Positions 1-64,000 of a stretch of 64,000 nt of DNA are shown in pieces. The notes below the pieces were generated by a model. The model did no database searches. It worked only from the letters and a program-made list of their open reading frames with translations, and was not told the origin of the DNA. The DNA comes from Vandiemenella viatica (lineage: Eukaryota; Arthropoda; Insecta; Orthoptera; Morabidae), in assembly GCA_031002005.1 (NCBI GenBank), contig JARYHS010013631.1, forward strand, positions 68,941,832 through 69,005,831, written 5' to 3'. Both the position numbers and the translations under genes were made by a program. Each line of letters opens with the position of its first letter. The stretch's first letter is position 1.

Positions 1-178
1 TTTTCTGCGTACTAACGCGCTGAATAATTCTGAACTTTATGAGTTTGATCACTTAGCAAATTACCCTTAAACAAGGAGTTAATACAGGCAGCTACCTCGT
101 TCTTGACATCAAGGTCATGAAATACTATGAAGGTGTCAGTGTAAATGTCGATATTTGAAAACTAGTCTTGAAAACTAA

Positions 179-538
179 GGGGACATCCATAAATTACGTG
201 AGGTGTTTTTCCGGATTTGCGGAACCCCCCCCCTTTTCTCGTGAGACTTCGTGAGATCTGGTCCGACCCCCCCCCCCACTCTGGTGAGATCTGGTCCGTA
301 GGACTCCCCCCCCCCCTTTTCTAGAAATCACCATTTTTTTTTTTTTTTTTAGGTCTCACCCTTCCATTTCTACGAAATACCGCCCTAAAATCGACTTTCG
401 CGTGTTTTGTAGACTTTTTTTAGGTTTACAGTCCACCTCACATGAGATTTCCGTTGACCCCCCCTCCCCCTTGGTGAGATTTCGCCGGACCTTTCCCCCC
501 CCCCCCTATTTCACCTCACGTAATTTATGGACGCCCCC
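179..538. mobile_element. PIF/Harbinger-like MITE, family A, copy 1
   Basis: This is a non-autonomous DNA element of 360 bp. Its ends are inverted (left GGGGACATCCATAAATTACG, right ending in CGTAATTTATGGACGCCCCC) and it is flanked by a 3-bp duplication TAA at 176-178 and 539-541. A TWA duplication with G-rich termini is typical of PIF/Harbinger elements. The interior holds several C homopolymer runs alternating with GGTGAGATCTGG-type motifs. No coding capacity. The superfamily assignment is inference from the ends and the duplication. Confidence 0.8.
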
Positions 539-541
539 TAA

Positions 542-879
542 TGAAAAAACCTTTCAGCTCTCGATACAGAGGTAAGTAAAATGTGCGCGTCTATATCACA
601 CTGATCAACGCCCACTGACCAAGTACAGTGAAGCATGATGTTAACTAATGAGAAGGCCTGTCATTGGACACGGAACACAGCAGCGGCGTGTATCTGCATC
701 GCCCGGTCCATTAAGTCGTTATGGCTAAAACGCAGAGCTAATAGAAACTCTCTTAGAATACAAAGCGCAGAACTATATAGTGCTGTCTTTGGCTTTTAAG
801 GCAACAAAGTTATCACTGGCACCTTGGTGCTCTTGTACAATACTCCACTGACATACATCGACATGGTAGCATTGTAAAT
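542..879. other. Unassigned sequence
   Basis: I see no gene, inverted termini or tRNA-like box here. The stretch separates MITE copy 1 from a SINE on the minus strand. Confidence 0.4.
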
Positions 880-1125
880 AACATCTGTTGCCCTTTCTTT
901 TTCTTAGGACTTTACACCTCGCCGATGTTGAGGTCATTCGAGGCGGGAGAGAATTGAGGACAGATAACGGGAAAAAAAAATTGTAATGGCATTTCGAAAG
1001 AACCATCCCAGCATTCACCTCGGGTAATTCCGGGTAGTCATGGAAATTTGAAATAGAGATGGTTGGACGGGAATTTGAACTTCCTCCTGGAAGTGAGGCC
1101 CGATCGTCATCGGTAAACAAACAGG
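880..1125 (-). mobile_element. tRNA-derived SINE, family A
   Basis: On the minus strand there is a diverged tRNA-like head, then a body with the family A hallmarks: a Phe-rich stretch of CCATG.TTTCC type, a CCAGGTGAATGC.GGGATGG block, and the tail module resembling TGACCTCGACGTCG followed by AAG. Family A is the commonest repeat in the window. The copy is old and contains indels. Its reading frame on this strand is a by-product and not a gene. Confidence 0.65.
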
Positions 1126-2260
1126 CACTGATGAAGAGACGACATCTTGTTCAGACCATTCTCCATCACTGCTGCCACCTTGTTTCGGTAGATTTGTCTA
1201 AGAAGTCGTCTCACCATGAGAACTAAGCTACTAAACACCTCGTCATCCGAACTTGAGACTATTTACAATCTGATATCTATTTAGGCCAGCCGCCTAAGTG
1301 TCGCCAAAATAATATTTGGACATGCGCCGACCGCTCAGCCAACCAGAGCGCTTGGTTGTGTAAACAAAGTGCACCAGAACACCCCGATAAATCTACTGAC
1401 TGAGAATGGGGATTTCCTGCAATGTATCTCAGCACTTTATTTCAAAATAGGCTCAGTGGCAATGGGCACCCGTTTCTATAAGAATCCTTGGTAGGGGCTT
1501 ACTCCAGCTTACATGAGCTCTACGATTCAGCAGTAAATTAGGTTTAGAAACATTGAAGGGAGTAGAAGAAATAGTGAAAATATTTCAGAATTTCATCAAC
1601 ATTACTACGTGGTTGTGAGAATACCTTTTTCTATGCTTTAAAAAATCACTGAAGAAATTAATATTCGGCATGGCTGTAAAATATCCTCAATTCATACGAA
1701 GAAATACCAACTTTCACTGTATAGACTGTCTCACAGGATAACCATTTGTACATATTCGCAATAGTTCTGTATCGACCAGTAGTTTTTAATACTGAAGCAG
1801 TTATTACTTTTAAATGTTTCAAGAGTTTTCATAACATTTAAATCGCCTTCTGCACTATATTCCACACATTAATCTAAATCATACGTTCCCTAGGCTGTAA
1901 ACGAAAAGATGATAATGGTTCTTCACTTATATTGGGTGATACGGAATGAAAAAAAAATATTTATCCTTTTTAATATTACTAACACATCTCATTGGTTGTA
2001 CTAACAGTAGCAGTAATAAACAGCTCGGTATACTGGAAATACTGTATGCCATCTTCTCTTTAGTTCTCCAATCATTTCTACTTTGTGAACTATAATGAAA
2101 AGTTTGAAGATTGGAGACAAATGTGGCACAGAATTATCTGTTTATAAAATAAGCAGTGCACAGAAGTTTAGGTTGATCTCAACTGTCGTATTGCGTAAGT
2201 TTTCCTTACTTTTTCTCCAACTGATAAAAATGAATAGTTTTTCAGTCTATCGTTATCGTT
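1126..2260. other. Unassigned sequence
   Basis: AT-rich DNA with no recognisable coding segment, repeat ends or tRNA-like boxes. Nothing supported. Confidence 0.4.
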
Positions 2261-2261
2261 G

Positions 2262-2365
2262 CCGGCCTTGGCAGTGTGGGGCCTAGCAGTAGCACCCAAT
2301 GCGTTTCTGGGGTTGGGGGTTCTAGTGGTTTTAATTAAGTGTTGAGACCGTTTGAAACTTGGTAT
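2262..2365 (+). mobile_element. SINE head remnant (family D-like)
   Basis: The segment begins TTGCCGGCCTTGGCAGTGTG and continues to a GTGGTTTTAATTAAGTGTTG block. This parallels the better preserved family D copy at 36.5 kb (GGTCCTGGCAGTGTAGTGGC ... GGTGGTTTTAAAAAGTGTTG). The internal B box is destroyed, so the call rests on this resemblance alone. Confidence 0.4.
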
Positions 2366-2944
2366 CCGTCAAAAAAAATTTATAGACCTTCTGTTAACTA
2401 TGACTTAATACATCAGTCTATTTTTAGTTCACAAAAAATAATTAAATTTATCTGCATTGATACCGAGTGATATAAGTTGTGTTCCCTCCTCAGTTTCTTG
2501 TTTGCCATCAGCCATTACAGTTTTAACATTACAGTGTTCAAACATAAACCTCTTCAGCACCAATAGCCGCACAGTACGAAAGTCACTAAACCTTATATGT
2601 CTTGATCGGTAGTCCTCAGAGAATATTCACGTGACAATTCAAAGCCAGATATGGGACGCCTGGAAGTTGAAAACAAAAAGAGGCAAGCTGTCATAAAAGA
2701 TGCTGTGTCATCAGGACAATGTTACTTGTCATAAGTCAGTGTCATGGCTAAAATGTAGGAAGGGGACTGAGGTGGAAAAAAAAAAAAAAATTGGGTAGCA
2801 CCAGATATGAAGATCGTAAGGTAAGTTCGTAGGAATGCGGAATGGCGCAATCTTGCGAAAAATGTATGTTATTCCTTGATATTTTTTGTAGAATATTGCC
2901 CACAATTACAATGTCCTCGAACGAACCTTCAATTTTTACAGATG

Positions 2945-3320
2945 CTGAAAGCGCATGGAAAGGACGAGAAAGATATGCGTGTTGTGATTAAGCGTTTGTT
3001 TAGTAAAGATATTTCAGGAAAGGACATTCATCATGCTATAGTGGTAGTATTGTGGGAAGTTGCTCCTGCCTACAGCAAAATAAAGAAGATGGGCATCTGA
3101 ATTAAAAGCAACACTGAATATGATCCCTGAGGAGGAAGACCGTTGAAGACAATCGCTCGCTCAAATGTGGAAAGAATACACGAGTGTAACAGTGTTTGGC
3201 AGAATGAGGGGAGAACTGGCATTCCAAGAACAACACTAGACGGTATTAATACAGAACTCAAACACGACAAAGGTTACCATAGCATTTTATGGTACATCAA
3301 AGAGAGGGGAACCAGATATT
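2945..3320 (+). pseudogene. mariner transposase N-terminal relic
   Basis: Two reading frames in series encode the paired-like DNA-binding half of a mariner transposase. The first (from about 2942) carries VVIKRLFSKDISGKDIHHAI and then VAPAYSKIKK, which match the first helix-turn-helix of mariner proteins (VIKFL..KG.S.KDIH, then .AP.Y..VK.W). After a stop and a frame change the second (from about 3100) has a DP.GGRP hinge and then RTGIPRTTLDG, matching the GRP linker and second helix-turn-helix. The DDD catalytic domain expected to follow for about 200 residues is absent, and I see no terminal repeats. The family is recognised from the motif pattern only. It cannot make an active enzyme. Confidence 0.65.
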
Positions 3321-3589
3321 TGCGGAAAATCTATATCTGTTGGAAACTAATCTATAAGATTTTGTTGAAAGACCTATGTCCTCTTACTGAGACTGGAAAC
3401 GCAGTAACAATCACAACGCCAGTTTTCATCTTCAAAAGAAATTTCACAATAAAGGGTGGTATTAATTGGACTTTTTCCTGCTTATAAAGCTTAAAAAGTT
3501 TGTATCTGTCATGGAGTCTAAGTTAGATGATCCATGTGCGCTATAGCCTCTCTTTGAGTTTTTTTTTTTTTTTTTCCTTATGAATTTAC
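3321..3589. other. Unassigned sequence downstream of mariner relic
   Basis: No catalytic-domain motif of mariner can be found here. A T homopolymer at about 3560-3576 is the only feature. Confidence 0.4.
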
Positions 3590-3812
3590 TCCTTAACGAT
3601 GTCCTTAAGGGTGAGAAAGAACTGTGGGCAAGGAATGGGAATGAATTTGACCAAGGCTTTTTAAGGAACTTTCTCGGCATTAACCTGTAGTGATTTCAGA
3701 AAAACCATGCAGAAAACTAAATCTGGATGGCCGTATGGGGATCCGAACCTGCGTCCTCCCGAATGCTGAGGCCAGAGTGTTTTCCACTCACTCACTACAT
3801 TCGGTGGGAAAT
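3590..3812 (-). mobile_element. SINE family A
   Basis: Minus-strand copy. The tRNA-like B box region reads GCGTCCTCCCGAATGC on the plus strand, next to GGGGATCCGAACCTGCG, that is a GGTTCGGATCC-type box on the minus strand. The body and the TCCTTAACGATG tail follow towards lower coordinates. Several substitutions separate it from the best copies at 15.9 and 47.2 kb. Confidence 0.75.
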
Positions 3813-4742
3813 CTTTACATGCTGATAGTACTGAAAAGTCTTTGAAGAAAGTTTTGTGGAGCTTGACTATGTTCAAAAAAAGATTACTACTTCTTTAAAA
3901 CTCATGTTTATCAGTGTCAGACCACAAAGTTTCGGACGGCCCTCGTACACAGTAGCGTTAAGATACTATTGAATTAAATGGAAATATTTATTTACACTAA
4001 ATTTTCAACATTCAGAAGACAAGTTTCCGGTTAATTTAAAACTTAAAATGTTCAGAAGATATTGTGGTGCTTAAAATTTGGTGAAAACGGTGTTACATTT
4101 GTTGAATGCAGAAGCGTTCAACTTGTATGATGTTTGTACATGGTTTGTGTTTGTTGTGATGCAGTTTATGTTTGTAGTTAGTACGTGTATGTTCCGGTCC
4201 GCGAGCTTTCCACAAGGCCGTGGTGTCGGGTTCATTTCCCGGTTACGTAGTTCCGCACGCGCTCTACCATGCAGTCAGCCTGTCTCTAGACTGGAAGCTC
4301 AGCTGGTAACATGTCATACCAACAGCCGCGGACTGTCCCTATAAAATACCGTCAGATTATCTTACTGCCCTCAAAAGGGTACCCGCAAGCGGTTCACAAA
4401 TTTAACGATGGTCTGGGTCTGATTTTTAATCGTTTACTCTAGTAAGATTTATTTAAGAAAAGTTTAAGGGAGATCCGAACGAGAACAAGCGGTTTATAAC
4501 ACCTAAAAAAAGATAGAGGGAAATTACTTTTTTACTTACCCAAGACCATACGGCGTGATGTAAAATAAATGCAAAAATAAAAGAATATATTTAAAATTGA
4601 TGTATAATATCATTGCCAGCATCTTCCATAAACGCATTTGTCGTAATTAATATACATGTGCATCTTCCGGTGTGTATATCTTTTTATCACGTAATAATTT
4701 TGTTGTGAATTGACTCCCTTGCCACGTTCCATAGTCATCCTC
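3813..4742. other. Unassigned sequence
   Basis: No supported gene. At 4190-4270 there is a short GC-rich stretch containing GTCGGGTTCATTTCCCGG that might be a decayed SINE head, but too little is left to assign it. Confidence 0.35.
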
Positions 4743-4745
4743 TTA

Positions 4746-5097
4746 GGGGGCATCCACAAATTACGTGAGGGTGTTTTTCCGGATTTCTGGACCCCCTCCC
4801 CTCCCCCCTGGTGAGATTTCGTGAGATCTGACCGGACCCCCCCCCCCCCTCTGGTGAGATCTGGTCCGTGAGAACCCCCCCTAGAAATCGCCCTTGAAAC
4901 TTTTGTAGACCTTTTTTGACGAAATACCCTCCTAAAATCGACTTTGCCACAAATTGTAGACCTTCTTTCTTTTTTTTTTTTTTTTTTTTTTCTTTTTCTT
5001 TTTTTTTTTTGCTCTACTGTCCCCAAATTATTCGCAAAATCTCACGTGAGAGACCCCCCCTCCCCTATTTCACCTCCCGTAATTTATGGATGCCCCC
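4746..5097. mobile_element. PIF/Harbinger-like MITE, family A, copy 2
   Basis: 352-bp element in the same orientation as copy 1. Inverted ends GGGGGCATCCACAAATTACG and CGTAATTTATGGATGCCCCC are flanked by TTA at 4743-4745 and 5098-5100. C-runs and AGATCTG/GGTGAGAT motifs recur inside, followed by a long T-rich tract with C interruptions. Minus-strand glycine- or lysine-rich reading frames over this element are translations of these runs. Confidence 0.85.
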
Positions 5098-5100
5098 TTA

Positions 5101-6344
5101 TACTAGAATCAATGTAAAATGACTGTTGTATTGTATAGAAAGCTGTGTTGATCGTGGTTGCCTGTCCAGGCTTTTATATCTGCTCCGGATCTGTTCAGGA
5201 CCGTATCGATTATGTTACATACCAGTGGCCCACCAGACTGTTACGACCGCATTGGACTCATTCAGTCTAACGAGCTGCAAAGCGAAACAGTAGCTAAATA
5301 TACTCGAGAGGGGATGTGCGACAGGTCAATGGACATGACCAGGGGTGTACACTCAACTCTGTTCACTGACCGCCAACTTCCTAGACTGAGAAAGGTTGCA
5401 CACTTAGCAACTGCTTTGAATGTTTATTTAAAAAAAAATAATAATAATAAATAAAAAAAAAATTTTTTAAAAAAAAAAATGATATTTGACCTATAAGTCT
5501 TACAGTTCAAAACAAGTAACAGTTAAGATTGTAAATTCAGTTTACATTATTAAACAATATGATTATACAACAGAAGTGAAAATATCACAAGGTACTAAGA
5601 ACAGAAACGGTACAACAGATATTTAACAATACAATTGCCACCATCTAGAGGTCTGTATATAATAAAAAACTTTTCAGTAGACATTGTAAGGCTGGGAAAC
5701 AAAATGAGATTATTTTTGTATTATTCATTGATACAAATAGTACCATCCTCTGGTATACTGAAGCGTTTTCCAGGGCGAGGAGACTACCATTTACTTCGTA
5801 GCTTAAACCCCAATGAGGCTTTACATTTTACACATAGAAATAAAAAATTCGAATAGAACTCTGTTAGGGTGAATCTACAAAGGAAGTTAAAACTTTTTTA
5901 ATATCAGCACTTTTTAAACGCAGCTAGTTTTGAAGAATTTGTAAAGGAAAACTGATAATAAAATACAGGATATGAAGATATTATAAAATCCGTAAGCTTA
6001 TTATTGTTACAGGGCTTGAATTAAATGCCAGCTAACAGTGGCGTAATTCAAATTTAATAAAAATTCCGATTTTTTTTGGTATTACAGGAATAAAGAGCAA
6101 CTAAGTAATGTACTCATAGTTTTTTAAAAGTTCGCAGCTTTTTAAAAACAATGAAAAAATATAATCTTTTAATTGCTTAATAATCTACTTTGTAGCCAGG
6201 TAGTCTATGTCTTTTTTTAACTTAATAGTTTTGTTAATACTTCTAAGTCCATCCAAACAAAACAGAAAATCTTCAAATTTTGCAGAGTGAACATTTAGAG
6301 TCAAGTACGGGTCACGTTCGTATTTCAGCCAGATCAGGTCACGT
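5101..6344. other. Unassigned AT-rich sequence
   Basis: An A-rich tract with (AAT)n lies at 5429-5480. A reading frame of 98 codons from 5158 ends in it, but has no recognisable domain and no splice context that I can see. No repeat boundaries were found. Confidence 0.35.
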
Positions 6345-6715
6345 GATCATGACATTTGACCCTAAAAATTCATTGTTTTGTTCGTAAAAACTATTTTTTT
6401 TTTTGTCTCTTTCAGACTCTGTGAAATGCATTTTTGGTTTTAAATCAACTTTAAGAGGTCCGAAAATTATCAAACTCAAGAAATAGATCAAATTGGGGCA
6501 GATGGTCATGATCTGTAACGCTAAGAAATCAGTTTTTGTTCCTAATAACTCATCTTTTGTCGCTTTTTGACTCTGTGCGATATATTTATGACTTAAATCA
6601 AGTTTGAGACGTAGACCTACAATAATTATTAAACTCAAGCAATAGGTCAATCCACGTTATGAGTCATGAACCGTGACTTAAAATACTAATTTTTTTTCCT
6701 TAAAATCCTGCAGAT
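6345..6715. repeat. Diverged tandem repeat, ~158-bp period
   Basis: The same succession of motifs recurs at a constant spacing: a TCATGA block at about 6345, 6504 and 6662, each followed by CTAAAAAT/CTAAGAAAT/TTAAAATAC and, in the first two units, by TTTTGTC.CTTTTnGACTCTGTG, TTAAATCAA.TTT and AAACTCAAG.AATAG. The spacings are 159 and 158 bp. About 2.3 units are present and the units are clearly diverged. It may be a small remnant of satellite DNA or an internal tandem repeat of an unknown element. Confidence 0.7.
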
Positions 6716-6986
6716 TTGATTATTCTCAAAAGTAGTGTTGAGAGGGTCTGCGAAGGGCGAGGTTGTTTGTATTCCACGTATAAACCTCTGAGTACCTGAA
6801 AGAAGTGGTGACCTTCCTGTTCAAGTCGAAAAGAAGCAGCTCCCTGTCATGATGGCATTTGCCACGACAGCTCCTGGTTTCCACAAGCCCTCATAGTTTG
6901 CAAACGTTTGTGCAGTCGGGTTGTTTGGTTTCTCGTCTCCTCCAGTCAAATTTCAGCAAACAACAGTAGGTGTGCGTACATTTGTT
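6716..6986. other. Unassigned sequence
   Basis: Single-copy-looking DNA between the tandem repeat and the hAT insertion. It contains the target site of that insertion at its right edge. Confidence 0.4.
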
Positions 6987-7020
6987 GTCGTTGCCAGTGC
7001 TAGAAATTCGTTTATAAATC

Positions 7021-7086
7021 CAGGCGTATTTGTTACGCCTAACTTTCAAACTCAGGCGTAAAATGAAAATGTTAGGCGTAATTACA
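7021..7086. repeat. Left subterminal AGGCGTAA repeats of the hAT element
   Basis: AGGCGTA or its complement occurs four times in about 65 bp: CAGGCGTATTTGTTACGCCTAAC, then CAGGCGTAAAATG, then TTAGGCGTAATTAC. Such subterminal clusters are where hAT transposases bind. They match the cluster at the opposite end. Confidence 0.75.
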
Positions 7087-7580
7087 TTATAATTATGAAA
7101 ATACAGATATTATAGCTTACAACCTACTCCAGCACAGTTTAAAACTGTAAAAGGCCCAGAAAAAATTATATGATTTGCATGTGCCAATACATCATATACC
7201 AAAATGGTGAAATAATTTAACATGATCATTGATTTCATTGTACTATGACAGTAACTTTTGAATTTTACACAATGATCTTCAGAGGTTTAATTCCCAAATA
7301 TTTTCGAATTTTTTCCAGATTCATCGACAGAGGATTTTTTCTTTTAAATAAATATGTCAATATGTAAAATAAAAATTGTAAAATAGTTTCCTTGATGGAC
7401 AAATTCTAAGAATAATTTGATTTCATAGTTTCTGTGTACAATTTATCGGCAAGATCGCAGAAACTAAAACATTCAGTTTATTGAATATATCGTTGCTGAA
7501 TAGTAAATGCAATGATTCTCCACTTTAAATATCAGAAAAATGCCTTACGGCCTTACCTGAAATGCTGTGTCACTTCTTAT

Positions 7581-9809
7581 CTAGGAATTCTGGTCTTCGA
7601 TGTTCTGTGTGTTTTTCCACCAGTAAGCCACAGCTGGGTTGGGATCAAAATCATGCAGTGAAGGTCCATTCACTTTGATAAGTAATAAGTCATCTACATT
7701 TAGGGTATCCAAACAATATCGTTTCTCAGTTTTCATGTTATTAAGCTCACTGAAACCTCGCTCACATATTGCAGTGGTGAATGGAAGCACACGGTAACAT
7801 GAAATGATTTTAATAAATTTGGATATTGGTTGTCTTCACTATTTTCGCTATATACTCTGTTCCAAAGCTGACGACTTGATACAGATTTCTTGTCCTTAGC
7901 CCATATTTTCCAGCGCAGAAATTCATCAGAAGCTTGTTCTTTGCTTATGGACACTGCTGCAGATAATCCTTGAGGACCTCTTCAAACTCCTTTACTCCAT
8001 AATTTAATATATCCTCATTTGGAATGTTAATTGCATCAAAAATGTCTATATTTTTAAACATGCAATTAGTTCGAAGATCTTCGAAACGTTTTGTTAATCC
8101 TGTTAAGAAATTTCTGATTATATCTTTGCGATCACGTAAAAAATTCTGCAGACCCTCTTTACTCAATTTTATTGTTTTTATATTCACAAGTACCAGTACC
8201 CAAGTTACAGTCCTCATCAAATTGAGACAAAGTTGCTCCATTGGCAGCAATTAAATTTTTCAGTTTCATTTCGCAGATTGTAAGTTCAGACATCACTTTC
8301 TCGCTGTTCACCTTGTCATATTGAATATTTTGGAAAATGTTGATAAAACATCAGTTACATCAATCAGAAAGCACAAAAATCTCATGAACCGCACTGATTT
8401 TAAAGTTTTTAAGTAGTTCGTCACTTTTGCTTGAAGGATTTTATTGTTTTTTTATCAGCACAGAAGTCTTCAAAATACGAAACAGTGACTGTGAAATTCC
8501 TGAGCAATGCTTTTAAAGCTCTGTTTTTTGAAGAAATCCACCTGGTGGATATGATAGATAGGTGGTTAACGACTGATTCATCCAATGCTTCAGCCAAATC
8601 TTTAAATTGTTTCTTATGCTTTGGACTTTTAGAAAAAAATTTGTATACACCTTTTATTACTTTTTCGCATGTTTTGAGCGTAGTTTATGTTACTGAGGCT
8701 ATCAGAAACACACAGTTCTATCCGATGAGCAATACAATGCACCGATATTAATATTCCCCGCACACGTGCGCAATTTTGCAACCACGCCATTGCTAACACC
8801 CAAATTAACACTTGCCCCATCAAGAAAGACACCTACAAGTTTTTTCTTTCCAAGAATCACCATCAAATGTTTCATTTAAAGTGTCCAAAATACATTCGAA
8901 TATGCGTTTAGCTGATCCGTCACTTAATGGCTTTAATTTTAAGAAATCTACTCGTTCCTGCCCTTCTTTAACAGATGCTACGTAGATGATTTCACATTCA
9001 ATTGCACCCTTATCAGTTGGTCCGTCACACATAATTGATATATAGTCACTACTTTTAATGATATCTTGTAATTGGATACGTGAATTTGCTGCTATATTAC
9101 TGATGAAAAGAGTACACGACTTGTCATTTCTGTATGTTGAACCAATTTCGACACCGTTTTTTTCTTGTAACTCTAACAAACGTGGGTAATATGTGAACGC
9201 AAAGTGCCTTTTGCAACGGAGTAAGCAGTATTAAATAAAACACACATTTTTTGGTGTACTTTGTCACTCATGGCACTCAACGTAAGAGCTAACGGTGTCT
9301 GCAATGAATTTTTTTTCGCTACGTCTGCCGCACACGAATTCTGATGGACTTCACTTTTGTCATGTTTTTTAACTGTTTCTAATCTAGATATAACCTTTGC
9401 ATTTACGAAACTCGTTAAAGATGAATTCGCAAACGACGCAAAACATACCATTTTCGCTTCCTTGTTCTACTGATAACCAAGGAAAACTTTTTTGCCACTT
9501 ACTTAATGTGTGTTTACCCACGGCGTTAGTTGTCGATGTACTGGTGGTAACAGCAGGCAAAGTAGCTGATACATTTTGAACTGGTTTTGATCGTTTACTT
9601 GCTTGTTGACCTCCTGGAGCAGGCCTACTGGTAGTAGCTGAAGGGCCTGATGATTTGTCAGCAGATGATGTTTCTTCATTTTCTGGCAGTCCTCGTTTAT
9701 CGGTACTTGTAACACTTCTATCACCAATACTTGTCTTTACAAATGGTATAAAGTCAGTAATTTTTCGAGACATCTTTAGATCCTTTGTTAAGCGAATAAC
9801 AGAGAACAA
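7581..9809 (-). pseudogene. hAT transposase, frameshifted
   Basis: hAT transposases cut and paste DNA by a DDE-type RNase H-like domain interrupted by a helical insertion. Reading leftward from 9809, the pieces appear in the right order but in different frames: a Ser/Thr-rich N-terminus; a zinc-finger-like KWQKSFPWLSV followed by FCVVC; ISIMCDGPTDKGAIE, which contains the first catalytic Asp context; a second region with degenerate DGASVN context and HCIAHRIELCVSDSL; ISTRWISS; and a C-terminal dimerisation segment ICERGFSELNNMKTEKR with NVDDLLLIKVNG. Together they would make about 700 residues. At least six frame changes separate the parts (overlapping frames near 9.4, 9.18, 8.83, 8.6-8.25, 7.95 and 7.76 kb). 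The zinc finger and the spacing recall the ZNF862-like subgroup; that subgroup label is a guess. Confidence 0.88.
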
Positions 9810-10027
9810 TAACGCACGCGCTAGAATTGCTTTTTTTTCACTTCGCGGTACTTCCCGCTACAATGTTGCCACTTCTGAACTTCAGAAACGTATTATTGGA
9901 AACATTGAAATAGATCAAAACGACAAGAATTGAAATTAGTTATTAGAATTTAACCTTGAACACGCAAAACTGAAAACAAGTTCCGAAATGTAATTTTTTT
10001 AAGTTTTGATGCTTAGGAGTATTTTCT

Positions 10028-10092
10028 ACGCCTTTGATGGAGATTGCAGGCGTAAAACGAAAATATTCAGGCGTAATTACGCCTAACGCCCG
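10028..10092. repeat. Right subterminal AGGCGTAA repeats of the hAT element
   Basis: It contains CAGGCGTAAAACGAAAA, then CAGGCGTAATTACGCCTAAC, which includes a 14-bp palindrome GGCGTAATTACGCC. The motif order mirrors the left end, where CAGGCGTAAAATGAAAA precedes TTAGGCGTAATTA. Confidence 0.75.
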
Positions 10093-10117
10093 GTCAATTT
10101 CGAGCACTGGTCGTTGC

Positions 10118-11714
10118 AGTTGGTACCTGTACGTTTCCTAATGGCTCCGACAGGAAAACTTATTGCTAGTGCTGCATCTTGTGTAATTATATTTGTTTTA
10201 AGTGAAAAAGAGTACCCTATATATATAAAAAGAAATAGTAAATCTAAATTTTTGATATCGCATTAAAAAAAGACTACAATAAAAAAAATGAAAAATAAAA
10301 AGAAAAAAATTCAAAGCGACGGCTGTATGTCTTTGGAACAGTTGATGGAAGCGGTTTACATAAATAATAATAATAAAAAAATCCGTATGTCATTATAAGA
10401 TTTTGAATTCCTAACTTTGCTAATTGCTCCAAGAATATGTAAACGAGACTTAAATTACAGAGAATGTATTTCCGTGGACGTTAGATTGGAAATAACGCTT
10501 CGGTGTCTAGTTACAGGAGATTCCTACAAAAGTCCTGTGGATATTTTTAGAGTTTCCACGCAACTATTTCTAAAATTAATTCCTGAAGCATGAGCAGCTA
10601 TAATAGAAGCATTGAAATTACATAGTAATAAGTACATTGTGTTATTTTATTTATTTATTTATAAATCTTCTACAAAAAATGTGTAAATGAGAATATTATA
10701 ATACATTATATTATACTGGGAATGTTATATAGTCGAATAATGTACCGATGTATTAAAGTTATTAACATAGTCTGCTGCTGCCGTTGAGGACCAAATTCTT
10801 ATGTTTACTGTATGATTAATTGATGTTGATGTCTCATACAACATATTGGAGTTTTTGTATTGTGTTTTCAGCATGTTTTCAATGTGTGAATGAAGTAATC
10901 AGTGTAAAACTGTGGAGACTACGCTCCCTTAAAACTCGTGTGGGCAGACCCTGAATGGCATAGCAATGTATCTAGCTGAACCTGTCTGCCATCAGGGAAT
11001 TATTAAAGACCCGAGACCATGGTCCAGACTCACACCTACTCACTCCAATAAACAATTTATACGTTATCGAGCTAGTTGCAATGACGTCACGTTCGCGGCT
11101 GAGGCACACCAACTGAATTCCGAGACAAAATATTTGTAATGACTAACGGAAAGGGTTGGGGGACAGATGAAAGTGTGTCGGAGAGAAGTTATAAATATAA
11201 AGGGTTATTAAGTAATATCAGTTATGGTTTAATGATGAGGCTAATAAGTTTGGTACAGCAAAGCAGTGATAGGTTCATAATTGAAACCAAAATTGTGACG
11301 TGCGAGCTACTCTAGTGTACACTAATTCTGCATTAAATTAATTTGATTTTTTTTAAAAATAACTTATTTATAAATATAGTTCATTATATGTATTTTGAAA
11401 TTGTGTTTCAGATGAAATATGTAAGTAAAAAACCAAAAAAATAATTTAAATTGAAAATTAATGTGGGTTTAGGAAAAATTTTGAAAATTTCCAGAAACGT
11501 ATTTTCACGACATATTTATTATCCGAGTCATGAAATTCTCAATCGAATAATACATATGATTTTTATCTCAAATAAATTTATCTGCTGAAGTTGCAACAGT
11601 AACGCATGTTAGTCCGCTGCCATAACCCCCTCTACTGAAATCCAAAGAATCCATATCCGATGAATTTTTTTAGCCCTACTGCTCTTTGTAGGAAGGCAAC
11701 CTGAAATAAAAAGT
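10118..11714. other. Unassigned AT-rich sequence
   Basis: No coding segment, no terminal repeats and no tRNA-like boxes were recognised over about 1.6 kb. Confidence 0.35.
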
Positions 11715-11831
11715 TGACGTGAGATTTTTATTGACCCCCCCCCCCCGCCCCTTCTCTTTAAATGAGATTTGGAGAGATTTTGCTTGACCGCTCTCACACC
11801 CCCTGAGTTCATGTAATTAATAGACGCCCCC
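11715..11831. mobile_element. MITE family A, degenerate right-end fragment
   Basis: The fragment has GACGTGAGATTTTTATTGAC, a C run, AAATGAGATTTGGAGAGATT, and ends GTAATTAATAGACGCCCCC. This is the family A right terminus with substitutions. The left half is missing. Confidence 0.65.
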
Positions 11832-12199
11832 TTGCAATGGTCTTCGGAACGTTCAGGCCTCTGCTTCTACCGCTACACCGAATCATCTGTTGACTCCATT
11901 AGCTTAGTTGTGAGCCATAGCTCACTACGACAGCTTTTTGAATGAGACCTTTCTCTACTTGTAGAGGTTCAAAATCATTAGTGCATGACCGTGAAGTAAT
12001 AACAGGTTTAGATCTGATGATTTGATACATTGTGTTACAAACACAGCTCTTTACTTCCTTACAGTTGAAAATCTTTTAATATTCCCCGTGATCCTTTTGC
12101 CAGCGTCCCAGTCTCCACCCACATTAGCATAGTCTCATTTCTCTAGCTTTGTTATCACTCCTTCCAGCTCATAACTCATTTATAATTGGCTAAAACTTG
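11832..12199. other. Unassigned sequence
   Basis: Nothing recognised. GC content rises slightly towards the next feature. Confidence 0.35.
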
Positions 12200-12610
12200 A
12201 TTGTGACTGGTGAAAAATTGCAGGCAGCTTTTTTTGCGTTCGTTGGAGGAGTACGCCAACCGACAGCGTGACGTCATGGGAGAGTAGGGCGCGGCCGGAC
12301 ATGGGCCGCCTTCGCCTTAGATACATAAAAAAAAGGCCGTAGCACAACACAGCACAATACTGAGGCACAAGGTGAAGGTTGCCGCTGTTAATGTCATAGT
12401 CTACACTACCAGTTTCTGAGACACTAAAGCTAAAGAAGCAGCTGAAATATGTCTAGAGAGGAATAAAAAAGGCAATGGATTGCAGATAATTAACAGCTGG
12501 AATTCGCTGATAGCTGAATTGCGCCGCGGTTGAATGGCGCCCAACGACCGGCCAAGCTCTCGCCTGACGTCATGCTTTCGTTTGCTGCACGCCACCAGTG
12601 GTCACAACAA
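12200..12610. mobile_element. Possible old long-TIR MITE, GC-rich
   Basis: Both sides carry related inverted segments: TTGTGACTGGTG ... AGCGTGACGTCATGGGAGAG ... GCGGCCGG on the left, and on the opposite strand TTGTGACCACTGGTGG ... AGCATGACGTCAGGCGAGAG ... TTGGCCGG from the right. Each contains a TGACGTCA palindrome. The matches are imperfect and I could not find target duplications, so a long-TIR element is an inference. A CRE-like TGACGTCA pair in a CpG-rich segment is an alternative reading. Confidence 0.45.
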
Positions 12611-14227
12611 AATGTTTCGGAACGTTGCAGCGCTTCGGCATATGAAGAAGAATCCAATCATTATGATGGTTGAAACGTCATAAGTTTAACGCTGTTAGAT
12701 TCCCCAGAACTCCTTATCCACATAAAAAAATTATTTCTTGAAAACAAAATCATCATTTGAGATGATGCTCAGCTTCGTAGGCGAAATTTCCTTAATGCCT
12801 TTAAAGTGACAACTCTAAGTTTGGATTTTAGTTTGGAGAAAAAAGGTAACTCTGCTGTACACAAATGACGAAATTAACAATATTGCGGTGTGTCACGTTC
12901 TTCGACAAAAATTCTCTTCTCCCCTGTCATGAGCAAAGATAGCGTGCAGACAGGAATAAAACATGAACAGGAAAGCAGACGGGAAACAAGTGGACGTGAG
13001 ATTTAGGACTAGAGACTTGACCCTAGAGCGCATTTCAACAGTCACCGATTTTCAGTCTACGGTGTACCCAAACTTTAAATATGTGAAACTTCAACTGATT
13101 TTCCCGACTTCAATGAGTGATAAATCCTAAGAGAAAGAAGGAAAAATATTTTTGCAGTCGTTATGTATGCTCCACATGCTACTCGCAATTGTTCATTCAA
13201 AACTTCCATCTAGGTGTCATCCCCAGTGTATAACTTCTACTGAGTCACGATCTACATCTTTTTTTTCTGCTTCTTATTGAGTTAATTGTAACGCTATTTA
13301 TACACACAAATTTTTCTGCACTCGTTGCTGAAACATCTATATTTGATACCTATAATGTGGATGCGATACAAACACACGATCCTCCAGCAATGGCGTGACT
13401 AAGGTTTCAATTTCAAATTCCGTTTTAATTTTGATAAGTCCCTCCATTTTCGTTTCTAATAGATGGACAATTTTAAAAATACTTTCCTATAACTTCCTGA
13501 ACGTGTAGACATAAAAAATCTTTATTTTCCTAGCTGTGTACTTAATAGATTGACACATTTTGGGATTTATCATCATACCATATTAACCTACACAACTAGA
13601 TATACTACCCGTATACCTCTGTAGATGACTACAATCTCGATGTAACCCGATTATACAGCATTATATAGCCCGCAGACAACCTCTGGCAATAAATCACGCC
13701 AGTTCAACCTCTTGCTTATGGCAAATTGTTACTTAGTTACAACGGAAAATTTGGCACCAGTGTAGTTAATTCCGTTGGAAGAAATTGCTAGAGTATTATA
13801 GACTCATATAAATGGGTCTGTTACGAGTAGATTAATGTAGATTGATGGTATCGTATCGGTATTTGCATTTTGCGTGCTAGCTAGCGCGATACATGTTAGT
13901 CGAGATATAAAGGTCAGCGTTTCTCTTGTTGTCTGCGAAATAAGCTCTCCGGTGGTCATTAATTCAATGCTAGACAAAAACAGTCGTATTTATGCCACTT
14001 GGCATTCAGCAGTGTGTTCCAATATTAAAATTCTGTTTTTGGTAAGTAGCACAAAGTGACTAGACTTGTTTAAACACCAGAACGTCTGATTTATACTTAG
14101 AATTTTTATATGACCATGACAAATGCTCATATCATGGTCACTATTCTAATCCTTTTCTTTTGGGAGAAATAAGTGTGAAACGTGTGAACTGTTCTCTGTG
14201 CGATGAAAGTCAATTCGTTGTTTGAGA
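12611..14227. other. Unassigned sequence
   Basis: About 1.6 kb without a supported gene or repeat. A GCTAGCTAGC repeat at about 13877 is the only local oddity. Confidence 0.35.
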
Positions 14228-14345
14228 AGAGGTGTATATTGGGAACTGTCACAACATTCGCTTAGGTGATTGCGAGAAACCTTCTAAAAACCTTAAGGTT
14301 GCTTCCCACGGCCCGTGCATTTACCAGCTGCGCCGGTCTAGCTAT
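14228..14345 (+). mobile_element. SINE family C fragment
   Basis: AACATTCGCTTAGGTGATTG followed by CGAGAAACCTTCTAAAAACC corresponds to the family C central block (AACA.TCGCCTAAGTGACTG, GGGAAATCGCC) that is seen at 45.36 kb. It is truncated on both sides. Confidence 0.55.
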
Positions 14346-14703
14346 GAACAGCGGGCCTGCCTCTGCTGGCAGGGATGGCGCGCCTCTAACCGTCACCCAG
14401 TCGGTAAACATCAAACGCCCGGGTAGTTGAAACGACACTAGGCAACCTGATGGGGAGGTGGCTGCGAAGAGGCGAGAGCTAGACTGTGGCTCGTGCTGAT
14501 CCCTACAATTGGGCTGCATGGGGCGGCCTACATATCCATGGGCTGTGGGACGCCAGGACCGGAATTTGAATCTGGTCTCCTTATAACTCTCCAGTTTAGC
14601 GGCTTTTCAACGCTCACGGCCAATGCTGAAAGCATACATGATGATGAAATATTTAATTCCGCCTATTTGGTGGTACGTGATGCTGAACATCTATTTATTC
14701 CAC

Positions 14704-14757
14704 ACTGTGCCAGCTTTTGTCCTTGGTATCTCTTCCATGGACAAAAGCTGGCACAGT
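14704..14757. repeat. 19-bp perfect inverted repeat (template-switch hairpin)
   Basis: ACTGTGCCAGCTTTTGTCC at 14704-14722 is followed, after a 16-bp loop, by its exact complement at 14739-14757. The loop contains TATCTCTTCCAT, which occurs again directly after the right arm. This is the pattern left by a replication template switch. Confidence 0.9.
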
Positions 14758-14769
14758 ATCTCTTCCATA

Positions 14770-15039
14770 GAGCGTTCTGGTAGCTCAGTGGCTAAGCGCT
14801 TGCTTTCAAAACTTTCGCTGCTCCTGCCCCGGGCACGAATCCCGGCAGGCGCAGGAATTTTGAGAGTTGTGTTTAATCATATGAGCTATGCCAGGACGCT
14901 CCGTGGTTCGGATTCCACGTTAAACTGTAGGTCCCAGAGGAAAGGAACTGGCCGTCCTACCTCTGACACAATGGCTTAGTATGCCTCCTTCGGGAGGATC
15001 CAACCAACCTTCGGGTTGAGGACTAAGTTAAGTTAAGTT
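14770..15039 (+). mobile_element. SINE family B, complete with target duplications
   Basis: A 270-bp tRNA-derived SINE. The head has an A-box-like TGGTAGCTCAGTGGCTAAGC and a B-box-like GGCACGAATCCC. The body contains GTGGTTCGGATTCCACGTTA, and the tail ends in repeated AAGTT units. It is flanked by an exact 13-bp duplication TATCTCTTCCATA at 14757-14769 and 15040-15052, as expected for LINE-driven target-primed insertion. The right flank is the end of the hairpin described at 14704. Confidence 0.88.
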
Positions 15040-15052
15040 TATCTCTTCCATA

Positions 15053-15497
15053 AACATCCGTAAGATATTCCAATCTGTTTATGGACCTTCCCTGTTGAAC
15101 CCGTCAAGGCGTGATGTGATGATCGAAAGACGCTAATCAGATTGCGAGACTGGCGGATGGTAATCTTTACCCACAACGCTCTTTGTTTCTACTGCTGTCT
15201 AAATATTCCCCGTTTGAAGCGTACGTAAGTAGGTTTGTGCAGTGTCTTCACTGGTTGAACACGTCGACAGATGTAAGATTAGCAGTGCTCACGATCATCC
15301 TATATCTAGCGCTTTCATCACCATCCACTTTTTCCTTTCGATGTGAATGAAGTTTGTCATGTAACGGATCCTATTTCTGGGAGAAAAGGGTGGGGGTAAG
15401 CTCTATGTGTTTTGTGTTGATTTATTTCTGAAACATAGTTTCTGCAAACGAATTTCGCAATCACACGAGCATCCGCCTATGTGACAATCCAAACGGA
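15053..15497. other. Unassigned sequence
   Basis: No supported features. Confidence 0.35.
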
Positions 15498-15720
15498 GTA
15501 CCGAGCATGACGGGTGAGCGGTAACGCATTTGCGAGGACGCCAGTTCAAATCCCCGCCCGGTCATCCGCATTTAGGTTTATCAAGGTTTCCAGAAATACT
15601 CCAGGTGAAAGCTGAGATGGTTCCTTCAAAAAGGCCGTGTCCAATACCCTCTCCTTCCTTGCTCCCGGTCCTTTCCCGCCTGTAATGACCTCTACGTCGG
15701 CAAAGAAAAAGCAAAAACAA
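15498..15720 (+). mobile_element. SINE family A
   Basis: Head CATGACGGGTGAGCGGTAAC with the B box AGTTCAAATCCCC, then GTTTCCAGAAATACTCCAGG and CCCGCCTGTAATGACCTC. The order is that of other family A copies. Confidence 0.8.
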
Positions 15721-15911
15721 AATTGGTAATCATTGGGGACTGCCGACAGAAGTGAAAAATTAAAAAAATGAATATCATACACGCAACACGTCATGCATAT
15801 AGCTACAGAAACACTAACCTGGTGACAGGGTTTCTATTAGCTGTGCATTCTGCCCCCGTCTTAGCCGCCTTATCTAACCCGATAGTGCTAACAGATACAG
15901 AGGACCTACAG

Positions 15912-16152
15912 TTTTTTTTTACGGCTTTACGCCTCGTCGACGGCTAACGTTTTAGAGGCGGGATGGGACTGGGGACAAGGAACGGGAAGGAATTCGGCCA
16001 TGGCCTTTTTTGAAGGAAGCATCCCGGCATTCGCCTGGAGTGATTTGGGGAAACCATGGAAAACCCAAATCTGGATGCCCGGACGGGGATTCGAACCCGC
16101 GTCCTCCCGAATGCGAGGCCAGAACGTTAACCGTTCACCCACCACGCTCGGT
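15912..16152 (-). mobile_element. SINE family A, well preserved
   Basis: Minus-strand copy with an intact B box (GGGTTCGAATCCC when read on the minus strand) and the full body, including GGTTTCCCCAAATCACTCCA and GAATGCCGGGATGC. The tail ends in GGCGTAAAGCCGT with a short A run. It is one of the least mutated copies and a useful reference for the family. A 72-codon minus-strand frame across it is not a gene. Confidence 0.88.
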
Positions 16153-16154
16153 AC

Positions 16155-16345
16155 TTACAGTTTAACGTGGAATCTGAGCCACGGAAGTGTTATAGAGTAC
16201 TTCACATTACACAGCAAACTGTGCCAGAGATGAAGGTCGGGTTAAGGGGCCATGAAAATCCCCTCACCACGGGATTTGAACCCGCGACCGGAGAGACAAA
16301 CTTTCGAAAGTAAGCTCCTTAACCGCTGAGCTAACAGACCACTTT
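16155..16345 (-). mobile_element. SINE family B, minus strand
   Basis: It adjoins the family A copy. The minus strand shows a tRNA-like head (CTCAGCGGTTAAGGAGCTTAC, then GGTTCGCGGGTTCAAATCCC-type B box) and the shared family B block that reads AACGTGGAATCTGAGCCACG on the plus strand. It resembles a tRNA gene but the SINE body follows directly. Confidence 0.75.
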
Positions 16346-16590
16346 GTTTTGAAGTATACGTGTGCTAAGTGCCATCAAAATCTGATACAATCTGTGGGTT
16401 TGTATGAACAACGTTGGCAAAAATTAAGGTGAGGGGGCAAAAGAGAAGAGGGTTTGGTTTTTGTAAATCAAACGTAAATATTGTTTTTCTGTTTGTTTCA
16501 AAGTATAGGTATGCAAAGTTCCATCAAAATCGGGAAAAAAAAACTGTGTCTTTGTATGAAGAACATTCATTTTTATATGTTAGATACAAG
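16346..16590 (+). repeat. Two copies of a ~75-bp LINE/SINE tail module
   Basis: A module with the pattern GTGTGCTAAGTGCCATCAAAATC ... TGTGGGTTTGTATGAACAAC occurs at about 16360-16412. It recurs at about 16502-16565 as ATGCAAAGTTCCATCAAAATC ... TGTGTCTTTGTATGAAGAAC. A third copy lies at 30.1 kb. I take it as the 3' part of an unclassified retroelement. Confidence 0.55.
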
Positions 16591-17827
16591 TATAATCTAT
16601 ACTTTGATTGCTGTCCAAGCGCAACATGTCGTACTTATAGTTACAGATACACTGTTAACATTAGCATGTTGGTGACGCGAACCCGTCGCATCCAAAAAGC
16701 GTCAATCGCACATGTCATACGCGCAACAGGTCATAGCATGTTGGTGATGGGAAGTCGCGAAATCATAGATATACCCCCGTCCAATCAACGCCTAACGCGC
16801 CTATAGAAGTTTTCCCTTAAAAAACAGTCTGATGAGCATGCGATGGCGACATTTTAATTGGGGGTACCTCTCCATGTAAGATACGGTGAAATCCTAAGAC
16901 GCTTCGAGAAACTGTTTATATAAATATAAAAAAATAATCTATGGCTTGAAGAACTGGTGACTACCGGGGTCATTAAGAACTATCACACTTAATGGATGGT
17001 ACTGACTTGTATCTGCGAAAGCTGTAAACTGTGTAGCAACGTGTTTTCCGTTATTTCCTGAGTGTGACACATATTTCTAAAGGCAGGATATTAGCACCAT
17101 GCCATAATTCACCATCCTGGCGAAAAAAGAACTATAAACATGATATCAGGTACTTCTAGACTGAGCTTTGAACATGTACCATCCTAAGTATAATATGGCG
17201 ACGAGTTTGGCATTACCCCCTCCCTTAACTGGAGTTATCTTATTTTTAAAAACATTACCAATACCGAGGGTAAGAGGATGCCCTGTCCCACTTACCGCTT
17301 CTTCACCCTCTCATGAAGAGGCCATCGGCAAGAAATATGCGATTCCTCATTCAGTCACGATGCAGGATGGATCATCCGAGGAAGAGTTTGCACGCCAAAC
17401 TATTGCTCTTTTAGCTTAAATATTATTTGATTTTCTTAACTGTAGACAAAATGTTAAACGCCACCAAAGAGTATACGGCTCTCTGAAACGTTGATATATA
17501 TATGTTTGCGAAACCGACTGAGAGCCATACTGAAGCTACCATAGGAATTCATTTCAGCACGCTACTGACTTTTAAAATCCAGAGTCCAGCGTCACCGTTG
17601 CCCAGTTTTGTGCATTACGAAAAGCGATTAAGGATCAAGTTGCATCACTGGCCTGGCAGCCGGATAGCGAGACGTCTGTTTACCAACAAGTTAACGACAT
17701 CTTAGCTAGTACCGACCTCAATCCCTCGTTATTGCCCGCACTTACCTCCCATCCCGCCAAGGCGATCGATACCCAAGGACAGGTCGACCCCACTCACTTT
17801 ACTAACTCTTGTACTGCATTTATTTCT
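16591..17827. other. Unassigned sequence
   Basis: No coding region or repeat boundary is supported. An 83-codon frame at 17168-17419 shows no domain and lacks surrounding splice evidence. Confidence 0.35.
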
Positions 17828-17910
17828 TAAGCCTGGTGGGTTAGTGGGTAAAGTACGGGCCTGGAACTCCGGAGAACGCGGGTTCGAACCACGATACGGT
17901 TATACAAATA
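17828..17910 (+). mobile_element. tRNA-like SINE head
   Basis: CCTGGTGGGTTAGTGGGTAA is A-box-like and GCGGGTTCGAACCAC is B-box-like at the right spacing. The acceptor ends do not pair well enough for a tRNA gene, so a SINE head is more likely. Confidence 0.55.
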
Positions 17911-18949
17911 CCGCTTTTACACGTTTTTCAGAAGTCAGTACAGTAAATTGTCGAGTTGCTACTATCGAAATTCCTTTCCGTTCACTGTCTGCAATTCTCT
18001 CTCGGCAGTAAAGGATCCTGAGGAAAAAAAAGCTATTGATTTATCTATGCTGCTTGTTTGTCGCAAATGTCCACAAGCTCAAAATTGTATCCTCTAGTCT
18101 TTGTAATATGCAAACCGGATGGAGGAACTAATATGGTAGATTGATTAATGTGCATTATAGAAAGTAACATTACAGCAATAATAATTTCAGTTGTAAATTT
18201 GTACCTATAGTTAATTATACGGCAATGCAATTGAATATTTTGTTTTTATTTCTCCGTACAAATTCAATTCTGTTTCAAAGACGACCTTCAGCTGAAATCT
18301 CGTTGATTACTTTAATTAAAGAGGTCAGGGATTCATCTAATGATATACATCAACATATATTATTAATGCTTATTTTAATATGATTCTTCAGTCTCCCACA
18401 CTAATTTAAAGGTCTAAAGATTACGACCTCGTACGGACAGACCAACTAATTCTTAAGCCCATTAAGCGAATCAGTTGTTAGCTGAATGTCTTTCGCCATC
18501 AGATGTGAGGTGCTCTCCACATCAGATTAGTTGATTTGATGTATGTTAAATAACTAAAAAGATTAGCTCACACAAATACTTACAAAACAGAAATACTTTT
18601 GCTAAAAGCAAGAATTCACAAATTCTTTACAACCGAATATCGGGGTGCAAAATAAACCAACAGTTTTGATGTTGGCAGCAAACATTCTCCTCGGATTGAC
18701 TGATTGGAAGTGCATTCCTGGAGAATGTAACGTATCTAAGGCGGATTTCCATAGTCATACACCATAACTACACGCCCACATCTGCTGTGGCGTTCTTATA
18801 TTATTGAGAGTAATCCAGGTCTTGCGTGGCTGATGGCATTCATCAGCAAGTTTTTCGCTCGAGAGGGTGGACTACGCATCTGGCTTTGTTGCTGCTGTCC
18901 ATTGGTCTTTGCATTATCTTGAGGGATCTAACCACAAGAGATTCGGAAC
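17911..18949. other. Unassigned sequence
   Basis: No supported features in about 1 kb. Confidence 0.35.
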
Positions 18950-18957
18950 ATCTAGAA

Positions 18958-19722
18958 CAGTGTTTCTCAACATGTGATTCGTGACCCCCAAGGGGGGTCA
19001 CCAAGTCTTCGACGGGGGGTTGCGGTCTGAAGTCAGGTAAATAAAAAAGCAAGGGATTGTAGGTCTTACACTAAAATAAAAATACAACCTTTCCAGTGAG
19101 AAGGCTGTGCCTGTTTATTTTTTCATAAATTGTCGAATCGTGGTTGTATTTTTGAGGCGCAAATAACCAAATCATTTTCTGATTCGAGCAAATTACACAT
19201 TGATATTTATTGATCATGACCGTAAAACCATATTTCTGGTAGTTGTCGTCAGAGAGTTTATTTTTTTTTTACGGTTTTGATTTGCTTCCGCTATTGCCTG
19301 CAACTTGTGGCAGACATGGAGAGTTGCGCAGACCTTTTGAGAAACTTCTCGATTCTATGCTCGTTGTCAGCGAAAGTGGCGACCGTACTCGCTGCTGTAC
19401 TCAGTCAACTGACTCCAGTGAACGAAACCAAACTCATGTCATGCAGACGCACGCACCATTCCCGCCTCCCGCGCCGCCACCACGGCAAAGTATATATCAC
19501 TGCCCGCAGAGTGCCCGCGACTACCTTGCACAGCATTTGATTTCTATGATACCTATCATTAGGTATAGTCCAAATAAAATTAAATACATCTTTTTGAAAT
19601 CACTGACTTAGTTTTATTACGGACCTAGTTGCTCGCCAAAGTTTTATTACTGACCTGGGAGGGTCACCAAAAATTTATTACTTGTAAAACGGTCGTGTTT
19701 TCAAAAAGGTTGAAAAACACTG
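18958..19722. mobile_element. hAT MITE, 765 bp
   Basis: Ends CAGTGTTTCTCAACATG (left) and, read inward from the right, CAGTGTTTTTCAACCTT. A perfect 8-bp duplication ATCTAGAA lies at 18950-18957 and 19723-19730. The subterminal GACCCCCAAGGGGGGTCACC contains a palindrome common in hAT MITEs, echoed on the right by GGGAGGGTCACC. The interior has no transposase. The exact duplication suggests a fairly recent insertion. Confidence 0.92.
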
Positions 19723-19983
19723 ATCTAGAATGACATATTAAACACGTCACGAAAACAGCTCTTTCCGGATCTCCTTAAGAAACATTATACTATCAATTCA
19801 AATCAATATATTTTTATTTTTTTTTTACGTTACATATAATCCTTATATCTTATTAACAAAGGATAATGAATTTATTGACAAGGTGATGAACAAATCTGGA
19901 TAGCAACCTAGTCGCCTTAAGTTATTATTCAAACAGTAAATTTAATAATAAAATTTTCTGTATATTTTCTTTCATAGCAGGGG

Positions 19984-20014
19984 GGGGGGTTCAAGTACAC
20001 TCCTTGAACCCCCC
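19984..20014. repeat. 12-bp GC-rich hairpin
   Basis: GGGGGGTTCAAG and CTTGAACCCCCC are exact complements around the 7-nt loop TACACTC. I see no poly-T stretch or gene end next to it, so I do not call a terminator. It may be the collapsed end of a DNA element. Confidence 0.8.
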
Positions 20015-21289
20015 TCACCTGGAGCCCATGATTCAACTCCTTGAACGAAATGTCGAAAGTAACAACAAGCCAATGAATTCACTTACTCTCATGAAATTGA
20101 CAAGTACCAGAGCTTAAGGAGTCGATGGTTTACGAGATCTGATAATCTGTTTCCCGTACTACTATAATGACTAATTTTTGATTTACTACCAATGAATCAG
20201 CAACAAATAACCTTATAAGTAAAAGACAATGAAATTAACCAATGAGATTAAAATCTCCTTGAAATAACAACAGAAACTCTCTCTTTATGTCACGATAGAT
20301 CTTAAACGCGTAGGTTACCATGAAGGGATAGTTTGGCTAGGGCAGTTTTGCTTTATATTCTTCAAAGTGATTAGGGTTATTAACGCTTATAATGACTGCA
20401 GACGTCTAATATTAATGTGTGAGAGAATGTGGAATCGGGAACATAGCCAATTCGGGCCTACTCTCCCGAAAGACAGGAAGAAGATCACCAAGTTTAACGA
20501 CTCCATGCCTGGGAAGAATCACCACCAATGATGATTTAGACGCTCTGCGAAGAGATTTAGTCCACGTCATTGGTGCACAGTCTGGTCATTAAGAACTGAA
20601 TAACATCCCTGTCACCAAGCAGAGAAAATAGGAGATGATGAAAATGTTTAATACCACATCCGTGCCTAATTAACTAATTGTTACAATGCCACAGTGACTT
20701 CGAGACGAGTAATATACTCTCAGGCAGATAATAGTGCTGTCACTAAAATAACAATCATTCGTTAAAAGTCCTGTTGAATACAGAGAGCTATCTTGCTTCA
20801 GACACACTACACGCAGTTAGAGACGACCGGCCTTGGAGCACACCCGCCTCCCGTGGTGGTATATTAGGTTTTAATGCTCCTGGGTGATAGGCGCTTAATC
20901 AGCACGTATCGTGCTGCAGACGTAAACACGAAGCACATCAGCACAGAACAACATTATCGGCAAGAAGAGGATTAAAGTGAACAGCTAATTTCCACACTTT
21001 AACTAATCTGTTACTCTCAGTTCGAAAATCAGTTATCGCGAACGAGATTCCTATCGCATACAAAGAAGTGCACTGTTCGAAAGGATCAATAACGGAACTA
21101 GAATCTGGTTTTTAGGGAACTATTCGGCTTTCTTCGTAGAAAAGTGTGAGGACAGCATGAAACGTAGATCAGGAAACCAAGATAACGAATTCTGCCCTAT
21201 ACCTCAATTATGCTAACAATCCAACCTAAAGTTAGCGAATTTCAGTCCCAGAAAGAGACGAACATGGATTTATGGAGACTCGAGCTTAA
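20015..21289. other. Unassigned sequence
   Basis: About 1.3 kb with no supported gene. A segment at 20823-20960 starts GACCGGCCTTGGAGCACACC and could be a SINE head, but it lacks a B box. Confidence 0.35.
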
Positions 21290-21297
21290 GTTGTAAC

Positions 21298-22374
21298 TAG
21301 TGTTGCACATTGAAAAAAAATTTTTTTTTTCAGCTTTGTGAAAAAAAACATGAAAAAAACCTAGCATCCTTGTTTTTTTCTAAATTTGTTATTTTTTTCA
21401 GAAAACAATATATTTGATAAATTATAGTTTTATTTACGGAACTTACATTTTACATGTGTTTTTTAAATCTTACTAAATCATATAATGTCTTTCATAATGA
21501 CTCATAAATGTATCTATATAGGTAACATAATTTTATTCATCCACTATGTCAGTACAACATTCACTAGTATTAGCACTACCAACACTAGTTCGGTCGGTGT
21601 CGGAATTTTCTGTTTCTTCTTCTGTCTCCTCTAGATCCATAACTTCAGAAATAGTTACATTTTCTTTTACTGGTTGTTCTTGTATTCTACGCAAAAGATT
21701 TTGAGATTACAATTTTAAATTGTGAGCAAAGTACAGACTGTATTGCGGTCTTTTAAGTTTGAATTTAAATCTATTATCAGACAAAATAGGAGCTTTACTT
21801 CTTTTCAATCGTTGGTTTACACCAACGGTTGCAAAGAAACGATTCATAATTACTGAAAATTTAATGACTCAGTATCACTATACGCTGAGAGTTTAACAAG
21901 TATACAAATATAAGGATAGCACAATAAGTAATAAATTGAGGCAAAAAACCGTAGATAAATTTAAATTCTTAATTTTTTGAAAAGCTCCATAGGTCTGCAA
22001 ATAAATTCGTAGGGCCGGCAGCATTAGTTCAATTAAAGAGTATCAATCCAAACAACGGGGAACAGGGATTCCTTCTCGCGCTACCTTGCCTCTTTGGGAA
22101 GTCCCCGTTCGTAAAAGAAAACTTCAGTCAATGTTAACAATATTACCGTAATTTTTTTTCCTACTGAACCAGAAAAATATAGTAGATTTAAAAATTAAGA
22201 AAAGTACTTAGTATAATCTCTAAAACAGTCTTATTAAACGAAAAATACCTTAAAAAATTGAGTTTTAGTAGCAATGAAAAAAACGTGTCCCAGAAAAAAA
22301 ATGTTTTTTTCAGAGTTTTTTTCATGTTTTTTTTTTTTTTTCAAGTCAGAAACAAGGCGTTTTTTGCAACACTA
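21298..22374. mobile_element. hAT-like element, 1077 bp
   Basis: Inverted ends TAGTGTTGCA and TGCAACACTA are followed inward on both sides by long A or T runs with CATGAAAAAAA motifs. Flanking octamers GTTGTAAC (21290-21297) and GTTGGAAC (22375-22382) match at 7 of 8 positions, fitting an aged hAT duplication. It holds a short coding relic on the minus strand, so it is probably an internally deleted autonomous element. Confidence 0.75.
21540..21850 (-). pseudogene. C-terminal coding relic within the 1.1-kb hAT-like element
   Basis: Reading leftward from about 21850 there is a basic segment (FATVGVNQRLKRSKAPILS, then RFKFKLKRPQYSLYFAHN) and, after one stop, a strongly acidic tail with ISEVMDLEETEEETENSDTD that ends at a stop near 21540. 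The order and the placement inside hAT-type ends suggest the C-terminus of the element's own protein. I do not recognise a domain, and no catalytic motifs remain. The function is therefore unknown. Confidence 0.45.
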
Positions 22375-22382
22375 GTTGGAAC

Positions 22383-22562
22383 CCTCGGGCCTTGCATTCG
22401 GTAGGACGCGGGTCATCTATATTTCGCTTTACCATAATGTATAAAAACCACTCAAAGCGAATTCCGTTCGGTGCCATGTCCGAATACCTTCTCGTTCCTT
22501 GACCCTCTCTCCTGCTGGCTCATATGACCCCGACGTCGAAAATCAGTAAAGCATCAAAAGAA
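22383..22562 (+). mobile_element. SINE family A, internally deleted
   Basis: CCTTGCATTCGGTAGGACGC carries the family A head. The tail CTTCTCGTTCCTTGACCCTC and GACCCCGACGTCGAAAATCA follows after a shortened body. It adjoins the right target duplication of the hAT-like element. Confidence 0.65.
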
Positions 22563-22704
22563 AAAAAAAGTAATTTCCTTTGCCCAGTGTAATGTGTCAT
22601 GGATGAGAGCTTACTTGACACACACTGAGAGGTTTCAGTTATAACCCGAGATTTTTGCACACAATCTGATGAGTAGGAATTGTGCTCCACCACCTCTCCT
22701 ACGT

Positions 22705-22800
22705 GCCGGCCAAGTCCCAAATTGCAAAAAAAAATTTCAGCAGCCGAGTTCGAACCACGTAACCACTTTACCGATAGCCAGACGCCGTGGTGGGGTCTTT
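22705..22800 (-). mobile_element. tRNA-like SINE head
   Basis: The minus strand reads GGCGTCTGGCTATCGGTAAA followed by GTGGTTCGAACTCGG, an A box and B box pair. A short A-rich stretch follows. No full tRNA fold is evident. Confidence 0.5.
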
Positions 22801-23185
22801 CTACAGTGTTAAATGAGGCGGATAGCCACTGCTTAAATTTTCTGATCGTTTTAAACGGCGTTTCTAGTTTTTTTAAAGAGATAATTAGAGTAGTCATGTC
22901 AATTGATGAGAAAACAGGATATCCTATCTTCAAGAAATAGAACTGAAGTTGTGAGCTCCAGAACTCTTTTCTGTCAGGATTGTTCTCCCTTTTCTATCCC
23001 TACATTACTAAATGAAAGGTGACAACAAAGTTGGTTGAGGAGACAAGAAAAAATATGGAGAAAGTTGGGAGCCATCAAGATCGGTAAATTCAAAGGGTTC
23101 CAGTAACAATGTCTAAAGACCTGATTTGAATAAAGAAGGAGGAACCTCAGGGAGAAAATTCTGAGAGGAGAAGAAAACACGAAAC
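22801..23185. other. Unassigned sequence
   Basis: Nothing recognised up to the target duplication of the next insertion. Confidence 0.35.
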
Positions 23186-23198
23186 AGTAAACCAGTTG

Positions 23199-23450
23199 AC
23201 AACAAATCTTCTCACGTTTGCAGCCGGATTTTATTAAAAAGCGACAAGCTTTCGGCAACTATCTCAACAGCCATCATCAGGTCAATTATGTAGCGAATAC
23301 CAGGTATTCATAACGGCAAGATAGCGGTACTTAATTGACCTGATGGCTGCTGAGCTAGTTGCCGAAAGCTTGTCGCTTTATAATGAAATCCGGCTGCAAA
23401 CCCGAGAAGATTTGTTGTCATTTATTCGCCGGGAAAGCCTACACTCACAT
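23199..23450. mobile_element. Penelope-type inverted fragment with hammerhead-like cores
   Basis: A 252-bp insertion flanked by an exact 13-bp duplication AGTAAACCAGTTG (23186-23198 and 23451-23463). It is made of two inverted copies of a ~95-bp segment (ACAACAAATCTTCTC, GCAGCCGGATTT, GCGACAAGCTTTCGG, CATCAGGTCAATTA). On the minus strand the left copy has CTGATGA (23280-23274) and GAAA (23253-23250), spaced by a short GGC/GCC helix. The right copy on the plus strand has the same layout, with CTGATGG at 23340. Penelope-like elements are known to carry such minimal hammerhead ribozymes in their terminal repeats and often leave inverted fragments. The link rests on the motif and my recall of the family. 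No GIY-YIG or reverse transcriptase is present. Confidence 0.72.
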
Positions 23451-23463
23451 AGTAAACCAGTTG

Positions 23464-24406
23464 TTTCCCGTGGTCCAAATTAGGCCAAAATCTAAAGAAG
23501 AAGAAGAGAAATCATTTTTTTAAGATATTAGGACGATATAATACGAACTAAATTTTCACTGCTACAAATTTTAACACTTTTATATTTAGTTTTGTTCCCC
23601 CCACTGAAATCAGATATGTAACATGGTCATTTTGATCCAATTACACCACTAAGGTCAAGTACAGTAGCTGCGCATTGTAGTGTGTCAAGAGAAGTGCTAA
23701 CTAGCTTCTGCGATAGTAGAATTAATTTCTAACAAATCACTTTCCGAACTCTTCGGCTGATAGTGCTGTGATCGACACTATAACAGAGGAAGTTCACAGC
23801 ATTTTTCTTTAGCACGTGGCAGTCAGCCTCGGCGGATATCAACCATCTGTTAACGGAGTTCCTAGTTGCCCGCAAGCAGCCCCACTGAGGCTTAAGTCTG
23901 GCACTGTAATCCTATCTCGTGCACGGAACATGGAGCTTAAGGTGGAACGCGAAGGGAAGGGAGCCTTCCAAGTTCACGGTCACGGAGGAATAACTTCGCT
24001 ACAGTAGTAGAACAGATCAGCAAAATCAGATACGTCCACCTACTGCAACGTTTACCCTCGTAACTGGGCAACAATTACAGTGTGTTACGGATGACGGTCG
24101 CGAATCACTCACAACAGGACGCGTGATTCAGTCATAGGGCTATTTTTATTACATTTCTTTCCTATTCCCTGAGTAGCTATAAAATCTCAACCGTGCTGAC
24201 GAAAATAGAGCTCTGTACCTCCGCAGTATGGCCGGTGACATACTCACTGGTACAGAAAAAATAAATGTGTTATAGAATTATTTGATTCAGAAGTAAGGTG
24301 TCAGAATTTGATACCTCTATTACTACCGAATGAAGAATTATTGGTAGTGAGCTCACAGTCCTACTTGCAAAAAAAGTTCCCGGAAACTAGGTTATCAGAA
24401 TAATGA
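23464..24406. other. Unassigned sequence
   Basis: No supported gene. A 63-codon frame at 23816-24007 lacks recognisable features. Confidence 0.35.
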
Positions 24407-24409
24407 TAT

Positions 24410-24803
24410 GGGAACGTGCATAAACCACGTAGCTCCATTTTGGCCTCCTGTGAACCCCCCCTCCCCTCCCCCCCACGTAGCCCTACGTGGTTTTTGCCTG
24501 TACCCCCTCCCCTCCCCGTAGCACGTAGCTTTTTTCCCTTTTGATTCCAGAAGACATTTTGTGCTGTTTTCTCTTATTGTAAATTACATATGGAGATAAT
24601 AAAATGACGGAAATAAATAATCACATGCTGTTGTGAGTTCGGTTCCTCATTTTAACTGTGAAAAATGTTACGCAAGGAAAGCTACGTGGCCTGACTTGGA
24701 ACCATCCCCCCCAATCCCCCCACGTAGCCCAGCGTAGCCTTCCATCCAACCCCTCCCCCCCTCCCTCCCCCTGGACAGAGCCACGTAGTTTGTGCACGGT
24801 CCC
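24410..24803. mobile_element. MITE family B, copy 1
   Basis: 394-bp element with ends GGGAACGTGCATAAACCACG and (inward from the right) GGGACCGTGCACAAACTACG. A 3-bp duplication TAT lies at 24407-24409 and 24804-24806. Both halves carry CCACGTAGC.C motifs and C runs (AACCCCCCCTCCCC, CCCTCCCCGTAGC). The 3-bp duplication and GGG ends again suggest PIF/Harbinger. Proline/serine-rich plus-strand frames here come from the C runs. Confidence 0.85.
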
Positions 24804-24989
24804 TATGGTAAAAGAACGCATTGCCATATGTAATACTAACCTAAGAACTAGGTCTCAGTGTATCAGAAAGCTTTCTCCTGCGTTCATTCTTTATTTTTTT
24901 CTCTGTCTGCTTTCTTAAACAAAAAAATATATTTATCCTTCATCTCAAATACTGTGGCACTGCATAATATTTAATCAAAATTGCAATGG

Positions 24990-25120
24990 AGTGCCCTCTC
25001 CAGTGACAATTTCCCTTCACACTCATCTTCCCCCTTTTCTGCACCCACCAATATCAGCGCTCTACAAATTTTAACTTTAAATTCTTTCAACGTTTTTGGT
25101 AAATTATTCATCATCGTAGA
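24990..25120 (-). pseudogene. LINE ORF2 C-terminal tail fragment
   Basis: The minus strand encodes MMNNLPKTLKEFKVKICRAL. The better preserved LINE copy at 35.5-36.1 kb has MNNLPKILKEFKIEICR at the corresponding place, and the downstream untranslated DNA (CAGTGACAATTTCC) also agrees. Only the last ~25 codons and the 3' end remain: a typical severe 5' truncation. Confidence 0.75.
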
Positions 25121-25659
25121 AACTGCTGAGGAAACAGCGCATTTTTGGCTGTCGGCTGTTGCTGTACAGATGTAATACAGTGTTTGGGTTGGGAAACACA
25201 TACATGCCGTATAAATTCAGCTCGAATTGATTGATTAAAATGAAGGTAACTGGTTTGATACCAACGTGTATCTGGTAGGTACTTAAATTTGAGTTTTAAT
25301 TAAAAAATAGTACATACGCATGCATATAAACAGAGCATTTATAATGATTTTAAAACTGATTCATTTACAAATAACTCAATATTGCTCAATCACAGCAGCG
25401 GCAACGATACTGAATGATTAGTTTCGTCTTTCTGCTGCAAACGATAGGAACCATAGCAGTATACGACTTCTTAAAGCCACTTGTATTAGGAAAGAAAGGT
25501 TTGTAACAAGGTTAACAGTGAACGGTGAATGTTATTTGCCTTGTTACCGATAAAAAGAGCAAACCACCTATAGATAAGAGACTGGTGAAAGTAAAGATAG
25601 TTTGTAGAAAGCAGACGCATGAGAGTAATTGTTCGACGAGTTTTTTGTGTTTCTTTTTA
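25121..25659. other. Unassigned sequence
   Basis: No supported features between two retroelement remnants. Confidence 0.35.
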
Positions 25660-25765
25660 CGCTTGCGTCATCACACGGTAGACTGGTTCGATGCGCTAGT
25701 TAGCTTCTTCCTGCCATTTGTTAATCTCTGCATCCCCACACATCCGCTTCAGAGCAGGTAGTGAA
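25660..25765 (+). mobile_element. Possible LINE 3' fragment
   Basis: GTAGACTGGTTCGATGCGCT ... TTAATCTCTGCATCCCCACA resembles a 3' segment of insect LINEs with ACTGGTTTGATGC and CATCTCTGCAT blocks that I know by memory. There is no second copy in the window, so confidence is low. Confidence 0.3.
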
Positions 25766-26732
25766 TTATTTGGCTCGTACCTCGTGCAATTAACTAATAT
25801 TGTACCTTGAGATATTAACTACTTATTTCAGTTAAATGAACACTTGAAGGAAAATTGTGATACGGACAAAAGAAAAAAAGCTTTACAATGTGAAACAGAA
25901 CATATTTTTTGAGCCGTTTTACGAACGATTCTAGTATATATTAAAACGTATTTTTAATAATTTCAGAAATACGTGGTGATATTGGTTTCACTTAGCTCTC
26001 AAGAAGCGAAGCGAATGTCAACAGCATCTGAATTCAATTTGTTTGAAGTTATAGATTCCACTGAAGTTTTAAGGAATATTAATTCGAAACACAAAGCAGC
26101 TTCTAAAATGAGATCTGTTTCTTGAATGCCTTACAGACCATCTGCGGTGATTATATAGAATCAGACATTGCAACATAATCTGAGGTTAATAGCCCTATGG
26201 GAACGAGAGAGTGCATTTTCGTTGGAAATAAAAATAAATTAACTAAAGTCACTTTTTGTAAAATACGTATTTTCCGCACACTGGTCTGAAACGCTAATAA
26301 TATATCGGTAAGTGGACAAAAAGTTATGGCGTCACAATATTAAAACGAAAAAAAGAATCCATTTTTGTTTTTATGCGTCTCTCGAATCGTCTGAAGCATT
26401 ACTACATCTATTCCTATCCCAAGCTAATCTCTTCAACCCAATATAAAATTTGACTTACCATCTTATCTATTCATTCTTTAAGACTCTTCACACATTTCTT
26501 CGCTGACAGCTTATTTATGAAACGCGTAAATTTCATACTTTAGATATTGAATTGTTTTTGGGCACCCATTGGTAGCAGCACATTTCAATGCTTCAATTTT
26601 CATTCTTTCTGATTTTCGTTAAACTTCGCTACAAAACAGTTACATCAGAAATAAAATTTTAGAAATTTCACAGTTTTAGGATAGTGCCCAAATTTTTTTC
26701 CAATAAGCTCTTTTTTTATTTCTTTTCTCCTG
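25766..26732. other. Unassigned AT-rich sequence
   Basis: Nothing supported in about 970 bp. Confidence 0.35.
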
Positions 26733-26926
26733 CCCTGAATTCGGGAGGACGTGGGTGCAAATCCAGATTCAGCAATCCAGATTTCAGTTTTCCATTATTT
26801 TCCGAAATCACTCCAGGTGAACGCCGGGATGGTATCGTCAAAAAGCTATGACCTAATTCCTTCTAATTCCTTGTCCCCAGTACGTTTACGTCTATAATGA
26901 CCTCGGCGAAGCATAAAGACATAAGA
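26733..26926 (+). mobile_element. SINE family A
   Basis: GAATTCGGGAGGACGTGGGT starts the copy, with a mutated B box (GTGCAAATCCAG). The body TTTTCCGAAATCACTCCAGG and tail AATGACCTCGGCGAAGCATA are in the expected order. The 5' part of the tRNA-like head is missing. Confidence 0.78.
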
Positions 26927-27539
26927 AAAAAATATTTCTTGCTTCGACCATCAGTTGTAATCTTATTTCCTAAATAGCAATTCTCTATTACTATTTCTGC
27001 TACATCCGATCCCATTTATATATTATGTTTTTCCCATTTTTGAGTGGAAATAAATTAAGAAATATGCGAAAGATAGCTATGTAATATTAAGAAACTATCG
27101 GTATTTGAAGAAAAAAAGGTACAGCATAACAAGAAATGACCAAAGGAAGCATCAGAATTTTGTTTTATAAAACAAATGAATAAGTGGAATGGGTAGCTAC
27201 TCTAAAGTGTCTCTCCCATCATTAGAACAACACTAAGCGTGGTTTCTTGAGAACGGAAGCTGCGAATTAAGGAAAGAGGATAGTGGTATTTAAAATACTT
27301 AAATACGAAAAACTTCGAAATCTAGTCAGATATTCTGTAATCTAAATAAAGTGACAGAAACTCAAGAAAACAAACTTTGCTGGCCCAATGGTTCCGCGAA
27401 AGAATCTTCCAGACAAATTAAACGTAAATTATGGAAACTTTTCTGATAACGTTTCAGGTCATTTGTAACATTACGAAACTATTAGAAAATCAAAAAAACA
27501 CCATGGGTGGTCTTTAGACTCAGTATTAAACTGCATGAC
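26927..27539. other. Unassigned sequence
   Basis: Nothing supported between two family A copies. Confidence 0.35.
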
Positions 27540-27765
27540 CGAACAAGGTGGGTGAGCAGTAACGCTCTGGCCTCTCGTTCGGGAGGACGCGGGTTCGAAT
27601 CCCCCTCCAGCCATCCAGATTCGGGTTTTCCATGGTTTCCCCAAATCACTCCAGGCGATGGTTCCTGCAAAATTCCATGGCTGAATTCCTTTCCGTTCCT
27701 TACTCTCAGTCCTTTCTCGCCTCTAATGATGTCGCCGTCGAGAAGGCATAAAGCCATAAGCACAA
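27540..27765 (+). mobile_element. SINE family A, near-complete
   Basis: Head GGTGGGTGAGCAGTAACGCT, B box GCGGGTTCGAATCCCC, body CATGGTTTCCCCAAATCACT, tail CCTCTAATGATGTCGCCGTC and GGCATAAAGCCATAAG. A short deletion removes part of the GCCGGGATGG block. It is a good reference copy for the plus orientation. Confidence 0.85.
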
Positions 27766-28544
27766 TAACAATAGCAATAATTACACTCATGACTGAGCAT
27801 CAACAGGTCACAGATTCGAAACCCGTTTTTAAAGAGAAATTTACATATTATTAACAACCTTCTCTACGTCGGACAAAGCTTGCTTTGTGTGTGTCGTGCT
27901 CCATTGTGAATGTTGAACGTTAAGCTGTCGACCCGCATTAATCGGTGGTATTATCATTCCAGTTTGAATCGTCACGAGCGCAATACGCTGTAAATGGAAA
28001 GCATGATTTTCGCTAGTAAATAAATGAATTAATAACCGTCTTGTCATAACGTATGCATTTCCAACATGATAACAATTGAACGGGAAAGAGCACAAGTAGT
28101 CTCTATATTATCTTCTCGATATTTTGACACAAGAGATCAAAAAACCATTACGTTCAGCTCACAGAGAAGCATGGTTGGTAAAAGCAAAAGCGATCAGCCA
28201 CAGCAGTTCGAACATGAAAGCAGAAGCTAAATGCACATAACAAATTTTTCGTTGGTGATGATTTCTGGATGGAAGATAAAACCTTCAAAAATAAACACAC
28301 CACAAATAACAACTGCACTGGCTTTATTTCATTTAAAATATTATTATAAAAAGAAATTGAAGGAAAATAGCTTATTATAACTATCACCTTGAAGAATTAT
28401 AGCGTATAAATAAAGGAAACAGAGTTTAAAATGCTTCTTCAGTCACATCTGGAGTAACGTTGTACGATATAGAATCCGTTTTACAAGCAATTAATTGATA
28501 GCTTGTTACTTGACGTTTTGCCATAGACTCGGTACCGGATTAAC
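27766..28544. other. Unassigned sequence
   Basis: No gene or repeat boundary is supported. Confidence 0.35.
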
Positions 28545-28638
28545 GACGTAGCAGGAGGTAGCAAATGCTACGGGCCTCGCGCCTTCTAGGGGGCTTCTTC
28601 TTCACATTTGCTACGGGCCTCGCGCTGTCTTAATCCGG
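28545..28638. mobile_element. Small MITE-like repeat with inner duplication
   Basis: Inverted ends CCGGATTAA (28545-28553) and TTAATCCGG (28630-28638). Inside, the 17-mer TGCTACGGGCCTCGCGC occurs twice in direct orientation, at 28566-28582 and 28609-28625. GC-rich compared with its surroundings. Target duplications were not resolved. Confidence 0.6.
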
Positions 28639-28899
28639 CCCTGCACAGACTTTTTCCACAGAGTACCGGGAGTGTGACGAAGTAACTTCACTTCAGTTTA
28701 TTGACCTAACATGTGCTTTCATTTACGACTACAGCGTAAAATTTTGCATAGCAATGTATCTGTGTCGCAGAGATAGGAAAGATAAGATCAGTGACATAAA
28801 GTTCCGTATTAGTATGCAGAATCTGATCTTTCGCCGCTGGAGATTGTCATTAATACAAAAGAAATTAGTTTTGATGCAATGTGTCCTATGCCACTTAAA

Positions 28900-29195
28900 A
28901 TTTTGTAAACTGCCGAGTATAGATGTATTATTTACATCTATACTCTGTAGACCACCGGAGTAAAGCGTCGACCTGGTTTTTAAGAAATATCTACATACTG
29001 TATGGTCAAGGTAGTCCTGCTCAGGTAATGTGGTAGACTTTACAATCAAAATCTAACGCCAAAAGGTGGATGATGGTCTACAAACACAACCAAGCACAGA
29101 AAGCCAATGGCAATAGACGGAGAAGCTTTAGGCCATTAATGGAGAAATTGTATTAAAACCTATAATTGCAAGTATCTATACACAGAATGGACGGT
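28900..29195 (+). repeat. Unclassified interspersed repeat F, copy 1
   Basis: It shares a long series of motifs with 31335-31575: an internal hairpin GAGTATAGATGTA ... TACATCTATACTC, then CCGGAGTAAAG.GTCGAC, AATCAAAATCTAACGCCAA, CCAATGGCAATAG, CCATTAATGGAGAAATTGT and AAGTATCTATACACAG. No coding potential. A 3' tail of an unidentified retroelement is possible. Confidence 0.7.
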
Positions 29196-29305
29196 TTGTA
29201 ATCAAATCTGTTTCCCATGTCAGAATTGATTGTCGCCTCTATTATCTGGGGTATAAAATGTCATTTTCAATTAATAATTGGTTTCCAACATAAAATTATA
29301 AACAA

Positions 29306-29675
29306 CTAGCTGATACCCGCGACTTCCTACGCGTTGATTAAGAATTTCTTTGCCAGAATTGAATATAGAAAGTTGTTGATAACGGAGGATTGGTCTCAAA
29401 CAACACCGAGTCGGCATAATATGACAGGAAAGCTATCACTATATCATTCTACCGTCGAACCTGTCTCTTGAAAAGAATCAATTTCCTACATATTTCTGTC
29501 ACCATTCGATAAGTTCTCAAAATTTCGTGACAACAACTGTTAATCATAACGGAAAAAATGTTCTGTGCCCTTCCTACAGATTTTCTTGTCGAATTTCATC
29601 AGTATCGATATAGCCATTTAGTCGTCAAAACGTAACAAAAAGACAAAGACTTACTTCCGCATTTATAATATTATT
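29306..29675 (+). mobile_element. RTE-type LINE 3' end
   Basis: It begins ACTAGCTGATACCCGCGACT and ends ACTTACTTCCGCATTTATAA TATTATTA. These two blocks are the hallmark borders of a widespread insect RTE-type 3' region. Between them lie ATCAGTATCGATATAGCCAT and a GTAACAAAAAGACAAAGACT block, in the expected order. No reverse-transcriptase codons are included. The family name is from recall. Confidence 0.65.
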
Positions 29676-29884
29676 ACTGCAGATCACACACACACACACT
29701 GCGAACAACCCCTGAGGGATCATTATAACGTAAAAAAGTGTACACCTACAGCATTTCAAGACTACCTACGATTTGCCTCGCAATGAACTCCTAAATTTGT
29801 GATATATGAAGTTTAACATTAAATCCGAATAACGGACGGTCCAGGCGTGACTCTTACGATCAAAAACAATTTTTAAAAATCTTT

Positions 29885-29965
29885 GCCTGCACGGAGATTT
29901 GAAACGGAGACCACGATCCAAACAGCAGTAAGCACTGAGCTACCACACCACTATATCGAAAGACA
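29885..29965 (-). mobile_element. tRNA-like SINE head
   Basis: On the plus strand GCCTGCACGGAGATTTGAAA and GTAAGCACTGAGCTACCACACC are the complements of a decayed B box and an A box (GTGGTAGCTCAGTGCTTAC). Position and decay suit a SINE rather than a tRNA gene. Confidence 0.5.
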
Positions 29966-30084
29966 GTACAGAGACCTACACATCCTACGCGTCTGTCTAT
30001 CACCGTTCAGTAATGTTTTCGAAATTATAAGACAACATGTATTATTTATACAGAAAATTTTTCAACCAAATGTAGACAGTACTT

Positions 30085-30205
30085 TTCTCCTTGTTTCAGA
30101 GGATAAGTGTACAAACTTTCATCGAAATCGGATGAAAATTGTGGATTTGTATGAAGAACAAACAAACCAACATACATACATTCATCTTTATGTATATATA
30201 GATGG
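30085..30205 (+). repeat. Third copy of the ~75-bp tail module
   Basis: GTGTACAAACTTTCATCGAA ATCGG and TGTGGATTTGTATGAAGAAC match the two copies at 16.36-16.57 kb. A short ACATACATACATTCAT simple repeat follows. Confidence 0.55.
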
Positions 30206-30258
30206 ACAAAATACGTGTAAACGCTATGAAGAAGTGGTATGGTGAGGACATTACTCAC

Positions 30259-30319
30259 CGAGTTTCTTGGGTCCCGGAGCCGGCGCGGGTGCCGGATCCT
30301 CAGACAATACGTCCGCCAT
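30259..30319 (-). CDS. Candidate first coding exon of a host gene
   Basis: On the minus strand an ATG at 30319-30317 sits in a favourable context (CAGCCATGGCG). It opens 20 codons plus one base, encoding MADVLSEDPAPAPAPGPKKL, before a consensus 5' splice donor CTCG|GTGAGTAA whose GT lies at 30258-30257. The exon would end in phase 1. The peptide is acidic, then Pro/Ala-rich with a Lys pair, typical of a disordered N-terminus. I do not recognise the protein. Upstream DNA is CpG-rich, unlike the surrounding AT-rich repeats. No downstream exon is identified: an intron would continue to lower coordinates, possibly beyond the retroelement remnants. A chance arrangement in an old repeat remains possible. 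Confidence 0.42.
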
Positions 30320-30440
30320 GGCTGGCGAGCAGACACTGCACTGGCGAGGCCGCAACGCCGACCTCAACACAGCGCAACAGGTGGCGGGGGATAGACGGGT
30401 GGGCGAGCCAGTACGTAGACACTCTGTCTGCAACAGGGCC
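30320..30440 (-). promoter_or_regulatory. CpG-rich segment, possible 5' UTR or promoter
   Basis: Many CpG dinucleotides in 120 bp immediately upstream of the candidate ATG, including GGTCGGCGTTGCGGCCTCGCC on the minus strand. No TATA box is evident. It supports, but does not prove, a transcription start for the exon. Confidence 0.35.
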
Positions 30441-31254
30441 AGACACCCCCAATCACAAGCATTCTAAAAATGACCGCACACTTCATTAGAGATATGTTCC
30501 GAAACTTTGCGAACTTTTCGACATAACTTCTTTTGCAATATGCATAAGTTACACACTTCTGTCACCTCGATATTCCTAACCAATAGATTACTTGCCTCCA
30601 AATCTAGTAACTCAACCTGGAAAGGGCACTGCAGTTTGGACAAGCTTCTTTCTTGGGGAGTGAGGCCGGCGCAGCATGAAATGACATACATGCCGTTCTC
30701 AGCACAATATGCCGAAAATGCTCTCAAACTCGAGTTGATGACACCTATCACTTAAAATGAGGAGATTTCTTCAACAATGTGTGAGTGACAAAAACTGCGG
30801 GCAGGTCTAGAAGCTTAGTAACGCGTGGAATACCTGTTCAGGAAAGGGGGCAGCGGCCGTTGGTCAAATGGGGCAGAGGGCTATAGAAGTTGGTCTCGGT
30901 GAGATGTTTGTGAGCGGGAGACGGGATCTGCTGTGACAAAGTTGCTATTGTAATGTCCTCTGGGTCTGATGACGCGCAATGTTTTCTATAGGAGTCACAG
31001 AATAAAGAAAGTTAACAGAGGTTATACTGTCGTTATTCTGTCATTCTCGGATGATGTGAACCGGAACAAATATTGAATGCAGGCAGTCGGCAGACCTGCA
31101 AGAACAGTGGCAAGGAGTATGGTGCTTGCAGTCATTGGTGGGTCGTTGCAAAGGACCCAATCCCAGTCTTACCGTCGCAAGTGATCTCGATAAAGTGGCA
31201 CAACGCTGACAGAAAATCGGAGATATGGCAGGAGGTTATATTAATGGTAAGCCC
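30441..31254. other. Unassigned sequence
   Basis: About 800 bp without a confident call. 30850-31250 includes an AATAAAG motif at 30999 and a run of GC-rich codon-like DNA, which could be part of an LTR element, but I find no matching terminal repeat. Confidence 0.3.
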
Positions 31255-31334
31255 ACCTCGGCGCCGAGGTAGCTAACGCACTGTGACAGGGCTCGACACA
31301 GAGTTATTGGTTCGAACCGTGGTTATGGAAAACA
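31255..31334 (+). mobile_element. tRNA-like SINE head next to repeat F
   Basis: CGAGGTAGCTAACGCACTGT and TTGGTTCGAACCGTGG are A-box- and B-box-like. It directly precedes the second copy of repeat F, which may therefore be the body of a SINE. The palindrome CCTCGGCGCCGAGG lies at its start. Confidence 0.5.
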
Positions 31335-31575
31335 TTTTCATCATTCAGGACTGCAGAGTATAAACGTGTTATTTACTTCTATACTTCGCAACCATCCGAA
31401 GTAAGTCGACATTTTTTTTAACAGAATTTACGACCAAAATCTAACGTCAATCGGTGGGTGATCGCCCAATAACTCAACGAAGCATAGGAATCTAATGGCA
31501 ATGGCTTTAGACCATCAATGGAGAAATGTTATTAAAATCAATAATTGTAAGTATCTGTACACAGTGGCCTGTAGC
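31335..31575 (+). repeat. Unclassified interspersed repeat F, copy 2
   Basis: Aligned by eye with 28900-29195: GCAGAGTATAAACGTGTTAT, CTATACTTCGCAACCATCCG, CGACCAAAATCTAACGTCAA, TAATGGCAATGGC, CCATCAATGGAGAAATG and AAGTATCTGTACACAG occur in the same order and spacing, with many substitutions. Confidence 0.7.
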
Positions 31576-32029
31576 TTAGAGACGCGGCGATGTATATTTG
31601 GTAATGAGCAGGTTGTGAACCAAAGTCCTGAATTAAATTCCAAATTTCTCTGCAGTGTGTTTGGAGGACATAGGACAATGTAGACGGTTGTTTGTCCGTT
31701 TGATGGGGACGTTAAAATTGGCAGCCTACTCTTTGTCCTTCGAAACAGTTCTCCTTAAATGGCTGCTATCGGGTTTCACCTTCCTAAATGTAACTCGATG
31801 CAATACACTACACTTAATAATACTCATCAGATTCATATACACACCATTATGACATACGGAAGACAAGAAATGGAAACCTTACCTCTCTAGCCAGGCCTAG
31901 TGAAAAAGACAAGTGGTATCTTCAGTTTTAGGCAGATACCTACAACTCAGAAAGGAGTCTGAAAAACTGTCATCATGAAAAACAGATAACACTTCACGGA
32001 ATTAATAGAAGAGAATGCGAGGAAATTGA
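31576..32029. other. Unassigned sequence
   Basis: No gene supported. Confidence 0.35.
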
Positions 32030-32260
32030 ACCATATGAAACGTCATACTACAAAAGGATGTTTAAAGTTAAGTGGACAGATAAAACACGTAACGAACATG
32101 TTTTGGTGAGGAATGAAGTTTGAGAAGAGCCTTACAGAAAGCATGTTGGTGGGTCAGTTACGCTTAATTTTGTCATTGGACAGAACAGTAGAAGGAAAGA
32201 AGTGTAGAGGAAAACAAAAATTATAATATGAAGCATTAAAAATGTGGGTTATAATTGGTA
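32030..32260 (+). pseudogene. LINE ORF2 C-terminal relic
   Basis: A frame with YKRMFKVKWTDKTRNEHVL matches the region downstream of the reverse transcriptase in one group of insect LINEs (RRML.I.WTDK..NE.VL). It is followed by a degenerate segment with VIGQNSRRKE. Stops at two places and missing pieces show that it is dead. Catalytic reverse-transcriptase motifs are absent. Confidence 0.6.
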
Positions 32261-33244
32261 TTTTGAGGTGGAAATATTGACACGGGATAAGAAGGGATTC
32301 AGGATTACAGAAACCAATCGAAAGACTGATGATAGAAGAAAAACGGGCTGCAGGTTAGTTTATATCATCTAAAATGAGTATTAAACAACTATACTAAAAA
32401 TTAAGCATCAAGGGAATATATACGTTGCCTGATGTATTCAAATGTGCGCTCTAAAAGACACTTGTTGACGTCTGTCTGTAACAGCTGCTTGCTCGCGTGT
32501 AAAACTGCATACAGCAGTCTCTCAGTCTACTCAGAAAATAATATCCAATTGAAAACGAGGAGGAAGACGTGCTTCATCGTTAAGCTATTCATTTTATTCC
32601 TTCTAACTCTTACAAATCCAATCTTAAGTAAGTGTGTAGCCACAAACAATTCTTTAATCAAGGATTACGAGAAACAGTAAATCCTTTGGCAGGGATGGCC
32701 TGTTGGTTTGACAATGTTAGTTTTCTAGTATTTTTCTTAACAGAAACGCTCTCCTGTAGAATCTTCACATCCTACTTATGGCTGTGCTGTGCGACATTGG
32801 GATTCCGATGTTTCAAAATTTGAGTTGCAGTTGCTCGTGTAATGCATTATAGGCATGAAGTAAATAAAACACCAGACACCTGTTGGTTTTTTTTACATTA
32901 AATTTTGCCTTTGCCCTTAACATTCGAGCTGATTATTTTATTAGATTTCATTTTTTCTTATTTTAATTTCAAAACCATTCCGCGCTATAACATTTCGCTT
33001 GTAATTCTGTGATAATCTGAAATATATATCTCTGAGTTTGCTTTAAGTAGGCTACTTCTGATAGATATGAATAATAGTGGCATTTTTAATAACGACCGGA
33101 TGAGTAAGAATTTATTGCCACTGCATTTTAATATATTACTATATTTTCTAATGTATTGCGCACTACATTCTTTCTATTGTATTCTGATCTATTTTATTGC
33201 ATTTTCCTGCGTTTTGTTTTTATTTTCTGTTGTTTCTTCTAAGG
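32261..33244. other. Unassigned AT-rich sequence
   Basis: No supported features in about 980 bp. Confidence 0.35.
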
Positions 33245-33358
33245 GCTTCACACATCCTCAACATCGATATCATTAGATGAGAGAAAGGACTAGAGACAGG
33301 TAACGGAAACGAATTCGACCATGGCCTTTTGAACGAACCACCCCACCATTCGCTTGGA
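33245..33358 (-). mobile_element. SINE family A, left part of a split copy
   Basis: The plus strand reads CATCGATATCATTAGATGAG ... GAATTCGACCATGGCCTTTT ... CACCATTCGCTTGGA, the complement of the family A 3' half. It stops abruptly at 33358 where LINE sequence begins; the rest resumes at 34365. Confidence 0.8.
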
Positions 33359-34364
33359 TCCATTCAGATCAGGTTTGCGAATGGATACGCGATTTTCTAA
33401 CTGATTGGTCACAGTATGTCGTTGTTACCGGGGAAGCCTCTTCAAAGCTACATGTTACTTCGGGCATTCCTCAAGGAAGTGTAATAGGACCACTTCTTTT
33501 CTTAATTTTTATAAACGATCTCTGTGACAACGTTAATTGCAGGATGCGATTTTTTGCTGATGATGCACTTATTTATAGGGAAGTGAGGTGCTCTGACGAT
33601 TGCTTAGAAATTCAGCGCGATCTGGATGTTATTTCGGAATGGTGCCGTAAATGGCAGATTACACTTAACTGCAAAAAGTGCAAGGCAATGCAAATTAGTA
33701 ATAAAAAGACCCCGTTTGCTCACGAGTACAAAGTTAACAATTCAGTTGTTGACATCGTGGATTCCCTGAAGTATCTAGGCGTAACAGTACAAAGCAACAT
33801 GAAATGGGACTTGCACATAACTTCCGCCGTAAAACTAATTCTAAACTACGATTTATAGGTCGTATTTTGAAAAGTTTTAATGCTCATACAAAGGAAATAG
33901 AGTACAAAACACTAGTGCTTCCGCATTTGGAATACTGTTGTGGAATTTGGGATCCGTATCGCAAGGGATTGATTAGAGAAAGTACAGAGGAGAGCCATTC
34001 GATTCGTGACTGCTAGTTACAGTCCTTACGTAAGTGTCACAGAGCTGATACGCGGGTTGGGCTGAGATTGTTTGGCGGACAGACGACGTCGTTTTCGTTT
34101 GAATTTGTTGGAGAATATGCGAAAATTTTTAATTTACGAGTGCAACGAAATACTTCTTCCGCCAACCTATTTAGGTCGCAATGACAAGAGGGATAAGATT
34201 CGAGAAATAAGATGCCGTACTGATACATTTATGTATTCCTTCTTAGTATTATGTATTCCTTCCTAGTTCTGTTCGGGATTGGAATGCACAGAATTAGGAT
34301 TGGTGCTTAGCACCATCTGCCACCCACAGTATTTGTGATTTGCAGAGTATAGATGTAGTTGTAG
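33359..34364 (+). pseudogene. 5'-truncated LINE with reverse transcriptase, inserted in a SINE
   Basis: This non-LTR retrotransposon fragment starts within the reverse transcriptase. Visible motifs, in order: SGIPQGSVIGPLLFLIFIND (fingers/palm), FFADDALIY with the catalytic Asp pair, WCRKWQITLNCKKCKAMQIS and SLKYLGVTVQSNMKWDLHI. After a frameshift near 33.84 kb come TLVLPHLEYCCGIWDPYRKG, then ASYSPYVSVTELIRGLG and DRRRRFRLNLLENMRK, the usual C-terminal segment. The 3' end finishes TTTGCAGAGTATAGATGTAG. Endonuclease and most of the upstream protein are missing, as expected from incomplete reverse transcription. It resembles the CR1/Jockey-type group; I cannot place it further. Confidence 0.9.
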
Positions 34365-34470
34365 AGTTACTAAGGAAAACCGTGCAAAACCGAAATCTGG
34401 CTGACCAAACAGGGATCCGAACACGCGTCCTCCCTGAAGCCAGGCCAAAGTGCTACCACTCCCCCTAAAT
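34365..34470 (-). mobile_element. SINE family A, right part of the split copy
   Basis: The plus strand AAACCGTGCAAAACCGAAAT ... GGGATCCGAACACGCGTCCT ... CACTCCCCCTAAATGC is the complement of the family A 5' half, including the B box. It continues the family A order broken off at 33358. Confidence 0.8.
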
Positions 34471-35500
34471 GCTATATTATTTTCTGTTCTTTGCAATTCG
34501 TTCTGTTGTAATATACATTGTATTATATGTTCCATTCCATCCCATTTCTTAGTTCTTTCGAATCGCATTTTGGTTTATCCGTTTACCTGTACTGTATTAT
34601 TTTCTGTGTTACATTCCCTTCTGTAGAGCTCTATTCTTCTACGATATGATCACGTTTACTGTGTAGCATATTGGATTCCATTCTATTTCTATACTCTGAT
34701 TTCTTCTACTACATTAGCTCTAAATTGTACCATATTCTGCGGTTCGATTGTGATTTCTATCCCAGTACAATACAACATTGTGTACTATTTTGTACTTTTT
34801 AATACATATATTCTAAAGCATTATGTTCTCTTCCAGTAAGTTTACTTATATGCCCTATTTGATTCTAATTTGTTCAGGCGTGTTCAGACGTGCTGTATTT
34901 TATTATTTTTTCTTCTGTATTTTAAATTATTCTGAACACCCGACCACCCCCTCCCTGAAAAGCAAACAATCCTTGTAAAGCTGCGGTCAGGAGCTGTAAT
35001 CTGTGCAGTTCGTCACGTCTTCTGCATTCTCCTTAAACGAGGGCGGAAGCCATCCAGAGCTATCTACACCGTGACTCACGTGCTATTTAGATAGATGCTG
35101 ACTTATGCACTTCCTCTACTTCTGCAGGCTATACAAAATACTTTACTCTCGCAAAAAAAAGTCTGTCCACTTGCAAGAGCTTTCACTTACTGGGCTTCCA
35201 CGAAGTTGGTTAGGACTCTGTCAGTGGCAGTATCTGCCAATGTTACATTTTATTAAACACTTCGTCCTCGTCAAATCTTAGTTATGTGCTGTTAAGTCAC
35301 CAATAAACCTGTATAATAAATATTGGCTACGTATGAAAAAGCAAATTAGTATACCCGTTTTATCCCATTTCGTAAGTCTCCTCCACTCATTATAAGTTTA
35401 GCTTGAACATAAATGTTTTCAATTTTTGTGCATATAATTTCATTTCATTTAATTGCGATGAAACGCATGATCCGGTGACAATTTCCTTACGCAACCGTTT
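34471..35500. other. Unassigned T-rich sequence
   Basis: 34480-34930 is pyrimidine-rich with many TATTTTGTTCT-like words that hint at a decayed simple or tandem repeat, but no regular period is clear. Nothing else is supported. Confidence 0.35.
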
Positions 35501-35514
35501 TTCCTCTTTCCTGT

Positions 35515-36150
35515 ACCTACCTAATTTTGCCATCTACAAATTTCAATTTTAAATTCTTTCAAAATTTTTGGTAAATTATTCATCACTTCTCTTGGTAACT
35601 TATTCCAATCGCTGATCCCCATACCTGTGAAGGAAAATCTTCCCACACCCTTGTGCCTGAAATTGAGTGCCATCTTGTGTTCATGGTCATCTTTTCCCTT
35701 CCATGCACTACTCTTAATTCTTCCACCAATATCTTTCCATGCGTCATCGCCAATATACGCCCTGTACACTCCCATGACCCTCTTCACCCTCCTCCTGTCT
35801 TCCAATGAATCCCATTCCAGCTCTTTTATCATATCAGTTACTGATTGAGTTCTCCGCTAATTTTCGGAGACAAATCTAGCTTCCCTTCTTTGCACCCTCT
35901 CCAACTCCTGTATTTGATACCAAAAATGTGGGTCCCATACTACACTACCACATTCGAGCAATGGTCTGACCAAAGTTTTGTAACCCAATTCCTTTACTAC
36001 TCTGGTATAGTCTCTCACCACTCTCTCCAACAAGTGGAGGATTTTGAAACCTTTCTCCTACTACCTGTCCAATGCGCCGTGCCCAGTTGAGTTTGTTATC
36101 AAATGTTATGTCAAGATATTTATATTTCAAGTCTTCTTTCCCCACCTAGT
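35515..36150 (-). pseudogene. 5'-truncated LINE, ORF2 C-terminal third
   Basis: Reading leftward from about 36130: YLDITFDNKLNWARRIGQVV (thumb region, compare YLGVTFDNKLNW in intact LINEs), then frameshifted remnants around 35.9 kb, then MIKELEWDSLEDRRRVKRVM, DDHEHKMALNFRHKGVGRFS and FTGMGISDWNKLPREVMNN. The SF..GI.DWNKLP motif is the standard end of CR1/Jockey-type ORF2. The 3' untranslated part shares blocks with 24.99-25.0 kb, so both belong to one family, distinct from the LINE at 33.4 kb. No active site remains. Confidence 0.88.
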
Positions 36151-36499
36151 TTTTCTGTCTTAACACATCTTCAAACTGCTACTAATTCGGAAGATTTTGT
36201 GGTGTGGATGACTCCCTGGTACCCTTCAATATTGTTCACTCAGCTTGTCTGCAAGTATAATTTGAAGTGGTGCTGTCCGACTTGTATATGAACATATAAA
36301 CTATGATATAAAATCCCTAACTAAATAGTAAAGTCGGTAATTAAACACACCCTCACCGCGTATATAACGCTAATAGTAGTAAACAATTTGGCTATGAAAA
36401 AAATTGGTTGTAACGGATCTCAGAGAAGAAGAACAAGTTTCTTATATTCAGCATATTTGTTTACCATTGTACCGCGGTACAACTGCAAATTTGTAGGTT
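36151..36499. other. Unassigned sequence
   Basis: No supported features. Confidence 0.35.
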
Positions 36500-36720
36500 G
36501 CCGGTCCTGGCAGTGTAGTGGCTAGCGCGCTGGCTTCGCATTGCAAGGGCCGCCGGTTCGAGTCCGACCTCGGGCATGGGTGGTTTTAAAAAGTGTTGTG
36601 TTCGTCTTGTGTTGTCCTCACTGTAGTGTCCACAATATCATAGTGAAATTCTGATACAGCAGTATCAACGTAAACAAATTGGAGCTGGCTAAATGGTCGA
36701 AAAGATCGAAGGCCATATTA
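36500..36720 (+). mobile_element. SINE family D
   Basis: tRNA-like head with GGCAGTGTAGTGGCTAGCGC (A box region) and GCCGGTTCGAGTCCGACCTC (B box). The body GGTGGTTTTAAAAAGTGTTG, GTCCTCACTGTAGTGTCCAC and CTGGCTAAATGGTCGAAAAG corresponds to the copies in the palindrome arms at 51.6 and 54.2 kb. An A run follows at 36724. Confidence 0.78.
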
Positions 36721-37322
36721 TTGAAAAAAAAAATAACTGTGTAGATTGTCTATCTGAAAACTTTTATCCGTCATGTGAGTTGATGCGGTTCCGGTTTGAA
36801 GGGACATGTTATTGCAGTCGAGTAAATTTAATTCTATTACCTGGACAGCAAGTATCCGCGAGTATTTCGAGCCAGCAAATCGGCCATAATCGAGGTCGAT
36901 CCACTGTGCGTACAGGTTGAAGCAGACGAGGGGCTTCTCGCTGGAATACTAGCTGTAACGAGGCCATCTCCTACAGCCGATAACCTAATTTCTTTCCCAC
37001 TTCCACCCAGGAAATACTCCACTCCACGTGCCGAAACTTGTCTCAATCCTAACCGCTTCGTTTCCTCATTTTAATTCTCAGGCTGTAAACATCTTATCCC
37101 TCCATAATAGAGACTACTATCCAGATGCGGTATAATGGGCTGTCAATTAACGTCATAGTATATATTCCATCAAATTTCAAAATCCTTTCGCACATAGAAC
37201 GTCAAACTTTGATTGAAAATTTTGGCATCTGACTCGAAAGCTCATAGTTCAAATAATAATAACAATAATAATAACATGTTATAATTGTTCTATGCTGTCA
37301 ATTTCTAAACTTCACTTTTCCG
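36721..37322. other. Unassigned sequence
   Basis: An (AAT)n-like microsatellite (AATAATAATAACAATAATAA) lies at 37253-37273. No gene supported. Confidence 0.4.
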
Positions 37323-37325
37323 CAA

Positions 37326-37722
37326 GGTAGCGTGCATAAACCACGTAGCTCTATTTTGGCCTCCTGTGAACCCCCGCACCACCCCACGTAGCCCTACGTG
37401 GCTTTTGCTTCTACCCCCCCCCCCCCCCCCCCACGCAGCACGTAGCTTTTTTCCATTTTGATTCCAGAGGACATTTTGTACTGTTGTCTCTTGTCAGACT
37501 ATTGTAAATTACATACGGAGATGATTAACTGAGGGAAATAAATATTCACGTGCTGTTGTGAGCTCTGTTCCTCATTTTAACTGTGAAAAATGTTATGAAA
37601 AGAAAGCTACGTGGCCTGGCTTGGAACCTCCCCCCCCTCCCCCAACGTAACTCAGCGTAGCCTTTCAGCCAACCCCTCCCCCCCCCCCCCTGGACTGAGC
37701 CACGTAGTTTGTGCACGGTCCC
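37326..37722. mobile_element. MITE family B, copy 2
   Basis: 397-bp element collinear with the copy at 24.4 kb. Ends GGTAGCGTGCATAAACCACG and (inward from right) GGGACCGTGCACAAACTACG. It is flanked by CAA at 37323-37325 and 37723-37725. It includes a long C run near 37410-37431. The different trinucleotides at the two loci (TAT, CAA) show true 3-bp duplications. Confidence 0.87.
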
Positions 37723-37745
37723 CAAGCTGTGTAAAAGTTCTATAG

Positions 37746-38145
37746 GGGGGCGTCCATAAATTACGTGAGGTGAAATAGGGGGGGGGGGTCCGGCGAAATC
37801 TCACCAAATCTCACCAGGGGGGAGGGGGGGGTCTACGGAAATCTCACGTGAGATTTTGCGAAAAATTTGGGGATAGTAGAGCCAAAAAAAAGGTCTACAA
37901 TTTGCGCCTAAGTCGAGTTTAGGAGGGTATTTCGTCAAAAAGTTAGGGTGTGACCTAAAAAAAAAAGAAAAGGTCTACAAAAGTTTCGAGTGCGATTTCT
38001 AGGGGGGGTTCTCACGGACCTGATCTCACCAGAGGGGGGGGGGGGGGTCCGGCCAGATCTCACGAAATCTCACGAAATCTCACCAAGGGGGAGGGGGGGG
38101 TCCAGAAATCCGGAAAAACACCTCACGTAATTTGTGGATGCCCCC
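37746..38145. mobile_element. MITE family A, copy 3 (reverse orientation)
   Basis: 400-bp element with ends GGGGGCGTCCATAAATTACG and CGTAATTTGTGGATGCCCCC, flanked by TAG at 37743-37745 and 38146-38148. G-runs on the plus strand show that it is inverted relative to copies 1 and 2. It lies only 20 bp from the end of MITE B copy 2. Confidence 0.87.
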
Positions 38146-38148
38146 TAG

Positions 38149-38677
38149 CGTGGCTAATTAGGTTTATTGACGTTACAAGGCATCATGAAATAATCCACAA
38201 GAAATGTTATTTAATGATTTTCTCATAATAACGCTTCAAATTTTCTACCATCCTTTCGACTGACAACAAATCTGTATGTATATATAAAAAATACTGCAAA
38301 TTCGAAAACACGCCAATTCAATTATGTTAGAAGTCATTAATTACTGATGTGTCATCTATAATTGAAGCAGATCCATTGACTCTCTGCAATGTGTCTTGTC
38401 TCTAATCTTTTGCAGTATCTGCATTTCTGACGTTTAGTGTTACTGTGAGCATCTAGATGGCTTTAACTGTAGAGTTTGCAGTAATAACATAGTCCACTCT
38501 TATGAAAGACATGAAGTGACCATAGGATTTTGATACGACCGACGAACAAATCAAAACAATCACCGGCAAGATTACGGAAAACCGCCTAAAAACCAAAATC
38601 AGAGAAACCGGTAAGCCACTCTCAAAATCTGAATTTGCACCCGTTATACCTCCCCGAAACCAGTTCGGCGGCGTTTT
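38149..38677. other. Unassigned sequence
   Basis: No supported features. Confidence 0.35.
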
Positions 38678-38905
38678 TACCGAGCGTGGTAGGTGCGGTA
38701 ACACGTTGCCCTCGCATTCGGGAGGACGTGGGTTCGAATCCCTGTCCGGCCATCCAGTGTGTGTTTTCCGTCGTTTCCCCAAATCAGTCCAGACTAATGC
38801 TGGGATGGTGCATTCAAAATGCCGCGGCTGAATTCCTTTCCGTTCCTTTTTCGCAATTCATTCCCGCCTCTATTGACGTCAACGAGGAAAAAAAAGAAAA
38901 GTTTT
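38678..38905 (+). mobile_element. SINE family A
   Basis: ACCGAGCGTGGTAGGTGCGG, B box GTGGGTTCGAATCCCTG, body GTCGTTTCCCCAAATCAGTC and tail CCTCTATTGACGTCAACGAG, ending in an A-rich stretch. It is relatively complete. Confidence 0.83.
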
Positions 38906-39317
38906 AACGTGATTATTCAAACACGTGGGTCCCGTTATTGATAGTGCCACTACTATATTACACATCTAACAAGCGGATCGTAGAGCTCTACCTCCACCAG
39001 TTACAATCTATGTGCCTTAACATTGTCAACGGGACAAACTAGCTGTTAGGGAATTATGTACGCATTAGATGTGGCTTTCAGCATAAATACTTCTCGTGTC
39101 GGAAATTACGTCTCTTTTTTTGACATAGCATTGGAGGGAGTAATTTTGGGTTATGTACCGACTGAAGAAAAACATGAATATTGCGTTTGGAGAAGAAATA
39201 ATGCACCGAACGCTGCCAGCGGGTGATTGCGCTGTCATGATGAAGCAGCCAAGTCCATAGGTTAGGCCATTTGCGTCACAAACCGTCATGACGTCTACGT
39301 AATGATGCGACCTTGCG

Positions 39318-39465
39318 GTCCGTCCTCATGAATTTAAATATCCCACAATCACTTTAGGCGAATGCCAGGATGGTTCCTCCAAAAAATCATTGCAGAATTT
39401 CATCCTGTTTCTTAACTTTAATCCTCTCTCGCCTCTAATGACCTCGACGTCGACTAGGCGTCTTC
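39318..39465 (+). mobile_element. SINE family A, 3' part
   Basis: The copy retains TCCCACAATCACTTTAGGCG, GAATGCCAGGATGGTTCCTC and GCCTCTAATGACCTCGACGT. The tRNA-like head is mostly gone. Confidence 0.7.
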
Positions 39466-39474
39466 TTCTTCTTC

Positions 39475-39850
39475 ACCGCCTCTTTCCAACATTTGGGATC
39501 AGCTGGCTTTGATGAATTTTACTCATTATTGGCCTAGTTAAATTTTGAACCATGATTTTACAGCCACATGCCCTTGCTTTGTACATAGTGCCATGGCGCA
39601 CTAAGAACTGATAGGGGAAGTGAAGTGTTGCCATCTGGCTTTGAAACGTGTAACTATGTTCTGTGTGTGACAAGTGTATTTCTTGTTTGTGAAATTATAG
39701 TTTATGAGGCGGAGATTGGGGATCGTCCCGTCATTTATCTTGTGGACTCAATTAGAACGGTCGCTACGTGTTGGCTCGTATTCAACCCTCCTGTACCTCC
39801 CTGATCCAACGCACTGGGCCACACTGGCAAGTGTCGACAAGACGTTTAGT
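39475..39850 (+). mobile_element. SINE family C, long copy
   Basis: It starts in CCAACATTTGGGATCAGCTG, continues through CTCATTATTGGCCTAGTTAA, CACTAAGAACTGATAGGGGA and TTGCCATCTGGCTTTGAAAC, and ends in TGAGGCGGAGATTGGGGATC. The last part matches the family C segments at 14.2 and 45.3 kb (GAGGCGGAGACTGGGGACG). No tRNA boxes are obvious. The origin is uncertain and only the repeat nature is claimed. Confidence 0.6.
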
Positions 39851-40275
39851 CCAATAAAAAAAAAAGATAATGTGATCGTAGAGATAATTCAGTGTTTAAT
39901 TTAGCATTTGGTGAAATTGTTGATTTAAACGATGATGACTCAAAGCTGCTTCATATGACATTGCTTCCTGTCGACACTATTGGTATACATTTCTTACTTC
40001 AACAATCACATTCAAACATCTCTGAACTCTTCACATTGATTTCGCTTCAGATAATGAAAAAGTTTAGAATGTTAAAAGTTTAATATTTTTGTTCAAGATG
40101 TTCAACGTGTGTTGTGCATTTCAATAGTTTTCTTTGCATGCATGTTAATAACATGCTTGTCTTCAACTCGGAAGGTGTTCGATTGCTGTTCCAGTAGCAC
40201 ATTCTTATCGCCGCGTAAAATGGCTGTTAATGAACCTCAAAACTGATCTTCACCTCTGGCAAACCTTTGCTTTGT
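39851..40275. other. Unassigned sequence
   Basis: No supported features. Confidence 0.35.
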
Positions 40276-40633
40276 AAAGGCGCATTCCCACGATCCCTTG
40301 TAGGCGAGGCGAGACGGGACGGGACCTCATTAGCCGAAGTGTAGGGACGACCGCGGGCCGCAGGTTATTCCTAGCTTACCTTGCCGCCACCTTCCCACCA
40401 AGTTGCCTACTGTCGTTTGGCACAGCACACTTCACAGCAACAGAAGGGGTGCGCACCGCTGCTGCAAACCGATGGCAACAACGCACCTCTACACACGCCT
40501 GTGATGTTTACCGACTCAGTGTGGGTAGCTGCGTCTCGTCTCCGCTAGCAGAGGCGGCCCTGTTCCCATGGCTTCCCGTTCCATCCCGTCCCGTCTCACC
40601 TCCGTTTACAAGGGATCGTGGGAATGCACCTTT
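40276..40633. mobile_element. GC-rich MITE with ~50-bp inverted ends
   Basis: 358-bp element. The ends AAAGGCGCATTCCCACGATC and (inward from the right) AAAGGTGCATTCCCACGATC continue as matching CCTTGTA and GGCGAGACGGGACGGGA-type DNA for about 50 bp. The interior is CpG-rich. The target duplication is unclear: the flanks read TTTGT and AAGGT. The superfamily is therefore not assigned. A frame across it (from 40449) is not credible as a gene. Confidence 0.75.
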
Positions 40634-40654
40634 AAGGTGGAATAGAGTCACCTT

Positions 40655-41000
40655 AGCGGAAGCGGATGCAGATGCGGATGTTCGGTGCTTGACATCCGTG
40701 GATGCGGATATTTTGCGGAAGTGGATGTGGAGGTGTAAAAAATTATAATTATTTGGATTTTAATATTTTATCAAAAATAAAATCAAAATAAGTTTATTTT
40801 TCAGATTTTACATTTTGCGTAACAAAGTCTATTTCCATCTACTACTGCCACATTGATTTATTTTTTACCTCATCTTTCAACTACAAAATACGTGGGATGA
40901 TTTAACGAGTGAATTAAATTATTTACATAATGCGGAAGTGGATGTAGGATTTCATGCGAAAGTTCCGCATTTGCGGAAGCGGAGCTCCGTTACATACCTA
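40655..41000. mobile_element. hAT-type MITE relic with GCGGAT repeats
   Basis: Repeated GCGGATGCGGAT-like hexamers lie on the left (40660-40735) and GCGGAAGCGGAGCTCCGTTACATACCTA on the right. The right terminus read inward, TAGGTATGTAACGG, resembles the TAGGGATGTAACGG terminus of a common hAT MITE group, by recall. The left terminus is eroded and no duplication is visible. Confidence 0.45.
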
Positions 41001-41007
41001 ACGAGGC

Positions 41008-41278
41008 AAGGGGGAGGGGCGGATCAACGGAAATCTCACGTGATGTTTTAAAATTCTTGTAGAATTGTAGACCTAAAAAATAAAATAAAAAAAGAGGTCT
41101 ACAAATGTCGTGGGGGTTATAACTGCCCTTCGCAGCATGAGACGTAAAGAAAAGGTCTTAAAACGTAGTTCCGAGGTCGATTGGCAGGGGGGGGGGGGTC
41201 CGACCAAACCTTACGAAGTCTCACCAGAGGGGGGGGGGCGGAATTCCGGAAAAACACGTCACTAATGAATGCCTCCTA
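41008..41278. mobile_element. MITE family A, degenerate copy
   Basis: It has GGAAATCTCACGTGATGTTT, two G runs around TCCGACCAAACC and TCTCACCAGAGG, and the right end CCGGAAAAACACGTCAC ... TGAATGCCTCC. It is in the same orientation as copy 3. The left terminus is not resolved. Confidence 0.65.
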
Positions 41279-44200
41279 ATGTGAAGTATGCTAGCCTGCT
41301 CCGTGGCTCGTACGGCACCTAAACCTGCAGGTAAGAAACTCTGATCAACAGATAGTTAAGACCAAACGAAATTATAATTATTATGTCTGGGAAAGTGTGC
41401 ACAGTTCATACGAACTGCCCTGTGATCGCTCCGTCGGTCTTATTCCACGGTGAGCTGTAGGACGAGGAGGAAAGTAAGTGGCCATTCGACCTTCGATACA
41501 TTGACTTATAAGACTCTCTAGGAACGATCCAAGTAACCTCGAATTGTGGTTTAAGTTAACTTTTTTTAAACTTGTGGTCTGTTTTTGCCTGACTTGGTAG
41601 CACTCCTGCTGAAGCGTTCTACAAAGACATTGTCCAATAAGATCGAAGTTGCATTACCACCAATTGGAAGGTAAGAGCAAATTATAGACGAATGGAATAA
41701 TTGAAAATAGAAAATAAACATTCAGCATTTGTTCAGATAATGGTCATACTACAAACAACTTAATTTAGACTTGAAAAACTCAGTGCTGTTTCGCCTTACA
41801 GTTAATTAGAAAATATTTAGAGTCGGCTATCTTGATATCTTCAGGCTGACAACAAACCATAAATTTAAGAATTGGAAAGCGTAAGTGTACTTATATTTTC
41901 ATGTAAACAATATAAAATAGATTAAAATATGTAACAAAATTAAACGGGTATAATATAGTTAGCGAGCTTGTTAGTAGCCTTAGCTTATAGCAGAGTTATT
42001 TTTCGTGAGTGTTAGTCCTCAAATCTGACGGATTAATCACTATCATCGAACAGTTTTATTCGACCATAGAACAATCATATCCACTGTCGCTTAGACGTAA
42101 TCCATCGAAGTATTGAATACAAACATTATTCGACCTCGTTAGATAAGTCGATGTTATCAGCGTCCCGTCTGATTATCTCGAATAAGATAACAAATTACAA
42201 GGCACCTGTACTCAATCACTAAAAGCTCTTTTCGTTCCCAAAAGCTATAGTCTAAACTTCCACACATACAGTCCAATAGCCGAAGAGTTTCACGTCGAAG
42301 ATGATTTGACGTCTAACTTGCTTAAAATCATTGACCCTCTACTAATCACCCATGGTATCTACTAACAACGCGTCAGGTTCATTCTCCCACAGATTATCAA
42401 AAAATTAAGTGACCACTTCAGCGGAATAGCTCAATGATAAAGAACATGACAGACAATCGTAATATTACAGGTTAAAGCAGAAATTTTTAGATTTTGCTTG
42501 AATCTGTTAGCTAGAGTTTTTAATAGTAAATTACTGTGTATTCGGGAAAATATAGTTTCTGAACACAGCCGCGAAAACCGAAGTTCGTATCGAGTAAGGG
42601 CACAGAGAACTGCCGATGGCGTACCCGCACGGATCTTTCGGAAGCGTAGGCTTGAACCGGCTGCCAACGGATTTTGCCCTCTAATTTCATCCATCTCAAC
42701 AAAAACAATACACTACATTCAACAGACAAAAAAACCATAGTCATCCACACATACGATAACATTAATCAGCATTATTTACAATGAGAAAAGCAAAACCGTG
42801 CCTCGCCGGCATGGCATTCATTGGGCCATATACCAATGCTTGAGTGTTTGTTTGAGGCTTCCAAGACGAATAAATAGAACTATAAAATTACATAAATCAT
42901 AACCAGAATACAACAGCTTTATTCTGAGTCTTTATTTCTGATACAAAAACTTATGCAGAGCTTCGTGACTAAAATCTGCACACTTCGATTTAAAGAAAAA
43001 AAAAAAAGAAAGAAACGAATGCTCTAACGATGAAAGGGTTCGTGATATTAGGGCAGTCAAAGTTTTTGAAAAACACGAGATTAATGGAAAAGGTACTTTT
43101 CGACACAACATATATATATTCCGAGAGGTAGAAACAATGGAACGAAGTATGTGCCTCCGAACAATCATATTTTATTAAGCCAAACTGTCGTGGGCAATGA
43201 GGGCTAAATACTCTTTTGTTAACAGGGCTTCGTAAACTGTGCAGCAGAAAGAAGAAAAAATAATAATCGAAGTTTGCTGTACAGCAGATTTTTTTTCAGA
43301 GCCATAACGATGAGAAAAGTATTGATGTTTACGCTACACTGGGAAAGTTTAAAATCATTGTATAAGTAGCTGTAACTTAGAGTGTGAAACTGATTCAAAC
43401 AAACACTGAAACAATTCGCTTTAAAGTCTCTTGTATTCTTCCCAATGTCTCTAGCAACCACTATACTCTGTTCACTTGAAACTGGCGGGTCAAGGTCATA
43501 TTCCTCCGGCCTTGCTCATAGCATCACAACACCCTCCCTACCTACCTCTCCGAGCTGATAACTGTGTCCGTGTAGACGGGTGGTAATTTTCCCCTTCACA
43601 TGAAGAGGTAAGGGCAACGGAGTGGGGATAAAGCACTGTGACCTTGAACCTCCTCTTTTAAGATAACGTAAGATTGCAGATAAGACCAAAAACGAACAGC
43701 CATAAGCCGTTACATCGGATTTTGAAAGTTCTGTCAGCAGAAGACTGACAGGAAGCTGCCCAAGCGCTCTCGCTAGTGCTCGGAAATAAACCAAGAAAGT
43801 TCCAAAAATAGCTCAGCCCGTAGTTTTGCTATAAAAAATTCTAGAAAAGATACATTCTTAGCTCTCACAATCCTACAATAGGCCTAAAATGTAAGATTAA
43901 TGATACGATTTCGTTACAGAATTACGCTATATTTCAAGTATTCTATGCCTAATGGTAAAGTATACAAAGAAAATTTAGTTAAATTCTTGCAGGTACAGAT
44001 ACCAAATTGTTGAATGATATCATTGTTGTGAGAGGACAGTCTGGCGCTTACCTCAAGCCGATGCGGAGTGCCTCGCTATTGGCTAAGAGACTGCGCTAGT
44101 TGGAAGGTGACAGGTGAGGGTCTGCATCTTATCAGACAACTCTCAGCTGTCAACCGTCACTCAAACCGAGTCGACACGACTTCAAAAGAGACACGAAAAA

Positions 44201-45139
44201 CAATTGGCCTTATGCACTTCTAGGTGGTGGTAGGCCAGAGGGGATTAGGAAGTCCAGAACTAATTTGCTTACCTACACACGTATTTACGTTTACCGTTTG
44301 AATTATATTGTTTACCTTCTCTCAAGATCATTTATGCCAGTCCTAGACACCCTTACCTATGAATGCTAACATTGCCGCTCTCTTGTGCCTTAAATATAAA
44401 GTGCTCTTTTATGCGCATGGTCGTCTCATCTGTTTATCATAGTTTCCCTAATTCTTCTTCCAATGCACTATGATACCAAAAATATTGCTGGAAACGTCCA
44501 TAATTAATTACCTCCCAACCTGAAAAAAGTGAACAATGGATTTGTGTGAAATCCTGTGCTACTCTCGGAAAATTATGTTACTTCTCGTAATTTTTTTCTA
44601 CTGAGTCATGTGATACTGAAAACTACATTTGTCGATTAAAATTTGAGACAGAAGATACCAAAAGTCACGAAAATGAAAAAGAGACGTGCTAGTAACATCG
44701 AATGTGATGAAGATTCTGAATGTCTTTTTTTCTTTCGGCTGTTGTGTATCATTCAGTACGAATTTCTCCTAGGAACAATGACATGCGATAAGGAAATTTA
44801 CTTGAATAAAATTATTGCATGTAGTCAGATTCCCGCAATCGTCAAGGCTAACGCCGGGTCGGATCCAAATATCCGCCTCATAAACTACAGGTTTTGCAGA
44901 CACAAACACTGAACTGTTCGGATATACGTTCAAGGCCTAACAAACCTGGTTCTAATTACGATTGGCCTCAACACCCCCTTCTTTTTTCTCCACTCTTCAT
45001 TCACACCAGCTACCAGTCACACGGGCAACTAGTGTTAATCAAGATTGGAAAGTGGGTGGGGGATGTAGGCCCAACCATAACCATCTGTCTGACAAAACGT
45101 GTAACTTGTGTTCTGGGTGATAACGTGAGCACATATGAG
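41279..45139. other. Long unassigned stretch
   Basis: Nearly 3.9 kb in which I can support no gene, SINE or element boundary. There are small frames (up to 92 codons at 43516-43794) without any domain. Two copies of TCAAGGTCA in opposite orientation at 43490-43498 and 43639-43647 are the only notable words. Confidence 0.35.
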
Positions 45140-45306
45140 GAGGGGAGAGATCAAAAGTCTCCAGAATCCGAGGTCGATCCCGAAAGGGGGGGGGGATGTC
45201 TCCCGGCAGATTTCTCAACAAATGCACCGCTAATGGTCAGCAAAATGAAGATAGAGGGTGATCCAGATTTACGAAAAAAACTGCTAACGTAAGTAATGGA
45301 CGCCCC
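45140..45306. mobile_element. MITE family A, degenerate right half
   Basis: It shows GATCAAAAGTCTCCAGAATC CGAGG, a G run at 45186-45195, GATTTCTCAACA and the terminus AACGTAAGTAATGGACGCCCC. It is strongly mutated. Confidence 0.45.
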
Positions 45307-45309
45307 ATA

Positions 45310-45485
45310 AAGTGTGTTTTTGTTTGTGAAGCCTTAGGCGATGAGGCGGAGACTGGGGACGTCCGAACACTCGCCTAAGTGACTGTGGGAAATCGCCTAT
45401 AAACCGCTAACAGGACGGGCTGTGCGCGGGATCTGGTCCAGATCTACCTCCCCGATAACCAGCGCAGCCATATTGGCGGGTTAAA
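45310..45485 (+). mobile_element. SINE family C fragment
   Basis: TGAGGCGGAGACTGGGGACG, CGAACACTCGCCTAAGTGAC and GGGAAATCGCCTATAAACCG, followed by CAGCCATATTGGCGGGTTAA. It is collinear with the 3' region of the 39.5-kb copy and with 14.2 kb. Confidence 0.65.
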
Positions 45486-45799
45486 TAATACGTACAACAA
45501 CATTCGTGTATGATTCTGGCAATTAGTTTGTAGATACCAATGAAAGAAATTCCTCTGGGTAGTAGGAGTTTGTCAACTAAAAACTCTTGTAATTTTTTCT
45601 AGAATTTAATCGTATTCCCTGATATACTTTTTAAGATGATTTGCGAGCTTGTTGAAGATGTGTATCTTCCTGAACAACCTGGTGAAAATCATTTTTTTTC
45701 TAGTGACATAATTATGGGTTTTACTCTATTTGAAATAAGAGTATAATTGGTGAATACCAAGGACATTAATATGTGCATATACCCGGCCACTAATATTGG
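45486..45799. other. Unassigned sequence
   Basis: No supported features. Confidence 0.35.
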
Positions 45800-46058
45800 G
45801 AATTTTAACTTCTTCAACAGCTCTTTCCGGGTGGTGTTAATATTTAACACAGAAATCTCAAATAAATCATTCGCTGAATTTGTGCAGAATGTTCTTCAAA
45901 CCAATCGTGAACGGTGACATGGTGCATTGTCGTCCTAAGAAAGTCCATCGTTGTTTTGGAACACGAAGGTCATAAATGGTTGCAAATAGCCTCCATGTAG
46001 CTAAACATAATTATTTCCTAGTAAGTCCAGTTCGACTGGAGGTCCCAGTGCGTGCCAT
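45800..46058 (-). pseudogene. Tc1-like transposase, C-terminal half (left of palindrome)
   Basis: Reading leftward from 46058 the minus strand encodes WHALGPPVELDLLGNNYV, a stop, LHGGYLQPFMTFVF, and DDNAPCHRSRLV, which carries the second catalytic Asp of the Tc1 DDE domain. After a frameshift WFEEHSAQIQRM follows. The order and spacing are those of Tc1-like transposases downstream of their conserved GVF(T/S)WHGLG segment. The start of that segment lies on the far side of the 14.2-kb palindrome, at 60254 and above. Stops and frameshifts show that it was dead, or died, independently of the split. Confidence 0.82.
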
Positions 46059-46337
46059 GTACAGTCGGGGACATAATTCGCGAGACCCTTCGCCTTTCGA
46101 TTATGCTTCGTTCTAGACACGACTGCCTCATGGGACGGCATAACAGGTAGGTGGTACACTAAATTCATGATAAAATAGACCTCTCATGCCCAGCGCTTAA
46201 CCCAAGACTAAAAAAAATGAGCTCGCGCGCGAGAGACTAGCAAACGCTCAGGGGCAAAGTTTGGGGTTCTACAGTTAAAATAATCACGAGCATTACTATT
46301 TTAATCATAATAACTATTAAATTAATTAAATTGATTG

Positions 46338-46345
46338 ATATAGAG
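46338..46345. other. Empty target site of the right-arm hAT MITE
   Basis: ATATAGAG occurs once here. In the right arm the complementary CTCTATAT is duplicated on both sides of a 326-bp MITE. Confidence 0.9.
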
Positions 46346-46904
46346 GAATGATACTGCTTTTTTTTTTAGAAATTTTGATAGCCACTCCGTATTTTTTTTT
46401 AATAAACAGTTGACAATTCGCTAACAAACAAAATTACATGATTAATACTAAAACGAATCGCTAAATTACTCACGGATAAAAATTTGTAAAACCAATAACA
46501 GAGTTTGAGTGGACTTAGTCACACGTTCTAGCGCTGCAGCGTTATCGAACTGTGTGTGACAAGCGTAAGTAGAAAGTGTATTTACGAAAGTACTCAAATG
46601 GTGAACTAAATCACGAAATATAAATTAGTTATTTCCGCATACTTCAGTAGTTCGGAATAAGAATACCTTAATTTTGTTTTTACCATAACATTTTTAGAAG
46701 GTAAGTTTAACTTGATCGCAGTAGTTACAGTTTCAGTGGTAATAATAATAATTAATAACAGTAAATCCGTCGACAATGTAAATAAGCGGTTTCAGGTTTT
46801 AAAGCTGAAAAAATGGAAGTGGGAAAGCTTTCATGCCCTCCTTTGTTTCTCCCAAGCCCTGATACTTCTTGCCTTCCAAACCAGATGGGTTATGGTTAAC
46901 AATT

Positions 46905-47100
46905 TTGCCTGGCATTCGGCAGAACGCGGATTCAAGCCCCGTAGGACATCCAATTTCAGTTTGGCATGGTTTCCGTAAATCTCTCCAGCTGAACACCGAA
47001 AAAGTTGCTTCAAAAAGCCATGGCTGAAATTATTTCCCGATTCTACTTTCCAATACTCTCAGGATTCAAATCACATTGGCGTCGAAAGAGAAGAAGAAGA
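46905..47100 (+). mobile_element. SINE family A in left arm (first)
   Basis: GGCATTCGGCAGAACGCGGA, B box GATTCAAGCCCC, GCATGGTTTCCGTAAATCTC, GTTGCTTCAAAAAGCCATGG and a tail ending ATTGGCGTCGAAAGAGAAG. The mirror copy is at about 58872-59068. Confidence 0.82.
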
Positions 47101-47114
47101 AGCATAACTCAATG

Positions 47115-47340
47115 TGGTGGGTTAGTGGTAACACTGTGAGGTGGCTTCCGGGAGGACGTGGGTTCGAATCCCCGTCCGGTTATTCAGATTTGGGTTTTCG
47201 ATGGCTTCCCCAAAATCACTCCAGGCAAATGCCTGGGTGATATCGTCAAAAAATAACGCGGCCGAATTACTTCCCGTTGCTCACCCCCGAGTACTTACCA
47301 GATTTAACCACCCCGACGTCGACAAGGCATAAAACCAAAA
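47115..47340 (+). mobile_element. SINE family A in left arm (second)
   Basis: It follows the first copy after about 15 bp, in the same orientation: GTGGTGGGTTAGTGGTAACA, B box GTGGGTTCGAATCCCCG, GATGGCTTCCCCAAAATCAC, and tail ACCCCGACGTCGACAAGGCA TAAAACC. It is better preserved than the first, so probably younger. Mirror copy at about 58632-58857. Confidence 0.85.
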
Positions 47341-48769
47341 GCAAAACAAAAAAGATACAAACCTTAAAAATGTCGCCAAATTACTGTCATTTAACAAGCT
47401 TAAAGACAAAAGCTATTGATACACCTCCAAATGATAATTTTTATTAGTAAATTCAGGAGATTGTTTTATCAATGTAAAGGAACATGTTGTGGAAGTAATG
47501 GAATCTAAACACAAACAAAAGTTGAAACTCCGAAATAATATGAGACGGAAACCCAATATTAGTAAACCCAAATTTGACGTCGTTTGTGAATATGACCCAA
47601 CGAACCAAGGTATCTTCTTTTAAAAACAAAATCACCTGCAGAGACGCCGACAGGCATTATGCCGAAAATGAATAAAAAGGCTTCACATGAAATGTTTTGC
47701 AGTTACGACACCATAGAAAGAGAAAGCATGAAAGTGTTGTAACTCATCGCTTTATTCATAATTATGTATTCATCATTAAAATTATTTTAGAAAATTACTC
47801 TTTCCGCATTTCTACTTCAAAATGCTCTCAAAGCATCTTGAAAATGTTCTATGACGTCCTATTTGCATGATGGAAATAATTCAATAATATTGTGTATTGA
47901 CCGTAAAAAAAAATAAAATAAAAAAAAAAATATAAAAAAAACCTTCAAGCTTATCTTACGGGAAATTGAACTGCTTCGATCTTTAGATTTAAATATTTTG
48001 GTTTGTTCTCTGGTAAAAGAATGAGGAAACGTGATTGCAATCACGATTGCTAACACAGATGATAAATCCAAGATGCTTCAGCGGGAGCGATTTTCCTCAA
48101 CTTTATTTACCTGCTCTGTGTTTATCCTTGAACGTTGTATCTGACACAGCTCAAGAGAGGAAATCATCATAGGAGAACAGAAAATATATACGTTGCGAAC
48201 GATCGTTTTCTGAACAATAACATAAAGTAATCTTGTCATAGTTGTTTTCTAAGACGCGGAAATGTTCGATCCACTACAGATTTCAGAATTCAGAATTCAG
48301 AATCGACTTCTGAAGGATTTAATTTGTATAACTGAAAAACATTCTGAGTTGCTAGGTGGGTTTAGGGTTCATAGTCAATTCTTGCTATATGAATTTGCAT
48401 CGCATCACGTCACCTAGTGTTTAACATCTATTCACACATCAATATGAAATAATGTGCCATTATCACTATGTAAAAGTCCCAAATTAGCAATATTCATGTC
48501 GGAAAAATTGAATAGTTCCAAAATTTTAATTGCGTATTTATTCGTCAAGACTAATGAATGAAGATGCAATTCTATCTTGGGTACTATGACAAACGATTCG
48601 CGAAGTCGTAATACAAGGAAACAGGCATCGTTTGCGTCAGAAGACGTCCTCGTCCTCTGTGCCACTTGTTTTCAAACTACAATCTGCCACAGTGTGTTCC
48701 GTTGCAACAACGAAAATGAATCGCTGAAGTGACGCTGATAGGGGGAAGAAGGGCATTCAAACAGTTCAG
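47341..48769. other. Left arm, unassigned AT-rich segment
   Basis: No gene is supported. A heptamer repeat (TTCAGAA x3) lies near 48282-48303, and an A-rich tract at 47907-47940 aligns with a T tract of 27 at 58042-58068 in the right arm. Confidence 0.4.
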
Positions 48770-49565
48770 TAGCTACAACCTTGGGGTTGCACAAATCCGC
48801 CGTGGCAAGGTGGATACGGAGATATGAAGACGAAAGAAATGTCTCAGAGCGGCCCAACACAGACAGCTGCTCGACGAAAAACAACAACTGACCAGGATCG
48901 AAAAACTGTTAGATTTTGCCGTAACTCCCCGTTTCTAAGTGCATGGCAGTTGTGGAATAACTTAAGGCTAGACATAATCACTAAAACAACCACAAGCAGC
49001 TTACGAGAAAAAGGTTTGCAAGCCAGACTTGATGCGATTAAGGAGTGGCCTAATCTTCGCATTTGATAATGCTGCCAGGTGTCCTGATTAATGGAGACAT
49101 GTCGTCTTCAGTGATGAGAAGGTGTTTACGAAGGGGTCTGCGGGTAATGTGATGGTGTACCGCCCACGTGAAGCAGGATTTGACCAACGCTACATTCACC
49201 ACAGCCGCAGAAGTGGTAGGGTATCTGTTACCGTCTGGGCGTGGAATTCTGCTGCAGGTTGCGGTGTACTGTGGGAGGTGGACGGCCGTCTTAATTCCGC
49301 AGCCTATATATCTATTTCTGGAGAACGTGATGTTGCCATCTGTGAGGCAGAGATTTCCGGAAGGGGATATCATGTTCCAGCATGACTGGTCACCAGTCCA
49401 CCGATCCCGTCTAGATCAGAGGGGATTCCTCGAACACCCCGAAATGCTGCAAATTGATTGACCACTCAAGGGCGCTGAAACACAGAAATTATTTGGGCAG
49501 AAATGGTCAGAATTATAAATGAAACGGGGGATTTGCCATTTATGACGCATGGAAATAACGCCTCA
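48770..49565 (+). pseudogene. Tc1-like transposase relic, left arm
   Basis: Pieces in order but in several frames: a helix-turn-helix VATTLGLHKSAVARWIRRYE; a second DNA-binding part with FCRNSPFLSAWQLWNNLRLD and LREKGLQARLDAIKEW; WRHVVFSDEKVF with the first catalytic Asp; RRSGRVSVTVWAWNSAAGCG; LENVMLPSVRQRFPEG and IMFQHDWSPVHRSRL with the second Asp; and a degenerate WP.KGA followed by WAEMVRIINETGDLPFMTHG. The third catalytic residue region is damaged. It is a different family from the flanking Tc1 relic (QHDWSPVH versus DDNAPCHRS). Terminal repeats of this element were not found. Its match to the outer CAGTCGGGG ends is possible but unproven. Confidence 0.88.
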
Positions 49566-50101
49566 TTTTTTTCCATTTTGTTATCGATGAGGAGCGAGGC
49601 TGGACAAGACACTGAAAGCTAACTCGGTGTTTTTTTTTACTTCTCCATAACTATTCTGCCACACCTCTTTTCCTGCATTCAGTGATCTTATCCCTGTATT
49701 ACATACTGATCCGTTTCCAAACATCATTTTTCCCTTCCTCCTCTCCCCGTCACCAAAGATATCTGGGCAGAGTACAAGTCTCAATCGAAGAAGGAACATC
49801 CAACCGTTCGTCGGTGGTGGCGTAGTAGGAAAACCGACAGAGTAGTAAAATAAGGCGTGGGAGCTGGCACGAGACTCTGTGGAAGCATTTTTTTTATCCT
49901 CTTGTTCATTTCTTTTTTGCCTCCTATATAAAATACTACACAGAAGTTTATAAGACAAGTGTACCATTCAGTCCAATAAGATAGCAATTTTTTACTCCAG
50001 TTTTAATTCTAATATTAGTGTCTGAAACATAAGTATCACAATTTTAAAAATTATGGTACTGAATTAATTTAAGGTTTAAGCTGTTGTTTTCTTTACTTAT
50101 T
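49566..50101. other. Left arm, unassigned segment
   Basis: A minus-strand frame of 128 codons (49581-49967) is the longest here. It shows no domain and is altered in the other arm by an A-rich indel, so I do not call a gene. Confidence 0.4.
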
Positions 50102-50215
50102 TTCACTGTTGCACTAAATGCTTGCGAACGCCTGGAAGGTGTCTTCAAAAGACCTTGGCCGAATTCATCCCCGTTTTTTCCCCAGTCCTTTCTTGCTTCA
50201 AATTACCTCGATGTA
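50102..50215 (+). mobile_element. SINE family A 3' fragment, left arm
   Basis: GAACGCCTGGAAGGTGTCTT, AGACCTTGGCCGAATTCATC and CCCCAGTCCTTTCTTGCTTC are family A body and tail. The head is missing. Mirror fragment at about 55735-55848. Confidence 0.75.
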
Positions 50216-50469
50216 TGTGTTGTAATGCCAAAAGGAAAAAAATTAACACTTTAAAAAAATTTAAAAAAATGTTGCTAATATCAGTGTGGATTAAAACAAA
50301 AGCTCTTGCCACCACGATTTCATCACAAAAAATTCTCAAATAAAAATATTACATCTCTGAGGTGCGTTTTGGACCTACTCCTTGTTGGATTCATCTCATT
50401 CAACCGTCGACTACGGTAGCGGATTGAATCGACTGCTTCTTCCACGTGTGTAGAGTCGCCAGTATGGTG

Positions 50470-50760
50470 TTTTTTCCTTAGGTCTGGTCGATGTCGAAAT
50501 CATTAGAGGGAGAAAAAGGACTGCGGACATCGATCGGGAAGGAACTCAGCCATGGTATTTTTACGGAACTATCTCGACACTCACGGGATGATTTCCATTA
50601 ATCATGCAAGATCAAAATCCGGATGGATGGATGAAGATTTGAATCCCTGTCCTGGAGCTATACCGGAACTGTCAGTCACTGGTGCGATTCCGGCCTGGGA
50701 CATGGGAGTTAAAGTAAGTGTTCTGTATGTCTTGTGTCGTCTTTCACTTGTATGAGCAAA
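50470..50760 (-). mobile_element. SINE family A with adjoining SINE D-like segment, left arm
   Basis: 50470-50640 is the complement of family A (GATGTCGAAATCATTAGAGG, GAACTCAGCCATGGTATTTT). At 50655-50750 the sequence switches to CTGGTGCGATTCCGGCCTGG ... GTTAAAGTAAGTGTTCTGTA, similar to the B-box side and body of family D in plus orientation. The join suggests a nested insertion. The mirrored region is about 55195-55480. Confidence 0.65.
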
Positions 50761-51594
50761 AAACATTTGGAAATACGTCAGTTCACAGAACGATGAATGG
50801 CTACCTCGGGAATTCCATTAAATATTTAAGACAATGTTATTGAACCAAAAGGCAAAAGCCGCCTTAAAAAATCTCTCACAGATTCACCCCGACTTCAAAA
50901 AATATTTTTTATTTGGTGCCAGCTAGCAACATGGCTGAGTGCTAATAAGAGTTTAAGGATAATAAGATAAAAAATTTGGAAGGAAGCCGGACTATAGTGA
51001 AGTTCTTTAGTACACACGGAGGAGTATTTAATTTCAGTTGAGTTTGTAGGACGTGATATCTTTAACACTACATGTGGTTATTATATAAGAAGAATTCACT
51101 CGAGGAAATTGCAGGTCAGAGGCAAGGAGGAAGTAACCGATGTAACAAACGTTTCGAGGAAGTGTTTATTTACCAGTGGCTCTGAGGAAGCGAAGAATAC
51201 TTGTTCAGTAGAGTTAGCTCAAATAAGGTGTGTGTGTGAATATCATCATCTGTACTCGAAATACGTCCTTTTTCGAATCACGAGCATCTATAAAAACAGC
51301 GAAAGCCATTTGCTAAAAATAACAGAAACAACTCAACTTCATATAAAACATTATTAAAGTTACGTTATCATATTTACAGGACCGGTGAAAGTGTTGAAAA
51401 ATAACTTTGAACTAATATGTATTAGTTAATACAAATTTCGGCAATTACTCCTCGACTTCATTACACTGTCAGTTCTGTCATTGCATCTTGTAAATGTTCT
51501 ACTCGTACTATTTTACTATCAAATGAATTAATTAATATTCCGTAATAATGGAGCTAATTCTTAAAAACTGGAAGTGCACGTTTTGGAAAATTGA
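50761..51594. other. Left arm, unassigned segment
   Basis: Includes an 82-codon frame (51109-51357) that is unchanged in the right arm. It shows no recognisable domain; identity may simply reflect recent duplication or conversion. Confidence 0.4.
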
Positions 51595-51850
51595 TCTGCC
51601 TCCATCTGTTGATTCGAATACTTTGCAACCTTCGTTTTCTGTGACCATTCAGCCTGATTCAGTTTGTATTTTTCTGACTATTGTGTCAGGTTTTGCAGAG
51701 GTAATGTGGCACACTATAGTGAAGCCAACACAATATGAACACTACATTCATTTAAAACTACCAATGTGGGAGGACGGACTCAAATCGGCGACCCTTAAAA
51801 TGCGATGATAGCATTCTAACCCCTATACCGCTAGGGCTAGCTTGAGTGTC
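51595..51850 (-). mobile_element. SINE family D, left arm
   Basis: The minus strand reads GCTAGCCCTAGCGGTATAGG (A-box side), GATTTGAGTCCGTCCTCC (B-box side), GGTAGTTTTAAATGAATGTA GTG and CACTATAGTGTGCCACATTA. It corresponds to the copy at 36.5 kb. The mirror copy lies at about 54102-54357. Confidence 0.75.
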
Positions 51851-52636
51851 TTGGTCGGGACTCTAGTGAAGGAATTTGTGAACATGTCTGCGGTCACGGT
51901 TTGCTAACACGGCTGACAATTCCGGAGGCCCACAGGACAAGGAAATTATCAGGCATGTGATTTTCCTCATGCTCCTTCTACTACTCTGCGTCTGCGTCTG
52001 TGTCTGTTGTTGGACAAATGTAAATATCTGACTTAATCACTGAACTATTCGCAACGCCTTGTAGACGATTATTTTATTGCAGACAATAATGTTTAGTGTA
52101 TATTTAAACTACATTGTTTTATAAGAAGGGAAGCTGCGGTAGATCATGGCCAGATATTGTTTTACGGGGTATGATTGTGTGGTACTGTTCTATGACGTTC
52201 CATTTCTTTCGACAACCTTGCCATTGTTTATCTCTGATCTCTCAAATTCTAGCAATAAAACCGTTTGAATGTCGCTTTTCATGCAAAGTCATAATTTCCG
52301 CCTTCTCAAGTCAATCAAATGGCTAGTTGTGGCTGATGTAACAATTCACACTGAAGCAGACCTAAGTTTGAATAGAGGTATTCGATGAGGAAGTATTCTG
52401 GCAGGAAACGATGCGAATTTCCTTCTATTGTAACTTCTGACTTTTTTTTGCATCGTATACATAATAAAACTACATCTTCCTTCATTAGAGCCTAGACAAA
52501 GCAATTTCAAAAAGAAATTTTGTAATTGTAAAACTTTTGTCAGGAATACTGTTGCATTAGAGTCGTTTACAAAATGATAACTGATTATCTCGTTTAGATG
52601 TGTGAATAACTTTTAAATACTAGGTAATGTGAAGCA

Positions 52637-52900
52637 TTGCAGAAATTCAACGAGAATCATTTCTGGACACTGAACCCATTTCTGTACATTTCAAATTTTC
52701 ATTTTGCAGCTATGGTGTTAGATGTTGATAGTATTTGGAATTATAATTTCTCATCTGCAAACTGCGTATCAGTTTTTCCTTTTACACACATTAACCATTT
52801 TAAATATTTAGGGCTAAAAGCCTCGATGCAGTCTAAGAAAGTAAATATAGGAGAGAATTGTGAACAAAGAATACGAAAAAAATTGATCAATGTTTTTACA
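52637..52900 (+). pseudogene. Possible LINE reverse-transcriptase relic
   Basis: A frame with THINHFKYLGLKASMQSKKV and then CEQRIRKKLINVF follows the pattern F.YLG ... EI..RI..A that lies between the reverse-transcriptase thumb and the C-terminal domain of many LINEs. Only this short motif pair supports the call and there is no FADD motif. Confidence 0.35.
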
Positions 52901-52904
52901 GGAA

Positions 52905-53010
52905 TCATCCTGGCATTAATCGTCTAAGATTTTGAGAAAAATGGAAAAACCAAATTTGATATCCTACGGGAATTTGAAGAGGCATGCTAATTCTGTTCGC
53001 GATTGGGGCT
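52905..53010 (-). mobile_element. SINE family A fragment
   Basis: GAATCATCCTGGCATTAATC, AAAAATGGAAAAACCAAATT and TACGGGAATTTGAAGAGGCA are the complement of the family A central part and B box, considerably mutated. Confidence 0.6.
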
Positions 53011-53296
53011 ACCATAGCATTTTCTACTAGGAAGAATAGTCTTGGTAAAAGAACGCTCTCAACGTTACAGTTAGTGACGTTGACTAATTCCATACACAGT
53101 TGAGATTATAAAATTCTTATGTCTAACTTTTGAAGTAAAAGGTTGATTGCTTTTCAAACAGGAATAAGTTGGATTTGTAAAAGTGAAATGAACTTTTCTT
53201 CGAAAAACTAACTAAGAGGTTACCTATATGCATATAAAAATGAGTGGATAAGGATTAAAGAGACACAAAGTCTTTAAGATCTGAAATCCTTAAGGC

Positions 53297-53400
53297 AATG
53301 GTTCTCAATTAGTGGTACGCGTATCCCCAGGGTTACATGGGGCTGTTGCAAGGGGCAATCAGTAAGATACTTGCAAAAAAATAACACAAAAAATTTGAAA
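53297..53400. mobile_element. Fragment of the 59.6-kb hAT MITE family
   Basis: CAATGGTTCTCAATTAGTGG TACGCG and TATCCCCAGGGTTACATGGG parallel the terminus of the 59.6-kb element read inward (CAGTGGTTCCCAATTAGGGG, TACCCCCAGGGGTACGTGAG). Only one end is present. Confidence 0.6.
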
Positions 53401-53659
53401 ACATTTCTACGACACAAAGACAATCAAACTGTCTGTGTGTGAATTAAAATTCTGTAATGCTGTAACAGTGCGAAGCACTGAACTGGGATGAAAGGAACGG
53501 CACAAGCAGCTCGGATTCACGTGGTAGAGACTGTAGTCTAGTGTTTAAAATATTAATGAGTATACTACTAGGCTGCAGATAGATATATTAAATAAAATCT
53601 TTGTTAGAGACATTCTGTTAAGTTTGTTCCTGAATGAATACTTCTTATATTTAATTCAG

Positions 53660-53865
53660 AAAACTGTGCCTGATAGGTGAGCGATAATGCTCTCGCCTTG
53701 AAAGGACACGGGATCAATCCTCGTCCGACCATCCAGAATTGGCTTTTCTACAGTTTCTCCAAATCACTTCAGGGTTTCTTCAAAAGGCTCGTAAATTGAA
53801 CTTATTCAATTACCGCTTCCAATGATCTCAAATTCAAAGAGGAGTAAAGCTATAAAGAATTTTTT
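53660..53865 (+). mobile_element. SINE family A in the spacer
   Basis: CCTGATAGGTGAGCGATAAT, a damaged B box GGATCAATCCTCG, CCAGAATTGGCTTTTCTACA, TCCAAATCACTTCAGGG and TCCAATGATCTCAAATTC. It is unrelated in position to the arm copies. Confidence 0.72.
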
Positions 53866-54101
53866 AAAAAAGTTCAGAAAGCCCTGGTTACTCAGGTATA
53901 TACGGTTCTACTTCTGAGTAATTCTGTTGTCTGTTGAACTGTGTCCAACAACAGACACAGACGCAGAGTAGTAGAAGCAGAATGAGGAAAATCACATGCC
54001 TGATACTTTCCTTGTCCTGTGGGCCTCCGGAATTGTCAGCCGTGTTAGCAAACCGTGACCGCAGACATGTTCACAAATTCCTTCACTAGAGTCCCGACCA
54101 A

Positions 54102-54357
54102 GACACTCAAGCTAGCCCTAGCGGTATAGGGGTTAGAATGCTATCATCGCATTTTAATGGTCGCTGATTTGAGTCCGTCCTCTCACATTGGTAGTTTTAA
54201 ATGAATGTAGTGTTCATATTGTGTTGGCTTCACTATAGTGTGCCACATTACCTCTGCAAAACCTGACACAATAGTCAGAAAAATACAAACTGAATCAGGC
54301 TGAATGGTCACAGAAAACGGAGGTCGCAAAGTATTCGAATCAACAGATGGAGGCAGA
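54102..54357 (+). mobile_element. SINE family D, right arm
   Basis: Mirror of 51595-51850, with ATTTTAATGGTCGCTGATTT in place of the left arm's ATTTTAAGGGTCGCCGATTT when both are read in SINE orientation. Confidence 0.75.
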
Positions 54358-55194
54358 TCAATTTTCCAAAACGTGCACTTCCAGTTTTTAAGAAATAGCT
54401 CCATTATTACGGAATATTAATTAATTCATTTGATAGTAAAATAGTACGAGTAGAACATTTACAAGATGCAATGACAGAACTGACAGTGTAATGAAGTCGA
54501 GTAATTGCCGAAATTTGTATTAACTAATACATATTAGTTCAAAGTTATTTTTCAACACTTTCACCGGTCCTGTAAATATGATAACGTAACTTTAATAATG
54601 TTTTATATGAAGTTGAGTTGTTTCTGTTATTTTTAGCAAATGGCTTTCGCTGTTTTTATAGATGCTCGTGATTCGAAAAAGGACGTATTTCGAGTACAGA
54701 TGATGATATTCACACACACACCTTATTTGAGCTAACTCTACTGAACAAGTATTCTTCGCTTCCTCAGAGCCACTGGTAAATAAACACTTCCTCGAAACGT
54801 TTGTTACATCGGTTACTTCCTCCTTGCCTCTGACCTGCAATTTCCTCGAGTGAATTCTTCTTATATAATAACCACATGTAGTGTTAAAGATATCACGTCC
54901 TACAAACTCAACTGAAATTAAATACTCCTCCGTGTGTACTAAAGAACTTCACTATAGTCCGGCTTCCTTCCAAATTTTTTATCTTATTATCCTTAAACTC
55001 TTATTAGCACTCAGCCATGTTGCTAGCTGGCACCAAATAAAAAATATTTTTTGACAAGCGGGGTGAATCTGTGAGAGATTTTTTAAGGCGGCTTTTGCCT
55101 TTTGGTTCAATAACATTGTCTTAAATATTTAATGGAATTCCCGAGGTAGCCATTCATCGTTCTGTGAACTGACGTATTTCCAAATGTTTTTTGC

Positions 55195-55480
55195 TCATAC
55201 AAGTGAAAGACGACACAAGACATACAGAACACTCACTTTAACTCCCATGTCCCAGGCCGGAATCGCACCAGTGACCGACAGTTCCGGTATAGCTCCAGGA
55301 CAGGGATTCAAATCTTCATCCATCCATCCGGATTTTGATCTTGCATGATTAATGGAAATCATCCCGTGAGTGTCGAGATAGTTCCGTAAAAATACCATGG
55401 CTGAGTTCCTTCCCGATCGATGTCCGCAGTCCTTTTTCTCCCTCTAATGATTTCGACATCGACCAGACCTAAGGAAAAAA
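55195..55480 (+). mobile_element. SINE family A with SINE D-like segment, right arm
   Basis: Mirror of 50470-50760. GGGATTCAAATCTTCATCCA, GAAATCATCCCGTGAGTGTC and CCTCTAATGATTTCGACATC follow family A order. Confidence 0.65.
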
Positions 55481-55734
55481 CACCATACTGGCGACTCTTC
55501 ACACGTGGAAGAAGCAGTCGATTCAATCCGCTACCGTAGTCGACAGTTGAATGAGATGAATCCAACAAGGAGTAGGTCCAAAACGCATCTCAGAGATGTA
55601 ATATTTTTATTTGAGAATTTTTTGTGATGAAATCGTGGTGGCAAGAGCTTCTGTTTTAATCCACACTGATATTAGCAACATTTTTTAAAATTTTTTTAAA
55701 GTGTTAATTTTTTTCCTTTTGGCATTACAACACA

Positions 55735-55848
55735 TACATCGAGGTAATTTGAAGCAAGAAAGGACTGGGGAAAAAACGGGGATGAATTCGGCCAAGGTCT
55801 TTTGAAGACACCTTCCAGGCGTTCGCAAGCATTTAGTGCAACAGTGAA
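55735..55848 (-). mobile_element. SINE family A 3' fragment, right arm
   Basis: Mirror of 50102-50215: GAAGCAAGAAAGGACTGGGG and GAATTCGGCCAAGGTCTTTT. Confidence 0.75.
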
Positions 55849-56419
55849 AATAAGTAAAGAAAACAACAGCTTAAACCTTAAATTAATTCAGTACCATAAT
55901 TTTTAAAATTGTGATACTTATGTTTCAGACACTAATATTAGAATTAAAACTGGAGTAAAAAATTGCTATCTTATTGGACTGAATGGTACACTTGTCTTAT
56001 AAACTTCTGTGTAGTATTTTATATAGGAGGCAAAAAAGAAATGAACAAGAGGATAAAAAAAATGATAAAAAATAAAAAAAAATCTTCCACAGAGTCTCGT
56101 GCCAGCTCCCACGCCTTATTTTACTACTCTGTCGGTTTTCCTACTACGCCACCACCGACGAACGGTTGGATGTTCCTTCTTCGATTGAGACTTGTACTCT
56201 GCCCAGATATCTTTGGTGACGGGGAGAGGAGGAAGGGAAAAATGATGTTTGGAAACGGATCAGTATGTAATACAGGGATAAGATCACTGAATGCAGGAAA
56301 AGAGGTGTGGCAGAATAGTTATGGAGAAGTAAAAAAAAACACCGAGTTAGCTTTCAGTGTCTTGTCCAGCCTCGCTCCTCATCGATAACAAAATGGAAAA
56401 AAATGAGGCGTTATTTCCA

Positions 56420-57215
56420 TGCGTCATAAATGCCACCGGGTCGTTGGCAAATCCCCCGTTTCATTTATAATTCTGACCATTTCTGCCCAAATAATTTCTG
56501 TGTTTCAGCGCCCTTGGGTGGTCAATCAATTTGCAGCATTTCGGGGTGTTCGAGGAATCCCCTCTGATCTAGACGGGATCGGTGGACTGGTGACCAGTCA
56601 TGCTGGAACATGATATCCCCTTCCGGAAATCTCTGCCTCACAGATGGCAACATCACGTTCTCCAGAAATAGATATATAGGCTGCGGAATTAAGACGGCCG
56701 TCCACCTCCCACAGTACACCGCAACCTGCAGCAGAATTCCACGCCCAGACGGTAACAGATACCCTACCACTTCTGCGGCTGTGGTGAATGTAGCGTTGGT
56801 CAAATCCTGCTTCACGTGGGCGGTACACCATCACATTACCCGCAGACCCCTTCGTAAACACCTTCTCATCACTGAAGACGACATGTCTCCATTAATCAGG
56901 ACACCTGGCAGCATTATCAAATGCGAAGATTAGGCCACTCCTTAATCGCATCAAGTCTGGCTTGCAAACCTTTTTCTCGTAAGCTGCTTGTGGTTGTTTT
57001 AGTGATTATGTCTAGCCTTAAGTTATTCCACAACTGCCATGCACTTAGAAACGGGGAGTTACGGCAAAATCTAACAGTTTTTCGATCCTGGTCAGTTGTT
57101 GTTTTTCGTCGAGCAGCTGTCTGTGTTGGGCCGCTCTGAGACATTTCTTTCGTCTTCATATCTCCGTATCCACCTTGCCACGGCGGATTTGTGCAACCCC
57201 AAGGTTGTAGCTACT
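56420..57215 (-). pseudogene. Tc1-like transposase relic, right arm
   Basis: Mirror of the left-arm relic with the same broken frames: FCRNSPFLSAWQLWNNLRLD, MFTKGSAGNVMVYRPREAG and IMFQHDWSPVHRSRLDQRG are residue-for-residue identical to the left arm. The gene was therefore already broken before the arms formed, or the copies have been kept alike by conversion. No additional repair or intact frame is present. Confidence 0.88.
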
Positions 57216-58037
57216 GAACTGTTTGAATGCCCTTCTTCCTCCCTATCAGCGTCACTTCAGCGATTCATTTTCGTTGTTGCAACGGAACACACTGTGGCAG
57301 ATTGTAGTTTGAAAACAAGTGGCACAGAGGACGAGGAAGTCTTCTGACACAAACGATGCCTGTTTCCTTGTATTACGACTTCGCGAATCGTTTGTCATAG
57401 TACCCAAGATAGAATTGCATCTTCATTCATTAGTCTTGACGAATAAATACGCAATTAAAATTTTGGAACTATTCAATTTTTCCGACATGAATATTGCTAA
57501 TTTGGGACTTTTACATAGTGATAATGGCACATTATTTCATATTGATGTGTGAATAGATGTTAAACACTAGGTGACGTGATGCGATGCAAATTCATATAGC
57601 AAGAATTGACTATGAACCCTAAACCCACCTAGCAACTCAGAATGTTTTTCAGTTATACAAATTAAATCCTTCAGAAGTCGATTCTGAATTCTGAATTCTG
57701 AAATCTGTAGTGGATCGAACATTTCCGCGTCTTAGAAAACAACTATGACAAGATTACTTTATGTTATTGTTCAGAAAACGATCGTTCGCAACGTATATAT
57801 TTTCTGTTCTCCTATGATGATTTCCTCTCTTAGCTGTGTCAGATACAACGTTCAAGGATAAACACAGAGCAGGTAAATAAAGTTGAGGAAAATCGCTCCC
57901 GCTGAAGCATCTTGGATTTATCATCTGTGTTAGCAATCGTGATTGCAATCACGTTTCCTCATTCTTTTACCAGAGAACAAACCAAAATATTTAAATCTAA
58001 AGATCGAAGCAGTTCAATTTCCCGTAAGATATGCTTG

Positions 58038-58068
<31 letters not shown>

Positions 58069-58631
58069 AGGTCAATACACAATATTATTGAATTATTTCC
58101 ATCATGCAAATAGGACGTCATAGAACATTTTCAAGATGCTTTGAGAGCATTTTGAAGTAGAAATGCGGAAAGAGTAATTTTCTAAAATAATTTTAATGAT
58201 GAATACATAATTATGAATAAAGCGATGAGTTACAACACTTTCATGCTTTCTCTTTCTATGGTGTCGTAACTGCAAAACATTTCATGTGAAGCCTTTTTAT
58301 TCATTTTCGGCATAATGCCTGTCGGCGTCTCTGCAGGTGATTTTGTTTTTAAAAGAAGATACCTTGGTTCGTTGGGTCATATTCACAAACGACGTCAAAT
58401 TTGGGTTTACTAATATTGGGTTTCCGTCTCATATTATTTCGGAGTTTCAACTTTTGTTTGTGTTTAGATATCTTCACTTCCACAACATGTTCCTTTACAT
58501 TGATAAAACAATCTCCTGAATTTACTAATAAAAATTATCATTTGGAGGTGTATCAATAGCTTTTGTCTTTAAGCTTGTTAAATGACAGTAATTTGGCGAC
58601 ATTTTTAAGGTTTGTATCTTTTTTGTTTTGC

Positions 58632-58857
58632 TTTTGGTTTTATGCCTTGTCGACGTCGGGGTGGTTAAATCTGGTAAGTACTCGGGGGTGAGCAACGGGA
58701 AGTAATTCGGCCGCGTTATTTTTTGACGATATCACCCAGGCATTTGCCTGGAGTGATTTTGGGGAAGCCATCGAAAACCCAAATCTGAATAACCGGACGG
58801 GGATTCGAACCCACGTCCTCCCGGAAGCCACCTCACAGTGTTACCACTAACCCACCA
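58632..58857 (-). mobile_element. SINE family A, right arm (mirror of second)
   Basis: Mirror of 47115-47340, essentially unchanged: the 63-codon frame across it is identical in both arms. Confidence 0.85.
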
Positions 58858-58871
58858 CATTGAGTTATGCT

Positions 58872-59068
58872 TCTTCTTCTTCTCTTTCGACGCCAATGTG
58901 ATTTGAATCCTGAGAGTATTGGAAAGTAGAATCGGGAAATAATTTCAGCCATGGCTTTTTGAAGCAACTTTTTCGGTGTTCAGCTGGAGAGATTTACGGA
59001 AACCATGCCAAACTGAAATTGGATGTCCTACGGGGCTTGAATCCGCGTTCTGCCGAATGCCAGGCAAA
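58872..59068 (-). mobile_element. SINE family A, right arm (mirror of first)
   Basis: Mirror of 46905-47100; CGGGGCTTGAATCCGCGTTC contains the complement of its B box. Confidence 0.82.
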
Positions 59069-59641
59069 ATTGTTAACCATAACCCATCTGGTTTGGAAGG
59101 CAAGAAGTATCAGGGCTTGGGAGAAACAAAGGAGGGCATGAAAGCTTTCCCACTTCCATTTTTTTCAGCTTTAAAACCTGAAACCGCTTATTTACATTGT
59201 CGACGGATTTACTGTTATTAATTATTATTATTACCACTGAAACTGTAACTACTGCGATCAAGTTAAACTTACCTTCTAAAAATGTTATGGTAAAAACAAA
59301 ATTAAGGTATTCTTATCCGAACTACTGAAGTATGCGGAAATAACTACATAATTTATATTTCGTGATTTAGTTCACCATTTGAGTACTTTCGTAAATACAC
59401 TTTCTACTTACGCTTGTCACACACAGTTCGATAACGCTGCAGCGCTAGAACGTGTGACTAAGTCCACTCAAACTCTGTTATTGGTTTTACAAATTTTTAT
59501 CCGTGAGTAATTTAGCGATTCGTTTTAGTATTAATCATGTAATTTTGTTTGTTAGCGAATTGTCAACTGTTTATTAAAAAAAAAATACGGAGTGGCTATC
59601 AAAATTTATATAAAAAAAAAAGTAGTATCATTCCTCTATAT

Positions 59642-59967
59642 CAGTGGTTCCCAATTATTTTTCCCGAGTACCACTGCAAGAAGGAGCTCAACCGCGCGTA
59701 CCCCTTACAGCTGAAATGATAAATAAATGAATCCGTTCATGCCTGTAGAGTGCTTCTCACAACCACAGGATTACAATGATATAATTGACACAAACACAGT
59801 TTATCTTAAAATATATTTGGGTGATAGTAATGTTTCTTTTGGCTGATAAAAGTGGATTTTTTTCAATTATTTTAGTGATCACCTTAGCCAAGAGACTACC
59901 GCGCGTACCCCCTGAAGAAACCTCACGTACCCCTGGGGGTACGCTTACCCCTAATTGGGAACCACTG
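59642..59967. mobile_element. hAT MITE present only in the right arm
   Basis: 326-bp element with ends CAGTGGTTCCCAATTA and TAATTGGGAACCACTG (perfect over 16 bp), flanked by an exact 8-bp duplication CTCTATAT at 59634-59641 and 59968-59975. Subterminal blocks CGCGCGTACCCC occur twice. It has no coding capacity. The left arm retains the unoccupied octamer at 46338-46345, so insertion followed formation of the two arms or the arms are different alleles. Confidence 0.95.
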
Positions 59968-60253
59968 CTCTATATCAATCGATTTAATTAATTTAATAGT
60001 TATTATGATTAAAATAGTAATACTCGTGATTATTTTAACTGTAGAACCCCGAACTTTGCCTATGAGCGTTTGCTAGTCTCTCGCGCGCGAGCTCATTTTT
60101 TTAGTCTTGGGTAAAGCGCTGGGCATGAGAGGTCTATTTTATCATGAATTTAGTGTACCACCTACCAGTTATGCTGTCACATGAGGCAGTCGTGTCTAGA
60201 ACGAAGCATAATCGAAAGGCGAGGGGTCTCGCGAATTATGTCCCCGACTGTAC

Positions 60254-60700
60254 CTGTAAACACAGCCCGTACCAGGTTGTAGCCGCCTCCTGCATGCAAA
60301 ATGCCATCTTAACAACCTGGGTCCATGTTCTCGTAGGATCTGTGCCACAATCAACCCATACAGTCAAACTCTTAACAAGTAGAATCATCTGTTTACGCGA
60401 CTTTTTTCCATTCATCTAGGGTCCAACAGATATGTTCACGAGCCCAGGGAGAGACACGTCTGCTGATGGCGTTTTGTTAGCAGAGGCACTCGCGTTGAAC
60501 TTCTGCTGCCATATCCTATAAACACCAAATTTCGCTGCACTGTCCGCTGGGACACGTCTGTCGTACGTCCTACATCGAGTGTTGCTGTTCTTTATAGCAG
60601 TGACACGTCGACTCAGACGTCGCTGGTCTCGGTCATTAAGTAGACGTGATCAGTCACTGAGATGCGGCCGGTAATGGCGAGAATTACATATTGATCTCAC
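60254..60700 (-). pseudogene. Tc1-like transposase, N-terminal half (right of palindrome)
   Basis: Reading leftward from about 60700: LNDRDQRRLSRRVTA (second DNA-binding region, compare TDRDRRRL), a frameshifted segment RNLVFIGYGSRSSTRVPLLT, then SWAREH-like WAREHICWTLDEWKKVA, a damaged TDES.F region with the first catalytic Asp, MDPGC and GGGYNLVRAVFT. It stops at the palindrome border. The following residues of the family (WHGLGPLV) are found at 46058 downward on the same strand. This half therefore pairs with the pseudogene at 45800-46058. Confidence 0.85.
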
Positions 60701-61139
60701 ACATTTACACTGAGAATCGAAGAATGTCGAATTCATAAACAATCTTCTAAATGGAATGTCCCAAGCGTTTAACGCCAATCATGTCGTGCTGCCATAATCA
60801 CGTCAAAATTGCTTTCAATCTACTTACAACAGTACAAATGAAAGCCCAGACACTGCTCGGCATATTTATTTCTTGGTGCTACCATTATCTGGATATTTGC
60901 TCCTTCCTGTCTCTTGACTTTTGGCACTTTTGTACCGTGGCGTGATGTGGTCCTGGCGTCCGTTTGTATTGGCGCGCTGACGTCATCGTGGAACTCGCAT
61001 CCTCCAACTGTCGTGTTCTGGCAGTTGCTCAAATTACGTCACGGTTGTCAAGGTCGAGGTTTCCATCACGCGGGCCATACACAAACAATTGCTCGCCAGA
61101 ACGAGGTGGGATACAGACTATCAGTTATCTTCCGAGCGG
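60701..61139. other. Unassigned sequence
   Basis: It may hold the 5' end of the Tc1 relic, but no terminal repeat was found. Confidence 0.35.
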
Positions 61140-61420
61140 TCAGGTGGCTCAGTAGTTAAGGTGTCTGACGGGCGAGCGAGTAGTCCCCGGTTCGAAACCC
61201 CATCCGGGCGATGAATTTAATAGTCTCTTAACCTCACATTCACCTCTGTCACAGCTTACAGTGTAATGTGAAATACACCAGAACGCTTCTGTGGTTCGGA
61301 TTCCACGTTAATCTCGAGGTCCCCTGTACTCGGCTGGATTGCCGGGTTAAGTTAAAGCGGCTACGACAGGGCCCGAATGCGCAGTCAGTAGAAACCCTGT
61401 CACCAGGTCATTACAACCAC
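61140..61420 (+). mobile_element. SINE family B
   Basis: A tRNA-like head with CAGGTGGCTCAGTAGTTAAG and CCCCGGTTCGAAACCCCATC, then CTCACATTCACCTCTGTCAC and the family B block GTGGTTCGGATTCCACGTTA. The tail GGGTTAAGTTAAAG is the AAGTT-type 3' end. The head could pass for a tRNA but the body follows without a break. Confidence 0.85.
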
Positions 61421-62045
61421 ACGGAATCATTATTATGGTTACCTTTTGATCCTATACGATATTTCACCGTGTTACATTGAGATGAACCAGCTACGGAGGG
61501 CAATGCTTAAGATTTTGGAATAGGTTGCGAGGACACAAGGTGTAGTTCTTCAAAAAATCCAAGCTCCCCAAAATACTGAGAAGCATTGTCCGTAATTTCC
61601 AGGTCTTATGACACCAAACCCGAAAATCCAAAAACACCATAACCATAATTTAGCCTTCAGCTCTTAGCGGCGTAACAGGGCAGCCTGGAAAGTTCTCGGC
61701 ATTTGTTAGAGACTGTTCTATTCATATTAATAACAAATTTGCGATTGTAGAACGAATTTGACTGTGAAGTGTCATAGGCACCAAATTTTCTTAAAATTTG
61801 ATCTTCATCAATTGGGCGATAACACTACTGTTTCAAAACTCATTTACATTTTTGCTGTAATTAATGTAGTTAGTAAACAGTCTTATAATATACAAACATT
61901 TTACTGATTCAAGAAATAAAAATTCGTTATCAGTTATAATTTAATAACATGGGGAAATAGCATTAAAATAAAGTAGAAAATTGTAACTGGAACAATAACT
62001 GTCAAAACAAATCCGACTGCAACCTATTTCTTTGGATAAGTAATA
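61421..62045. other. Unassigned sequence
   Basis: No supported features. Confidence 0.35.
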
Positions 62046-62090
62046 CAGTGCTGGCCAAAAAAAGTTTAGGTCTGATAAAAATTACCAATT
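62046..62090 (+). mobile_element. Possible lone Tc1/mariner terminus
   Basis: TACAGTGCTGGCCAAAAAAA GTTTAGGTCTG has the look of a Tc1/mariner end next to TA. I could not find a matching inverted end in the following 2 kb, so this is a weak call. Confidence 0.3.
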
Positions 62091-62445
62091 ACTAACTTCA
62101 AGCAGGTTGAGCTAGATTATGTGCAACTGATTTCTTGAAGTGAAAGCAAATTTTGAAATTATCAATACGGACTTTTCGATCTATTTTCACGAAGTCCTTT
62201 ATTTCTTTACTAAATATTACAGATGTTTTTTAAGAAGATGTGTCTGTCTCAACTATAAGATCTCGTGTTTGGAAAACTTGAAATGTGGAAACGCACACGT
62301 TTGAACATTATTAGTGAATTGTAATACAGTATTATAGTATCTCTTGACGGATGATAACTGATTGTATTTTTTAATTATTCACCTACATAGATGTAAGAAA
62401 AAGACAAAGTGATTGATACAGAGGAGTCCAAACAGCGTAATTCCT

Positions 62446-62447
<2 letters not shown>

Positions 62448-62487
<40 letters not shown>
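62448..62487. repeat. T homopolymer of 40
   Basis: An uninterrupted run of T. It could be the complement of a retroelement poly-A tail on the minus strand, but no recognisable retroelement body adjoins it. Confidence 0.9.
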
Positions 62488-62491
<4 letters not shown>

Positions 62492-64000
62492 AACATTGTA
62501 TTAAAAGCAGTGAGCCAATACAGTAAATGAATGACGGCTAGACGAGTACAGAAAAATAAAATGACAGTCCATATATCATGGACAGGGATAACAAGAGTCA
62601 TTACTCCATCCATAGCTCTTAAGTCTGAAATCCGGAGAAAGGGTATTCATAGTAGGAAAACTAATCACAGCGAAGTGTTTCATGTTTGAGGAATATAATT
62701 ATTTTATTTCTCGTCATTAATAATGTAGAGTAGAAACAATTTCAGCCCCTTGCAACAGTTTTCTAAGCAGTGACATCGTATCTGTATCAACATTGAAAGC
62801 AGAAGTTACAAGTTTATGGCTAGCACTAGTGAAGAGCGATTTTTTTAAAAATAAATTGATTTCAGTTTTCATAAATTCCATATGGCTCCTGTTAGATACA
62901 TTGGTTATTTGATTATGTGTGTGAGCAAGCATTTGGTATCTGTCACAACGGTACACAAACAGCGATACAATCCATTTCCTACGCTGCATTGTATAGAGGT
63001 ATCAGCGAGTGGAACTACGGTACAAATAAGCAACGTTAGGGGATACATTTTGTGTTAGATTGAGCCAGTTACTGCCGATCCTAGCAGCGTATGAGTTTGA
63101 AGTATTGGCCTTGACTTGCGGTTCAAGTTCAGCTTAGAGCATGGCCGTTTTTTAATTAGATAATAGCGAGTTTTCGTGTTGTGTGCTATATCAGGGAATA
63201 TCAATTGCAGTCTGATCCAGGATATAATACAGTCTGGTCAGAAACTCTGTTAAAATTGCTGCTTGAAAATTAAAACACGAATTGCATGAATCGCAATTGC
63301 ATTCAGTAATCTCTGGCTACACCTGACGTCGCGATAAGCAGCACTCTCGTGATTTCGGGAAGATCAATTTTTTAAAAAGAGGTTCATTTGTTATGCTGCA
63401 GATTCCGGGTTAATTTGTTGTTATTATTATCGTATGTCAAATACAAAGTAATACAACATATTAATCAGATAACTGTATATAGAGATCATTTTTTGGAAGC
63501 AGGTCCAGCTAGATGTAAAAAGTGATGGCCAAGCTTTTGAGATTGTTAGCATGAACCTTAAAACACAAGTTTTTATGCATGGTATGATGATTCATTTTCC
63601 AGAGTCAAGAAGCCAAGTAAATTTTAAAATAATTTACCACAGGAAAATCCACGTCATTCTCGCAATATTGTGTGTTTTGGTAAAGACTGAATTTCCTAAA
63701 AGTTCATTAACTTTAATAACGAGGGAAGGTCTAGTTCATTGCTTCAGGTAGAGCATAGGAAGTCTTCGTGAAAGAGCTGAGACATGCTGCATGCCAAGCC
63801 CTGTTTCCCAGACGTCGGCTTTTGCCATGAAGCAGCTTTTAACCCAACTTTCCCTTGACCACCAAACGAAAAAATATTCTTATGTCAAAATTTTAAGTAA
63901 GATAAATTTCGTAAATGTACGCTTGCAGTAGTATGTCGCTGTAGAGGTTGCAGCTCTGTCTTATTTCAGTATTATTGAGCGTACACAACTTCCGTTATTT
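62488..64000. other. Unassigned sequence to the window end
   Basis: Minus-strand frames of up to 90 codons (62717-62989) show no domain, and no repeat borders were recognised in the last 1.5 kb. Confidence 0.35.

Follow-up and report, generated by a model that had tools for sequence, protein, structure and literature searches.

A palindrome of 14,189 bp occupies positions 46062-60250 of the window (the whole 64,000-nucleotide stretch of DNA analysed here), and the question it raises is whether such a structure is a mobile unit, a duplicated piece of host DNA or a product of assembly. The preliminary description had reported two inverted arms around a spacer of about 1.9 kb, with both outer ends beside TA; BLAST of the window against itself agrees, and the flanks in fact read GTA...TAC. 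Self-BLAST and global alignment place the left arm, a giant terminal inverted repeat of 5,955 bp whose sequence recurs in the other copies read, at 46062-52016 (plus strand), and its inverted copy, the right arm of 6,309 bp, at 53942-60250 (minus strand). A 1,925-bp spacer lies between them (52017-53941). Arms of "about 6 kb", as first described, was thus a fair approximation; the exact lengths differ mainly by a later 326-bp MITE present only in the right arm (59642-59967), which is flanked by an 8-bp duplication, CTCTATAT (59634-59641 and 59968-59975), and which we take to be of hAT type from its CAGTGGTTC ends and that duplication. This insertion is the sole break between two inverted matches, one pairing 46336-52001 with 53951-59643 (98.5% identity, 29 mismatches in 5,709 columns) and an outer one pairing 46059-46345 with 59968-60256 (96%). 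The outer terminus, CAGTCGGGGACATAATTCGC, was located by self-BLAST and motif search at 46062-46081 (plus) and 60231-60250 (minus); these are its only two sites in the window at up to three mismatches, with a chance expectation of 0 (100 shuffles). Each terminus overlaps a GTAC, at 46059-46062 (TA at 46060-46061) and 60250-60253 (TA at 60251-60252).

The same termini are dispersed through the genome. Within 3.72 Gb, 656 sequences lie no more than one mismatch from TACAGTCGGGGACATAATTCGC, compared with 0 for a reversed-pattern control. Pairing covered the 100 exact termini listed; 50 of these form 25 inward-facing pairs, 3,446-19,541 bp apart, and two neighbouring pairs have other orientations. 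Ten copies, on different contigs, were read end to end, and all ten are palindromes with arm sequence in common with the window copy, an arm-to-arm identity of 95.2-99.8%, and lengths of 5.7-15.5 kb, the latter being the longest complete copy read. Every copy comes from one assembly, with runs of N inside L017, L019 and L026. Because near-exact termini abound genome-wide and the reversed control gave none, the window palindrome is not a misjoin, and it is confirmed as a real member of a large family of giant-palindrome DNA elements. The proposal that the entire palindrome, non-coding cargo included, was mobilised as a single unit with transposon ends is supported by the genome-wide termini, the inward pairs and the varied flanks; the suggestion of a small mariner element that acquired its arms at this locus, as a one-off, gives way to membership of this family. 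The spacer is less constant: its sequence is present in five of the ten other copies (C8b, L016, L022, L025 and, for 119 bp only, L024), absent from C7107b, C8347, L009, L018 and L027, and also found in the partly fetched L020, L021, L023 and L028. Where central in other copies it lies in either orientation, and in some it has been deleted.

All 12 complete copies have the arrangement GTA-element-TAC, so that TA stands on both sides and always within GTAC. Each of the 26 distinct readable ends starts with CAGT and is preceded by GTA, as are two of two further right ends and four of four short-copy ends; the sequence outside GTA varies from copy to copy at all 26. Within the window, the GTAC background is 160 of 4,679 TA sites. 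A duplication of TA inside GTAC and a duplication of GTAC itself yield identical letters, and no 6-bp duplication was seen by eye in 10 flank pairs. With one TA removed, the joined flanks of C7107b give an ungapped, junction-spanning alignment to a relic of a reverse transcriptase within the window (13440-13700, minus strand), a single, distant case at 63% identity. The junction reads ATTAGGTACACAGA, compared with ATTAAGTACACAGC in this related empty site, which has a single GTAC; keeping one TA gave an alignment score of 48, compared with 44 for two TAs, 42 for no TA and 38 when GTAC was left out. The joined flanks keep a 119-codon frame open, and this frame also has a gap-free match of 24% identity in a second relic (33634-33831). 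For the window copy, matches to the joined flanks run through the junction at 38 other loci, and the target is a decayed Tc1-like element (so labelled by eye from its translation) running from 45864-46061 into 60253-60448, both on the minus strand. Compared with two related empty sites, L036 and L037 (72% identical), which are without GTAC, these joined flanks have 6 bp extra at the junction, and the fit is best minus those 6 bp (177 and 175, versus 169 and 167 with one TA). Peptides from joined flanks gave nothing useful in Pfam and one chance match in PDB (E 1.6). The best reading of these sequences is insertion at GTAC, with TA or GTAC duplicated, because the distant empty site related to C7107b has GTAC once; the same site disfavours GTAC as a mere part of the terminus.

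No working transposase gene was found in the window copy, the first 9 kb of L016, L032 or L033, where only a broken Tc1-like relic appeared. In the window this relic has broken frames in both arms, at 48773-49461 (plus) and 56522-57210 (minus), with weak profile matches: HTH_23 (E 2.3e-5 over 48400-49500, stop codons being read as X) and HTH_Tnp_Tc3_2 (E 0.044 in the window, 0.003 in L016), all below curated cut-offs. The dead transposase of the preliminary description is thus present as cargo, but as a captured Tc1-like relic rather than as a demonstrated mobilising enzyme. The arms also contain a dispersed repeat, originally labelled a SINE, at 47149-47281 (plus; 84% match, and also at 15978-16109), with a counterpart identified by self-BLAST at 58691-58823 (minus). 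Polinton/Maverick elements carry virus-like genes and duplicate 6 bp of their target; neither a viral nor a Polinton-like origin was retained, because six-frame translation of 9 kb of L016 revealed no such gene.

The two arms of the window copy appear to have copied one another, because 101 private substitutions are common to both (16 and 14 are found in one arm only) and because a 640-bp deletion scar with short filler (48281-48310, plus; 57674-57703, minus) is identical in the two; the process is read from a pattern observed in some copies. Sharing (both arms/only a/only b) is also strong in L009 (23/1/0) and L027 (27/6/6), partial in C7107b (15/10/20), L022 (39/37/45) and L024 (6/1/11), and weak or absent in C8347 (3/27/54), C8b (6/55/8), L025 (3/12/13) and L016 (0/1/78). 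Deletion junctions are identical between the arms of L025 too, and mosaics were seen among arms. The shared substitutions may already have been present in the source copy, and the weak-sharing copies, L016 above all, require either (i) ectopic recombination, (ii) assembly chimerism or (iii) simple decay. Transitions and transversions are alike in the two classes (118/105 for shared, 213/200 for one-arm substitutions). Despite this similarity, consensus errors or conversion tracts are possible sources of the one-arm substitutions, because they show a stronger tendency to cluster: 84 of 413 lie no more than 3 bp from the one before, versus 23 of 223 shared ones.

Large palindromes are hard to assemble, and the unequal arm ages of some copies, such as L016, together with the N in some stretches, are what one might expect if two haplotypes or family copies had been joined head to head. 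The window arms nevertheless belong together, because both carry the same 101 private substitutions and a deletion scar peculiar to this copy; moreover, both flanks derive from one interrupted repeat and the same architecture recurs on different contigs, making an assembly artefact very improbable. We give hardly any credence to an inverted segmental duplication of host DNA that ended by chance at a transposon terminus and did not move as a unit. It would accord with arms of ordinary dispersed repeats in which no gene was found, and the 14.6-kb inverted-repeat units of the Anopheles inversion 2Rj are termed segmental duplications by their authors (PMC1952172), but it sits poorly with hundreds of termini, identical ends, varied flanks and a constant GTAC. 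For the window copy, a misjoin of haplotypes and an inverted duplication arising by chance were both rejected on the combination of shared substitutions, scar, contiguous target and family copies.

Two short copies, L032 and L033 (3.4 and 4.7 kb, with terminal repeats of ~200 and 470 bp), would suit an ordinary short Tc1/mariner family whose giant arms are later, copy-specific growth. Both, however, are made almost wholly of giant-form arm sequence with parts absent, and no pair closer than 3,446 bp was found among the 100 exact termini listed (of 656 in all), so that such growth is distinctly improbable. Judged from their sequence the two are deletion derivatives, and their candidacy as autonomous ancestors was rejected once they had been read. 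MITEs measure hundreds of bp, and that label was likewise rejected for a family whose shortest listed pair spans 3,446 bp. The Tc1/mariner assignment itself deserves more caution: CAGT plus TA, the features on which the label depends, were indeed seen, but the target was GTAC in every complete copy. Termini beginning AGTCGGGGAC, together with duplication of a palindromic 4-bp target, GTAC, could instead belong to a superfamily other than IS630-Tc1-mariner, the CAGT/TA resemblance being a by-product. This is a serious though unlikely alternative, against which stand the lack of any enzyme pointing to another superfamily and the fact that Tc1/mariner elements typically end in CAGT beside TA.

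We consider it probable that the family consists of non-autonomous, foldback-like DNA transposons with giant inverted repeats, which are mobilised in trans and whose arms exchange sequence. Terminal inverted repeats would have grown to about 6.5 kb around a spacer of ~2 kb, and a transposase made elsewhere would act on the conserved outer ends, presumably by cut-and-paste; the CAGT termini and TA-centred target make an enzyme of IS630-Tc1-mariner type probable. The unit would insert at GTAC, duplicating TA or GTAC; its arms carry trapped repeats, the copies scanned having yielded no working gene. Counting against this model, neither an autonomous partner nor a transposase bearing these ends came to light in the copies scanned. 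Gene conversion, or break repair templated on the opposite arm, before or after insertion, would make the substitutions and deletions of one arm appear in both, and deletions would produce shorter copies. A bolder version, which we regard as rather doubtful, is a GTAC-strict lineage, possibly an undescribed superfamily, with giant self-templating arms, in which arms of unequal age are candidate inversion breakpoints.

In such a GTAC-strict lineage, arms that repair each other or are overwritten by other copies would keep ends and architecture functional without a gene of their own, and copies whose two arms differ in age would point to recombination between elements. According to published work, deletion and rearrangement are frequent fates of long palindromes (PMC1952172); even so, a large eukaryote-like genome can evidently mobilise nearly wholly palindromic units of 14-15 kb and multiply them until their termini number in the hundreds. 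The family provides many natural replicates for measuring arm-to-arm and ectopic exchange, suggests how orphan palindromic segmental duplications, the 2Rj units among them, could arise, and, with its GTAC target and missing transposase, poses a defined, searchable puzzle.

Among known systems, IS630-Tc1-mariner elements share with this family the CAGT terminus adjoining TA, and a Tc1-like relic lies inside the present element; the family differs in the absence of a transposase from the copies scanned and in the use of GTAC rather than any TA. Its arms are also roughly 5-9 times longer than the long repeats of Tec (about 700 bp; PMC7325037) and of one Sailor (1,362 bp; PMC8533490). Like foldback-type elements (FB, Galileo of the P superfamily, Tetris), it has a middle domain enclosed by long terminal inverted repeats, and its copies are spread through the genome with defined ends. 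The literature gives Tetris repeats of up to 1,735 bp (PMC4079207) and, in 2007, a maximum of 1-2 kb for other foldback elements (PMC1952172), unlike the arms of about 6-6.6 kb here. Tandem subrepeats, frequent though not universal in foldback elements, are lacking in the window arms, where Tandem Repeats Finder returned A- or T-rich runs only. Galileo repeats can lengthen through transfer of an insertion from one repeat to its partner (PMC4168063), and Galileo copies at inversion breakpoints have repeats that come from different copies (PMC2775673); Galileo's 7-8-bp duplication is unlike the GTAC target. In our literature search the terminal sequence appeared in no paper, and among the papers listed the 2Rj units of Anopheles gambiae were the one comparable case with repeats of several kb. 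Those units (14.6 kb, with 5.3-kb inverted repeats and a 4-kb spacer) share the plan of inverted repeats and spacer, no coding capacity and degenerate transposon pieces; there, two copies are described, with no other full-length copy recognised and a possible 8-bp duplication discussed (PMC1952172). Unlike the 2Rj units, for which there is no target rule, the present family has defined ends, termini numbering in the hundreds and a GTAC target.

The window copy consists of a left arm (46062-52016) and a right arm (53942-60250) separated by a 1,925-bp spacer. CAGTCGGGGACATAATTCGC is the exact outer end of both inverted arms, upholding the preliminary description, according to which the arms stop exactly at transposon-like termini. 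Of the two BLAST segments that compose the arms, one had 29 mismatches over 5,709 columns and the other 10 over 284; the arms are identical over long stretches, and divergence is higher in their outer 280 bp than further in. The unequal arm lengths are due mainly to a 326-bp MITE, flanked by an 8-bp duplication (CTCTATAT), which is present in the right arm only and which, judging from its ends, we take to be hAT-type. By eye, stretch 53293-53350 of the spacer resembles this MITE and so may hold an older relative of it. Apart from the large unit, a short imperfect palindrome lies at window 23197-23420 (224 bp, 82.7% against its own reverse complement).

We searched the window's own assembly (3.72 Gb, 8,965 contigs) for related elements. 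When the outer 239 bp were used as query, the best 40 of 1,305 candidates were scored, and all matched across the full 239 bp. With at most one mismatch, TACAGTCGGGGACATAATTCGC occurred 348 times in forward and 308 times in reverse orientation, and its reversed control 0 times in either. Copy number is best given as these 656 termini, with a ceiling of about 328 two-ended copies. Among the 100 exact termini listed, 50 could be joined into 25 pairs that face inward at less than 30 kb, with spacings of 3,446 to 19,541 bp, and two neighboring pairs showed other orientations. The termini thus recur as inward pairs, and the arms of the both-ended copies match those of the window, in support of the preliminary inference that the palindrome moved as one unit.

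The sample, drawn from one assembly and chosen by similarity to the window copy's end, contains ten both-ended copies: the window copy, C7107b (fetched stretches L010 and L011), C8b (L012 and L013), C8347 (L014 and L015), L009, L016 with L029, L018, L022 with L031, L025, and L027. The right end of an eleventh (L024 with L030) lies just beyond the fetched stretch, and two further copies, L032 and L033, are short. The ten both-ended copies, which span 5,721 to 15,544 bp, are all palindromic; identity in their inverted matches is 95.2-99.8%, and in L018 and L027 the match is split into pieces. The spacer was found in five of ten non-window copies (in L024, 119 bp only) and is deleted in the remainder. 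Excluded from the complete-copy count were (i) L020, L021, L023, and L028, each of which covers a single end, one arm, the spacer, and a portion of the other arm; (ii) L017, L019, and L026, in which a family match of 0.8-1.4 kb is followed by N runs of about 1 kb inside the element; and (iii) L008. Retrotransposon-like frames were seen beyond the N run in L017. Contigs C7, C8, C4537, and C7729 are nearly equal in size (388,957,591 to 388,957,675 bases), as would be expected had large chromosomes been trimmed to a fixed length.

GTA precedes all 26 distinct ends (33 rows showed an end, seven of them repeat views; the L021 end, cut by the fetch, was left out), and two further right ends and four more ends also agree with this rule. 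Every one of the 12 copies with two complete ends has the form GTA/CAGTC...GACTG/TAC. As GTAC accounts for only 160 of the 4,679 TA sites of the window, TA preference alone does not explain these flanks; because GTAC is palindromic, duplication of the TA inside it and duplication of GTAC as a whole yield identical letters.

Pre-insertion sites were modeled by joining the outer flanks of a copy. With one TA removed, the joined flanks of C7107b keep a 119-codon frame open and align gaplessly over the junction to a window relic with a single GTAC there; the alignment score, 48 with one TA, falls to 44 when two are kept, to 42 when neither is, and to 38 when GTAC is left out. The relic is only 63% identical, making this empty site one distant case. 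The frame is also ungapped against a second relic (window 33634-33831, 24%); by eye it resembles a LINE reverse transcriptase, and it gave no Pfam match. Fragments matching it, with the LINE label again by eye, lie at window 13340-13600, 33634-33980, and 35899-36136. The joined flanks of the window copy matched 38 other loci over the junction at 70-72% (best 40 of 2,904 candidates, two being the window itself), identifying the target as a decayed repeat. This repeat (45864-46061 and 60253-60448) reads by eye like a Tc1-like transposase and, with 2,904 first-look candidates, belongs to a high-copy family. Two related loci without the element, L036 and L037, lack both GTAC and 6 bp present exactly at the window junction, and fit the joined site best once those 6 bp are taken out. 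This comparison, which involves two distant relatives only, counts against a simple insertion model: the 6 bp were either (i) already in the target copy, thereby creating GTAC, or (ii) added by the insertion.

The sequence scanned yielded no intact gene, and in the copies concerned the family is therefore non-autonomous; the mobilizing enzyme would be supplied from elsewhere. In L016, six-frame Pfam analysis of the first 9 kb, which take in one arm together with the spacer and the start of the other arm, yielded a Tc1-like helix-turn-helix (E 0.003) and a weak mucin-like match (E 0.056), and the window relic at 48400-49500 matched HTH_23 (E 2.3e-5), all below curated cut-offs. L032 and L033, the two short copies, derive from longer ones by internal deletion; their terminal repeats measure about 200 and 470 bp, and the frames they contain are all broken. 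The termini fit IS630-Tc1-mariner, and that assignment is likely but unproven; the family was not filed there, because its duplication is ambiguous and the scanned copies encode no working enzyme.

Four aligned regions of the arms, with 5,000 columns scored in the window copy, were used to count private substitutions, meaning those absent from all other copies of the alignment. In the window copy, 101 are common to the two arms, versus 16 and 14 confined to one or the other. Both its arms also lack a 640-bp block, with identical junction and filler; nine of the ten other copies keep this block wholly or partly in both arms, and in the tenth, L025, it is gone within a larger deletion whose junction is identical in the two arms. 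The shared changes may have moved between arms in the window copy itself or in its source; whichever hosted the transfer, the arms exchanged sequence.

Other copies differ in sharing (both arms/only a/only b), which is strong in L009 (23/1/0) and L027 (27/6/6), partial in C7107b (15/10/20), L022 (39/37/45), and L024 (6/1/11), and slight or absent in C8347 (3/27/54), C8b (6/55/8), L025 (3/12/13), and L016 (0/1/78). Substitutions in L022 are one-sided across the outer 2 kb and shared deeper inside; C7107b shares them mainly 0.5 to 2 kb from the end and is elsewhere one-sided, on a side that varies; and C8b is mixed in its outer 2 kb, then one-sided. Outer-region arm divergence within a copy is 0.07 to 4.09%, as against 3.58% on average between copies, so some arm pairs differ as much as arms taken from different copies. 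Ectopic recombination, as described for Galileo at inversion breakpoints (PMC2775673), or chimeric assembly could account for the one-sided copies, most of all for L016; the same two possibilities apply to the unequal arms of L016 with L029, C8b, and L022 with L031. Exchange between arms also has a parallel in Galileo, for which it has been proposed that an insertion gained by one repeat can pass to its partner (PMC4168063).

We conclude that the palindrome family works like a foldback transposon and fits the foldback structural description, although its repeats exceed severalfold the lengths quoted for such elements (PMC1952172, PMC4079207). Within the open-access literature searched, no counterpart was found besides the unit of Anopheles inversion 2Rj. 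That unit has the same plan as the elements here, but, unlike this family, it was described as a segmental duplication, with no further full-length copies (PMC1952172).
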